Virus record (IMG/VR): IMGVR_UViG_3300026078_000049 | Span: 1 to 41,657 of that record | Length of the DNA: 41,657 bases | Origin: a virus | Direction: 5' to 3' (one strand) | In this document: positions 1-41,657 of the stretch, piece after piece | Position numbering within the stretch: position 1 is the first letter of the stretch | Layout: every line of letters begins with the position of its first letter | The notes under the pieces: generated by a model | Databases searched by the model: none | Told to the model about the DNA's origin: nothing | The model's input: only the letters and a program-made list of their open reading frames with translations | Program-made: the position numbers and the translations under genes

Positions 1-1416
1 TGGTGTTTCGTTCGGCCAATAGACGAACATGTCCAGGACGTGGCCGTCTCCGGGGTCATTCGCCAAGGTGATCGACAGCGTGGTCTTATTGGTGACGCTC
101 ACCGAGGAGGCGGCGAAACGGTTGTTGGTGGTGTTATACTTGTCGCGATAGCCCTGGGAGAAGATGAAGATCCGATCCTGTGGCGTCCCCGTGAGAACCA
201 AGGTCGATTGGCCTACATCGGAGAATGTCGCCGTTATTGTCGTGCCGCTACGCGTTGCCGAGAGAAGCGCAGGTCCGCGATCACCGCCAGTTAGCCCTGC
301 CTCCGGCCGCATCGCACGGGCGAAGTGCTGGGCCATGACCAGTCCCCCGGTCTGCAATTCATGGATGCCATCCGTCGATTGATTGTCGTTGATGTGGACG
401 TGGGTGGTCGTGGAACTATTGGCTTGGGCATAGGTCTCCATCGCCAAGCGCACATTGTTCGCCTGGTACGGATCGCCCCACGTCGCCGCATGGTAGAGCG
501 GGATCGAGCCAATATATCGAGTGAAATTGCTGCCAAGGCTATTGTAGCCGGCAAGCTGCGTGAACAAGAGGCCGAGCGTATTAACGTAAATGTTGGAAGG
601 GATGCCATAGACGGAATCCCCATGCCCTTGGTACCAAAGGAAGCTTTCGAACGCGCCGCCCGCCTGCGCGATTACGGCAGCAATCTGCGTCGCGTTAGCC
701 TGCCCAGTCAGGTAGGTGGATATGCTAACGCCGCCCTGTGCGTGGCCAATAAGGCCGCACGCGACCCCGAACATGCTCGATTGGCGCCGCAATAGCTCGG
801 TGAACATCACGCCATCGTATGTTCCACCAGACGCGGGCTTCTGCCACGTCAGGGTGGATACGGTGGGCATGTAAGCCCTGCTGTCGTTATAGGTGGCGAG
901 GATGTAATTGTAGGCGCCGATGCTCACGCCGAGCGAGGCGATCGTGTTGGTCGTGTCCTCCTGATGCGAGATCATCCGCACCGCGAGGGACTGACCGCCG
1001 AACCCGAGCAGCCGCCCGATCATAAAGGCCTGCGTGCCGCTGGTCCAAGGACCTGAAGCAGAGGGACCAATGTCGAGATAAATCCGACCGTGCGCGCTGT
1101 TCGTTATGACATCGGGCACATCGAGGCCAGAAACCGTTATCTGGCCGCCTGCGAATGCCGCTGAGGCTTGAAAAGGCGCTTGGACAATGGTTGTACCGTC
1201 GCCGGCTGAGCGCGTTCGTACCCAAAGTGGCGTCGTGGCGGAAACACTGGCTGTAATCGCGACGGAACCCTGACCTTTGCCATAGGCGCCGCCGGTCAAC
1301 GACGTGCGCTGGTAGATGCGGTTGGGTACGGCTTCGGCGACATAGGATACCGTGGCCAGTGGCGTTGAATTGGCCACCGCAACCGCGCTTACCCCAAGTC
1401 CTAGACCAAGGCGCAT
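1..1416 (-). CDS. Tail SGNH/sialate-O-acetylesterase-like protein with lectin domain, N-terminal part
   Basis: This is the N-terminal part of a gene that runs off the left edge and continues at 41657-40754. Joined, it encodes 728 residues (1283 + 904 = 2187 nt). The ATG at 1416 overlaps the previous stop as TAATG. Visible motifs fit an SGNH hydrolase of the sialate O-acetylesterase type: a block I-like GGQS with Ser143, a block III-like WYQGHGD near residues 261-267, and DGIH near 349-352 as the Asp/His pair. The N-terminal 130 residues look like a beta-rich virion-attachment region and the C-terminus is lectin-like. A tail-borne enzyme deacetylating a host surface polysaccharide is the likely role; the substrate is unknown. 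Bases 1-7 are out of frame because of the one-base difference at the contig end. Confidence 0.8.
   Translation of the reverse strand, partial: MRLGLGLGVSAVAVANSTPLATVSYVAEAVPNRIYQRTSLTGGAYGKGQGSVAITASVSATTPLWVRTRSAGDGTTIVQAPFQASAAFAGGQITVSGLDVPDVITNSAHGRIYLDIGPSASGPWTSGTQAFMIGRLLGFGGQSLAVRMISHQEDTTNTIASLGVSIGAYNYILATYNDSRAYMPTVSTLTWQKPASGGTYDGVMFTELLRRQSSMFGVACGLIGHAQGGVSISTYLTGQANATQIAAVIAQAGGAFESFLWYQGHGDSVYGIPSNIYVNTLGLLFTQLAGYNSLGSNFTRYIGSIPLYHAATWGDPYQANNVRLAMETYAQANSSTTTHVHINDNQSTDGIHELQTGGLVMAQHFARAMRPEAGLTGGDRGPALLSATRSGTTITATFSDVGQSTLVLTGTPQDRIFIFSQGYRDKYNTTNNRFAASSVSVTNKTTLSITLANDPGDGHVLDMFVYWPNETP
8..133. repeat. Left copy of the contig end overlap
   Basis: These 126 bases are identical to 41532-41657. 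The seven bases before each copy (1-7 and 41524-41530) also match if one G (41531) is missing at the left end. The overlap lies inside the tail esterase gene, and joining the ends restores one open frame, so this is best read as assembly overlap of a circular or circularly permuted genome. A true short terminal repeat inside a tail gene would be unusual. Confidence 0.9.
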
Positions 1417-1802
1417 TAGCTAGTCCTTTTGATTGCGATGATCTGGCCAACCGGCGGGTACCGATCGGATGCCGAAGCCCCAGCATTATCCGTGCCGTCG
1501 AACTGGATATAGCAGCCCTCAATTTCATTGAGGGACAGACCAGACCAGCCGATAGTGTTATGAACGCCATCCGATGCGGGCGTGATGAAAAGCTTACCGC
1601 TCGGATCGCCGCTTAGGGAGGTTCCCGCACCTCCATATGGGGGCGTGCCGCCGCTCTCGTTTACCGAGATGACACCAAAGCCTGCCGTGTAGAGGTTGCC
1701 CGAAGCGCCAGAGACGTTGAACGTGCCGGTGCCGCCGCTGAAGGTGATGGTGACGCTGAACGGGGTGCCGCCGCCAGACGACTGCCCAGCTGCAACTGCC
1801 AT
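1416..1802 (-). CDS. Small Gly/Ser-rich tail-associated protein
   Basis: This 128-residue protein is unrecognised at family level. It is rich in Gly, Ser and Thr with a predicted beta-rich pattern (VTITFSGGTGTFNVSG) and a C-terminal part ending in GQIIAIKRTS. It sits between a tail-fibre-like gene and the tail esterase and ends TAATG into the esterase start, so it is translationally coupled to it. I chose ATG 1802 because the ATG at 1844 would overlap the upstream gene by 31 nt; 1844 remains possible (142 residues). A small tail-fibre or chaperone-like role is inferred from position only. Confidence 0.7.
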   Translation of the reverse strand: MAVAAGQSSGGGTPFSVTITFSGGTGTFNVSGASGNLYTAGFGVISVNESGGTPPYGGAGTSLSGDPSGKLFITPASDGVHNTIGWSGLSLNEIEGCYIQFDGTDNAGASASDRYPPVGQIIAIKRTS

Positions 1803-1813
1803 GCCGATGCCGC

Positions 1814-2371
1814 TCACGAAACACCCATTCCGGATGCGATCCATTCATCTGTTGCTACCTTTAATAGGGTGCAGAGCCCGCGCTGAGCGAGGGCGCGCGT
1901 TCCGGTGGTGGAGGAGCCGGCTAGGCGAAGCGTCGTCGTTCCAGGCGTTACGGCGGAAATACTGATCGACGAACTGGAATTGTTATAGACCGCTACGGTA
2001 TCGCCCACCGCAAAGGCGGTCGTGGCGTTCGTCGGTATGGTGATCGCGGCCGTGGTGTTAAGGCCCTGCCCAACGTCGGTCAGGGCTATCTGGTAGCTGG
2101 CGGATTTGGCGGTAAGGGGAATGGCACGATAGCCAACCGAGCGGGCCGTACCGCCGCCATCCTGAATCAGCGTCCCGTTGCCGATGGTGTTGGTGGCGAC
2201 ACGAATTAGGGGGCCTGTGGCTGCAGCAAGCCACGCCGCGATCTGCGCCATAACAGTGCGGATGGCGTCATTGATACCAGCAGCGGGACATCCCTCTGCG
2301 AGGTTGATACCAGCGATATCGGAGTTGTTTGCGGCGGTCTGATCCCAATCCGTCACAGCGTTCTTGCTCAA
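1814..2371 (-). CDS. Tail fibre-like structural protein
   Basis: The 185-residue product begins MSKNAVTDWDQTAANNSDIAG and continues with an INLAEGCPAAGINDAIRTVMAQ segment. This N-terminal pattern is familiar from tail-fibre or receptor-binding proteins of alphaproteobacterial phages, where it precedes a beta-structured distal part. Here the rest (residues 60-185) is a Thr/Ala/Ser-rich beta region ending in a short domain with DEWIASGMGVS. Length is short for a fibre, so it may be a connector that carries the next two gene products. It lies in the minus-strand tail cluster. Confidence 0.75.
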   Translation of the reverse strand: MSKNAVTDWDQTAANNSDIAGINLAEGCPAAGINDAIRTVMAQIAAWLAAATGPLIRVATNTIGNGTLIQDGGGTARSVGYRAIPLTAKSASYQIALTDVGQGLNTTAAITIPTNATTAFAVGDTVAVYNNSSSSISISAVTPGTTTLRLAGSSTTGTRALAQRGLCTLLKVATDEWIASGMGVS

Positions 2372-2436
2372 GGCAACACCTCAAAAGAAAAGGGCCGCCG
2401 AAGCAGCCCTTGGTGGTTTCTCGAATTTGGCTCGGT

Positions 2437-3168
2437 CTATCCGGCTAGTCGCTCCAACTCTTGGAGCATCGCCTCGCCGAAGTGATTATTGCCGTGGAAT
2501 GCGTCTCCACCGTGTGACGGGCGAAGCATTCCCGCCTCTCCACAGACACCCGGTGGAACGCTCACGTAACCGCAGCCCATCCGATCCAGCTCGGTCTTGA
2601 TAATCCTGTTCGCCAATCGCCAAGTCCGGTATCTTATTCCTGGCTCTGCCACCGATGCGGTCATTGTTGGATTGGCGCTTCGGAAGGCGGCGACTCGTTC
2701 CTCCATCCAATCGCTGCGCCGTACCGGAGGCGGGCTTTCCATGTGCCAATATGGCCCGATCAAGCCATGCAGGAGGCGCAGCTTGTGCAGGTCAGCCCGC
2801 AATACCGTGTTTAGCCGCTGGGCCATTTCCGTTTCGGTGATTAGAGTTGCCTCCAGATCGATCGGCAAGGCGTCATCGCCCGACAGCACGAAATCTATGC
2901 GCTCTGTAGCAAAAATGGTCAGCAAGGCGTGGGCGCTGCCCCCGAGCGCGCAAGCCAGTATAGAGTTGCCTGTAGATGCCTCCTTCCGGATCGCCGCCTT
3001 CAGTGCTGGCGAAAAATCGTCGCCCTCCATCTCGACGCCGTAGGCCGCATCCTTCAGATAGACCGTCCTGACGCGGGTTGCTTCAGGGCGCTCCAATTCC
3101 CGAATCTTGTTGGCTGTTCGGTAGGCGCCCAGGTGGCTGTGGCCGATAATCAGAATGTCACGATCCAT
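2437..3168 (-). CDS. SGNH-like hydrolase fold protein in the tail cluster
   Basis: The 243-residue protein begins MDRDILIIGHSHLGAYR, where GHSH resembles the block I GDSH/GNSH motif of SGNH-fold proteins. A small-residue LGGSAHA segment near residue 95 resembles block III, and DAFHGNNHFG near the C-terminus supplies the D-x-x-H pattern of block V. The fold call is therefore motif-based and the catalytic activity is not proven. The frame stays open to 3333, but the extra N-terminus looks non-coding and overlaps a better plus-strand ORF, so ATG 3168 (or 3183) is preferred. It would be a second carbohydrate-esterase-like gene beside the tail esterase. Confidence 0.7.
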   Translation of the reverse strand: MDRDILIIGHSHLGAYRTANKIRELERPEATRVRTVYLKDAAYGVEMEGDDFSPALKAAIRKEASTGNSILACALGGSAHALLTIFATERIDFVLSGDDALPIDLEATLITETEMAQRLNTVLRADLHKLRLLHGLIGPYWHMESPPPVRRSDWMEERVAAFRSANPTMTASVAEPGIRYRTWRLANRIIKTELDRMGCGYVSVPPGVCGEAGMLRPSHGGDAFHGNNHFGEAMLQELERLAG

Positions 3169-3243
3169 GCCGCCCCATAGCATGGTGGCCACCGGTTCAA
3201 AGGGCTCGTTGATTACGGTGGTGAAGAGGAGTATCGAGCGGCG

Positions 3244-3543
3244 GTGCATTCGGCTTTGGCCTCGGGCGTCGCAGCCTTTTTGATGAGCGCGGTCATTTGG
3301 CCGGCTCAGAAGTCCTACAAGGCATGGAAACATGACCCGGCGAGGGAGCGCGTCTATCGTCGCGACCTGTTTGGTCGGTTTGTTCCTGATCTTTGGGTTA
3401 CGCGGGTAGAGCGAACAGCGCTGGTACTGATCGTTGCCTTATGGATATTCGGCGCCGCATGCGGATGGATAATCATGCACGCGCATGATCCAGAATTCAC
3501 CCCATCGGGCGCAATGATAGTTAAGACGCCGCCGCCTCAGTAG
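3244..3543 (+). CDS. Orphan plus-strand membrane protein
   Basis: This 99-residue ORF lies on the plus strand inside the minus-strand structural block. It has believable protein composition, with the segments SYKAWKHDPARERVYRRDLF and RRDLFGRFVPDLWVTRVERT, followed by one clear membrane helix (LVLIVALWIFGAACGWIIM) near residues 60-80 and a short tail. Start is GTG 3244 with a weak purine-rich stretch 12 nt upstream, or ATG 3283. Its last 7 bases overlap the end of the large internal protein gene. It may be an independently expressed accessory gene or lysis-related; no family is recognised and it could be spurious. Confidence 0.5.
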   Translation: MHSALASGVAAFLMSAVIWPAQKSYKAWKHDPARERVYRRDLFGRFVPDLWVTRVERTALVLIVALWIFGAACGWIIMHAHDPEFTPSGAMIVKTPPPQ

Positions 3544-6500
3544 CCAGAGCCTGCCGCGTAACTCGCGTTGCCGATACCGGCGCCAAACATACCGAGCGAG
3601 CGCAGCGGACGTGTCGCATTCACGTAATCGCTATAGTCGGTCAGGCGCTTCATGATGCTGTCCACCGTCTGGGCCGAAGCATTCGGATCAGGGTTGAACA
3701 GGATGGGCGCAAGGTCATCCGCACGCTGCACAGCTTGCTTTCCGAGACCAAGTTTCCAAGCAGTTGAAAGCGCATCAGGGACAGCCGCATGAGCCAGAGC
3801 GGACAAGCCGCCAGTCTTAGCAGCCAAGCCATAGCTGATTGCCTTGCCGGGAAGGTTGCCGGGGTCGGCGAAAGCCTGATCCGCAATCGCACGCTGAGCG
3901 GTCTTGGAATTGCCGAGGACATCATTGCGCGTGTTGGCCATCTGCCGCTCTAGATCGAGACCGTTATAGAGCTGCTGATTGCCGGAGTTATCCGGATAAA
4001 GTGCGTCGATCCGCGCACGGGCGTTCGGGTTGCCCAGCGTGGTTTCCCAAGGGTTCGACACGTCACGAACGCTATTGGCGCGATCCATGAGGGCGCTCCG
4101 GAACCCGAGTTGCTGCTGCGAAAGAGATTCGGGGGAAACGCCAGTCGTATTCAGGGTGATCTGGCCAGGATCAGCGTTGAAGGCCTGCTGACCCATAGTC
4201 AAAGCATCCTTCGACTGCATAGGACCGCCATACGCAGATCGGGCGGCGGCAAACTCAGGCACGGCGGCGTCTGTCTTCTGAAGGATGAGATTGCGCGCAT
4301 CCTTCAGAAACGGAGCGTTCATTTTTGCCACGCTGTCGCCCGAATATGCTGCGTCCGCCTTGGCGCGCAAAGCCCGCTGCACATAGTCGATCGTTTGCAC
4401 ATCGGGAGGCGTGTATTCGCCGTTAGGGCCGACCACCTGCGTTAGCGGCGGTGGGGGCTCCTCGCCACGTGCGTTGGCAAGCGTCACATCGTTCGCGTGC
4501 AACTGTCTGGCATCAGCAAGTATAGGCTGAAAGTCGGGATGCTGTAGCAGCGTGTTGATCGTTGGATCATCGACCTGACCGGCTGCGTACGCAGCCTTGT
4601 ACAATGGCTTTGCCGCGACTTTCCCCCGCGTGGCGAGGGCATCGCTAAGCAGAGGAATGTTTTGGACTGGGCCAAGGTTGTTTGTGACCGATTGGCCCAG
4701 TCGATCAATCTGGGTCGCATTGCGCCCATTGAGCGCGTCGGATGCGATGCCTGACGCCGTAGGTGAGCGGCGAACCACCGCTCCAGCAAGCGAAGTCATT
4801 TCCGGCGAAGCGTCGGCCAGCATGAAGGGCGCGTTATTGTTGGCCGCGTTGGCCAGCACACCCTTGATGTTATCCGCGCCCGTCTTGTTGATGAACTGGC
4901 CCGCGGTAATATCGGCAGCAGATGGCGCAACGGCAGGCGTCGGTGCCTGGATCATGTTGCGACCGAACATCCCGCGCACCTTGTTGGTGCCAGAAATGGC
5001 GCTGTCGATGACGGATTGACCGACGCCGGTTCGCGCCGCAGCACCGACCGGAAACGCTACGGCCTGACCACCAAGGGTGCCAGCCAATCCGCTGACCGTG
5101 CCGAGACCCGCACCGTCGATGCGATTGTCATTGTTCTGGCCAAATCCTTCAAGGCCACCCCACAATCCGTTAGCGGCGTAGGGGGTAGCCTTCCCGAGAA
5201 AGTCCGAAGCAGCGCCAGCAAGCGCAGTCCCCTTGAGCGCTAACCCGGCACCAGCCATGCCACCGATGTTCCCCGCGACTCCGCCCCAAAAGGCCGCGCG
5301 GGGGTTGGCCGCGAATGCACCCTGCTTTTGCTGGTTACGAGCAGCAATCAGATCGGATAGATTTCCCTTACCGCGAGCCCAGTCAACCAAGCCCGCTGTC
5401 TCGTCCTCAAGGCCGCCCATGCTGGAATCTATGGCGGAGTTTACCGCAACACCAGGCGCTGAGCTGGCAACCTTATTCCAAAGGCTGGTGGGCTGCTCAT
5501 ACTGCGGCATGATCGAGCCGCCGGCATCCAGCACCTTCTTATATTTGTCGATGTCCTCTTGCTTGAACCCCTGAGGGCCGATCGCGCCTGAAGGGACCAG
5601 AATGCGGTTCATTTCGTCGGCGGTGTAGCCATTCTTGATCATCGCCGTGATCAGGCCGGCCGTCTTCGGGTCCATGTTCTTGGCTTGTGTGTCGCCGGTC
5701 GCGAGAGTGGAACCAGGCAGCGGACCACCACCGTTGCCCCCGCCGTTCGGCGGTGTTCCGCCGCTATTGGGAGGCGTGCCACCCGTTCCACCCGGAGGAA
5801 GGGCAACACCCCCCTTCGGCGGGTTCATGATGGTGCTGGGCGCGATCTTGCCATCGGCAACGCCGGTAAGTTGGTCGAGCGTTTGGCGAGCCTCAGGATC
5901 AAGAAGATCATAGACCGAATTCATCGGCCCCATGCCCTTCTGATACTGCGATTGCAGCGTCTCAATCTTTCCCTTCAGGAACTTACCGTCATGCGCGAGA
6001 GCATTGATCTGCTGATCGGGACTGCTGAAATAACCAACCGCCCCCTTCCAGTCTGTGCGCTCATCTTGTCCGCCGTTTCCATAAGCGGCAGCCATTTCGC
6101 TACCATACTTACGAGCGTCGTTGGTGAAATTCGTCTGCGCTGTCCCGCCAAAGGTGCTTTCCAGCGGATTGCGCAGCACGTTCAAGGGGGTTGCGATACC
6201 GCCAAAATTGTTCAACGCCTTCACGTCATCCAGCATGTTCTTGCCGTGCGACAATGCCGTGTTGATCGCAGCGATCTGCTTACCAAATTCCCCGTTGATG
6301 AAGTCATTGCGCGTCTTCTGGCGCAGCGAATAGTCTTGTCCAGCGTAGGTTGGATCGAGATTGATCGCGTGCTGGATTACAGCCTGCCAGTAGGGAGACT
6401 TAAGCGCGGTTCCCGTTGGCGGAGACAGATTGCCGGCCACCAGCGATTGTACGGTAGCGCGCATGCTGCTCGGGATCTGTTGCAGATAGGCCGGTCCATG

Positions 6501-6815
6501 CACGTTCGAAGTCGGGACTTCCGCAACGGCCTGGTCAGGATGTTCCTTTTGGTAGAGAGCCCAATCCGCCGCGCTGTGCAATGCAACGATCTGCTTTTCC
6601 GCAGCAATGCGTGCCGCCTGCTCAGCATTCGCCGTGGCCCGCGTCTTTTCGGCCGCATAGGAAGGATCGGCCTCACTGCCCGGGATATAGTGCTGCTGAG
6701 GGTTTACGCCCGTGGGAGCGAAGCCCGTTCCGGGAGCCGCGCCAGTCGCAGGCGTGGAATAACGAGCCCACGGCGCGGATTTAGCTTGAGCGTAGCGATC
6801 CCAAGGATTCCCCAT
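3537..6815 (-). CDS. Large internal virion / DNA ejection protein candidate
   Basis: This is the largest gene, 1092 residues. The N-terminus has a WDRY/WARY repeat (NPWDRYAQAKSAPWARY), followed by an Ala-rich helical region. A Pro/Gly-rich linker (PPGGTGGTPPNSGGTPPNGG) near residues 335-365 follows, and a long Gly/Ala-rich weakly hydrophobic stretch lies near residues 500-600. The C-terminal half is helical and Ala/Asn-rich. Gly/Ala hydrophobic stretches are typical of podovirus ejection proteins, which enter the host envelope, and the position after two other Gly/Ala-rich virion genes fits. I see no transglycosylase catalytic motif. Function is inferred from size, composition and context. 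Confidence 0.8.
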   Translation of the reverse strand: MGNPWDRYAQAKSAPWARYSTPATGAAPGTGFAPTGVNPQQHYIPGSEADPSYAAEKTRATANAEQAARIAAEKQIVALHSAADWALYQKEHPDQAVAEVPTSNVHGPAYLQQIPSSMRATVQSLVAGNLSPPTGTALKSPYWQAVIQHAINLDPTYAGQDYSLRQKTRNDFINGEFGKQIAAINTALSHGKNMLDDVKALNNFGGIATPLNVLRNPLESTFGGTAQTNFTNDARKYGSEMAAAYGNGGQDERTDWKGAVGYFSSPDQQINALAHDGKFLKGKIETLQSQYQKGMGPMNSVYDLLDPEARQTLDQLTGVADGKIAPSTIMNPPKGGVALPPGGTGGTPPNSGGTPPNGGGNGGGPLPGSTLATGDTQAKNMDPKTAGLITAMIKNGYTADEMNRILVPSGAIGPQGFKQEDIDKYKKVLDAGGSIMPQYEQPTSLWNKVASSAPGVAVNSAIDSSMGGLEDETAGLVDWARGKGNLSDLIAARNQQKQGAFAANPRAAFWGGVAGNIGGMAGAGLALKGTALAGAASDFLGKATPYAANGLWGGLEGFGQNNDNRIDGAGLGTVSGLAGTLGGQAVAFPVGAAARTGVGQSVIDSAISGTNKVRGMFGRNMIQAPTPAVAPSAADITAGQFINKTGADNIKGVLANAANNNAPFMLADASPEMTSLAGAVVRRSPTASGIASDALNGRNATQIDRLGQSVTNNLGPVQNIPLLSDALATRGKVAAKPLYKAAYAAGQVDDPTINTLLQHPDFQPILADARQLHANDVTLANARGEEPPPPLTQVVGPNGEYTPPDVQTIDYVQRALRAKADAAYSGDSVAKMNAPFLKDARNLILQKTDAAVPEFAAARSAYGGPMQSKDALTMGQQAFNADPGQITLNTTGVSPESLSQQQLGFRSALMDRANSVRDVSNPWETTLGNPNARARIDALYPDNSGNQQLYNGLDLERQMANTRNDVLGNSKTAQRAIADQAFADPGNLPGKAISYGLAAKTGGLSALAHAAVPDALSTAWKLGLGKQAVQRADDLAPILFNPDPNASAQTVDSIMKRLTDYSDYVNATRPLRSLGMFGAGIGNASYAAGSGY

Positions 6816-7424
6816 TTACTGCGCCCTCCAGCTCGTCGGAAGCGAAGGATCGCCGCCCATGTAAACATGACCATCTTGGACTTCGCCGACAGTCGGCGGA
6901 GGTGGCGTATTTGCCCGCAACTGCGAGGGATCGACAACCTGTTGGCCATTTGCCGGGTTGCCCAAAATGATCATGGGCTGCTTCATGCGCCAATTCTGGA
7001 TAAAATCGTTCCACTGGGGCGAGCCAGGCTTGAGGCCCATCGATTGCGCCTCGCGCATGATGTCAGACGGCTCAGGGTTCTGCGCCTTGTATTGAGCCAA
7101 AGTGAGTTGGCGCTGCCCTTCAAGAGACTGCTGCCGCGCTTGCGCAATCATCGGCGCATAGACAGGATCATGGCCGCTCGCCGAAAGCAGGGCGTCACCA
7201 ATATAGCCGGCGATCGATCGCCCGGCTCCGCCAGCACCAAAGAACCCGGGCTTTGCGGTCGGGGCAGGAGGTGCGGAAGGGGGCGTTGGCATCGTTGCCG
7301 CCGAAGGCATGGAGAATTGCGGCGCAACACCTCCGCTCAGGCTCATTGCGCCGGTTACAGGGTCAAAACCGCCGCCGTAGCGCTGGTTCATATTGAAGAG
7401 GGGATTGCCGCCGAACATACCCAT
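6816..7424 (-). CDS. Internal virion-type protein, Pro/Gly rich
   Basis: The 202-residue product begins MGMFGGNPLFNMNQRYGGGF. A Pro/Ala-rich segment (TMPTPPSAPPAPTAKP) lies near residues 45-60 and a helical region with IAQARQQSLEGQRQLTLAQYKAQ in the middle. Start at 7424 is favoured over the upstream in-frame codon because it is preceded by AAGGGGGC and follows the previous stop by 3 nt. It sits between two larger Gly/Ala-rich virion genes and probably works with them in the ejected core; no named family is recognised. Confidence 0.75.
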   Translation of the reverse strand: MGMFGGNPLFNMNQRYGGGFDPVTGAMSLSGGVAPQFSMPSAATMPTPPSAPPAPTAKPGFFGAGGAGRSIAGYIGDALLSASGHDPVYAPMIAQARQQSLEGQRQLTLAQYKAQNPEPSDIMREAQSMGLKPGSPQWNDFIQNWRMKQPMIILGNPANGQQVVDPSQLRANTPPPPTVGEVQDGHVYMGGDPSLPTSWRAQ

Positions 7425-7426
7425 AA

Positions 7427-8488
7427 TTACGCCCCCTTGAAGCCGCCGCTGGCCCATCCCGCCAAGCCAGCGCCGAGAATGCCGCCAAGACCAGCGCCAA
7501 GGCTTTGATTGGTGGTGGTGGTGCCCGAGCTAGTGCTGTTGCCCGTATTGGTGCCGTATTTCCCGGTCAGGCCATTCACGATGTTCGTGTAATTCAACAG
7601 GCTGGCATAAGGCAGCGCCTGGGTCGCACCGAGCGCGTTGAGCTGATCCTGCGAGATCTGGCCAGAGGCAATCGCCGCATTTAGTTGCGAGGTGGTCATG
7701 CCATTCGCAGCGGCAAGCGCCGTATTGTTGTCGTTGGTGTATTGCGAGCCCAAGGCATTCGCGGCTGCGGTGCGGTTCTGGACACCCTGATTATAGATGC
7801 TGCCGAGATTGGTTGCAGCCGAAAGGTTTCGGTCCTTTGTCGCATTATATTCGGCGTCCGACATGCCAGCGGCGGTATTCTGGAGTTGCCGCTCGTCGTT
7901 ATAGTTCTGATAGCGGACCTGATTGTTCGCGTTGGCAACGGCGGTCCCGAGCGCTTGGCTGAATGGCGTGGACATGCCGGCATCCATCCCGGACAGGGCA
8001 AAACGCTGGTTCTGGGCCTTGGTCGCCGCATCCGTCGCCTGCTGCGCGATACCGTCGATATAAGGGTTATTGGTCAGGTATTTTCCGCCGATCACGTCCT
8101 GATAATATTGAGACGTGTCGCCATTCGGACCTCCGCCTGTCATACCCTGAAGGCTGGCGAGGGCTGGGTTTGCCATGGATGCCGTGATCGAGCCTTGAAG
8201 TGCGCCCATGGATGGATCGTTCGCACCCGCCGATTGCAGATGGGTCATCGTGGCCTGCGAAGGCGTCGAACCGCTATAGATATTCCCCAAGGCAGTCTGT
8301 GGCGCGGCAAGGCTGTTGTAGATGTTCTGACCCTGCTGACCCGCCCACAGGCCATTGGTCGCGCCAAGCGCCGCTTGGGCAGCGGAAACACCCTGATCAA
8401 CGGCAGGCTGATAGGTCGGGAGAGGCGTTGCCGTGCTGGTCGAATTGCTGGTGCTGTTCGTCTTGCTCGAACTGCTTGAAAGACCCAT
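7427..8488 (-). CDS. Internal virion / ejection protein candidate
   Basis: This 353-residue protein has a Ser/Thr-rich N-terminus (MGLSSSSSKTNSTSNSTSTATP), a long Ala/Gln/Asn-rich helical middle, and a Gly/Ala hydrophobic C-terminus (LGAGLGGILGAGLAGWASGG) suited to membrane contact. This layout is common in proteins encoded between the nozzle and large ejection protein of SU10/P22-like podoviruses. Start 8488 shares its A with the upstream stop (TAATG). Role as part of the DNA ejection apparatus is inferred. Confidence 0.75.
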   Translation of the reverse strand: MGLSSSSSKTNSTSNSTSTATPLPTYQPAVDQGVSAAQAALGATNGLWAGQQGQNIYNSLAAPQTALGNIYSGSTPSQATMTHLQSAGANDPSMGALQGSITASMANPALASLQGMTGGGPNGDTSQYYQDVIGGKYLTNNPYIDGIAQQATDAATKAQNQRFALSGMDAGMSTPFSQALGTAVANANNQVRYQNYNDERQLQNTAAGMSDAEYNATKDRNLSAATNLGSIYNQGVQNRTAAANALGSQYTNDNNTALAAANGMTTSQLNAAIASGQISQDQLNALGATQALPYASLLNYTNIVNGLTGKYGTNTGNSTSSGTTTTNQSLGAGLGGILGAGLAGWASGGFKGA

Positions 8489-8853
8489 TACGCAAACTCC
8501 TTCCGGCAACTCACCTGCCACGGATGATATCCGCTACGCTTCAACACTCTCAGCCAACCCTCTCGACTCTCGATAATCGCCCCCAAAGCCCCGATGGACT
8601 TGGCCCACGCTTCGGCTTCCGGGATCAGGACATCGCGGACGGTTACCACGTCTCCGGCGGCCACAAGCCCGTGAATGTCGAAATTGCCGGTCGGGTAGTG
8701 GCGAAGCTCGGCTACAATCCCGGCCTTGTTATTGCCCCAAAACCACGCACGTCCCGACCAGACCTGACCATCCAGCCAGCCGATCGAGTACATGCGAGGG
8801 TCCATCACAGCTTCGAACTTAGGGCGCCATTTCTGATAGGCGCCCATGCTCAT
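8488..8853 (-). CDS. GNAT-like acyltransferase domain protein
   Basis: The 121-residue protein has a C-terminal pattern typical of GNAT N-acyltransferases: a beta strand and helix EAEAWAKSIGALGAIIESREGW, then RVLKRSGYHPWQVSCRKEF, matching the usual gxGW..llkk.Gy..........K ending. The N-terminal half (YSIGWLDGQVWSGRAWFWGN) is compatible with the start of the fold. Start 8853 overlaps the upstream stop as ATGA. Small GNAT genes are often found in this position of podovirus structural cassettes, possibly modifying a virion protein, but the substrate is unknown. Confidence 0.7.
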   Translation of the reverse strand: MSMGAYQKWRPKFEAVMDPRMYSIGWLDGQVWSGRAWFWGNNKAGIVAELRHYPTGNFDIHGLVAAGDVVTVRDVLIPEAEAWAKSIGALGAIIESREGWLRVLKRSGYHPWQVSCRKEFA

Positions 8854-9074
8854 ACCGTGGTGCCAGCGGCGTTCTTCCAGACGCTGCCATTCCACCAGAT
8901 CGGGATACCGAGCGTGGTATCGTAGAAGCGCTGGGCAATGACCGGTATGGCGGGCCTTTGCGCGGTCGTTCCAGACATCATATCCCGCAAAAGGCGGTTG
9001 ATCGCGTCGCGGTAAGCCCGGGCTTGAGCCTGAGGCGTATCGTAGGTGTCGCGGACGAAAACGGGCGTACTCAA
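8850..9074 (-). CDS. Small conserved virion-cluster protein
   Basis: The 74-residue product has an N-terminal helix (TYDTPQAQARAYRDAINRLLRDMMSG) and a C-terminal IPIWWNGSVWKNAAGTTV segment resembling the short strand pairs seen in fibre or head-decoration proteins. The start codon appears to be TTG (TTGA overlap with the previous stop), with a G-rich Shine-Dalgarno stretch just upstream. It is coupled to the GNAT-like gene by ATGA. No function is recognised. Confidence 0.7.
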   Translation of the reverse strand: MSTPVFVRDTYDTPQAQARAYRDAINRLLRDMMSGTTAQRPAIPVIAQRFYDTTLGIPIWWNGSVWKNAAGTTV

Positions 9075-10504
9075 ATCCGCCCCCCGTCCGAAGCATCTAG
9101 ATCATAGCCCTGGAAATAGCCCCATTGCGTTCCGGCCGGGATTTGCACCTTGACCTGGCCGTAATTCCCCACGTCGCGGGTGCGGATCAGGCCAGAGCTG
9201 GTCGCTGTCGTGTAGGTGTTTTCGGATGGGGTGCCGGATATGTTGTTGGTCGTTCCAACCGTGACGGACAGGCTCTGCGCATCGGTCAGTGGGCGGATGG
9301 TCGATATTCTGGCCCTGCGACCCGGCACGAACTCCCTCAGGCAATCCTTGAAGGTTGCAGCCATCGGTGTTCCCGAAAGCTGGCCGAGCATGTTGGAGCC
9401 GTTGAACAGGTACATGGAGGGATAGCCACCTCGGAAGGCAGCGCTATCCAGGCTGGTCGTGATCGCATCGAGGTTGCCGTAGATCGCGTCCAGTTGTTCA
9501 AGCGACACGGACAGCGACAGGGCTGAAAACATGAGCGGCGATGTGATTGGGGCGGTCGTCCATTCGCCAAGATTGTAGTTATAGACTAAGGCCGAGTTGG
9601 GCGGATTCGCCGATGGGATGGTGACGATATAGAGCGAGCGCAGAGGATCGATGACTGCCGAGACATAATCGGTGTAGTTGCGGTCCAGCATCCCCTGAAA
9701 GGTGCGATCGACCTTTTCGTTTCCGATAGGCTGGACCGTCGCCCCATCGAACGCCATGAAGCCGCGGTTAGAATAGAAGAAGCTGATCTTGCCGACCGTC
9801 GCGAGGCTCTTAGCAATCGTGCAGCCGATATCGGTCACGACCTCATCGAACTGCCAAACCGCGCTATCCCCGGTATAGGTCATCCGGAGAATGCGTTGCT
9901 CCTGAAAGATCAGGCCATATTCCCCGCCGACGACACCGGTAATGTCGCCACCGGCTGGCATCGAAAACTGGCCAGAGATGGACGATCCGCCAACGGTCCA
10001 GCCGGCGGGATTGCCGTTGTCCGACCACGACACCTGAAGCGGGTTGGCGGCCGCATATCCCAGGACCAAAACGCCCCGAACAACCGCCATGTATCGCGCC
10101 GTTGGGGCCGACCCGGAAAGCGTCGTCATGACGGTGGGCGTGGTGGGATCAAACTTCTTGATCGGATCTTGCCCGTTGGTGGCGAGCATGAACGACCCAT
10201 AGGGGCAGAAGCGAAGGCCGTTGGTGGCCGTGTTGGTCAATCCGGTCTGGATCGCGGTAAAACCAGCGGAGGAATAAGTGGATATGCTCGTCGCATTGCC
10301 GACAAAGATGTACGGCTGTCCGGTGTAGCGGTATGCCCCGCCACCGATCGGCGCCGAGGCCAAGCCGCCATTCTGAAGTCCGGAGAATTGGGGTAAAGAA
10401 GCATAGCCGTTGGCGATCTTAAAGCAGCCATCAGCTTGCAACAGGCCGTCGTTCTGGAAATTGGGTTGATCGGGACGGTAAGGGCCAGCGTTGAAGCGGG
10501 CCAT
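9071..10504 (-). CDS. Tail nozzle / DNA stabilisation-type protein
   Basis: This 477-residue protein starts MARFNAGPYRPDQPNFQNDG and is made of repeated beta-type segments (for example TGQPYIFVGNATSISTYSSAG and YIVTIPSANPPNSALVYNYN). Length and position after the adaptor gene match the nozzle or packaged-DNA stabilisation proteins (P22 gp10-like, T7 gp12-like) of short-tailed phages, which adopt beta-propeller folds. The start overlaps the adaptor stop as TAATG. Assignment rests on size, beta-rich repeats and gene order, not a diagnostic motif. Confidence 0.7.
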   Translation of the reverse strand: MARFNAGPYRPDQPNFQNDGLLQADGCFKIANGYASLPQFSGLQNGGLASAPIGGGAYRYTGQPYIFVGNATSISTYSSAGFTAIQTGLTNTATNGLRFCPYGSFMLATNGQDPIKKFDPTTPTVMTTLSGSAPTARYMAVVRGVLVLGYAAANPLQVSWSDNGNPAGWTVGGSSISGQFSMPAGGDITGVVGGEYGLIFQEQRILRMTYTGDSAVWQFDEVVTDIGCTIAKSLATVGKISFFYSNRGFMAFDGATVQPIGNEKVDRTFQGMLDRNYTDYVSAVIDPLRSLYIVTIPSANPPNSALVYNYNLGEWTTAPITSPLMFSALSLSVSLEQLDAIYGNLDAITTSLDSAAFRGGYPSMYLFNGSNMLGQLSGTPMAATFKDCLREFVPGRRARISTIRPLTDAQSLSVTVGTTNNISGTPSENTYTTATSSGLIRTRDVGNYGQVKVQIPAGTQWGYFQGYDLDASDGGRI

Positions 10505-11166
10505 TAGGTCAGACTAAGCCCCGTAGCGTCACCGAAATAGGTCGTTCCAAACTCAGTCACGCTGGGACGCATGCGCAGTGGTCCAGCGGCGATCTTGGCT
10601 TTCCGGCCCGTTTCGTTGATCTCGGCCATAAGCTCTTCCGCAGCAGCCTTGGCCTCAGCTGCTCGCGGATCATTCCAACCCCGAAACTCCGCGAAGATCA
10701 TGCACGCCATCAGGTACAGGTCAGGATGCTTGGTCATGATCCAGTTGGTCGGGTTGGTGGCCGACAAACCCTGAATCTTCTGCTTGTACCGAAGCCCCAA
10801 CGTGCACGCTGCATTCGGCAGAGGGCCAAGAACGATATTCGGGCCATCAATGGCGTAGGCTACGGGAGTGCCGTTATAGTCATCGGGATAGAGGTTCTTC
10901 AGCGCATTGAGGGTCAGAGCTTCCAATGGCACGGTATATTGGGCATTGAGAAAAAGGCCGCGCACCTCATAATAATCCGCCGGCAGCGCGATAGTCGAGG
11001 TTGAGCCGTCGAGCGTGGTGGACGCTTCCTGATCCGGCGTATCCAGTACGCGGTTAAACCGGGCCTCTGCCAATGCGATATAGGTATCGACCTTCGTCGC
11101 CTGATTGGCGTCGTTCATGAAATCCACGATCGCCGCAGACAGATCGGAATAGGTCGAAAGCGTCAT
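10504..11166 (-). CDS. Head-tail adaptor protein
   Basis: The 220-residue product opens with TYSDLSAAIVDFMNDANQA and AEARFNRVLDTP, a pattern characteristic of podovirus adaptor proteins of the SU10/T7 gp11-like group, which form the dodecameric ring below the portal. It continues with an IALPADYYEVRGLFL strand region and a long C-terminal helix. A good ribosome site (AAGGGGTGGG) precedes ATG 11166. It lies between the capsid and nozzle genes, the expected place. Confidence 0.8.
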   Translation of the reverse strand: MTLSTYSDLSAAIVDFMNDANQATKVDTYIALAEARFNRVLDTPDQEASTTLDGSTSTIALPADYYEVRGLFLNAQYTVPLEALTLNALKNLYPDDYNGTPVAYAIDGPNIVLGPLPNAACTLGLRYKQKIQGLSATNPTNWIMTKHPDLYLMACMIFAEFRGWNDPRAAEAKAAAEELMAEINETGRKAKIAAGPLRMRPSVTEFGTTYFGDATGLSLT

Positions 11167-11176
11167 AACCCACCCC

Positions 11177-11512
11177 TTAGATGATGATGTTGCGGACCTT
11201 GAGGTATCGGTAGTCGGGGCTGTTCAGCAGCCGCTTGACGCCATCCGCGTGGGTCGGGTTCCAGGCGTTCACCCCGAACTTGTGAAGCCACTCGTACATG
11301 ACCTGCACCGGGATGCGGGCCGCCAGAGCCATATCGCCCATGCGCCCCGTGGCATCCGCTGCCATGGCCTTATTCTGATCGAGAATGGCTTGCGTGTGCG
11401 CCGGGTCATATTCGGTCCTGACCAACACGGAGTCTTCTTCGTGCTGGTCGGCCGCGATCCACTTACGGACGCCCGTGTGCGGATTGTAATCGACCAAATC
11501 CCATTCAGCCAT
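11177..11512 (-). CDS. Conserved capsid-cluster protein
   Basis: This 111-residue protein (MAEWDLVDYNPHTGVRKWI at its start) is of a type regularly found just downstream of SU10-like major capsid genes. It has a charged N-terminal half, a helical middle with QAILDQNKAMAADATGRMG and a C-terminal DYRYLKVRNIII. A strong GAGGTAACC precedes the ATG. Role unknown; a head-completion or accessory capsid function is inferred from location. Confidence 0.75.
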   Translation of the reverse strand: MAEWDLVDYNPHTGVRKWIAADQHEEDSVLVRTEYDPAHTQAILDQNKAMAADATGRMGDMALAARIPVQVMYEWLHKFGVNAWNPTHADGVKRLLNSPDYRYLKVRNIII

Positions 11513-11560
11513 GGTTACCTCATGGAAGGATGGGCGGAGCCGAAACCCCGCCCATCAAGG

Positions 11561-12508
11561 TCAAGTCAAATCCGCAACGACGCCCGAAGCCGCCTCATTA
11601 AGGCACTTCAGCGCCCATTCGACCTTGAGCAGCTTGCGGGTCGCAAGGCCGGTCTTGGCAAGGTCTTCCACGCCCAAAGGATCGAGCGTGCCGACTTCCC
11701 AATATTCCGGGTCAACGATCAGCGCATCGCGAGCCGAGCAGAAACGCGACGGCACGAACTGCACCTCACCGAAGTCGGACACGTACATGTCCGCACCAGC
11801 GATGATCGTCGCCTTCTTGTTTCCGGTCTCGCGACGCTGCTGAGCGATGCCGGAGAAACCGGCCTCGATCTGCTTGTGCGGACCATCGGTGATCACGAAC
11901 TTGGAGTTGCCACCCTTGGCCCAGATCGACTGGAGGACAGTCTTCAACAGGGTTTCGGTATAGGTCCGCTGCGTGCCGTTGGTGGCAGCCGAAACCAGCC
12001 CGGCGGAGAAACCACCACTGGCGCCCGACGTACCGCGCGACACGTTGCTGGTCAGCCATGCGAGCGCGCCCGCCGTCTGGCCCTCGACCGAAGTCGTCGG
12101 TGCGACAGAGGCGTAATTGCCCGTGGAACGCAATTCCATGTCGGTGCGAAGCTCGCGCCCCGCCTTCATGATTTCGCGCGCCATTTCCGACTTGCGGCCA
12201 GCCTTCGCGACCGCTTCCGTGGTGGAGGCGACGCCTACGACCTTGGTCGAGATCTGCGTGTACGTGCCAACGCGGGTCGTGTCGGGACGATTCTGGTTGG
12301 GCGTGTCGGCGCCCTGCACGTTATAGTTGTTGGCATTGGCCGCCACCAGCGTGTCGGTCTGCCACTCGGTCTTGGTCGCCGAACATTTGCCCTTGCCGAT
12401 GGCGTTGATGAATGGGGTTTCATCGGGGAAAAGTTGGGCGATCTTGTCGCTCAGGTCTTCGCGCTGACCAACGCGGTTGGCCTGCACCGTATTCGATGGA
12501 ACGCTCAT
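11561..12508 (-). CDS. Major capsid protein, SU10-like HK97 fold
   Basis: The 315-residue protein matches the SU10 major head protein family (formerly DUF5309). Features include an N-terminal DLSDKIAQLFPDETPFINAIG segment, then WQTDTLVAANANNYNVQGAD, the central REIMKAGRELRTDMELRSTGN helix (spine-helix-like), and a late DMYVSDFGEVQFVPSRF followed by a strand with ALIVDPEYWEVGTLDPLG. An AAGGA lies 9 nt before the ATG. It would form the icosahedral shell together with the scaffold upstream. Length is normal for the family. Confidence 0.93.
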   Translation of the reverse strand: MSVPSNTVQANRVGQREDLSDKIAQLFPDETPFINAIGKGKCSATKTEWQTDTLVAANANNYNVQGADTPNQNRPDTTRVGTYTQISTKVVGVASTTEAVAKAGRKSEMAREIMKAGRELRTDMELRSTGNYASVAPTTSVEGQTAGALAWLTSNVSRGTSGASGGFSAGLVSAATNGTQRTYTETLLKTVLQSIWAKGGNSKFVITDGPHKQIEAGFSGIAQQRRETGNKKATIIAGADMYVSDFGEVQFVPSRFCSARDALIVDPEYWEVGTLDPLGVEDLAKTGLATRKLLKVEWALKCLNEAASGVVADLT

Positions 12509-12530
12509 GTGAGATGTCCTTGGTCAGGGG

Positions 12531-13628
12531 TCAGAGTGTGATCCCCATGCTGTCGAGAAGGGCAGCGTAAGCGTCGCCCGATCGCTCGGTTTTCGCGCGC
12601 TGCCATGCTGCGTCACGGCCTCGGGAGGAGCGCTCGCCCTGCGTCTGAGCCGTTCCCGGCTTCAACACTGGCTGCTTGCCCTTGGCGGCCCGTACCGCTT
12701 CCATTTTGACGTTCATCTTGAGCTGATCGAGTTCAGCGGCCTTTGCCTTCCATTCGGCAGCCTTCGCCAAGGCCTGAATGTCCGCTGCGGAAGCCTGACC
12801 CATCAATTCCGCGGAATAGCCAAGCTCGGCTCCGACCCCTTCAAGGTCGGTGAGCAGCGCGCGGCGTTGCGCTTGATCGGTCCACTTCTCGCCGAAGTGA
12901 TCGGCCAGAATCTTGTCGTTCTGGGCAATCTCTTGCTGGCGGTTGAAGGTCTCGCGTCCGTCTGCCTCTTGGCGTGCCTGGGCCGCTCGCTGCATCAATC
13001 CCTGATACTGGGCGAAGTCGGCGTCATAGATCGCCTTGAGCTGGATGTACCGGCCGGGGTCCTGGGCCGCGATGGCTGGGTCGGGCGGTTGAGGCGCGAA
13101 TTGGCCTACGATCTGCTCCAGATGTGAAGCATATTGACGCTGATGCTGGGCCAGGGCGGCATTGGCTTCCTGCGTGGCATTGCTGCGCGCATTGGCCGCG
13201 TCCGTGGTGGCCCGCTGGACGGCTTTATCGCGCTGGGCTTCCCGCTCCGTAACCTTCTGCTGAAGGTCGGGCGGGAGCTGCGCAAAAAGCTCCTTAGCGT
13301 CGTCTCCCCAACTGACCGGGAAAGCGATGGGCTCCTTGGCTTCGCCTTCCGGGTTCTCTGGGTCATCCCCTTCGGGCTCATCGCCTTCCGGTTCGTCACC
13401 CTCAGGCTTATCGCCTTCGGGATTCTCGTCCTGATCCTCGGGCTCATCATCGCCGCCAAGGAAGTCGTTTTCGATGCTTTCCAGCACCGCCGCCTGCGTG
13501 ACAGGGGCGGCGTCGCCATGGTCGGGGGCGCGCATGAAACGCCCCTGGATGCGTTCGGCGGGAGTAAACCGAAGGCCGATCGCCAAGGCGCGCGACACTC
13601 CGGCTTCGTCGTCAAGACGATGGGCCAT
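12531..13628 (-). CDS. Scaffolding protein with acidic PEGD repeats
   Basis: This 365-residue protein lies just upstream of the major capsid gene. Residues 55-95 are an extremely acidic tract with repeating NPEGDKPEGDEPEGDEPEGD units. A long Gln/Ala-rich coiled-coil region follows (QQKVTEREAQRDKAVQRATT onward), and the C-terminus is basic and helical (GERSSRGRDAAWQRAKTERS). Acidic N-terminus, coiled coil and basic capsid-binding tail next to the capsid gene are typical for a phage scaffold, which guides procapsid assembly and is then lost. Confidence 0.82.
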   Translation of the reverse strand: MAHRLDDEAGVSRALAIGLRFTPAERIQGRFMRAPDHGDAAPVTQAAVLESIENDFLGGDDEPEDQDENPEGDKPEGDEPEGDEPEGDDPENPEGEAKEPIAFPVSWGDDAKELFAQLPPDLQQKVTEREAQRDKAVQRATTDAANARSNATQEANAALAQHQRQYASHLEQIVGQFAPQPPDPAIAAQDPGRYIQLKAIYDADFAQYQGLMQRAAQARQEADGRETFNRQQEIAQNDKILADHFGEKWTDQAQRRALLTDLEGVGAELGYSAELMGQASAADIQALAKAAEWKAKAAELDQLKMNVKMEAVRAAKGKQPVLKPGTAQTQGERSSRGRDAAWQRAKTERSGDAYAALLDSMGITL

Positions 13629-13654
13629 TGTGGGTTGCTTTCTGCTGTGGTGGA

Positions 13655-13945
13655 TTAGAGGAAGCGGCGACGCGCTTCGGGTAATTTCGCGATACGGTCC
13701 GCGTGGTCCTGTGCGGCCATTTCTATCTTGCCGGCGACGAATATCGCCTGGATGTGCTGGTCGATCTGATCGACAATCTTGCGCCCCATGCCGAGCTTCA
13801 ACAGCCCCGCCGTGTCACCAGGCATAAGATCGGCCGCGCGATCGAGGTACGCACCCTTGAGCGTGTCCAGGATGTCTTTCAGGCCGCCATCTTCATGATA
13901 GAAATCATGCCAGCGATTGGCGCGGTGGATAGGGTCTTCAGCCAT
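13655..13945 (-). CDS. Small helical protein between portal and scaffold
   Basis: The 96-residue product starts MAEDPIHRANRWHDFYHEDGG and is mostly helical (LKDILDTLKGAYLDRAADLM; KIVDQIDQHIQAIFVAGKIE), ending in AKLPEARRRFL. The start at 13945 lies inside the end of the preceding small gene. Small helical proteins here in SU10-like phages are often accessory head proteins; no catalytic motif is visible. Confidence 0.7.
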   Translation of the reverse strand: MAEDPIHRANRWHDFYHEDGGLKDILDTLKGAYLDRAADLMPGDTAGLLKLGMGRKIVDQIDQHIQAIFVAGKIEMAAQDHADRIAKLPEARRRFL

Positions 13946-14093
13946 GGTGTTCGTTCCACCATTGAACCGCCTGCGCCCAATGCTCGCGGAAATATTCACC
14001 CCATGTAAGCTGATGGTACCCGACAGACCCATCCTTGCGGAGCATTCTATAATCTAGGCCGAGCCGATTTATGATGATCCTGGGCTTACTCAT
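13938..14093 (-). CDS. Very small protein linking portal and downstream gene
   Basis: A 51-residue ORF begins MSKPRIIINRLGLDYRMLRK, continues SVGYHQLTWGEYFREHWAQA and ends WWNEHHG. Its ATG overlaps the portal stop as ATGA, and its own last codons overlap the next start at 13945, so it is coupled on both sides. The aromatic-rich composition and tight packing argue that it is translated. No family is recognised. Confidence 0.65.
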   Translation of the reverse strand: MSKPRIIINRLGLDYRMLRKDGSVGYHQLTWGEYFREHWAQAVQWWNEHHG

Positions 14094-16192
14094 TGGTCGA
14101 TCTTTCCGCCCGGGCGATCTGACTGAACAGGCTTGGCCGCAGCGATCTTGGCCTGATACGCGAGATCAGCCTTCTTGTGCGCAAGCTCGGTTTCGGCCTC
14201 AAGCTGTTGCTGGCCCAGGTGGTAATCCATGGCCTGCTTCTGGACGGCAAGCGCGGTTTCGGTCTGCGCCTGCTGATTGGCCTGCATCGCCTGGGATTCG
14301 TTCTTGAACTGCTCGTTGGCGAGGCGCGATTGCGTGTCATGAGCCTTGATCGCGGTGGTTTGCTGGGCGCGATCCTGTTCGATCTGCGTTTTCTGCTGGT
14401 AGAACTCGATCTGCGCCTGAGCCTTGGCCATCTCGGGATTGTTCTGCCGCATCATGGCGGCTTGTTGCGCAGCCTGTTGGCCCTCGGGGCTGTCGGGATC
14501 GATAATATAGTCGGTCGGCACGCCCAATTCCGCGTCGCGGATCATACGTTCAACATTGTTGAAGATGCCCTTGGCGCTGCTCAGGCCGAGTTGGAGGCCG
14601 TCCTTCTGCATGTCCAGGAGCTGCATGCGATATTGAAGCAGCTGATCCTTGCGGCCAGAGCCAAAGCCCACCGTGACGTTCGCGGACAGGCCATCGGGCC
14701 ACTTGCTCGGATCGACCATGACGCTTTGCCCGTCGATCTTGACCTGGAAGGGCTTGCCAGTTTGCTGCATGAGGCGCAGCTTTTTGGCGAACAGACGCCC
14801 TAAGCCTTCCGCGAAATTACGGGCGACGAACTCTTCCATCTGCTGGCCTTGGGCCTGCATGAGAGCCGTTCCCGTCGCGGTCTTGTTCAGCGCGTCAGCG
14901 TCAAGACCCTGATTGAGCCTGGTAATCCCGGTGCGCGATTCCCGCTCGCCCGTGATGTACTCCAGCATCGTCATGCCTTTCGACATGTCGAATGCTTCAT
15001 AGAGCGGCTTGGGCTGATTGGGGCCTTTGCCTCTGACTAGGCCGCCGGGGCGCACCGTCAGAAGGTCATCGATCGTATCTTCCGTCATGCAGTCCTGCGG
15101 GACGTACATGCGGGGATTGTTTGTCAGGTAGAGCCCGTTCAATTGCTGGCGCAGCACCACGCTCTTGATGCGCTGAAGGTCCATGACCTTATCGGCCAGC
15201 GAATTGCCGACCAGCCTATGGGCACGCGGGAATGGGCACCATACGACGAACGGCGCTTCGTCCACCTCCTCAACGCTGAGGATGATATTCTCGACGCGAA
15301 ACACCTTGATCAGCTCGGCAATGCCGTCACCGTCAAGATCAACGCGCTTATATTCTTCCCGAAGCCATACCTTGCGCACACCGGGTGTTTCGGTCTGCGT
15401 CTCATCCAGCCAGCGCGCGGTCTGGCGCTGATCCCATTGCTCCGTTCCGGGATCGGACGGCAGGCTATCGACTAGTTCCCTGTCAAAGCCCATCTCGATC
15501 AGGTCGGACGTGGTTTTGGCCGAGCGATGGCAGAGGTAGTTCGCGTCATCCTCATGCCGAGTGCGTGAGGCGAACAGAAACTCCTCGCTCGGGATGGGAT
15601 AATCGCAGAAGCGCGTTTCCTGCGTATGTTCGTGAATCTCGATCTGCCACGTACCGTCGCCATTGTCGGTCGCAGCGGCGATGTTGGCGCCTTGATGATG
15701 CAGCATGGCGAGCTGCATCTCGTCAACGACACCACGGGTCTTTTTGACCTTCTCGTAGGTCTCGGCACAGGTTTTCGCGATGCCGATCTTTTCGATTAGG
15801 CCCGACTGGATCCAGTCGTGGATGATGCGATAACCATCCTGTTGCTTCATGAACGAGTAGGTAACGGCGGCAGTGGCCTGTTCAGCCGCTTCCTCGTTAT
15901 CCTGCTCGGCGCTTTCGAACTCGACAACGCGGTCGCCCGAAACCATGGTGCGCGCAACCGAGATGGTCATATAATCGACCACTTCGGCGACTTCCGGGGT
16001 CACGACCTGGGAAAGGCCGTCTTCCTCATCGCCAAACGGGCGCGCTTCGTAATAGTCGATTGCGACCGATTGCTCATCGGCCAGCGTGGTATCGCGGAAG
16101 GAAATGGCTAGGCGCTCATCTTCCGCCAGAAGCGCGGCCAATTCCTCATGGCTCAACGGCTCATTGTCGGGGATGATCGGCGCTGATGCCAC
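14090..16192 (-). CDS. Portal protein
   Basis: This 700-residue protein fits the P22/SU10-type podovirus portal family. It has an acidic N-terminus, LSQVVTPEVAEVVDYMTISV near residue 60, AVTYSFMKQQDGYRIIHDWI near 110, then ADKVMDLQRIKSVVLRQQLN and RESRTGITRLNQGLDADALN in the wing/stem region. A long Gln/Ala-rich coiled tail (residues 580-680) resembles the barrel extension. The start is GTG, sharing one base with the terL stop. It forms the ring through which DNA enters and leaves the head. Confidence 0.92.
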   Translation of the reverse strand: MASAPIIPDNEPLSHEELAALLAEDERLAISFRDTTLADEQSVAIDYYEARPFGDEEDGLSQVVTPEVAEVVDYMTISVARTMVSGDRVVEFESAEQDNEEAAEQATAAVTYSFMKQQDGYRIIHDWIQSGLIEKIGIAKTCAETYEKVKKTRGVVDEMQLAMLHHQGANIAAATDNGDGTWQIEIHEHTQETRFCDYPIPSEEFLFASRTRHEDDANYLCHRSAKTTSDLIEMGFDRELVDSLPSDPGTEQWDQRQTARWLDETQTETPGVRKVWLREEYKRVDLDGDGIAELIKVFRVENIILSVEEVDEAPFVVWCPFPRAHRLVGNSLADKVMDLQRIKSVVLRQQLNGLYLTNNPRMYVPQDCMTEDTIDDLLTVRPGGLVRGKGPNQPKPLYEAFDMSKGMTMLEYITGERESRTGITRLNQGLDADALNKTATGTALMQAQGQQMEEFVARNFAEGLGRLFAKKLRLMQQTGKPFQVKIDGQSVMVDPSKWPDGLSANVTVGFGSGRKDQLLQYRMQLLDMQKDGLQLGLSSAKGIFNNVERMIRDAELGVPTDYIIDPDSPEGQQAAQQAAMMRQNNPEMAKAQAQIEFYQQKTQIEQDRAQQTTAIKAHDTQSRLANEQFKNESQAMQANQQAQTETALAVQKQAMDYHLGQQQLEAETELAHKKADLAYQAKIAAAKPVQSDRPGGKIDQ

Positions 16193-17511
16193 TATACAAT
16201 CCCCTTGTTGGAATAGTTGATCTTGACCGGCCCGTTCACGTCTTGCGGCTTGCCGATCGCGAAGGTGCGAAAGGCGTCCGAAGGATCACTAGCCCAATCG
16301 TGGAGCGGCGTGTCGCGGTAGGCGCGAAGCTTATCGTCCCACACGCGACGATAAGAGCGCAGTGCGTCCACGCCCTTTTCTGTCTTCTCTTTGTCGAACC
16401 AGCACAGCGGCAGGATTTGCCGCACTTCGTTGATGTCGTTAGCCACGCTCGACGTGCGCGGAACAACGCGAATGCCCTTGAGTCCCATCCCTTCGGCGGT
16501 CTCAGCGATTGAACCTGTCGTGCTGACTAGCTCTTCCTTCTCCGCATCATGCGGCAGAAGATGCTCGCCGTAGTTGTAGGGCTTGGCCTTTAGCTCCTTG
16601 ACGTACCAATCAATGCCGACGCTAGTGTTCGCCAGATAGTCGATCACCGCCCATCCGGTGCCGTGGCGCTGCACGAACCAGATTGCGGTCTGGTCGTTGC
16701 GGCCCAAGTCCCAAGCGGTATGAACCTGTCGCTGCGGATTGTACGGGACCGCCGTTATGCGGCCATCCTTCTCCAAGCCGTCAATGATCTTCGCGTAGTA
16801 GGCGCCGGGCAGGCCAGCCGAGAAGCTGGTCATGTATTCCTGCTGGTAGATAGCGTCCCCGTCCTCTTCGCCGCGCTCAACGATCAGTTCGCGACGCTCG
16901 TTTTCAAGCACCTCTTGGCTGAACACGCCCGTCTCCGTGGCGATTAGGCGCTCAGAGAACCAGTCTGGGCTATCCTTGCCCATTTCGTACATGCGGAATG
17001 CATGATTGCGGCCTCGCGGCGTGGTGATGAACATCGCCCACCCGCCGTTCTCGGCAAGGATGGGGCGTATCAGAGACCACGCTTGCGGATTGCTCAGTGC
17101 CCATTCGGAGAACACCACACCAATTGGGGGCGTGCCGACCAGTGCATCGTAATTGTCAGATCCGATAACCTGCCAGGACGAACCGCACTTCAGGCGGATC
17201 ATCATATCTTGTTCGCGGGTGGTCTCCCGAAGCTCGCGGGGAAACGCATCCTCTATACGCCTGCGGCCGGTGTGCGGGTTAATTGCATCCCAAATGGCTT
17301 TGCGCGCTTGGTTCTGCTGCGGCAGCAGATGCCAATAGACCCCCGTCCGCTCATGCGCCGCGCATGCCGTATAGTGCAGCGCCACATCATCCTTACCATG
17401 CCGGCGCGGCCATATCGCGATTGCTCGCTTACCGCCGCCGTGCATGTAACGCCAAAGCCCATCCTGATAATCACGCGGTGCCCAATGGTTGGGCAGGTGA
17501 ATATCAGGCAC
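16192..17511 (-). CDS. terL: Terminase large subunit
   Basis: The 439-residue protein has an N-terminal ATPase and a C-terminal nuclease domain. The Walker A region is WPRRHGKDD (residues 34-42), unusual because Asp follows GK instead of Ser/Thr. Walker B is GVVFSEWAL with the catalytic Glu near residue 136, and the coupling motif is FITTPRGRNHAF. The RNase H-like nuclease starts with WDLGRNDQTAIWFV near residue 245. It drives DNA packaging with TerS and the portal. Its start overlaps the terS end by 8 nt. Confidence 0.93.
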   Translation of the reverse strand: MPDIHLPNHWAPRDYQDGLWRYMHGGGKRAIAIWPRRHGKDDVALHYTACAAHERTGVYWHLLPQQNQARKAIWDAINPHTGRRRIEDAFPRELRETTREQDMMIRLKCGSSWQVIGSDNYDALVGTPPIGVVFSEWALSNPQAWSLIRPILAENGGWAMFITTPRGRNHAFRMYEMGKDSPDWFSERLIATETGVFSQEVLENERRELIVERGEEDGDAIYQQEYMTSFSAGLPGAYYAKIIDGLEKDGRITAVPYNPQRQVHTAWDLGRNDQTAIWFVQRHGTGWAVIDYLANTSVGIDWYVKELKAKPYNYGEHLLPHDAEKEELVSTTGSIAETAEGMGLKGIRVVPRTSSVANDINEVRQILPLCWFDKEKTEKGVDALRSYRRVWDDKLRAYRDTPLHDWASDPSDAFRTFAIGKPQDVNGPVKINYSNKGIV

Positions 17512-18019
17512 CCGGCTTATTCACGATTACATTAACGCCGCCGCTATGCTCAACCTTATCCGTAAACATGCCGAGGTGACGCCCCATGTCCACCAGGGCC
17601 GCCCGCTTGTCCCAGAGCTTGACCTTTATGGTCGCCTCAACATCGTACTCGTCGCGCTCTTCGCCGCCGCTGAGTTTCCGTCGCTTCTGCGCGTCCACTT
17701 CGACGGACGAGATGCTGGCGGCAACCTCATCATCCAGCATCGTGATATGCTTGAGCTTGCCATTGTCATCGAACAGGCGCCGGATATCAGCAAAGCCTAT
17801 GCGACCCAGTTCCTTAAGCACTCGATCTGACGTGATCTCAGTGCGCCTAGCTCGCTCTATCTGAGCCGCCGCGATAGCATCCTGAATGTCAGGTTTCGTC
17901 AGGTTCTCCGCACCGATGGCTCGGGCGGTGTTAACGCTATACCCGGCGCGGATCGCGGCCTGAGCGGCATTGAGGTCGATCAGGTATTCCCGAACGAACT
18001 GCTCTTGCTTGGGGGTCAT
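17504..18019 (-). CDS. terS: Terminase small subunit
   Basis: This 171-residue protein opens MTPKQEQFVREYLIDLNAAQ, followed by AAIRAGYSVNTARAIGAENL, the hallmark N-terminal HTH of the Terminase_2 family. A DEITSDRVLKELGRIGFADI-like central segment (here EITSDRVLKELGRIGFADIR) and a C-terminal oligomerisation/TerL-binding region follow. ATG 18019 is preferred to the in-frame GTG at 18028 because a GAGG lies 9 nt upstream. It recognises the packaging start and overlaps terL. Confidence 0.92.
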   Translation of the reverse strand: MTPKQEQFVREYLIDLNAAQAAIRAGYSVNTARAIGAENLTKPDIQDAIAAAQIERARRTEITSDRVLKELGRIGFADIRRLFDDNGKLKHITMLDDEVAASISSVEVDAQKRRKLSGGEERDEYDVEATIKVKLWDKRAALVDMGRHLGMFTDKVEHSGGVNVIVNKPGA

Positions 18020-18086
18020 ATGGTACACCCTCGTTTCAGCTCCCCGAGGGGTGGGCTGTCTCGGGCGCTTGGATTAAGCGCTGAGG

Positions 18087-18377
18087 TTAAGATTCGGTGA
18101 TGCCTGCGACCTTGTTGCCGGGAACAGCATCCAACCAAAGGCGCTCTTGCGGCCCAATACCGGGTCCAGTGGCAACAGCAGTCGGATTGGCGCTGTCATA
18201 CTTGAAGGCGACGCCGCCCGTCTCCGTGTTGCGAAGGGAGATGAACATCGCATTCGAAGGAGTAACGCCGCTCTGTGCGCTGGTTCCGGAAATAGCTAAG
18301 GCTTCGCTGGAAATGACAGCACCAGGAACGTTTTGGTTCCATTGGCTTGCGGTCCAATAGATGATCTTGAGCGGCAT
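18087..18377 (-). CDS. Small protein upstream of terS
   Basis: This 96-residue product begins MPLKIIYWTASQWNQNVPGA and ends ERLWLDAVPGNKVAGITES. It appears beta-rich, and a trimer or decoration role is possible. ATG 18377 has an excellent AGGAGG 7 nt upstream, which is why the longer ORF start at 18425 is rejected. Small head-decoration or packaging accessory genes are common in this place; no family is recognised. Confidence 0.7.
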   Translation of the reverse strand: MPLKIIYWTASQWNQNVPGAVISSEALAISGTSAQSGVTPSNAMFISLRNTETGGVAFKYDSANPTAVATGPGIGPQERLWLDAVPGNKVAGITES

Positions 18378-18433
18378 TGGCTCGCCTCCTGTTATTATGT
18401 CCCGGCGTTCCGAGCTTTCCGGCAAAGCTGGCC

Positions 18434-18524
18434 CAAGGCAGGGCGGCAGGGACCGGTTTGCGCTAAGAGCGAGCGACGGCGTTCACACAGCCGCCGGGTG
18501 TCTGCGTTTGGAGTCCCTGCCTTG
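18434..18524. repeat. Inverted repeat between small late genes
   Basis: The 10-mer CAAGGCAGGG at 18434-18443 is the exact complement of CCCTGCCTTG at 18515-18524, and a second copy GCAGGGAC (18447-18454 region) can pair with GTCCCTGC at 18513-18520. The arms flank about 70 bases without an obvious gene. No T-tract follows, so a factor-independent terminator is unlikely; it may be an RNA structure or processing site in the late transcript. Confidence 0.45.
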
Positions 18525-18531
18525 CTATTGG

Positions 18532-18786
18532 TTAGGCTTGGTCGGCCGGCGGCGTGCCGACTTCGCCCTCAAGTGTCGCAACGCGATTGGCGACACCGGT
18601 CAGATCGTCCTTGGTCGCGAAGGTGCTGGTATCGACGGCAGGCGCGGCCTTGAGCGCGTCCACATCAGCGCGAAGGCCAGCAAGCAGTTCATAAATAGTC
18701 ATGGCAAGGATTCCCTCGATACGGGGTTGGGGTTTCAAATAGGGGAGGAGGAAGAGGATCAGCTTTTGTGCGAGCCAGTTACACAT
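18532..18786 (-). CDS. Small protein with possible dual start
   Basis: The full ORF gives 84 residues: a short hydrophobic N-terminus (MCNWLAQKLILFLLPYL) followed by TIYELLAGLRADVDALKAAP and a coiled, acidic C-terminus (DDLTGVANRVATLEGEVG). ATG 18786 overlaps the upstream stop and has AAAGGAG 10 nt before it. An internal ATG at 18702 also has a good GAGGGA 9 nt upstream and would yield a soluble 56-residue form. Both products may be made. A holin/antiholin-like pair is conceivable but unsupported; no family recognised. Confidence 0.55.
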   Translation of the reverse strand: MCNWLAQKLILFLLPYLKPQPRIEGILAMTIYELLAGLRADVDALKAAPAVDTSTFATKDDLTGVANRVATLEGEVGTPPADQA

Positions 18787-18925
18787 CGTTGGCAGGCTCC
18801 TTTGCGCACCAGCGTTTGATGGTGGCGATTATGTCGTCGGCCAGTTCTTGGGCTCGATCGCCACGGATTCCGCTCTGGCCGAGCGTAAGCAGGAGGTCGT
18901 CGCGAAGATCGGCTACGATCTCCAT
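18779..18925 (-). CDS. Small acidic/helical protein at the head of the late cluster
   Basis: A 48-residue ORF (MEIVADLRDDLLLTLGQSGI at its start, ending IIATIKRWCAKEPANDV). ATG 18925 has GGAG 7 nt upstream; an in-frame start at 18976 lacks one. Its stop overlaps the next start. It is the first small gene after the terminator-bearing gap, so it should be among the first late products. Function unknown. Confidence 0.6.
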   Translation of the reverse strand: MEIVADLRDDLLLTLGQSGIRGDRAQELADDIIATIKRWCAKEPANDV

Positions 18926-19033
18926 CCCCGCTCTCCTTGAATAAGTCCCCTCCGATACGCGCGGTTGCTCGCCCATGTAGCTGGTGCGAATGGGAGCGTT
19001 CCGGGTTCGGAGGGGTGCGCCGACATGCAGCGC

Positions 19034-19070
19034 AAACGAAAACGGCGGCCGATCCGAAGACCTAGCCGCC
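19034..19070 (-). terminator. Rho-independent terminator between the Q-position gene and late genes
   Basis: Read on the minus strand, GGCGGC (19070-19065) and GCCGCC (19049-19044) form a stem with a 15-nt loop containing CTTCGG, followed by GTTTTCGTTT (19043-19034). This would stop leftward transcription from the replication operon before the packaging and structural genes, unless antiterminated. The rest of 18926-19223 holds no ORF that I can support. Confidence 0.7.
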
Positions 19071-19165
19071 GCTATCCAACCTACCTACTCTAAGAGGCGC
19101 CGCGCGAGCGGCTTTCGGAAGGAGGATTAAAAACCTCGCGGTCGCAACTTCGACCACTATCCATC

Positions 19166-19194
19166 CGCATACACTAAGCTGCGCACCAATGCAA
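19166..19194 (-). promoter_or_regulatory. Candidate late promoter
   Basis: On the minus strand, TTGCAT (19194-19189) and TATGCG (19171-19166) are separated by 17 nt. The match to a sigma-70 consensus is modest. The position, directly after the Q-position gene and upstream of the terminator at 19070, is that of lambda pR'. Support is mainly contextual. Confidence 0.35.
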
Positions 19195-19223
19195 GAACAA
19201 AATGCGCTCTGATCGTGAATGTA

Positions 19224-19787
19224 TCAGAAACACTTCCACATGGCGATTAGATCCGCGACAAAGCACACGCACGTAAAAGCAGCATCGACCGCGGAGCGGC
19301 TGTTGGTCGCGAGTTTCGACCCGGCTACGCCAGCCGGCTCATCGAACCTGCAAACGTTTTCGTAAACGGACCAATAGTGGGCGGGGATCGCGCGCTTGAA
19401 GTGCGCCAGCTCGTCCAACGCCTCTTGCTGAGACCAGCCCGACGAAGGGGGAAGGCCAACGATCTTACCCATGTCCATGGTCAGCGCTTGGCGCCCAGCG
19501 CGTTCCCAAAGCCGGATGCAATAGTCGATCGCGAGGGTTTGCGTGGGCGACAGCCTGGATTCCCCACGCCAGCGGGCGATGGGCGTCCCACCGCGATTGC
19601 GCAGCGTGCGGTTGCCCTCCTTGGCATAGTCGCCGTTATCGAGCGCGATCTGCGGGATAATCGGCTCGACCTCATTGGCAGCTTTCTCACGCAGCTCCCT
19701 CGCGCGGGCCTCAAGCTCGGTACGTGGTGGCGCTACGTCCTTCGCGGCAAGGAGCGCTGCCGCTTTTGCAATCTTCGTCCTTGCCAT
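19224..19787 (-). CDS. Protein in the position of a Q-like late regulator
   Basis: The 187-residue product has a basic/helical N-terminus (TELEARARELREKAANEVEP), a central RLSPTQTLAIDYCIRLWERA helix pair, then MGKIVGLPPSSGWSQQEALD and YWSVYENVCRFDEPAGVAG, ending in a Cys-containing AFTCVCFVADLIAMWKCF. I do not recognise a named family with confidence. It lies between the replication genes and a terminator-containing gap that precedes all late genes, which is where lambda-like phages keep the antiterminator or late activator. That role is inference only. Confidence 0.75.
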   Translation of the reverse strand: MARTKIAKAAALLAAKDVAPPRTELEARARELREKAANEVEPIIPQIALDNGDYAKEGNRTLRNRGGTPIARWRGESRLSPTQTLAIDYCIRLWERAGRQALTMDMGKIVGLPPSSGWSQQEALDELAHFKRAIPAHYWSVYENVCRFDEPAGVAGSKLATNSRSAVDAAFTCVCFVADLIAMWKCF

Positions 19788-19817
19788 GGTGTTGTTCCCC
19801 GCTCTTGAGTGTGGATA

Positions 19818-20000
19818 TTACTTGGTGGCGTTGAAATCGTGCGCGATCCGACCACCGAAGCTTCCGATGCTTTCTGGCGTGATACGGGACACCGCGTAGG
19901 CGATCGTCACGACGAAGAAGATCGCGATCAGTAAAACCACGATCTGTGCCCCAATGATGATCTTGCGAGTGCGGGCAAATTCCCTATCGAAATTCCTCAT
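19818..20000 (-). CDS. Small single-pass membrane protein
   Basis: This 60-residue protein has a basic N-terminus (MRNFDREFARTRKIII), a membrane helix of about 22 residues (GAQIVVLLIAIFFVVTIAYA) and a short polar tail. The positive-inside rule suggests the N-terminus is cytoplasmic. It is in the leftward operon between the loader-coupled small gene and the Q-position gene. Possible roles include superinfection exclusion; nothing specific is visible. Confidence 0.65.
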   Translation of the reverse strand: MRNFDREFARTRKIIIGAQIVVLLIAIFFVVTIAYAVSRITPESIGSFGGRIAHDFNATK

Positions 20001-20086
20001 TTCATTTCTCCTGCGTAATCTTTGAAACCGAATAGTTTCGGTGCGCGTTGGACCACCCGTGCCAAACTCGACACATGATCCACCAA

Positions 20087-20257
20087 TTATTCGTCATGGG
20101 TTTCGCCCATGATCTTGCGGGCTAGTTTCTCAGCAGCACGTTCAGCTTGCGCCCCATGCCCATAAACTTGAACGCAGCGTTCGCCGCCGATGTGGATTTT
20201 AACCATGCCTTCATAGTCGCGACCGGGTGGGATGGATTGGAAGCGGGGATCGGTCAT
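20087..20257 (-). CDS. Small basic/acidic protein coupled to the loader gene
   Basis: A 56-residue ORF begins MTDPRFQSIPPGRDYEGMVK and includes a central YGHGAQAERAAEKLARKIMG helix. The ATG overlaps the loader gene stop as ATGA. The compact alpha/beta layout with KIHIGGERCVQVYG looks like a real small fold, but no family is recognised. Confidence 0.65.
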   Translation of the reverse strand: MTDPRFQSIPPGRDYEGMVKIHIGGERCVQVYGHGAQAERAAEKLARKIMGETHDE

Positions 20258-20847
20258 ACTGACTCGCTCCCGATCACCCGATCAAGCAACCCGCGCATCT
20301 CGGCACTGACTTCTGCCTCATCAAGTGCCGACTGGCGCTCGGCCTGCGTCACGATTTGCTTCGGTGGCTGGGGCGGTTCGCGATCCGACTTGAGCGCCAG
20401 CGCCTTCATCCGCATCAAGCGCCACGAACGCATCGCCATCTCAGGCATCGCGGCGGCGCGTATCTCGGCTACCGTGGGGAAGAATTTCAGTGTCTGCGCG
20501 CACTTGCGGAACGCCCCGCCCAGCACGTCGGCGGGAATGTCGTTCAGCAGCTCGACGTAAAGCTGGTTCTGCGCCTTGGCCTCCGCATCGGATAGCTTGC
20601 CGTTGGGGAACAGGATCGCGATCTTGCCGATCATACGGCTAATCTCGTCCGGTTCGGCCGGAACGTTCGCCGCCTCAAAGCTGGCGATTGCCGTATCCAG
20701 GTCGGAGCGTGTCGATCCGCTCAGCGAGGGTAAGTCAGAAACCCGCGTGTCGCTGTCCACGATTGCGCTCAGCGTCGAGTTCAACTGCGGCGCGGAAACG
20801 AGTGTTCTGGAGTTCTGCCGGTCGGTCGTTTGCAGGGCGGTGGACAT
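20254..20847 (-). CDS. Helicase loader-like (lambda P-position) protein
   Basis: The 197-residue protein has a low-complexity Ser/Thr-rich first third, then FEAANVPAEPDEISRMIGKI, LSDAEAKAQNQLYVELLNDI and CAQTLKFFPTVAEIRAAAM. The helical block with a conserved FFPT-type turn resembles G39P/lambda P-type helicase loaders or inhibitors seen after phage initiator genes. It starts 113 nt inside the end of the upstream initiator gene, as O and P genes are coupled in lambda-like phages. The predicted role is delivery of host DnaB helicase to the phage origin. Confidence 0.65.
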   Translation of the reverse strand: MSTALQTTDRQNSRTLVSAPQLNSTLSAIVDSDTRVSDLPSLSGSTRSDLDTAIASFEAANVPAEPDEISRMIGKIAILFPNGKLSDAEAKAQNQLYVELLNDIPADVLGGAFRKCAQTLKFFPTVAEIRAAAMPEMAMRSWRLMRMKALALKSDREPPQPPKQIVTQAERQSALDEAEVSAEMRGLLDRVIGSESV

Positions 20848-21421
20848 TTCGTGGTTCCCAGCGTCTCGAATTTTTCACCCAGGTTCGCCATGAGGCTTGC
20901 CAGTCGAAGCTCAGCGTCCCCTTCGCGATGTGGTGGTCCGCGAAGTGCTCAAGCTCATCCTCCAGCCGGCCTGGTGGCCAGCCGTTCACGGTTGTGAGCG
21001 TCTTTCCCGTCATCACCGGGACGAAGTTCGCCGGGAACCGGGTCGCGCGTTTCCCCGAAGAAGGCGTAGCCTTCTGAGGTAATCTGGTGGTTCTTGACGG
21101 TTTGTCCGAAGCGGCTTCGGGGGTATTCGGAAGCTGCTTCGGGGGCGAAGCGGCTTCGGGGGTGCGTTCGCTTCGGGGGTGGACCGTATAGAAGCAACCC
21201 TTCCCAAGCCGCTCATCCCGTTCGATGTGATCCTTAGCGACTAACGCCTTGATGCAAGCCTGGATGGTGCGATCCGACTTGCTGCACTTGGCGACCAGAG
21301 ACGCCATAGATGGCCAGCAAAGCCCTTCGTCGTTGGCGCAGTCTGCCAGTGCGAGAAGCACGAGCTTTTCGCTATCTGGGAGCGGCACCGACCATGCGGC
21401 TGTCATCAGGCGGATGCTCAC
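20735..21421 (-). CDS. Replication initiator, lambda O-like with winged helix
   Basis: The 228-residue product has an N-terminal winged-helix domain: LPDSEKLVLLALADCANDEG, then WPSMASLVAKCSKSDRTIQA, then LVAKDHIERDERLGKGCFYT. A Pro/Ala linker with a duplicated PEAAS motif spans about residues 80-110. A C-terminal domain contains WPPGRLEDELEHFADHHIAK and SFDWQASWRTWVKNSRRWEP. This is the usual phage initiator layout. The linker DNA consists of direct repeats resembling iterons (see 21107-21179), as in lambda O. Start is GTG, overlapping the upstream stop as GTGA. Confidence 0.82.
   Translation of the reverse strand: MSIRLMTAAWSVPLPDSEKLVLLALADCANDEGLCWPSMASLVAKCSKSDRTIQACIKALVAKDHIERDERLGKGCFYTVHPRSERTPEAASPPKQLPNTPEAASDKPSRTTRLPQKATPSSGKRATRFPANFVPVMTGKTLTTVNGWPPGRLEDELEHFADHHIAKGTLSFDWQASWRTWVKNSRRWEPRNVHRPANDRPAELQNTRFRAAVELDAERNRGQRHAGF
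21107..21179. other. Iteron array, candidate replication origin
   Basis: The 9-mer CTTCGGGGG occurs four times on the plus strand at 21115, 21137, 21154 and 21171, spaced 22, 17 and 17 bp. Three copies are extended to the left as CGAAGCGG, GGAAGCTG and CGAAGCGG, so the units carry a CGAAGC-GCTTCG dyad. They lie in the initiator gene, between its DNA-binding and C-terminal domains, followed in the direction of transcription by a locally less GC-rich stretch (21060-21105). This is the architecture of lambda ori. Confidence 0.7.
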
Positions 21422-21945
21422 CGGTTAAAACCCGATGACATGCCCCATCCAAGGTGCTCGCAAATTTCCTCCGCGACCTCGGCGGCATTTGCGTAAATTT
21501 CAGAGCCGGTGAACCGAAGGACACGGTAGCCCATGGCGGCAAAGTAGCGGTCACGCTTCTTATCGTGGCGGGCTTGCTCTTTCGTTCTCTCGTGGAAATC
21601 GTGCCCGTCACATTCGACGACGATGAGCTGCCGCTTCCCGTCAATCGAGTGATCGTCAAACAGGAAGTCTACTCGATACGGCCCGATCTGAGCCTGTAGG
21701 ATGAGGTCAACAGCCCCGAATGGGGCTATGGGGTCGCGAGGAAATTCGAATGAGCGCTTATAGAACCAAAGCCGCACCCCCATGTCCTGGAAGTGCCCCT
21801 TGGTTGAGATGAGCGCGGCAAGCAGCAATTCCTCTATCGGTGATCCACACAGAACGCGAACGGCCGCAAACTCGTCTCGGATCTGCTGCGCCTCATCCAA
21901 GGCGGCTGCTTCGATCATTTCTTCGGCTCGGGTTGAGCTGCTCAT
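21418..21945 (-). CDS. DUF559 (VSR-like) endonuclease
   Basis: The 175-residue protein has the signature of DUF559/PD-(D/E)XK-like nucleases: YRVDFLFDDHSIDGKRQLIV gives the D...E core strand pair (VECDGHDFHE), and RDRYFAAMGYRVLRFTGSEI is the conserved RD..L...G..VLRFT motif. The N-terminal 60 residues (SPIEELLLAALIS) match the SPIE segment seen in such proteins. It is in the replication operon beside RusA and may take part in repair or recombination. Its stop overlaps the initiator start. Confidence 0.82.
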   Translation of the reverse strand: MSSSTRAEEMIEAAALDEAQQIRDEFAAVRVLCGSPIEELLLAALISTKGHFQDMGVRLWFYKRSFEFPRDPIAPFGAVDLILQAQIGPYRVDFLFDDHSIDGKRQLIVVECDGHDFHERTKEQARHDKKRDRYFAAMGYRVLRFTGSEIYANAAEVAEEICEHLGWGMSSGFNR

Positions 21946-22358
21946 ACGGCCCTCACAGTGACAGCCACGCCAGGCTCTTCGCCGTAGCGCTTGGTGATGC
22001 GGGCAGAGACGATCTGGCTATCGTCGGCAAAGACGATTCCGTTCATGCCATCGGCAATCGACTTAAACAGGTTATCAAGGTCGGCTTTGTTGTCCGGATG
22101 GATCGTGCCGGCGATGGCCATAAGTTTATCGCGCTTCGGCCAGCTCGCGGGGATTGGAAGGCTGAAATGCGCCTCCATCTCGACCGGGCCGACATAGGCA
22201 TCAACGCCGCCCATTGCGTGCTTCGCCTGCTCGGCAACGGTCGCCTCGTAAGCTACGGTGACTTTCGGCGTGTAGGCGCGAGCAAGCCCGCCGCGCATGG
22301 TGACGCGGGGACGCTTCTTGGGCACCGGAGCGCCTTCTACGATGAAGGAGGCGATCAT
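21942..22358 (-). CDS. rusA: RusA-family Holliday junction resolvase
   Basis: The 138-residue product matches RusA endonucleases: GAPVPKKRPRVTMRGGLARA at the N-terminus, a YTPKVTVAYEATVAEQ segment, and the catalytic region HPDNKADLDNLFKSIADGMN followed by GIVFADDSQIVS with the conserved Asp residues. It would resolve four-way junctions arising during phage recombination and replication. ATG 22358 overlaps the upstream stop as ATGA, so the longer ORF from 22388 is not used. Confidence 0.9.
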   Translation of the reverse strand: MIASFIVEGAPVPKKRPRVTMRGGLARAYTPKVTVAYEATVAEQAKHAMGGVDAYVGPVEMEAHFSLPIPASWPKRDKLMAIAGTIHPDNKADLDNLFKSIADGMNGIVFADDSQIVSARITKRYGEEPGVAVTVRAV

Positions 22359-22588
22359 GCCGCCACCCGATGTTCTTCGGGCACCCATTCGGCGAGCCAG
22401 TAAGCAACGATGTCGTAGGCTTCCGGGTTACGGTGAGCCTTGCGCCAGTCCCACTTGCGGTCCTTGGCCATGATCGGGGTGGCCTTGATCCCGTCGCGCT
22501 GAGACGTGCCAGCACACAGCCCGTTATGGTAACGGACTATGACCATGGTTTCGGGATCTACCGGCATGGGACCGCCTGCGTGCTTCAT
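22355..22588 (-). CDS. Small conserved phage protein
   Basis: A 77-residue product with VDPETMVIVRYHNGLCAGTS at the N-terminus and WDWRKAHRNPEAYDIVAYWL at the C-terminus. This W..-DIVAYR-type ending is frequent in short phage proteins of unknown role. It is coupled by ATGA overlaps to both the DnaA-like and RusA genes. Confidence 0.7.
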   Translation of the reverse strand: MKHAGGPMPVDPETMVIVRYHNGLCAGTSQRDGIKATPIMAKDRKWDWRKAHRNPEAYDIVAYWLAEWVPEEHRVAA

Positions 22589-22947
22589 GCCGCTGCCGCC
22601 ATTTGCTGCTCCATCGCCTCGCGAAGCATGACGCGGTTGACGAGACGGCGGCGCAGTGCGTGAATGTCGGCTGCCAGGTCATGGTCGGTGGCCAACAGTG
22701 CGTCGATCGTGCGGATTCCATGCATGACCGTCGTGTGGTCGCCACGGCGCAGATGGCGGCCGATCTCCGGGAGGGACCGGACAGTCATCTTGCGGGCGAG
22801 CCACATCGCAACCTGCCGGGGGCGAGCCACGACGCGGCTACGGCGCTCGGACAGAAGATCGATCTGATCCAGGCCGTAGTGATCGCATACGACCGAAATG
22901 ATCTCGCTCATGCGCGGCGGGTGCAGGGTGATGGGTTGCTCGGTCAT
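22585..22947 (-). CDS. Stand-alone DnaA domain IV protein
   Basis: This 120-residue protein consists almost only of the DnaA C-terminal DNA-binding domain. It has the segments SEIISVVCDHYGLDQIDLLS, RPRQVAMWLARKMTVRSLPE and IGRHLRRGDHTTVMHGIRTI, the last matching the DnaA signature (GrDHTTVmha). There is no AAA+ ATPase region. It could bind DnaA boxes in phage or host DNA and thereby occlude or redirect host initiation, or act as a regulator. It sits in the replication operon. Confidence 0.88.
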   Translation of the reverse strand: MTEQPITLHPPRMSEIISVVCDHYGLDQIDLLSERRSRVVARPRQVAMWLARKMTVRSLPEIGRHLRRGDHTTVMHGIRTIDALLATDHDLAADIHALRRRLVNRVMLREAMEQQMAAAA

Positions 22948-23276
22948 GCCGCCAGCCCCAGTTCCCGGGCGCGCGCCATGAAGGCTTCGCGGCCCATGCC
23001 GAGATCGCGGTTATGGCGAAGACCGTAGACGATGCTGCGCTTAAGTAGCTCGTGGCTGGCGATAGCCTCCGCGCTGGTGGTCTCGATACCGCTCTCTTCC
23101 AATGAGCGGTTGCCATTGCGGCGGTAATAGGTGGCGCAACGCTTGCTGCAAAACCGCTGGCGCTCCCAGTTGAGAACGGACAGTCCTACTGGACGCTGGA
23201 ACGTGCCATCACAAAAGGCGCAGTCCTTTTCGGCTACCACATCGAGCCGCTTTAGATTGATCCCCCCCGGGTTCAT
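22944..23276 (-). CDS. Small zinc-finger protein
   Basis: The 110-residue product has CAFCDGTF (C-x2-C) near residue 20 and FCSKRCATYY (C-x3-C) near residue 44, a likely four-Cys zinc site, followed by helical sequence (SAEAIASHELLKRSIVYGLR). The start at 23276 overlaps the previous stop as TAATG. A DNA-binding or regulatory role is plausible; no target is known. Confidence 0.7.
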   Translation of the reverse strand: MNPGGINLKRLDVVAEKDCAFCDGTFQRPVGLSVLNWERQRFCSKRCATYYRRNGNRSLEESGIETTSAEAIASHELLKRSIVYGLRHNRDLGMGREAFMARARELGLAA

Positions 23277-23755
23277 TATGCCGCCTCCTTCCGAGCTTCG
23301 ATCTGGCAAATCAGAGCGCCAAGCTCGCGGTAGAGGCGGCGAAGCTCTGGCAAGTAGCCGAGCTGTTCGCGAAGGGTCTCGGCGACCCCTCCCTCGCTGT
23401 GTGGGGCACGGGCCATCGCGATATGATGCGTGGCCATCGTGAGCGTTGGCAGAATGTCAGTTGTGCTTTCCGGATCGCGCGCCACGACACGGCCACCAGC
23501 AAGGGCAGCATACGGGCTAAGGTGGTGCGGGCCGTAAGCCTCGCCGATGCGCTTCAAGTAGAGCGCGTTAAGGTCGCACTTCTTGTTCGCGGCGTTGCTA
23601 ATCGTCCCGAGCGACACCCCGATCCGCTCACTGATTTCCAGGAGCGTAGTGGTGTGGTCGGCCTGCACGACGCGGAGGATTTCGGCTACCGCGTTGCGAT
23701 AGGCGGTTTGTTCCTCAACCGTATTGACGCGCAAGACGTTGTTGCGGTGCGGCAT
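23276..23755 (-). CDS. HTH regulator-like protein
   Basis: This 159-residue protein has an XRE-like helix-turn-helix near residues 38-60 (LLEISERIGVSLGTISNAAN) after an N-terminal helix, a DLNALYLKRIGEAYGPHHLS segment, and a helical C-terminus (TLREQLGYLPELRRLYRELG). It is in the leftward early operon two genes after the divergent regulatory region, so a CII-like or operon-specific regulator role is possible. The start overlaps the upstream stop (TAATG). Confidence 0.7.
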   Translation of the reverse strand: MPHRNNVLRVNTVEEQTAYRNAVAEILRVVQADHTTTLLEISERIGVSLGTISNAANKKCDLNALYLKRIGEAYGPHHLSPYAALAGGRVVARDPESTTDILPTLTMATHHIAMARAPHSEGGVAETLREQLGYLPELRRLYRELGALICQIEARKEAA

Positions 23756-23931
23756 TATTCATTGCCCCCGTGATTAATGAAGTTTGCCCCTCCCGCACCA
23801 GCGGTCCCGTTCTCATCGGAGAGGTCTTGCAGCGCCTCATTGGTGCGCTTGATCTCCCATTCGCCCGTGATCCAGGCGAGGATGGCGCAGACAATCGAGA
23901 ACCAGAGGAAGGCGTAACCGAGCGCGTTCAT
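23755..23931 (-). CDS. Small membrane protein in the early operon
   Basis: A 58-residue ORF begins with a membrane helix (MNALGYAFLWFSIVCAILAW) and continues TGEWEIKRTNEALQDLSDEN in a polar Gly-rich tail. Stop and next start overlap as TAATG, and its ATG overlaps the upstream ORF as ATGA. It probably sits in the inner membrane; function unknown. Confidence 0.6.
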   Translation of the reverse strand: MNALGYAFLWFSIVCAILAWITGEWEIKRTNEALQDLSDENGTAGAGGANFINHGGNE

Positions 23932-24290
23932 GACAGCGCCGCCAGAAAGGTTTTCTTAACGTATGTTGATTTTTGGAAACCAACGAATACAGAACATAAG
24001 TTAGTTGCGTTGTTAGTCGATCTGAAGCAGCCTACCGCCCGTGGGAGGGTGTGCGTATGCTTCAAGCGCGTCTGCAAGCGGACGGTCCGTCTGCTGTTCA
24101 GATTAAGGATAACGTCGCGAACTTGGATTTTCCCAGCGGCGATAGAACGCTTCATTTGGGAATGTCTGTCCTCAATCTTCGCCACCTTGAGAGGGCGATC
24201 CATGAGGCTCTTGGCGAATTTGACATGGAGAAACGGGCGCTTGGCAGCGTCCGAGCAAGGCCGACTTTGGTTCGTTGATGGGCTGGTCAC
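23928..24290 (-). CDS. Questionable ORF after the leftward HTH gene
   Basis: This 120-residue ORF (GTG start) overlaps the HTH gene stop as GTGA and the next start as ATGA, which supports translational coupling. Its sequence (SLMDRPLKVAKIEDRHSQMK, then VRLQTRLKHTHTLPRAVGCF) matches no family I know, and codons in its last third are AT-rich, more like a regulatory region. It is antisense to a competing plus-strand ORF (24057-24278). Only one is likely real. Confidence 0.4.
   Translation of the reverse strand: MTSPSTNQSRPCSDAAKRPFLHVKFAKSLMDRPLKVAKIEDRHSQMKRSIAAGKIQVRDVILNLNSRRTVRLQTRLKHTHTLPRAVGCFRSTNNATNLCSVFVGFQKSTYVKKTFLAALS
24057..24278 (+). CDS. Questionable plus-strand ORF opposite the leftward operon
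   Basis: This 73-residue ORF begins at ATG 24057 with a strong GGGAGG 8 nt upstream. The product (LQARLQADGPSAVQIKDNVA, then LRHLERAIHEALGEFDMEKR) is helical and plausible. It lies antisense to a minus-strand ORF that shows start/stop coupling with its neighbours. No family is recognised. It could be a true small gene expressed from the opposite strand or chance. Confidence 0.4.
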   Translation: MLQARLQADGPSAVQIKDNVANLDFPSGDRTLHLGMSVLNLRHLERAIHEALGEFDMEKRALGSVRARPTLVR

Positions 24291-24526
24291 GCGGCCAGCC
24301 CCCGCGAAGCCTCAATCAAGGCAATATCTGGGTTCAACGATCCGGCTGGAATCCGTCCGCTCGATAGCTTCTCGATTTCGAGAGCCACGCGGACGGAACA
24401 GCGCTCACTCTTCTCAATGTCTTTCGCCTGCCCTTTGCTTTTCAGGCCAAGGGTTCGCGCGAAAGCCTCAAGCGATAGGCCGAGTTCCTTGCGGAGTTTG
24501 GCGACCGTGAACTGTGCTTTCTCCAT
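24287..24526 (-). CDS. Small HTH regulator, Cro-position
   Basis: The protein (79 residues from ATG 24526, 85 from ATG 24544) has QFTVAKLRKELGLSLEAFAR followed by GLKSKGQAKDIEKSERCSVR, an XRE-type HTH, and a short tail (IPAGSLNPDIALIEAS). It is the first gene of the leftward operon and is divergent from the larger HTH gene at 24621, which makes it the Cro-like partner of the switch. No Shine-Dalgarno precedes 24526. A minus-strand TATAGT at 24555-24550 would place transcription start at the 24544 ATG, giving a leaderless mRNA. Confidence 0.75.
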   Translation of the reverse strand: MEKAQFTVAKLRKELGLSLEAFARTLGLKSKGQAKDIEKSERCSVRVALEIEKLSSGRIPAGSLNPDIALIEASRGLAA

Positions 24527-24528
24527 GC

Positions 24529-24557
24529 ATACCAGTTCGCACATGACGAACTATAAT
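24529..24557 (+). promoter_or_regulatory. Promoter of the repressor-like gene
   Basis: A perfect TATAAT (24552-24557) is placed 17 bp from a weak ATACCA -35. The spacer is precisely operator OL1, so binding there should control initiation. The same AT-rich core read on the minus strand gives TATAGT for a divergent start. Confidence 0.6.
24535..24551. promoter_or_regulatory. Operator OL1 (palindrome)
   Basis: GTTCGCACATGACGAAC is a 5+7+5 inverted repeat. Its complement GTTCGTCATGTGCGAAC differs at one base from the operator at 25051-25067. It fills exactly the 17-bp spacer between ATACCA and TATAAT of the rightward promoter at 24529-24557 and covers the ATG 24544 region of the leftward HTH gene. 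Confidence 0.8.
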
Positions 24558-24569
24558 GCAAGCAAATTT

Positions 24570-24586
24570 GTTCGCACATTCCCTAC
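24570..24586. promoter_or_regulatory. Operator OL2 (strong half-site)
   Basis: GTTCGCACATTCCCTAC matches OL1 over its first ten bases (GTTCGCACAT) and lies 35 bp further on, in the untranslated leader of the 24621 gene. Confidence 0.6.
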
Positions 24587-24603
24587 CGACTTATCTCGTC
24601 ATT

Positions 24604-24620
24604 TTTCGCACAATCGGAAC
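24604..24620. promoter_or_regulatory. Operator OL3 abutting the repressor start
   Basis: TTTCGCACAATCGGAAC matches OL1 at 12 of 17 positions, including most of both half-sites, and lies 34 bp from OL2. It ends at the base before ATG 24621, so bound protein or its DNA could affect repressor expression. Confidence 0.5.
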
Positions 24621-24947
24621 ATGGCGAGACGAGGCATCCCCAAACAGATCAACTGGTATCTGCGCGAGTGGATGGCTGCGCGCGGCGTCAAGAAGCAAAC
24701 CGAGATGATGGAGCTTACGGGCTGGTCCAAGGCCACGATGTCTCAGCTCTATAATGGCAAGCAGGATTACTCGCCCAAGATCATCAAGGAGGCAGCGGAT
24801 GCCCTCAAGGTGTCGCACTACGAGCTGCTGATGCATCCCGACGAGGCCATGGCACTTCGCCGACTGCGCCAGGATGCATTGCGCGTGGTGGAGACGACCC
24901 GCCCATTGACCGAAAGCGAGCAGCCGGAAGCGCGCAAGATAGCCTAA
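24621..24947 (+). CDS. Repressor-like HTH protein of the immunity region
   Basis: The 108-residue protein has an N-terminal XRE HTH: INWYLREWMAARGVKKQTEM, then MELTGWSKATMSQLYNGKQD, then IIKEAADALKVSHYELLMHP. The C-terminal 35 residues are a helical acidic tail. It has no LexA/S24-type self-cleavage domain. Operators flank the gene on both sides, it has its own TATAAT promoter and terminator, and it is divergent from the leftward HTH gene, so it is the best repressor candidate. Upstream in-frame codons back to 24417 read through the operators and are rejected. Confidence 0.82.
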   Translation: MARRGIPKQINWYLREWMAARGVKKQTEMMELTGWSKATMSQLYNGKQDYSPKIIKEAADALKVSHYELLMHPDEAMALRRLRQDALRVVETTRPLTESEQPEARKIA

Positions 24948-24970
24948 CCGACTCGACCCGTAACAATTAG

Positions 24971-25000
24971 GCCGCCCGATCTGTTCGTGGCGGCTTTTTT
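24971..25000 (+). terminator. Terminator after the repressor-like gene
   Basis: GCCGCC (24971-24976) and GGCGGC (24989-24994) form a 6-bp stem with a 12-nt loop followed by six T residues (24995-25000). It ends the repressor transcript just before the right operators. Confidence 0.85.
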
Positions 25001-25016
25001 GTGCGCGCTGGAAAAA

Positions 25017-25033
25017 GTGCGTGATGTGCGAAC
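25017..25033. promoter_or_regulatory. Operator OR2
   Basis: GTGCGTGATGTGCGAAC differs from OR1 at one position only and lies 34 bp upstream of it, repeating the 34-35 bp spacing of the left operators. Confidence 0.75.
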
Positions 25034-25040
25034 AAACTGC

Positions 25041-25069
25041 TTGACGCGGTGTTCGTGATGTGCGAACAC
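25041..25069 (+). promoter_or_regulatory. Rightward early promoter
   Basis: TTGACG at 25041 is a good -35; a 17-bp spacer leads to GAACAC at 25064-25069, a poor -10. Operator OR1 overlaps spacer and -10. The first gene downstream starts at 25110 after GGGAGG. Confidence 0.55.
25051..25067. promoter_or_regulatory. Operator OR1 (palindrome)
   Basis: GTTCGTGATGTGCGAAC is a 5+7+5 inverted repeat, one base different from the complement of OL1. It lies between TTGACG (25041-25046) and the likely -10 of the rightward early promoter. Confidence 0.8.
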
Positions 25070-25109
25070 ACTCCCATCAGCACTGATCTGAAGTGCATGG
25101 GAGGTTTCG

Positions 25110-25334
25110 ATGGACCGTTACGAAGCACACCGCGCCAAGATGAAGAGCAAGGCCGCGCGGGTTTTGGTTCCTGGCTTCACGCCGGTTGAGGACAAGCGGT
25201 TCGCCAAGGAGCGCTTGCTGCGCCGCCTGAACAATCAGGACATTAGGCCGAATCTTTCTCGCTGGTCGCGCTTCCGTCCGACCAAGAACGATGACGCTGC
25301 CTATCGCAAGCCATTCGCTCGGGTGTTGGCATGA
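25110..25334 (+). CDS. First gene of the rightward operon, small basic protein
   Basis: A 74-residue, Lys/Arg-rich protein (MDRYEAHRAKMKSKAARVLV at its start; NLSRWSRFRPTKNDDAAYRK near its end). A strong GGGAGG precedes ATG. The basic composition suggests nucleic-acid contact. As the first product of the operator-controlled operon it would be made at once on induction or infection. No family is recognised. Confidence 0.7.
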   Translation: MDRYEAHRAKMKSKAARVLVPGFTPVEDKRFAKERLLRRLNNQDIRPNLSRWSRFRPTKNDDAAYRKPFARVLA

Positions 25335-25546
25335 CCACCCTCACGCTCTGCAAAGGCTGTGACCACCCGCTTGGCGATGACTCTTACTGCCCGCGCTGCG
25401 AAGATGTCATGCCCACTTATTCGTACAGCCCATCCGAACGCGAGGCTTACACCCTTAGCCAAGTAGAGGCTGAGGAATTGGCCTTTACGCGGTTGGTGCC
25501 GCACTCTCCTTGCGGTTTCGCCGTGATCGACAGGAGCGCGGCATGA
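25331..25546 (+). CDS. Small zinc-ribbon protein
   Basis: The 71-residue product has CKGCDHPLGDDSYCPRCEDV near its start, a clear C-x2-C...C-x2-C zinc ribbon, followed by an acidic segment (SEREAYTLSQVEAEELAFTR). It is coupled to its neighbour by ATGA. Function unknown. Confidence 0.7.
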   Translation: MTTLTLCKGCDHPLGDDSYCPRCEDVMPTYSYSPSEREAYTLSQVEAEELAFTRLVPHSPCGFAVIDRSAA

Positions 25547-25785
25547 TCGGGCCCGCGAACCCCTACGCCTTTCCGCGCCACCCAGATCATCCGGTCACCG
25601 AACTGTATGCCGAGGCGGAAGCTGGCATGACCCTGCGCGACTGGTTCGCGGGGCAAGCGATGGCTGGGATTATGTCTGGCACGCTTGCTGATGGCTCCAA
25701 GCTTGATGCCAAGGGAATCCCGCAAGCCGCATGTGCTGCCTACGCGCTTGCCGCCGCCATGCTTGCCGAAAGGTCCAAGGCATGA
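25543..25785 (+). CDS. Conserved small phage protein (GMTLRDWFAG type)
   Basis: An 80-residue protein with AGMTLRDWFAGQAMAGIMSG and a C-terminal AAYALAAAMLAERSKA. This pairing of GMTLRD-(Y/W)FA and AYa.AdAMLaeR is very common in short phage proteins of unknown role. ATG 25543 overlaps the previous stop, which is why the ORF start at 25510 is not used. Confidence 0.75.
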   Translation: MIGPANPYAFPRHPDHPVTELYAEAEAGMTLRDWFAGQAMAGIMSGTLADGSKLDAKGIPQAACAAYALAAAMLAERSKA

Positions 25786-25988
25786 CCGCCCTAGACTTCG
25801 CAGCCGAGCCCGAATTGCCGATCCCCGGCAACGACATGGGGCCGCTCAGTGCGCGCCCGGTCAAGGAAATACTCCACGATCTCCTGAACTCCTTCGAGAT
25901 GCTTTCCGAAGAGGTGGAGAGATCAATCAAGGTCAGGGATGCCTGGGATGCTCGGATAAATGCTCAGATGGAGGCGAGGAATGCTTAA
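25782..25988 (+). CDS. Small helical protein
   Basis: A 68-residue acidic helical protein with ARPVKEILHDLLNSFEMLSE and EVERSIKVRDAWDARINAQM. ATG 25782 overlaps the upstream stop as ATGA. No family recognised. Confidence 0.65.
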   Translation: MTALDFAAEPELPIPGNDMGPLSARPVKEILHDLLNSFEMLSEEVERSIKVRDAWDARINAQMEARNA

Positions 25989-26166
25989 TCCTACCGATAT
26001 TGGGCGCGTCCACTTTGTGGACCGGGCTACTCAGGCTTCGCCCCGAGCCGCCGAAGCGTCTCGGCCATCCGGTGAGTATCCCTCGCGCATGAACGCCATC
26101 GGCTGGCTCGCCACGTCCTACGTGTTCGGGATGCTGACCGTAATTCTGATCGTGAGGTTCGGATGA
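25981..26166 (+). CDS. Small C-terminal membrane-anchored protein
   Basis: A 61-residue product with a polar first half (HFVDRATQASPRAAEASRPS) and a C-terminal membrane helix (GWLATSYVFGMLTVILIVRF). An internal ATG at 26089 would give a 25-residue membrane peptide. It overlaps both neighbouring genes by a few bases. Function unknown. Confidence 0.5.
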   Translation: MLNPTDIGRVHFVDRATQASPRAAEASRPSGEYPSRMNAIGWLATSYVFGMLTVILIVRFG

Positions 26167-26657
26167 GCGCGCGACATACGGATGGACCGATTGAGGTCCG
26201 CATGGAAGGCACGCTCACCGGCATTTGGGCCGAGATCGGGCAAGTGTGCATCGATCCAAACACCGGCAAGGAATGGTGGCGCGAGCTTGGCCGAACCGAC
26301 ACGACACACGTTCGCCGCCAGGATTGCTACCAGCAGATGGGCGAGTTCGGGGAAACCCCGGAGCAATACGCCTTAGAGCCTGACGGAGCTGAGCACATTG
26401 CGAATGCCCTTCTGTGGGCCGCCGCTCCTGACTTGCTGAGCGAATTGGAGGCGCTGGTTACAGCGGTAACTTTCGCCGACCCGCCAAAGCTATTCAATGG
26501 CGTGGAGTGCCATGAGGCGCGCGTGCCTGTCGAATTCATCGAAGGCGCCCGCGCGGCCATCGCCAAAGCACTTAACGCCGCCCCGGCCCACTACGGGCAG
26601 GCCCCTACAGCACAGGTAATCGGGGATATCCGGTGCGGAAAGGATGATCATGAATAA
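26163..26657 (+). CDS. Hypothetical early protein
   Basis: This 164-residue protein has an N-terminal IEVRMEGTLTGIWAEIGQVC beta region, a middle HIANALLWAAAPDLLSELEA helix of a type common in phage accessory proteins, and a C-terminal EFIEGARAAIAKALNAAPAH. No catalytic motif is visible. It is packed tightly in the rightward operon upstream of the ERF gene. Confidence 0.65.
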   Translation: MSARHTDGPIEVRMEGTLTGIWAEIGQVCIDPNTGKEWWRELGRTDTTHVRRQDCYQQMGEFGETPEQYALEPDGAEHIANALLWAAAPDLLSELEALVTAVTFADPPKLFNGVECHEARVPVEFIEGARAAIAKALNAAPAHYGQAPTAQVIGDIRCGKDDHE

Positions 26658-27252
26658 GCTGTTCGCAGCCATGGCCAAGGCGTTCCCCGAAATCGAGGGA
26701 GCGACCAAGGACAGCAACAACCCGCACTTCAAGTCGAAGTACGCGGACCTGTCGAGCGTGTCCGACGCGATCAAGCCCGCGCTGTCGAAGCATGGTCTGT
26801 TCTACGTCCAGATGACGCATGAGCAGTCTGGCGGTGTGTGCGTCGAAACCATCGTCGGTCATGAGAGCGGCGAGCAGTTCAGATTCGGCAAGCTGTTCGT
26901 GCCGGCGAGCAAGCAGGACGCGCAGGGATATGGGTCAGCGCTGACCTACGCCCGCCGCTACAGCCTCATGACGGCGTTCGGTGTGTGCCCGGAAGATGAC
27001 GACGGGAACGCGGCCAGCAAACCCGCTCCGCAGCGTCAAGAGGCTCAACCTGACCGCATCAACGACGAGCAGCTTGCCGTGCTTCAGGGGCTCACGTCCG
27101 AGGCTGGGACCGATCTGAAGAGCCTCTGCACCTTCTACAAGATCCAGGCGCTCCCCGAGCTTCCTGCAACGGCATACGATGCCCTTGTCGCCAAGCTCAA
27201 GAAGGACGTGGCCAAGAAGGCACAGCCTGCCGAAATGCAGGAGGCCGCGTGA
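26650..27252 (+). CDS. erf: ERF-family single-strand annealing protein
   Basis: The 200-residue product carries the ERF signature: KLFAAMAKAFPEIEGATKDS, then NPHFKSKYADLSSVSDAIKP, and later AQGYGSALTYARRYSLMTAF with GVCPEDDDGN. ERF proteins anneal complementary single strands during phage recombination and genome circularisation. The C-terminal third (VLQGLTSEAGTDLKSLCTFY) is a linker/oligomer region. ATG 26650 has an AAAGG 6 nt upstream. It partners the YqaJ exonuclease and SSB encoded directly after it. Confidence 0.92.
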   Translation: MNKLFAAMAKAFPEIEGATKDSNNPHFKSKYADLSSVSDAIKPALSKHGLFYVQMTHEQSGGVCVETIVGHESGEQFRFGKLFVPASKQDAQGYGSALTYARRYSLMTAFGVCPEDDDGNAASKPAPQRQEAQPDRINDEQLAVLQGLTSEAGTDLKSLCTFYKIQALPELPATAYDALVAKLKKDVAKKAQPAEMQEAA

Positions 27253-27875
27253 TGGACGATCTCCAACGCACCGAAACGTGGTTCGGAGAGCGGCTAGGCA
27301 AGGTTACGGCATCGCGTGTCGCGGACGTACTGGCGAAGACCAAAAGCGGCCCATCGACCAGCCGCGCCAACTACGCCGCAGAATTGGTCGCAGAGCGGCT
27401 AACCGGGCGCAGGGCAGAAGGTTTCACGTCCGCAGCAATGCAGCGGGGAACCGATCTAGAGCCTCTTGCCCGCGAGGCTTATTCGTTCGTGTCGGGCAAT
27501 ACGGTCGTGGAAACCGGCTTTGTGCCGCATCCTGTAATCGAGATGACCGGTGCTTCACCCGATGGACTGATCGGCGACGACGGCCTGGTCGAAATAAAGT
27601 GCTGCGGCGCTGCCCGCCATATCGCGGTGCTGAAGGGCGACCCGGCAGAGGATCGCTACGTCAAGCAAATGCTCTGGCAGATGGCCTGCACGGGCCGCCA
27701 GTGGTGCGACCTAGCCTATTACAATCCAGACCTTCCGGTTGAGCTTCAACTGAAGGTGATCCGGATCGAGCGCGACGATGCGGCAATCGAAGCGATGGAG
27801 GCGGAAATTAGCGCCTTCCTCGCCGAAGTAGCCGCCGACGTGGCCTACCTCCAAAACCTCAAGGAAGCCGCATAA
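27252..27875 (+). CDS. YqaJ/lambda-exonuclease-like recombinase nuclease
   Basis: The 207-residue protein matches YqaJ viral recombinases: WFGERLGKVTASRVADVLAK at the start, GTDLEPLAREAYSFVSGNTV in the helix region, and the catalytic MTGASPDGLIGDDGLVEIKC (Asp...Glu-x-Lys) with the following YVKQMLWQMACTG. It degrades one strand of double-stranded DNA ends to supply substrate for the ERF annealase. Its ATG overlaps the erf stop (TGATG). Confidence 0.92.
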   Translation: MDDLQRTETWFGERLGKVTASRVADVLAKTKSGPSTSRANYAAELVAERLTGRRAEGFTSAAMQRGTDLEPLAREAYSFVSGNTVVETGFVPHPVIEMTGASPDGLIGDDGLVEIKCCGAARHIAVLKGDPAEDRYVKQMLWQMACTGRQWCDLAYYNPDLPVELQLKVIRIERDDAAIEAMEAEISAFLAEVAADVAYLQNLKEAA

Positions 27876-27877
27876 CC

Positions 27878-28246
27878 ATGCAGACAATTCTCATCTCTGG
27901 CAATTTGGGCAGCGATTCCGTGCTGCGCTCTACGCAAGGCGGCGATCAGGTTCTAGCTTTCAACGTCGGCGTCAAGCAGGGCTACGGCGATAAGGCGACC
28001 ACGAACTGGTATCGCTGCAACGTCTGGGGCAAGCGCGGCGCGTCTATCCAGCAATACTTGCTGAAGGGCGTCAAGGTTGTTGCCCATGGCGAGCTGACCA
28101 TCGGCTCCTATGAGGGTAAGCCTCAGTATGACGTGCGCGTCAACGAGGTCGAATGGGAGCGGCGCGGCGGTAACGATCAGCGCGAGCCGTCCAGTCAGTC
28201 GCGTGGACCGGCTCAGTCCGACCTTGACGACGACGTGCCGTTCTGA
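27878..28246 (+). CDS. ssb: Single-stranded DNA-binding protein
   Basis: A 122-residue SSB with an OB fold (ILISGNLGSDSVLRSTQGGD, then NWYRCNVWGKRGASIQQYLL) and KVVAHGELTIGSYEGKPQYD. The C-terminus ends DLDDDVPF, the acidic tip that recruits partner proteins. It completes the ERF/YqaJ/SSB recombination set. Slightly shorter than cellular SSBs, usual for phages. Confidence 0.93.
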   Translation: MQTILISGNLGSDSVLRSTQGGDQVLAFNVGVKQGYGDKATTNWYRCNVWGKRGASIQQYLLKGVKVVAHGELTIGSYEGKPQYDVRVNEVEWERRGGNDQREPSSQSRGPAQSDLDDDVPF

Positions 28247-28590
28247 TGCTCCCGCGCCGAATCCCGAAACCGGCAAAGCGTTCCAGCCGCTGGCGGTCGC
28301 AAGCCCATTGCTCCTTCGTCCGTAGCCATGAGTGCTGCGTGGCCGGGTGCAATGGCCGACCGATCGAGGTTGCGCATGTTCGCTTGGGAAGCGGCGCGGG
28401 CATTGGTCAGAAGCCGGACGATTGGCGGACAGTAAGCCTCTGCCAAGCGCATCATTCCGAACAGCACCGTATCGGCGAACAGACTTTCTGGCGCGGTCGG
28501 GACGTGGAGAAGCTGATAAGCGAGTTCATCGCCCAAAGCCCCCGCCGTGCTCAAATACTTCAGGAAATGCGGGAGAGGGGCAATGGCTAA
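28246..28590 (+). CDS. DUF968/HNH-type nuclease
   Basis: The 114-residue product contains CCVAGCNGRPIEVAHVRLGS, GIGQKPDDWRTVSLCQAHHS and EQHRIGEQTFWRGRDVEKLI. This C..C-HVR-KPDDW-PLC..HH..qH..GE..FW order is that of the DUF968 / Ref-like HNH family, which are DNA-dependent nucleases that act with recombinases. The start overlaps the ssb stop (TGATG). Confidence 0.87.
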   Translation: MLPRRIPKPAKRSSRWRSQAHCSFVRSHECCVAGCNGRPIEVAHVRLGSGAGIGQKPDDWRTVSLCQAHHSEQHRIGEQTFWRGRDVEKLISEFIAQSPRRAQILQEMRERGNG

Positions 28591-29020
28591 CCACAACGCC
28601 CCTCATCATTTCCGTAAGACGGCGGCAGGGTTTATCCCGGTGAGCCAGGCGGCACGCGAGTTTCACGCCAAGACGAAACTTGGTCAGACTGTGGATCTGC
28701 GCGGGCGGCGCCCTCGCAATCCGGCTCACCATCGGAAGCTGTTCGCTCTGTTGGGATTGCTGGCGGACAATCGGGAAGAGTTCACCAGCACAGATGATGC
28801 GCTTCTCGGGCTCAAGGCAGTCCTTGGCTACGGCGAATGGAAGAAGCTGCACCCAAAGGCCGAACGGGAAGTGTTCGTTCCGTCCAGCATAGCCTTTGAG
28901 AACATGGGCCAGGACGAATTTGAGGACTTTTACGATCTAGCGATCGCAGCCGTTCGGCGCTGGTGGCTTCCTGTCTCGAACGACGATTTGCGCGAAGCAA
29001 TAGAGGAGTTTGCAGCATGA
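28583..29020 (+). CDS. DUF1367-like phage protein
   Basis: A 145-residue protein with LRGRRPRNPAHHRKLFALLG near residue 40, a central ALLGLKAVLGYGEWKKLHPK, and VFVPSSIAFENMGQDEFEDF near residue 105. The RNp.HHRkfFALL and SIaF..M.q.eFe..Y motifs match DUF1367, a family common in lambdoid nin-like regions. Its molecular function is unknown. ATG 28583 follows GAGAGGGG. Confidence 0.75.
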   Translation: MANHNAPHHFRKTAAGFIPVSQAAREFHAKTKLGQTVDLRGRRPRNPAHHRKLFALLGLLADNREEFTSTDDALLGLKAVLGYGEWKKLHPKAEREVFVPSSIAFENMGQDEFEDFYDLAIAAVRRWWLPVSNDDLREAIEEFAA

Positions 29021-29961
29021 AACCGGCAAGCGCTGGAAGCCCGAAGGGGCGAGACGCGAATGCGGCTCGATCGCGCAGCGACGACATAGCGGTCCGCGCA
29101 GCGGATGCCCCAGCCCTTACCAGGACCCCTCCAATGCCAACTGAACAATTAGAAGTGAGCCAGCGGGCGCTGATCGACGAGATAATCTCGATGTATCATA
29201 CGACGCGCCTGTCCGAGACGCCGGTAGCGGTCCACATTCTATCGAAACCCAGCGTCAAGAAGGCGTTCGCCCGCTTCGAGCGCGAGATATTGGACACCCG
29301 CCCTGGTGAGGGTTGGCGCTCGATAGGCAGCGCTCCGACTGACGGAACGGTGTTCCTCGCGCGCAACGCCGATCACCATTCGTTCGGTGTGTGGCCGATG
29401 ATGCGGCGGGTTCGCCATGTGGTTGAGGGCGGAGAGTTTCGCTGCATCGATCTTGGCGCATGGTTGATCGTCGGCGACATCGAGCCGGATTACCTTGAGG
29501 GCAATGACACAGTCGAGCCGGTAACGGTGCCGTTTTCCATTGCCTCCGACGAGTGTAACAAGAGCGTCCGATACGAATGGCGTCCGCTCGATAAATCCGC
29601 CTCCACCCCTACCGCATCGGACACCGCCAGCCCGTCAGCCTCTATATCCAGTGAGGATCGTGTGGCTATCGCAAAGGCGTACCTCTCGGTCTGGTACGAT
29701 TGGCCCGACAACCCTGAGGAATGGTGGGCCTCGATGAGCGCCGACGAGCGCGCTCGGGGACTTCGTGCTGCCGACGCCGTTATTTCCCTCGCCTCCACCA
29801 CCAGCCAGTCCGACGTGATCGAGAAATGCGCGCTGCGTGAGGCTTTGCTCGCCATCAAATACGAGGCGTCCGAAGGCAAGCTTGGTAAGCGGTCAATCCC
29901 GCTGGATACCATAATCACTATAGCTTCCGGCGCCCTCGCCTCCAAGGAAGGCCAGCTATGA
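29017..29961 (+). CDS. Hypothetical protein with DUF551-like middle
   Basis: A 314-residue product. The first 40 residues are low in complexity; MPTEQLEVSQRALIDEII may be the true start (29134). The middle has GWRSIGSAPTDGTVFLARNA and ends ...VRYEWRPLD, an arrangement like DUF551 domains. The C-terminal part has AIAKAYLSVWYDWPDNPEEW and a helical SDVIEKCALREALLAIKYEA. The modular character suggests an accessory protein; function unknown. Confidence 0.65.
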   Translation: MKPASAGSPKGRDANAARSRSDDIAVRAADAPALTRTPPMPTEQLEVSQRALIDEIISMYHTTRLSETPVAVHILSKPSVKKAFARFEREILDTRPGEGWRSIGSAPTDGTVFLARNADHHSFGVWPMMRRVRHVVEGGEFRCIDLGAWLIVGDIEPDYLEGNDTVEPVTVPFSIASDECNKSVRYEWRPLDKSASTPTASDTASPSASISSEDRVAIAKAYLSVWYDWPDNPEEWWASMSADERARGLRAADAVISLASTTSQSDVIEKCALREALLAIKYEASEGKLGKRSIPLDTIITIASGALASKEGQL

Positions 29962-30296
29962 GCGGGCGCTTCGATGGAGCCGCGCTTGGTACGCGCATGA
30001 AGCTGCTACGCGAATTGCGCGATATGTCGCTGCAACAGGTGGCCGATGCTGCCGGGCTGACCAAATCGCATGTTTGGGAACTGGAGCAAGGGCGCGCAGT
30101 CAATCCGACCGTCAATGCCATATGGGGGCTTTCGGCTGCGCTCGTGGTCGATCCGGGGACCTTGCTCGGGCTTAGCGACAAGATGCCCAATGTCGATCCT
30201 GTCGCGATGAAGATCGCCGGCATCGTGGATCGCGAGATCAAGCGCGCCGTCGCCGCCACCCTCTGCAAAGCCAAGGAAGGCCAGCACCATGGATAA
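29958..30296 (+). CDS. XRE-family HTH regulator
   Basis: A 112-residue protein with a clear HTH_3 domain: TRMKLLRELRDMSLQQVADA, then AGLTKSHVWELEQGRAVNPT and ALVVDPGTLLGLSD. The C-terminus is helical. It lies well inside the rightward operon and so may tune later early genes or the host. ATGA-coupled to the upstream gene. Confidence 0.82.
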   Translation: MSGRFDGAALGTRMKLLRELRDMSLQQVADAAGLTKSHVWELEQGRAVNPTVNAIWGLSAALVVDPGTLLGLSDKMPNVDPVAMKIAGIVDREIKRAVAATLCKAKEGQHHG

Positions 30297-31074
30297 GGTT
30301 GAACGGGCGCGCGCGATCGCGGAGCAGCTAAGTCAGGCGCTGCGCGAGAAGAATATCGGCCGATATGAAGCCATAGCATTCGTCAATCGGCATGAGATCA
30401 TCGCCGCTCTCGCCGCCCTTCACAATCCTGCATCTGACACCTGCGACCTTGGGATACAGGAGGAGATGGACTACCGTGCTTGGCGCGATCGAGCGCTCTC
30501 GGCATTGGAGGAAGACGCCGAACGTCCGCTTGCTTCATTTAAGCGAGGCGATCCCGGCAAGCATGTCCAGACGTTACTCCCGACCCCGGAATGGAAGGCA
30601 ATGGTGGTTGCGGCTGAGCAACGTGGTGTGAGCCTGTCATTGTTCGTGAGGATCGCGATCCGCCAGCACGTTGCTTGGCTGGAAGGTGGGCGAAATCACT
30701 ATGATCCATCCGCCCTTTCCACCATCGAGCGCGATACCGTAGATGGGGAAGCGCTCTGGCAGGCGATCCGTTCGTACAAGGATGCCGACGAGACGATCGT
30801 CGCGCATGTGCACCCCGATGGCTCCTGGGACGTGTACAAGCCCGAGGTCAGTCGCGAACTGCTCGCAAGGCCAACCGATATAGGGGCTTTGCGTGAGGCG
30901 TTGCAGGCGACCTGGCGCGAAGCTTGCGATTACCTCGATCACTACGCCGAATTCATCCGATCGGTGCATTCGTCCGAGCTGGAGCGACATCCATATCTGC
31001 CGGCACTGGAGCGTGTCGCTGCCGAAATGCGCCAAGCCCTCTCCGCCACCCCAGAGAAGGGGGGTAGCTCATGA
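30289..31074 (+). CDS. Hypothetical early protein
   Basis: A 261-residue protein in three apparent parts: an N-terminal helical region (ARAIAEQLSQALREKNIGRY), a central TPEWKAMVVAAEQRGVSLSL followed by VRIAIRQHVAWLEGG that looks like a ribbon-helix-helix or dimerisation helix pair, and a C-terminal helical part (WREACDYLDHYAEFIRSVHS). No named family is recognised. Confidence 0.6.
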   Translation: MDKVERARAIAEQLSQALREKNIGRYEAIAFVNRHEIIAALAALHNPASDTCDLGIQEEMDYRAWRDRALSALEEDAERPLASFKRGDPGKHVQTLLPTPEWKAMVVAAEQRGVSLSLFVRIAIRQHVAWLEGGRNHYDPSALSTIERDTVDGEALWQAIRSYKDADETIVAHVHPDGSWDVYKPEVSRELLARPTDIGALREALQATWREACDYLDHYAEFIRSVHSSELERHPYLPALERVAAEMRQALSATPEKGGSS

Positions 31075-31496
31075 CTGACCTTATATCCCTTGCTGAGCGG
31101 GTTGAAGCTGGCCAGATCAAGGCCCTGTCGATCAAGCAGCCGTACCCGCACCATATTTTCCACGACGGCAAGGACGTGGAGAACCGCGACTGGCCGACCA
31201 AGGGGCGCGGCTGGGTTATCGTCCATGCCGGCGTATCGAAGTCCGAGATAGCGGCCAGCCAAGCCGATCTGCCTCGTGGCGGCATCGTCGGCATGATGCG
31301 GATCACCGATTGCGTCCAGGCGATGGACAGCAAGTGGTTCTTCGGGCGCTACGGCTTCGTGATCGGCGAGGCGTTCCCGCTGCCGCTGATCGAATGTCGC
31401 GGGCAGCTAGGGTTTTTCGTGCCGCCGACAGAGGTTCTTCCTCAGATCGCCGCCGCTCTCCGCGCCCGTGCATCCAATGGAGGGGGTAATGCCTGA
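31071..31496 (+). CDS. ASCH-domain protein
   Basis: The 141-residue protein matches the ASCH fold: KALSIKQPYPHHIFHDGKDV followed by ENRDWPTKGRGWVIVHAG and then GGIVGMMRITDCVQAM and SKWFFGRYGFVI. ASCH domains bind RNA or modified nucleosides and occur widely in phages. The exact ligand is unknown. It overlaps both neighbours by a few bases. Confidence 0.88.
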   Translation: MTDLISLAERVEAGQIKALSIKQPYPHHIFHDGKDVENRDWPTKGRGWVIVHAGVSKSEIAASQADLPRGGIVGMMRITDCVQAMDSKWFFGRYGFVIGEAFPLPLIECRGQLGFFVPPTEVLPQIAAALRARASNGGGNA

Positions 31497-32061
31497 TACC
31501 CTAGACCTTGCGAGGCTGGAGAAGCTGCGGCGATCTGAGGAAGAACCTCTGTGGAAGGCGCAGATCGGTCCAGCGACAATGACCACAACGCATGACGGGT
31601 TTAACCCGGATCGCCAGTGCCCGTACCAGGGCGGCGGCTGGTCGGTCGTGAGGATGCTCGACAGCGGAAAGTCCATAACCGTCGTCGGGGGAAGTTGGAA
31701 CGATTACAATCGCCGTGAACAAGAGGCCAATGCGGCCATCATAGCTGCCGCCCCGCACCTCCTCTCGCGCATCTTCGAGCTGGAAAGCGCGCAAGAGTGG
31801 CAGCCTATCGAGACGTTGGAGACCTGGCGCACAGATCACGTGCGAACGGTTCTGGCATATTGGACAACCCGCGGCGTCTGCGAGACGTACTGGGATGAGG
31901 ATGGAGATTACGACACTCGCCCCAAAGGTTGGGTGTCGCCGCGCGAGGGTTGGCGTTCTCCGGGCGACATGTGCATTCCGATAAATCAGGATTGCGTGAC
32001 CCACTGGCGCCCGCTTCCCGCTCCGCCCCAAGCCCGCAACGTACTGGGGGAGAAGGCGTGA
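31489..32061 (+). CDS. DUF551-like protein
   Basis: A 190-residue product. The first 100 residues include GGGWSVVRMLDSGKSITVVG and IIAAAPHLLSRIFELESAQE; the rest, WQPIETLETWRTDHVRTVLA to CVTHWRPLPAPP, is a DUF551-type module (W.pi ... vTHW.PLP). Start 31489 has GGAGGGGG upstream. Role unknown; such proteins are frequent in phage accessory operons. Confidence 0.7.
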   Translation: MPDTLDLARLEKLRRSEEEPLWKAQIGPATMTTTHDGFNPDRQCPYQGGGWSVVRMLDSGKSITVVGGSWNDYNRREQEANAAIIAAAPHLLSRIFELESAQEWQPIETLETWRTDHVRTVLAYWTTRGVCETYWDEDGDYDTRPKGWVSPREGWRSPGDMCIPINQDCVTHWRPLPAPPQARNVLGEKA

Positions 32062-32390
32062 TGGGCTACTTCCCGAACATGACAGCGTGGGAGTTCTGGG
32101 CAGCCGACAACTGCTTCAAGTGCGCCCACTGGCCCAAGGACGATGACGCACCTGGTTGCCCGGTCGAGATGGCGCACACGCTCTATTGCTACGAGCTGTG
32201 CAACTCGGACAGTCCCGGAAAGGTCATTCTCGACCTGCTTATCCCGAATACCAAAGACGGGCTCGGTTGCGAGAAGTGCGCGATGTTCCAGCCGCGCAAT
32301 GGCGTCACCGAAAAGCATCTCCGCGACTGGGCGAAGTACAAGGCCATCATGGCCGAAGCCGCCACCCCTCAACCCGCTGGAGGCCGGTAG
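32061..32390 (+). CDS. Cys-rich hypothetical protein
   Basis: A 109-residue protein with NCFKCAHWPKDDDAPGCPVE, ALYCYELCNSD-like and CEKCAMFQPRNGVTEKHLRD segments. The spaced Cys pairs (C-x2-C twice) suggest one or two metal sites. The start overlaps the previous stop (TGATG). Function unknown. Confidence 0.65.
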   Translation: MGYFPNMTAWEFWAADNCFKCAHWPKDDDAPGCPVEMAHTLYCYELCNSDSPGKVILDLLIPNTKDGLGCEKCAMFQPRNGVTEKHLRDWAKYKAIMAEAATPQPAGGR

Positions 32391-32391
32391 G

Positions 32392-32727
32392 ATGGTGGCG
32401 AGCCTTCCCGACCTTGGGCGCCGCCTGTCTCGCAAGATCGAGCAGGGTAAGACGATCCAGCTCTCGCCCGACGACCTTGACCTGTTGGTCTCGACGGGGG
32501 CCTATGACACGCTTTGCCGTGCAATCGCTGAACACCAGAGGGAACAATGCCTGCAACGAAGCGCCCGAAGCCGCTCTATCAGCGCGGCATCTACGCCCTC
32601 TATCCACGGGAAGGGCGCAACCTCGAAATCGTCTGGTACGACAGCGAACGACGACGCGAGCGAAGCGCTAGCGCAGGCACAAGCGATGTTGCCGAGGGCA
32701 AACTTGCGCTCGATCGGAAATACCTGA
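32392..32727 (+). CDS. Small protein overlapping the integrase start
   Basis: The first 52 residues (LPDLGRRLSRKIEQGKTIQL, then DDLDLLVSTGAYDTLCRAIA) look like an ordinary small phage protein. The frame then continues for 60 residues inside the integrase gene, with Ser/Ala-rich sequence. The long overlap is odd; the original gene may have ended earlier and been extended by a mutation, or the integrase region may have been joined here. Confidence 0.5.
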   Translation: MVASLPDLGRRLSRKIEQGKTIQLSPDDLDLLVSTGAYDTLCRAIAEHQREQCLQRSARSRSISAASTPSIHGKGATSKSSGTTANDDASEALAQAQAMLPRANLRSIGNT

Positions 32728-33773
32728 GCGATGGCGGGCATGGCACATGTCCCACCTGTCACCGGCCCATGGTCGATGAATCGCCGTATCTCAGCCGCGC
32801 GATTGTCGATTACCTTCTGCTCAAAGAGGGGACGGCTGGCTATCGCGCCACGTCCGCGCGCTTGACCCAGGCAATCGCCTATATCGCGGAGACGGGCTCA
32901 ACGGTCCGGTGCGCCCAGGTTGACGGCATATGGATCGGCAAGTTCCGCAAGTGGCTCGCTGCTCGGCCTGTATTCAATCGGCAGAACGAGCAGATCGGCA
33001 CGTATGCGCTCGGTCATATCGAGGGGTGCGTTCGCCAGCTGGCGGCGGCGATCAATGCCACGCCCGGTCAAACAGCACAGTTCAAGGCTGAGCAGGCGAA
33101 GGACGTAAGCAAGAGCCCGGTCTATCGCGCCACCATCGCGACCATCGCCAAAATGTTCAATTACTGCCTGCGTCCGGACGGCAAGAGCGAGAAGGTGCGC
33201 GCGATCCAAATCAAGGAGCGCCAGAACCTCCTACGCTATCTCCGTTTCGCCGCGGCGACTTGGGCGCGCCCGGATGCGATATACGAGGCGAAGCCCAGCC
33301 AGTGGTTTTCAGAGGCCCGCGTGCTGGATTTGAACCCGATCGGCCGCCGCCAGACCAAGAAGCACCGCCCCAAGGTTCCGGTCGCAAAGCAGTTCGCGCC
33401 GTTCCTGGATAGCGGCGAGGCCTTCATTCCGGTCGCGAGTGTCTATCAGCCGTGGCTCAAGATGGCGAAAAAGCTTGGCCTTCCAACCGGGCGCGAGGCC
33501 GGCCCCAAGCTGATCCGCCGTTCCATGTCCACGCTCGCGCGCAAGCGGATCGGGGAGGCGAACTGGCGGCAGGGGCAGATGATGCTCGGCCACGTCAAAT
33601 ATTCGACCAGCGACATCTACGCGATCCCCGATCCGGCCAATCTTGGCCTCGCGTTGGGCGCGACGGAATCGATTTTGGACGAGATCGAGAAGCTGGCTCC
33701 GGGCGCGTTTTACCGCAACTTTACCGCAACCGGCAACGCGCTTACGTTGCATGAAGGAGGGCTAAGTGCCTGA
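32547..33773 (+). CDS. int: Tyrosine-recombinase integrase
   Basis: The 408-residue protein has a zinc-like CPTCHRPM motif near residue 70, a SAM-like core-binding domain, and a C-terminal catalytic domain. Box I is likely AATWARPDAIYE, box II is KLIRRSMSTLARKR with Lys where His is usual (K-x-x-R), and the end is MMLGHVKYSTSDIYA with the His and nucleophilic Tyr. It has AGAGGGAACA before the ATG. The tRNA-Gly attachment sequence follows directly. It integrates the phage at that tRNA gene; no separate excisionase was recognised. Confidence 0.9.
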   Translation: MPATKRPKPLYQRGIYALYPREGRNLEIVWYDSERRRERSASAGTSDVAEGKLALDRKYLSDGGHGTCPTCHRPMVDESPYLSRAIVDYLLLKEGTAGYRATSARLTQAIAYIAETGSTVRCAQVDGIWIGKFRKWLAARPVFNRQNEQIGTYALGHIEGCVRQLAAAINATPGQTAQFKAEQAKDVSKSPVYRATIATIAKMFNYCLRPDGKSEKVRAIQIKERQNLLRYLRFAAATWARPDAIYEAKPSQWFSEARVLDLNPIGRRQTKKHRPKVPVAKQFAPFLDSGEAFIPVASVYQPWLKMAKKLGLPTGREAGPKLIRRSMSTLARKRIGEANWRQGQMMLGHVKYSTSDIYAIPDPANLGLALGATESILDEIEKLAPGAFYRNFTATGNALTLHEGGLSA

Positions 33774-33781
33774 TAATAGGT

Positions 33782-33828
33782 TGGAGCGGGTAGCGGGAAT
33801 CGAACCCGCGTATGAAGCTTGGAAGGCA
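33782..33828 (-). other. attP core: 3' half of tRNA-Gly(UCC)
   Basis: On the minus strand this reads from the anticodon loop CTTCCAA through the T-arm GCGGGTTCGATTCCCGC to the acceptor CCCGCTCCA, the 3' half of a tRNA-Gly with anticodon UCC. No matching 5' half (D-arm, acceptor 5' strand) follows, so it is not a complete tRNA. The 5' side of the anticodon stem (GATGC) carries a mismatch, marking the probable edge of identity. Its place nine bases after the integrase stop is typical of attP. Confidence 0.85.
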
Positions 33829-33953
33829 TCATCCGTCCCGATGAAATGGCTGTTTTCTGCCGATATCGGTATTTCGATATCGCGAACGCGCCGGGAACAA
33901 AGCCGGCTTTCGACGGGATTTTACCGCAGGTTTACCGCGCGGGCGGTGACGCT

Positions 33954-34490
33954 GTGACGCTCGGCTCCCACCAGCAAACGATCGGTAAGTCGCAAGTCCA
34001 TCTGACGCCGCGCTGGATTCTGGACGCGCTTGGACCGTTCGACCTCGATCCTTGCGCCGCCACCGTGCGCCCATGGGATTGTGCAGCTCGGAATCTGACC
34101 GAGGCCGATGATGGCCTATCCGCTGAGTGGGCGGGGCTTGTCTGGCTCAACCCACCGTTCGATCAGCGGCAAGTTGGGCTATGGATCCGCAAACTGGCCC
34201 GGCACGACAACGGGATCGCCCTGCTTCATGCGCGCACCGAAACCGATTGGTTCGAGCCGATCTGGCAGGACGCAACGCTGATTCTGTTCCTCGGCAAGCG
34301 CGTCACCTTTTGCAAGCCGGACGGATCGCCATGCACCGTCACAAATGCTCGCACGGGCAAGGTCAGCGTGGCGAACAGCGGCGCGCCCGTGGTGCTGGCT
34401 GCGAGATCGGCTGCAGCTGCGGATCGGCTGCGCAAATCCAACCTGCCGGGAGCATATGTGCCTGGCAATGCCGTGAGGCTCGCCGCATGA
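33954..34490 (+). CDS. Phage N6-adenine methyltransferase (Dam type)
   Basis: The 178-residue product matches the phage Dam family: HLTPRWILDALGPFDLDPCA near residue 15, GLVWLNPPFDQRQVGLWIRK carrying the NPPF catalytic motif, and ARTETDWFEPIWQDATLILF. The start is best at GTG 33954; upstream codons run into attP. It likely methylates adenine in phage DNA, protecting it from host nucleases. It is the first gene beyond attP. Confidence 0.9.
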   Translation: MTLGSHQQTIGKSQVHLTPRWILDALGPFDLDPCAATVRPWDCAARNLTEADDGLSAEWAGLVWLNPPFDQRQVGLWIRKLARHDNGIALLHARTETDWFEPIWQDATLILFLGKRVTFCKPDGSPCTVTNARTGKVSVANSGAPVVLAARSAAAADRLRKSNLPGAYVPGNAVRLAA

Positions 34491-34572
34491 CCGCCCTCCC
34501 CTGCCGCCCCCTGACACCCCGTCACGGTCGCTCCGCCGCCTACCACACGCCTAAGGTAAATTGGGGGGTGGA

Positions 34573-35169
34573 TCAGGAGGTGCCGCAGCGCTCGGTTTCG
34601 TCGGCGATGAAGTCGAGCAAGCGCTGTGAAGGCCGAAACCATTCGCCGTTCAGCCTGGCATCGTCGAAGATTCGAAGGATTACCATCTCATGCGCGTAGG
34701 AGCCGGGGATCCAGCCGAGCAACGTAAGCGGTTGCTTGAACATCTTTTCGTGCTCGGCCTTTCTGCGCTCAATATCGCTGGTCGATCCTATCTTGATGTG
34801 CCCATTTGCGGCCTGGAGGAAATAGACCTTGTTCGCCCCGTCGTCGGGGATGGGAAGATCGCGGAGGCGCGCGACCGTCATTGGGTCAACCGGCCGGCGG
34901 CGGATCATGCTAGGATCACCCTTGCCGGCCAGTATCGTCCGCGCTTCATCGCGCAGCCGCCGCGCCTCGTCCAAGCTGATGTACGGATAGAGGCCGAATA
35001 CCAGCCGCCTCTCTTGGCCGTGATCGTAGTATTTGAGGCGAAAGGATTTCGAGCCTTTGCGCGTCACGAAAAGGTACATGCCGCCGCCATCGGCGATCTT
35101 GTAATCCTTGTTGCGGGGCTGGGCGGCTTCGATCGCCTCCGGGGTCAGCGCATTCTTAACGAGGCGCAT
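34573..35169 (-). CDS. Integrase-arm domain fused to a GIY-YIG (MUG113) nuclease
   Basis: The 198-residue protein combines two domains. Residues 5-85 (ALTPEAIEAAQPRNKDYKIA, then GGGMYLFVTRKGSKSFRLKY, then RRLVFGLYPYISLDEARRLR) are the arm DNA-binding domain (DUF4102) normally found at the N-terminus of P4-type integrases. Residues 112-195 are a GIY-YIG-like nuclease of the MUG113/T5orf172 type: VYFLQAANGHIKIGSTSDIE, RR as the catalytic Arg region, and LNGEWFRPSQRLL with the catalytic Glu. There is no tyrosine-recombinase domain. It lies on the minus strand behind a small RHH gene, 0.8 kb from attP, against the direction of its neighbours. Confidence 0.85.
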   Translation of the reverse strand: MRLVKNALTPEAIEAAQPRNKDYKIADGGGMYLFVTRKGSKSFRLKYYDHGQERRLVFGLYPYISLDEARRLRDEARTILAGKGDPSMIRRRPVDPMTVARLRDLPIPDDGANKVYFLQAANGHIKIGSTSDIERRKAEHEKMFKQPLTLLGWIPGSYAHEMVILRIFDDARLNGEWFRPSQRLLDFIADETERCGTS

Positions 35170-35314
35170 CGGTCTTCTCCTTCACGCCCAGCGCAATCAA
35201 GCGCCGGATCGCTTCGGATCGAGACCATATGCGCTCCTTCGCGCGCCATACGTCGAGGGCCTCAATCTCGCTGGGCGAGATCACAAGCTGAATCCTCACG
35301 TCCTTTTTCTCCAT
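35156..35314 (-). CDS. Ribbon-helix-helix regulator
   Basis: A 52-residue protein: KDVRIQLVISPSEIEALDVW gives the N-terminal strand and first helix, and ERIWSRSEAIRRLIALGVKE the second helix of a MetJ/CopG-type RHH fold. It overlaps the fusion nuclease start by 14 nt, so both are one transcript. RHH proteins often repress their own operon; a palindrome at the divergent promoter (35369-35383) is a likely target. Confidence 0.82.
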   Translation of the reverse strand: MEKKDVRIQLVISPSEIEALDVWRAKERIWSRSEAIRRLIALGVKEKTDAPR

Positions 35315-35355
35315 CCGTCCTGTTTGCACATGCGCGGCTAGCGCGACAACAGCTA

Positions 35356-35402
35356 GTTACACAACTTGCTTGACATGTGCAAGTGCTATTGTTACACAGC
35401 TT
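35356..35402. promoter_or_regulatory. Divergent promoter with palindrome and direct repeats
   Basis: CTTGACATGTGCAAG (35369-35383) is a near-perfect palindrome that contains TTGACA for rightward and TTGCAC for leftward transcription. It is flanked by direct repeats GTTACACAACTT (35356-35367) and GTTACACAGCTT (35391-35402), each on the -10 side. The layout suggests one protein controlling the RHH/nuclease operon and the small gene at 35429. Confidence 0.6.
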
Positions 35403-35428
35403 ACACATATTTCGGAAGGCGACGCCCG

Positions 35429-35617
35429 ATGGTTGCATATCGAGTCTTGGAGGACGGCAGGCAGGTCGCTCGCGTTGATGGCGAAGGCGACAAGGCATTT
35501 TCGGAGGCAATGCATTACGGCGCGCTCTATGCCCAAGACGGGCTGCCGGTTCGGATAGAGCGCCGCCAAGGCGCAGGGTGGAAGCATGTCGCAAGCTGGG
35601 TGGGGCGCAAGCGGTGA
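35429..35617 (+). CDS. Small hypothetical protein
   Basis: A 62-residue protein (MVAYRVLEDGRQVARVDGEG, ending RRQGAGWKHVASWVGRKR). ATG 35429 follows GGAAGG. It is beta-rich and compact; no family is recognised. It is divergent from the RHH gene and may share its regulation. Confidence 0.65.
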   Translation: MVAYRVLEDGRQVARVDGEGDKAFSEAMHYGALYAQDGLPVRIERRQGAGWKHVASWVGRKR

Positions 35618-35826
35618 TCGCCGTCTGCTCAGCTAAGCCGCGCACCTCGGTACAGAACAACCATGCGCGCTTTGGATCGCAATGGTGGGCGCGCGATGTC
35701 TACCACATCCAAGGCGAACCCGGGCGCACCCTTTGCGGTCGAGACGCGAGCGAGTGGCTGACCATCGGCGAGATCGAAGCGCCTGACCACAATTGCTGTG
35801 CGCGATGCGCCAAAGCCGCAGCATGA
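35614..35826 (+). CDS. Small Cys-containing protein
   Basis: A 70-residue ORF starting at GTG 35614 (GTGA overlap). It has VYHIQGEPGRTLCGRDASEW and DHNCCARCAKAAA, giving a probable C...C-x2-C metal site. Phage proteins of this zinc-knuckle type are common and unassigned. Confidence 0.65.
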   Translation: MIAVCSAKPRTSVQNNHARFGSQWWARDVYHIQGEPGRTLCGRDASEWLTIGEIEAPDHNCCARCAKAAA

Positions 35827-36197
35827 CCGCGCTCAGTTCCCCAACCCCCGATGGTGTGAGGGTCCTTGTGTGCGGCGGTCGCAACTTTGACGACGCTGGG
35901 CTTCTAGAGCGCGTGTTGAACGATCTGGATGAGCGTCCGCGCCTGATCATAGAGGGCGGTGCGCAAGGTGCTGATCGCTGGGCTCGCTCTTGGGCCAGAA
36001 TGCGCGGGATAGAGGTACAGACCTTTGAGGCGCAATGGGCGCGCGATGGCCGCGCGGCGGGGCCAATTCGTAATCAGGCCATGCTCATCAACGGGCGACC
36101 TGATCTGGTCGTCGCCTTCCCAGGTGGTCGTGGGACAGCCGATATGGTTCGGCGCGCCAAGGCTGCCGGCGTTCGCGTGATCGAGGTGCCCGCATGA
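35823..36197 (+). CDS. DUF2493 / YspA-like SLOG protein
   Basis: The 124-residue product has VRVLVCGGRNFDDAGLLERV, RLIIEGGAQGADRWARSWAR, RDGRAAGPIRNQAMLINGRP and LVVAFPGGRGTADMVRRAKA. These are the GGR.F, GgA.GAD, GpiRN..M and fpGG.GT motifs of the YspA-type SLOG (Rossmann-like) family, thought to bind nucleotide or NAD-derived ligands. It is coupled to the next gene by ATGA. Confidence 0.9.
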   Translation: MTALSSPTPDGVRVLVCGGRNFDDAGLLERVLNDLDERPRLIIEGGAQGADRWARSWARMRGIEVQTFEAQWARDGRAAGPIRNQAMLINGRPDLVVAFPGGRGTADMVRRAKAAGVRVIEVPA

Positions 36198-36808
36198 CCC
36201 GCCCCGCAGAGGATAAGGTGGGGAGGGATGAACTCGACCTGTTTGGCGCGCCGGTGATGCGGCGCAGCGCCCATTTCCCGTTTTCGGACATTCGCCGGCG
36301 CTTGTCGCGAGATTGGGGGCCGGGGCCGCGGGCGTTCGTGCTCGGCTGCAATCCGAGCACTGCCAGCGCCGATAAGGAAGATCCGACGACGCTTTGGCTA
36401 AACGCGTGGTTCAAGCTCTACGGCTTCGGTGGCTACGATATCGGCAACCTCTATCCGTTCTGCACATCGAGCCCGCAGGTATGCCGCCAGCGCGCTGATG
36501 CCGCTTTCGCCGGTGAATGGCACGACCGAGACCAGATCCACGCCAATATCTCGGACGTCGCACGCATGGCGAAGGCGGCCGACCAGGTGTTTGTCTGTTT
36601 CGGTGCGATCGCTTGGGACTGGGACTTCGTCGAGCACGTCGTGGAGATGATCCAGACCAACGAAGCACCCTGGCCCGACCTGTGGTGCTGGGGAACGACC
36701 GCAAGCGGCGCGCCGAAGCACCCGATGGCCCGGGGTCTCCACCGGATCCCGCGCGATCAAAAGCCGATCCTATGGCGGGCAGGATCGCCCCGCACCATCG
36801 CCGCCTGA
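36194..36808 (+). CDS. DUF1643 protein
   Basis: A 204-residue protein with RAFVLGCNPSTASADKEDPT near residue 45, WFKLYGFGGYDIGNLYPFCT near 75, and QVFVCFGAIAWDWDFVEHVV near 130. The NPSTA...DPT and GyGg....NLyPf motifs match DUF1643. The function of this family is unknown. It is preceded by the SLOG protein, so the two may act on one small-molecule pathway, which is inference. Confidence 0.87.
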   Translation: MTRPAEDKVGRDELDLFGAPVMRRSAHFPFSDIRRRLSRDWGPGPRAFVLGCNPSTASADKEDPTTLWLNAWFKLYGFGGYDIGNLYPFCTSSPQVCRQRADAAFAGEWHDRDQIHANISDVARMAKAADQVFVCFGAIAWDWDFVEHVVEMIQTNEAPWPDLWCWGTTASGAPKHPMARGLHRIPRDQKPILWRAGSPRTIAA

Positions 36809-36824
36809 AGGATAGGAGAGAGAC

Positions 36825-37001
36825 GTGGACCAGAAGCCAGATTATGTTCCGCCGCATAAGCAGCCGGCATGGATTTCGTCGGCCGATCTACATGACGAGA
36901 TCCGGAAACTCGCGGACGAAGGTACGGACAAGGCTGCGTGCTGGGATTTTACCCAAGCCGTCTATCGGCTGACTGAGCGGGCACACGCAACCCCCGCTTG
37001 A
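36825..37001 (+). CDS. Small hypothetical protein
   Basis: A 58-residue ORF with GTG start and a good AGGAGAG 4-8 nt upstream. Sequence: VDQKPDYVPPHKQPAWISSA, then LHDEIRKLADEGTDKAACWD and FTQAVYRLTERAHATPA. It appears helical and acidic; no family recognised. Confidence 0.6.
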   Translation: MDQKPDYVPPHKQPAWISSADLHDEIRKLADEGTDKAACWDFTQAVYRLTERAHATPA

Positions 37002-37046
37002 CCCGGCCACCCCCTTGGGGAGAGGATTGGATTATGGAGAAGGATT

Positions 37047-37148
37047 ATGGACCTGATCCAGCTAGTCATGCTGCGCACGGAGCCAGTTGCACTGTCTCCG
37101 CCATTCGGTGACTATCTGGGCTATGAAGAAACCACCTTGCATCCCTGA
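37047..37148 (+). CDS. Possible very small ORF
   Basis: A 33-residue ORF (MDLIQLVMLRTEPVALSPPF at the start) with GGAGAAGG upstream. It overlaps the next ORF. It may be real or part of a leader. Confidence 0.35.
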   Translation: MDLIQLVMLRTEPVALSPPFGDYLGYEETTLHP

Positions 37149-37290
37149 TTACGACGCGCCTCGCCGGACCATATCCGACCAGGAAGCCCGCATTTCTAGC
37201 TTCCCGCGCGGTACGGAGGTCACCGCTTCGATCACGACCGAACAGCTTCTAGAGAGCGGGCCAATCCTACTGTTCAAGCCCCGCAACTAA
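37123..37290 (+). CDS. Small hypothetical protein at the end of the plus segment
   Basis: A 55-residue ORF (MKKPPCIPDYDAPRRTISDQ, then RGTEVTASITTEQLLESGPI). It ends 4 bases inside the convergent Rz1 gene. No family is recognised; start has little ribosome-site support. Confidence 0.5.
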   Translation: MKKPPCIPDYDAPRRTISDQEARISSFPRGTEVTASITTEQLLESGPILLFKPRN

Positions 37291-37544
37291 CGCGGCCAGC
37301 TATCTAACAGCAATTTCCGCTTGTCGTCACAGCCCTTCAGGTCGTTACGCCCGTCCACGATGGTTTGCTCGTCATCAGCAGACGTAGCAGATCCATCAGC
37401 CTGACGATGACGCGCCGTGGGCAAACAAGCCTCAGTTGCCGCTTTTGGCGGGCTGGGCAGGCCAAAGCTGACGGTCGAGCAGGTCAGTGGATGACACGAT
37501 GCCAGGAGCGGCGCACACAGCAGCGCCAGCGGGAGTTTGCGCAT
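37287..37544 (-). CDS. Rz1: o-spanin, Rz1-like lipoprotein
   Basis: An 85-residue protein with a short signal sequence MRKLPLALLCAPLLASC, where LLASC is the lipobox with the lipidated Cys at residue 17. The mature part is Pro/Ser/Asp-rich. Its first 113 nt overlap the end of the Rz gene in another frame, the classic nested Rz/Rz1 layout. It would sit on the outer membrane and pair with Rz to disrupt it during lysis. Confidence 0.8.
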   Translation of the reverse strand: MRKLPLALLCAPLLASCHPLTCSTVSFGLPSPPKAATEACLPTARHRQADGSATSADDEQTIVDGRNDLKGCDDKRKLLLDSWPR

Positions 37545-37860
37545 ATTCCCTCACAGTATCGGTAGCATGGATGATGATCGGCTGGCGGTTGCTCAGCGCG
37601 GTGGCGTAGGTTTCGGCAGCGGTCTTGCCATCTGCGGCCCATTTGGCCTGTTCCTTGGCGAGCGCTTCCGCACTCTGGGCGGCTAACAGTTTCGCATCCT
37701 GTCGCGCATCATGGAGCGTGGCGCGGGTAATCATCAGGGCCGCGAACAGGATTCCGATGACGATGTACGGCGCGAACTTCCACGCGAGCTTCAGATAGAC
37801 CGATGCCCCGCCCGTCTCGATCGCCTGAATACCCTCTTCAGCAATTGTGATCGGGTTCAT
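37432..37860 (-). CDS. Rz: i-spanin, Rz-like protein
   Basis: The 142-residue product has one membrane helix near residues 25-45 (AWKFAPYIVIGILFAALMIT), then a long helical periplasmic stretch (DARQDAKLLAAQSAEALAKE, then QAKWAADGKTAAETYATALS), and a C-terminal region overlapping Rz1. Start at ATG 37860 (the ORF extends to 37875). It overlaps the holin end. This is the inner-membrane partner of the Rz1 lipoprotein. Confidence 0.8.
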   Translation of the reverse strand: MNPITIAEEGIQAIETGGASVYLKLAWKFAPYIVIGILFAALMITRATLHDARQDAKLLAAQSAEALAKEQAKWAADGKTAAETYATALSNRQPIIIHATDTVREYAQTPAGAAVCAAPGIVSSTDLLDRQLWPAQPAKSGN

Positions 37861-38068
37861 CGCAATGATCCTCATGGCTGGTAGGGATCAGGACCATGGT
37901 CACCCCGACACAGATGGAGGCGTAGGACCAGGGCGGCGGGATCGCAGACGCACCCGCAATGGCGGTTAGAATGCCCGCATAGGTCGATTTCTCGCCTAGT
38001 CGCGCCTTGATATACTCCAGCGCTTTGAACAGGGCTGGGATTGGGTTGAGCTTGGATGGGTCAAACAT
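37838..38068 (-). CDS. Holin candidate
   Basis: A 76-residue protein with two hydrophobic stretches, STYAGILTAIAGASAIPPPW and YASICVGVTMVLIP, separated by a short turn, and a charged N-terminal helix (FKALEYIKARLGEK) plus a polar His/Asp-rich C-terminus. Size, topology and position between endolysin and spanins support a class II-like holin. The ATG overlaps the endolysin stop (TGATG). Confidence 0.7.
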   Translation of the reverse strand: MFDPSKLNPIPALFKALEYIKARLGEKSTYAGILTAIAGASAIPPPWSYASICVGVTMVLIPTSHEDHCDEPDHNC

Positions 38069-38628
38069 CACGCTACCCCGTCATATTGAGTGAGATTGTT
38101 GCTCGCGATGATGCTGTGGATCACTGCCGCGTACCCAAGCGCTGTCGCGTAATGGACGGCCATCAGATCCACGAAGCGTGAGACATCGGGCAACGCAGCC
38201 ATTGCGGGCGCGTAGATCGGCGAAGTGCCTAGCAACTTGCCGTGGGCGTCAAAGAAGGCGTCGGCGCTCGGGAAATCCTTGAACCAGCGCTGACACTTCA
38301 CGTCCTCGCCGTTGTAATGCTCATGGGTCCAGCAGAGGGTCGCAGGCTCTAGCGGAGTTCCGGGCACGAATGGGAACACGGCATCTTTGACTTTTGCCGT
38401 TATGCCGCCATAGTTAAACTTGCCGGTTACAGCCTTCCCGTAAGCGCTTTCGTCGCCCCATTGAGCGAGGCTGACAGAGGCAGGCACACGCCACTTGCGC
38501 TGCGAGGCCTGGGCAGATGCAACAATGTTCGGCGGGAAGCGCGAGTTGATCGCAGGCTTTGCCGGAGCGGGTGGCGCAGGCGCAGCACTGCCGTTGAGAC
38601 GCGATAGCGCCCCAAGGAACCAGACCAT
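38068..38628 (-). CDS. Endolysin with glucosaminidase (GH73) domain
   Basis: The 186-residue product has a short N-terminus then the lysin domain: PASVSLAQWGDESAYGKAVT with the catalytic Glu, GKFNYGGITAKVKDA, and WTHEHYNGEDVKCQRWFKDF, SADAFFDAHGKLLG, HYATALGYAAVIHSII. These are the conserved blocks of bacterial N-acetylglucosaminidase/glucosaminidase family proteins. It cuts peptidoglycan glycan strands. It is encoded next to holin and spanins. No clear signal peptide is present. Confidence 0.87.
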   Translation of the reverse strand: MVWFLGALSRLNGSAAPAPPAPAKPAINSRFPPNIVASAQASQRKWRVPASVSLAQWGDESAYGKAVTGKFNYGGITAKVKDAVFPFVPGTPLEPATLCWTHEHYNGEDVKCQRWFKDFPSADAFFDAHGKLLGTSPIYAPAMAALPDVSRFVDLMAVHYATALGYAAVIHSIIASNNLTQYDGVA

Positions 38629-38639
38629 GGGTGGTATCC

Positions 38640-38882
38640 TTATTTGTTGCGGGGTTTTGGCTCGGGCACGTCCAAGTCGGACCTACCTGACAGGCGCGCG
38701 ATCTCGCGGTCGAGATACCAACGGGCCTTCCTCAGATCCTCAATAGGATCGCCCTTGAGGCCGCAGCGCCAGATGTACTTCACGGCATTGCCACGGCAGA
38801 AATTCAGGTGTTCAGTGAAATCGATGCACTCGCGGCCATCTGGACCATGGCGATAGTGTGCGGGGTTGATTGCGTCGGTCAT
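38640..38882 (-). CDS. DUF3310 protein
   Basis: An 80-residue protein: MTDAINPAHYRHGPDGRECI, DFTEHLNFCRGNAVKYIWRC, GLKGDPIEDLRKARWYLDREI. These are the NPaHY....EcIdi..h..F..GNaiKYiwR.G.K....eDL.KA.wYL motifs of DUF3310, sometimes annotated nucleotide kinase-like, but the activity is unproven. ATG 38882 overlaps the upstream stop as ATGA; the longer ORF is rejected. Confidence 0.87.
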   Translation of the reverse strand: MTDAINPAHYRHGPDGRECIDFTEHLNFCRGNAVKYIWRCGLKGDPIEDLRKARWYLDREIARLSGRSDLDVPEPKPRNK

Positions 38883-40009
38883 ACTGCCTCCAGCATTTCC
38901 GGAGAAATTGTGACCGTGCCCACTTCGCCGTAGCTCTGATGGAAGGTCATGGCGGTGATGGCGCGCTCGCTGATCCAGCCGCCACGGGCCGCGTAGGCAT
39001 CTCGGGCCGCCAAGGTCGGATGCTGGATCACGCGGCAGCCCGCATGCTCCTTGTCCTCCTTGTGGTGCCGGTGCCCGGTGTTGATGTAGCGCTTGGTCGT
39101 CTCGCCCCACATCGGCGCGAATTGTGCGGCGAATAACAGCGGAAGCTCCGCATTTTTGCGGAGATGACCATGGTGGTAGCCGAGCATGACCTTGCCCCAT
39201 TGGAGGGCGTAATAGGGCAGTTCGCTGTCGTGGACTGTTACGCGGGGCTCGTTCTCGTACAGGGCGCCGAACAACTTACGTAGCCAGAGGGAAGAGGTGG
39301 GGTCATGGTTTCCCTCGCAGATAAGCAGAATAACGCGCCTGTGCTTTTCTGCGGCGAGGGCAACAAGGCGACGGATGAGGCGGATAGACACCTCCACCAC
39401 GCGTCCGAACCGGCTATCAGCGTCGAGTACATGACCATGGGATGGTGTGACGGGGACGAGGCCGTCTGCATGGAGCCAATCTCCCTGAATATTAACGATA
39501 GCCGTGTCGGCGGATGGCGCGCCGGCCACCATGGCCTGCATCGCAGCATTGCCGGTTGCCTCCGCGATCGAGACATCCCAATCCGCCCCCCCCTCTTTAC
39601 GCCAGCACAGCGCCCCGAGGTGAAAATCGGTGAAGGTATATTGCGTCAGGAGTAGCGGATTGACGAGGATCGGCGCGTCAATTGGTGCGATCCGTGGCAG
39701 ATCCGCCGCCATGGCATCAATCACCGCCTTAAGCGCGGCCTCTTGCTCCTCTTTCTCAGGTCGTTGCTGAACCCATTGCGCAACAACCTCGCCTTCGCGA
39801 TTGTGGAGCGTGGAGACCTTGGAGACCGCAAAGCCGGGGAGCATTTCATGCGATCCCTGCCCCAGCCGGGTTTCGGATATGCTCTTCAGGACGCGCTTGA
39901 CCTTGCTCCAAGACAGGCCAAGCTCATCGGCTACAGCCTGCTTGCTGTTGAGGCGCGCGAACGCCTCCCTCACGCTCTCTACGAGCGCTGGGTCATATCC
40001 GGCTGGCAA
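38879..40009 (-). CDS. Metallophosphoesterase with N-terminal HTH
   Basis: The 376-residue protein has an N-terminal HTH-like block (AFARLNSKQAVADELGLSWS) and a calcineurin-like phosphoesterase domain: TFTDFHLGALCW (D-x-H), IQGDWLHADG (GD-x-x-D-like), LLICEGNHDPTSS (GNHD), MLGYHHGHLRKN and INTGHRHHKED (GH-x-H). These are the metal-binding motifs of the superfamily. Such phage proteins are found near lysis/late genes; the substrate is unknown, possibly nucleic acid. Confidence 0.88.
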   Translation of the reverse strand: MPAGYDPALVESVREAFARLNSKQAVADELGLSWSKVKRVLKSISETRLGQGSHEMLPGFAVSKVSTLHNREGEVVAQWVQQRPEKEEQEAALKAVIDAMAADLPRIAPIDAPILVNPLLLTQYTFTDFHLGALCWRKEGGADWDVSIAEATGNAAMQAMVAGAPSADTAIVNIQGDWLHADGLVPVTPSHGHVLDADSRFGRVVEVSIRLIRRLVALAAEKHRRVILLICEGNHDPTSSLWLRKLFGALYENEPRVTVHDSELPYYALQWGKVMLGYHHGHLRKNAELPLLFAAQFAPMWGETTKRYINTGHRHHKEDKEHAGCRVIQHPTLAARDAYAARGGWISERAITAMTFHQSYGEVGTVTISPEMLEAV

Positions 40010-40080
40010 ATGCAGCCTCCTGTCGCTGTTGGAAATATTACGCGAAGCTACTGGAACAAATCTGGAACCGGCACGTTGGC

Positions 40081-40434
40081 TCAGCGTATCTTGCTGAGCG
40101 TATCCGTCATGTCGGGCGGTGTGTTGAGGTCGATCGGGAAGGCCGATCCAAGGATTTTTGCCACCGCCGTTAGGGCAGGGTTGTGCGGATCAATCGCGTG
40201 GAGAGCTGGAACGACGTACCCGAGAGCCACCCAGATCTTACGGTTGTCCTCTTCCAGGGCCGCAACTCGCGCTTCCAGCTTCGCCACTAATTCCGCCTCC
40301 TTGGCTTCCAGGCGCCTTTCACGACGATCAGCGCGCCCAAAGAGCCATTTCACACCACCCCATGCACCACCGCAGATTGTGACAATTCCTCCAGTGATCG
40401 CGGCAAAATCCAGAGGATTTGTCCCATTACTCAC
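40081..40434 (-). CDS. Membrane-anchored coiled-coil protein
   Basis: A 117-residue product with an N-terminal hydrophobic segment (AAITGGIVTICGGAWGGVKW), a coiled coil (RRERRLEAKEAELVAKLEAR, then VAALEEDNRKIW), and a C-terminal PNPAL/LGSAFPIDL-type tail. The start is GTG, overlapping the upstream stop (GTGA). A holin accessory or envelope role is possible because it lies near the lysis genes. Confidence 0.65.
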   Translation of the reverse strand: MSNGTNPLDFAAITGGIVTICGGAWGGVKWLFGRADRRERRLEAKEAELVAKLEARVAALEEDNRKIWVALGYVVPALHAIDPHNPALTAVAKILGSAFPIDLNTPPDMTDTLSKIR

Positions 40435-40541
40435 GCGAGGTTATCCGCAATGATGTATGGAAGCTCTGTCACCGAGAAATAGAAGACGAGCGTAATCAGC
40501 GCGACGCCTATACAGACGCGCGCCCATGGGCTTTCGAGCAT
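40431..40541 (-). CDS. Very small single-pass membrane protein
   Basis: A 36-residue ORF: MLESPWARVCIGVALITLVF then YFSVTELPYIIADNLA, with one membrane helix. It is translationally coupled to the next gene by GTGA. Small membrane proteins in this spot may be holin or antiholin components; nothing specific is visible. Confidence 0.55.
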   Translation of the reverse strand: MLESPWARVCIGVALITLVFYFSVTELPYIIADNLA

Positions 40542-40607
40542 GGACGTTCCCTATGGTTACGGGATAGGTTTTGAGATAAGGTTCGCCCCCGAAACGGTGG
40601 GGCACCT

Positions 40608-40757
40608 ATGATTACGTCAATATTAACTAAACTTGCCGCGTTCTGGCGCGGATACATAGCGCTTGTAAAAGACCCTTCAGGTAAAGACGACGGCTGCGAC
40701 TGGGGCGACCTTAAGCTCTGGGAGCATTATCCCAACGAGTGGCCGAACAAGGATTAA
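40608..40757 (+). CDS. Orphan plus-strand small protein
   Basis: A 49-residue ORF (MITSILTKLAAFWRGYIALV, KDPSGKDDGCDWGDLKLWEH, ending YPNEWPNKD). The amphipathic N-terminus and Trp-rich polar C-terminus look like real protein. It lies between minus-strand late genes and its last bases overlap the tail gene stop at 40754. A G-rich ribosome site (GGTGGGG) precedes it. It may be an independently expressed accessory gene. Confidence 0.55.
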   Translation: MITSILTKLAAFWRGYIALVKDPSGKDDGCDWGDLKLWEHYPNEWPNKD

Positions 40758-41657
40758 GCCGCGACCGCATCGGTGACATCCCCGTCGCAATGATAAAGAG
40801 CGACGATGTTTGCCGCAGCGTTCGTATAAGGCGCTGTCGGTGCCGTGTAGTTGGCGCCGCTGGTGGTCGGATATTTGTTCGCGGAGAAGATGGCCGCCTC
40901 GTCCAGCGTGGCTGTTGCGGCGAGTAGAATTGAGCTCCCAGCGTGTTGGCGAAGTTGGTATCTAGTCGACCCCGGATTAACGGAATAGGCCGTGGCGCTG
41001 TATAGTATCTGCGTCCCCGCTCCCGCATCGGTCTTGTTCGTCAGGTAGATCTGCGAACCATTCGCGCCGCGCTGATAGGCGACATGGTAGCGCTTGTTTG
41101 CAGTGAGCGTGACCGAGCCCGATCCCGCACCCGTCGTGATCTTGCCAGACGAAGAAATTCCGATGAATTCCGATCCAAAGTTACCAACTAGAACCTGCGT
41201 TGCCGCAGGGTTCGCAAGGAAGGTGAATTCGCATTCCAGCGTGAAAGGCCCGAAAACGGGGCACGAATTGGTGGCTGCAGTCGCCGTGCCACCGCTCAGC
41301 GTCTGGCCAAAGCCCGTCTCTTCCTGCGACCCATAGGTGGGGCTGGTCGCGGTCATGGAGAAAGGCGAACTGACGATGAATCCGCTGGGGGGCGCGTTGA
41401 CTGTGCTGGCTGGCACTGGCGCCGCAATCGTGATCGGAGCCTGGTTGGGCAAGACCTGACGCCCCACCGTGATGCCGTCGCCATCGGTGCGATCGTCGCG
41501 GATGTTGCTGACGCTGCCGTCGTTGGTGTTGTCGTTCGGCCAATAGACGAACATGTCCAGGACGTGGCCGTCTCCGGGGTCATTCGCCAAGGTGATCGAC
41601 AGCGTGGTCTTATTGGTGACGCTCACCGAGGAGGCGGCGAAACGGTTGTTGGTGGTG
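40754..41657 (-). CDS. Tail esterase/lectin protein, C-terminal part
   Basis: This is the continuation of the gene at 1-1416, in the same frame across the contig ends (residues about 428-728). The C-terminal 240 residues form a LamG/concanavalin A-like lectin: PVFGPFTLECEFTFLANPAA, then VLVGNFGSEFIGISSSGKIT, ANKRYHVAYQRGANGSQIYL, and LDEAAIFSANKYPTTSGANY with the closing NIVALYHCDGDVTDAVAA. Such domains bind glycans and often sit on phage fibres. A start inferred at 41626 alone would be an artefact of the contig edge. Confidence 0.85.
   Translation of the reverse strand, partial: TTNNRFAASSVSVTNKTTLSITLANDPGDGHVLDMFVYWPNDNTNDGSVSNIRDDRTDGDGITVGRQVLPNQAPITIAAPVPASTVNAPPSGFIVSSPFSMTATSPTYGSQEETGFGQTLSGGTATAATNSCPVFGPFTLECEFTFLANPAATQVLVGNFGSEFIGISSSGKITTGAGSGSVTLTANKRYHVAYQRGANGSQIYLTNKTDAGAGTQILYSATAYSVNPGSTRYQLRQHAGSSILLAATATLDEAAIFSANKYPTTSGANYTAPTAPYTNAAANIVALYHCDGDVTDAVAA
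41532..41657. repeat. Right copy of the contig end overlap
   Basis: Identical to bases 8-133 at offset 41524. See the left copy; together they show that the ends are joined in the natural molecule. Confidence 0.9.

Follow-up and report, generated by a model that had tools for sequence, protein, structure and literature searches.

The window, a virus record of 41,657 bases analysed over its whole length, carries terminase, portal, head and endolysin genes of tailed-phage type. Near its attachment site lies a gene whose product joins the arm DNA-binding domain of a P4-type integrase to a MUG113/T5orf172 GIY-YIG nuclease, and a gene for an RHH regulator overlaps the start of this fusion gene by 14 nt (Table 1). 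Both are on the minus strand and the genes on either side are on the plus strand, as a preliminary description of this DNA had noted. Its estimate that the fusion lies some 0.8 kb from attP is also borne out, the distance from the attP core, a tRNA-Gly sequence, to the 3' end of the fusion gene being 745 bp.

Table 1. Features of the window between the integrase gene and the divergent intergenic region
Feature	Coordinates	Strand	Basis
Phage's own integrase, 408 aa	32547..33773	+	phrog_1 at 0.001
Putative arm-type sites of own integrase, left pair	33709..33727	+	TTTACCGC twice (33709/33720), 11-bp spacing
attP core (tRNA-Gly 3' end, tRNA sense on the minus strand)	33782..33828		tRNA match, recurrence in contigs
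Putative arm-type sites of own integrase, right pair	33920..33938	+	TTTACCGC twice (33920/33931), 11-bp spacing
Dam-like DNA adenine methyltransferase, between attP and fusion	33954..34490	+	PF05869 8e-11; phrog_111 1e-29
Arm-MUG113 fusion gene	34573..35169	-	198 aa (stop included); Pfam, AlphaFold2, Foldseek
MUG113/T5orf172 GIY-YIG nuclease domain (about residues 113-189)	34603..34833	-	Profile matches, residue alignments
P4-type integrase arm DNA-binding domain (residues 8-91)	34897..35148	-	PF13356; PDB 3ju0/3jtz by sequence; Foldseek
RHH (CopG-type) regulator gene	35156..35314	-	PF01402 (RHH_1) 1e-4; phrog_4738 transcriptional repressor 5e-7
Divergent intergenic region, candidate operator	35315..35428		Repeats

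The N-terminal half of the fusion protein matches the Pfam family Arm-DNA-bind_3 with an E-value of 2e-19 and 69.9 bits against a cut-off of 27. In the C-terminal half both MUG113 (residues 126-182, E 7e-6) and T5orf172 (residues 115-183, E 2e-5) score above their curated Pfam cut-offs, and this half also matches viral MUG113, T5orf172 and GIY-YIG models. The C-terminal tyrosine recombinase domain (Phage_integrase) is absent from the fusion by Pfam and in the model; MUG113 occupies that half. The AlphaFold2 model, built from a 30-row alignment, has a mean pLDDT of 91.6 and a pTM of 0.69, with both domains well folded and their predicted placement relative to each other less certain. A Foldseek search of the PDB with this model returns only 3ju0, 3jtz and 3rmp at E ≤ 0.001 (E 7e-7 to 7e-6). 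These are the integrase arm domains of HAI7 and HPI together with an entry for a P4-like integrase/attP, and their solved arm domains are 40-44% identical to that of the fusion. Among phage families the arm half comes nearest to phrog_3423 (PHROG, 1.7e-24, residues 6-91), a family of unknown function with 157 positions, the remainder of which is unlike the nuclease half. The reading frame is intact and its base composition resembles that of the other genes of the phage. Pfam, AlphaFold2 and Foldseek agree with the earlier proposal of an integrase arm fused to a GIY-YIG nuclease that replaces the recombinase, and the predicted structure holds both domains.

Assignment of the nuclease half to MUG113/T5orf172 rests on the profiles and on the conserved Y, KIG, R, E and GEWF residues. 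Residues Y116, K126, G128, R136, E161, R172, G175, E176, W177 and F178 are invariant among the window protein and ten MUG113 relatives, and all five Arm-MUG113 fusions, comprising the window copy and the four relatives described below, retain Y116, K126, R136, E161 and the GEWF motif. The exception is position 165, where a His that is near-invariant in the MUG113 family, and conserved in 4/4 relatives of the same architecture, is a Leu in the window copy. The nuclease residues are therefore mostly kept, but the preliminary description missed this substitution, owing to which the window nuclease may be weak or dead. The homologues keep their nuclease residues, so the architecture is not an inactivated integrase remnant throughout. 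In an alignment of ten proteins that includes Odn, a T5orf172 nuclease of the Vibrio phage ICP1, residues Y127, K138, G140, R148, E180, W199 and F204 (Odn numbering) are invariant, and Odn E180 aligns with E161 of the window protein. E180 is the inferred catalytic residue of Odn and was mutated by its authors to abolish catalysis (PMC8263062). The overall profile-to-Odn similarity is weak, so this alignment is a residue mapping within one superfamily.

The open reading frame of the RHH gene reaches a GTG at 35329 (35156-35329), the likely start being the ATG at 35314. In the divergent intergenic region upstream, GTTACACA(A/G)CTT is found at 35356 and 35391 and TTGCACATG/CATGTGCAA at 35324/35374; a promoter scan gave nothing above chance. 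The RHH gene probably represses the fusion operon. Further along the window (35793-36808) a YspA-like SLOG gene (PF10686) is followed by a DUF1643 gene with a 4-nt overlap.

The attP core begins 8 nt past the integrase gene and is 87-94% identical to tRNA-Gly 3' ends. Seven other viral contigs have a related integrase, and there too the best match to this core (36-41 of 47 nt) comes just behind it. The motif TTTACCGCA occurs four times in the window, compared to 0.16 expected, and the TTTACCGC doublets, judged from the sequence, are likely to serve the phage's own integrase as arm sites. This integrase has no Pfam integrase match and no Arm-DNA-bind_3 domain and is therefore not P4-type. We rejected it as a source of the fusion arm, given this lack of Arm-DNA-bind_3 and the absence of similarity between the two (z 1.4). 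Relatives of the integrase are 39-71% identical to it, and 12 records with a related integrase carry no copy of the fusion, their flanks being divergent or cut at att. The start codon of the methyltransferase gene between attP and the fusion is uncertain.

The preliminary description had proposed looking for the same architecture and its neighbours in other prophages. Single-protein scans of viral and genome contigs gave no relatives, and tblastn against phage and plasmid records gave no match spanning 80% of the window protein. A first fusion pattern, YP..SL..AR, found nothing, in part because one relative has HP, and a relaxed pattern succeeded. The relatives come from profile and pattern searches alone, namely a MUG113 locus census of viral contigs and then the relaxed pattern scan, a pattern-bound, non-random sample in which counts are lower bounds. 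At least four further Arm-MUG113 fusions were recovered in viral contigs (L185/L276, L280, L282 and L288), with 33-45% identity to the window protein and near end-to-end matches at E-values of 1.4e-27 to 8.1e-45; all four pass both Pfam cut-offs. An arm-fusion profile run over 385 genomes (the class of a Devosia genome) returned, among at most eight scored candidates per genome, integrase-type arm matches and no full-length fusion.

In each of the four relatives a P4-type integrase lies directly downstream of the fusion on the same strand, with an overlap of 10 nt (L276), 4 nt (L282) or 7 nt (L288), or a gap of 6 nt (L280). The order in L282 is tRNA-Met, fusion, integrase, and an AlpA gene lies upstream in L273 and L288. 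Such stop-start overlaps in divergent phages point to long-lasting co-translation with the integrase. The arms of the fusions are 36-47% identical to those of their partner integrases, about as much as to the arms of other integrases, which rules out that fusion arms in the P4-type family track the arm of their own integrase and makes this look like an old family rather than a recent duplication. The window copy is an orphan whose phage uses a different, non-P4 integrase. Methyltransferase genes are found near the fusion in three of the five loci: the window, L273 (2281-3258) and L288 (3090-4178). They are of differing types (Dam-like and N6_N4_Mtase; that of L288 by motif only), and their presence may reflect self-protection or coincidence. 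We kept a restriction-modification reading of these three loci as a lead only, phage methyltransferase genes being common.

MUG113 domains also lie beside integrases of other kinds, as detected with a home-made integrase profile. Among the MUG113 domains listed, 22 of 153 distinct ones are within 600 bp of an integrase, where a naive count expects about 4.5; 20 of these are on the same strand as the integrase and 16 have it upstream. For one integrase type, 9/22 records with at least 1 kb of downstream sequence have a MUG113 gene directly behind the integrase on the same strand. In at least nine loci (L048, L055, L060, L062, L063, L225, L239, L249 and L254) the sole tRNA T-arm motif of the locus is at the integrase/MUG113 junction, and L059 also has one there. 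The gene order is integrase, attP, MUG113; the MUG113 gene is the first across attP from the integrase, on the same strand, and in some of these loci the core lies inside the 3' end of the integrase gene. Prophage integration would part MUG113 from the integrase gene, so expression driven from the latter could be limited to the circular form. In L063 and L066 the fusion partner of MUG113 is nearly the same as the N-terminal domain found in the integrase directly upstream (z 14.8 and 23.1), these N-termini matching tyrosine recombinases of phages Rivra and Lacusarx. In L160 MUG113 is likewise joined to a copied N-terminal domain, that of the locus's own adjacent non-P4 integrase (z 9.7). Tracking of the own integrase's N-terminal domain is thus supported in three non-P4 loci. 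In L160 (1845-2711 on the minus strand and upstream) the integrase frame is broken by a stop between the N-terminal domain and the rest. Two MUG113 proteins are encoded directly upstream of an integrase: that of L197 (10883-11539) has an N-terminus with a weak match to HTH_17 (excisionase-like), and that of L032 (4911-5393) has no Pfam match there. The integrase-adjacent MUG113 proteins of L225 and L253 are almost without an N-terminal domain, and perhaps a partner supplies binding.

We infer that the fusion would be a DNA endonuclease or nickase for which the integrase arm-binding domain serves as an address label. Where an element uses a P4-type integrase, the arm domain would bind the arm-type sites that surround the element's attachment region, and the GIY-YIG domain would cut near the bound sites. 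Among the relatives, the fusion gene and a P4-type integrase are coupled in translation, and one of these pairs immediately follows a tRNA attachment site. The window copy has lost this integrase partner, and the RHH gene stands in its place. The window copy could then cut other P4-type elements in the same cell (islands, satellites, prophages) at their attachment regions, to the presumed benefit of its phage, an attack in trans comparable to the cutting of a rival's origin by Odn. Action in trans is favoured by the absence of the partner integrase, the RHH gene in its place, and a different integrase with its own arm sites. Targeting of arm sites was among the roles suggested in the preliminary description, and it is now better supported by the coupling of same-architecture relatives to P4-type integrases. 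We tentatively prefer a nuclease addressed to integrase arm sites, with the window copy acting in trans on P4-type elements, while giving it somewhat less than an even chance.

For the relatives, the tight operon with the integrase fits a role in the element's own recombination at least as well as an attack on others. A possible but doubtful extension is that AlpA, the arm-directed GIY-YIG nuclease and the P4-type integrase form a hitherto undescribed one-operon integration module, in which the state of an attachment region, or the element it belongs to, would decide whether the nuclease cuts it. Extrachromosomal attP circles of competitors or superinfecting relatives would be an example of such targets; similar fusions of an integrase domain with MUG113 have arisen repeatedly with unrelated integrases. 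Slightly less probable, and on balance unlikely, is an accessory to recombination that acts together with AlpA (excisionase) and the integrase. Through occupation, nicking or cleavage of arm sites it would direct integration or excision, for example by removing unintegrated attP circles, and the window copy would be a leftover of such a module. The stop-start overlaps with the integrase in divergent phages, the upstream AlpA genes, the position of MUG113 directly across attP from the integrase in many phages, and the weak HTH_17 match fused to MUG113 directly before the integrase in L197 all speak for such a role. However, in the window phage, which has no P4-type integrase, the gene has stayed intact behind an RHH gene of its own, the 12 copy-less records with related integrases indicate that the gene is dispensable there, and an element whose nuclease cut its own attP would have to be protected.

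A free-standing homing endonuclease, which would cut copy-less relatives near the integrase gene and attP and spread by repair copying (intronless homing), with its place beside attP as the insertion site, is a distinctly unlikely explanation. In its favour, T5orf172 genes mark boundaries of exchange between phages, where they behave like modular homing endonuclease genes (PMC10448857). In the loci surveyed here, the integrase-adjacent MUG113 genes bear many different N-terminal domains. Recent insertions would not, however, be expected to overlap the integrase start so precisely in four divergent phages, the records examined gave no empty-site pair whose flanks match, and the window copy lies well beyond attP, behind a methyltransferase gene. 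More improbable still is an inactive nuclease that serves as an arm-site decoy or integration repressor, or is a decaying remnant: the His-to-Leu change in the window copy is consistent with it, and binding alone could compete with the integrase for arm sites, but the other nuclease residues are kept in all five members, and the intact frame, phage-like base composition and high-confidence fold argue against decay. The preliminary description had also considered an RHH-controlled toxin or a defence nuclease, a reading that the analysis does not support. The overlap of the RHH gene with the nuclease gene would suit a toxin-antitoxin pair with the fusion as toxin. The four relatives, however, showed no RHH gene next to the fusion, its partner there being the integrase (the L280 contig ends at the fusion), so that no conserved RHH-toxin gene pairing, as in type II toxin-antitoxin systems, is seen among the five fusions. 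A search of all loci for the window's RHH protein found itself alone, RHH genes are common autoregulators, and PADLOC 2.0 has no defence-model match for the window fusion. We consider such a pair very improbable.

If the preferred reading of an arm-addressed nuclease is true, integrase arm domains would be recurrently re-used as nuclease address labels, and attachment sites would be a battlefield or control point, as replication origins are for Odn. It could explain MUG113 genes beside attP in temperate phages and could offer compact site-directed nucleases. The system is testable, as P4-type arm sites are short, a P4-like integrase/attP complex has been solved (3rmp), and five natural fusions and four partner integrases are in hand.

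The preliminary description knew of no characterised system with this architecture. This holds for the exact domain pair, of which no description was found in freely accessible published papers: a full-text search for GIY-YIG with DUF4102 returned nothing and one for integrase arm-type with GIY-YIG a restriction-modification review only. The logic, on the other hand, has a proven precedent. P4-type tyrosine integrases share Arm-DNA-bind_3 with the fusion, which is without their core-binding and catalytic recombinase domains. The T5orf172/MUG113 homing-endonuclease-like phage genes of PMC10448857 have the same nuclease module with exchangeable DNA-binding domains; in the parts of that survey covered here these are zinc-finger (CapR, DUF723, DUF4397) and RepA_N domains, and the integrase arm is not among them. 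The precedent is Odn (gp88), in which a rival's RepA_N domain is joined to T5orf172 and which cuts the rival's origin (PMC8263062). Like Odn, the window fusion places a C-terminal T5orf172 GIY-YIG domain behind a DNA-binding domain from the site-binding protein of a mobile element, and the catalytic residues of the two align. Unlike the RepA_N domain of Odn, which reads replication-origin iterons, the fusion carries an integrase arm domain, and whereas Odn belongs to a lytic phage, where it replaces CRISPR-Cas, this family is coupled to integrase and occurs in temperate phages, next to integrase and attP.
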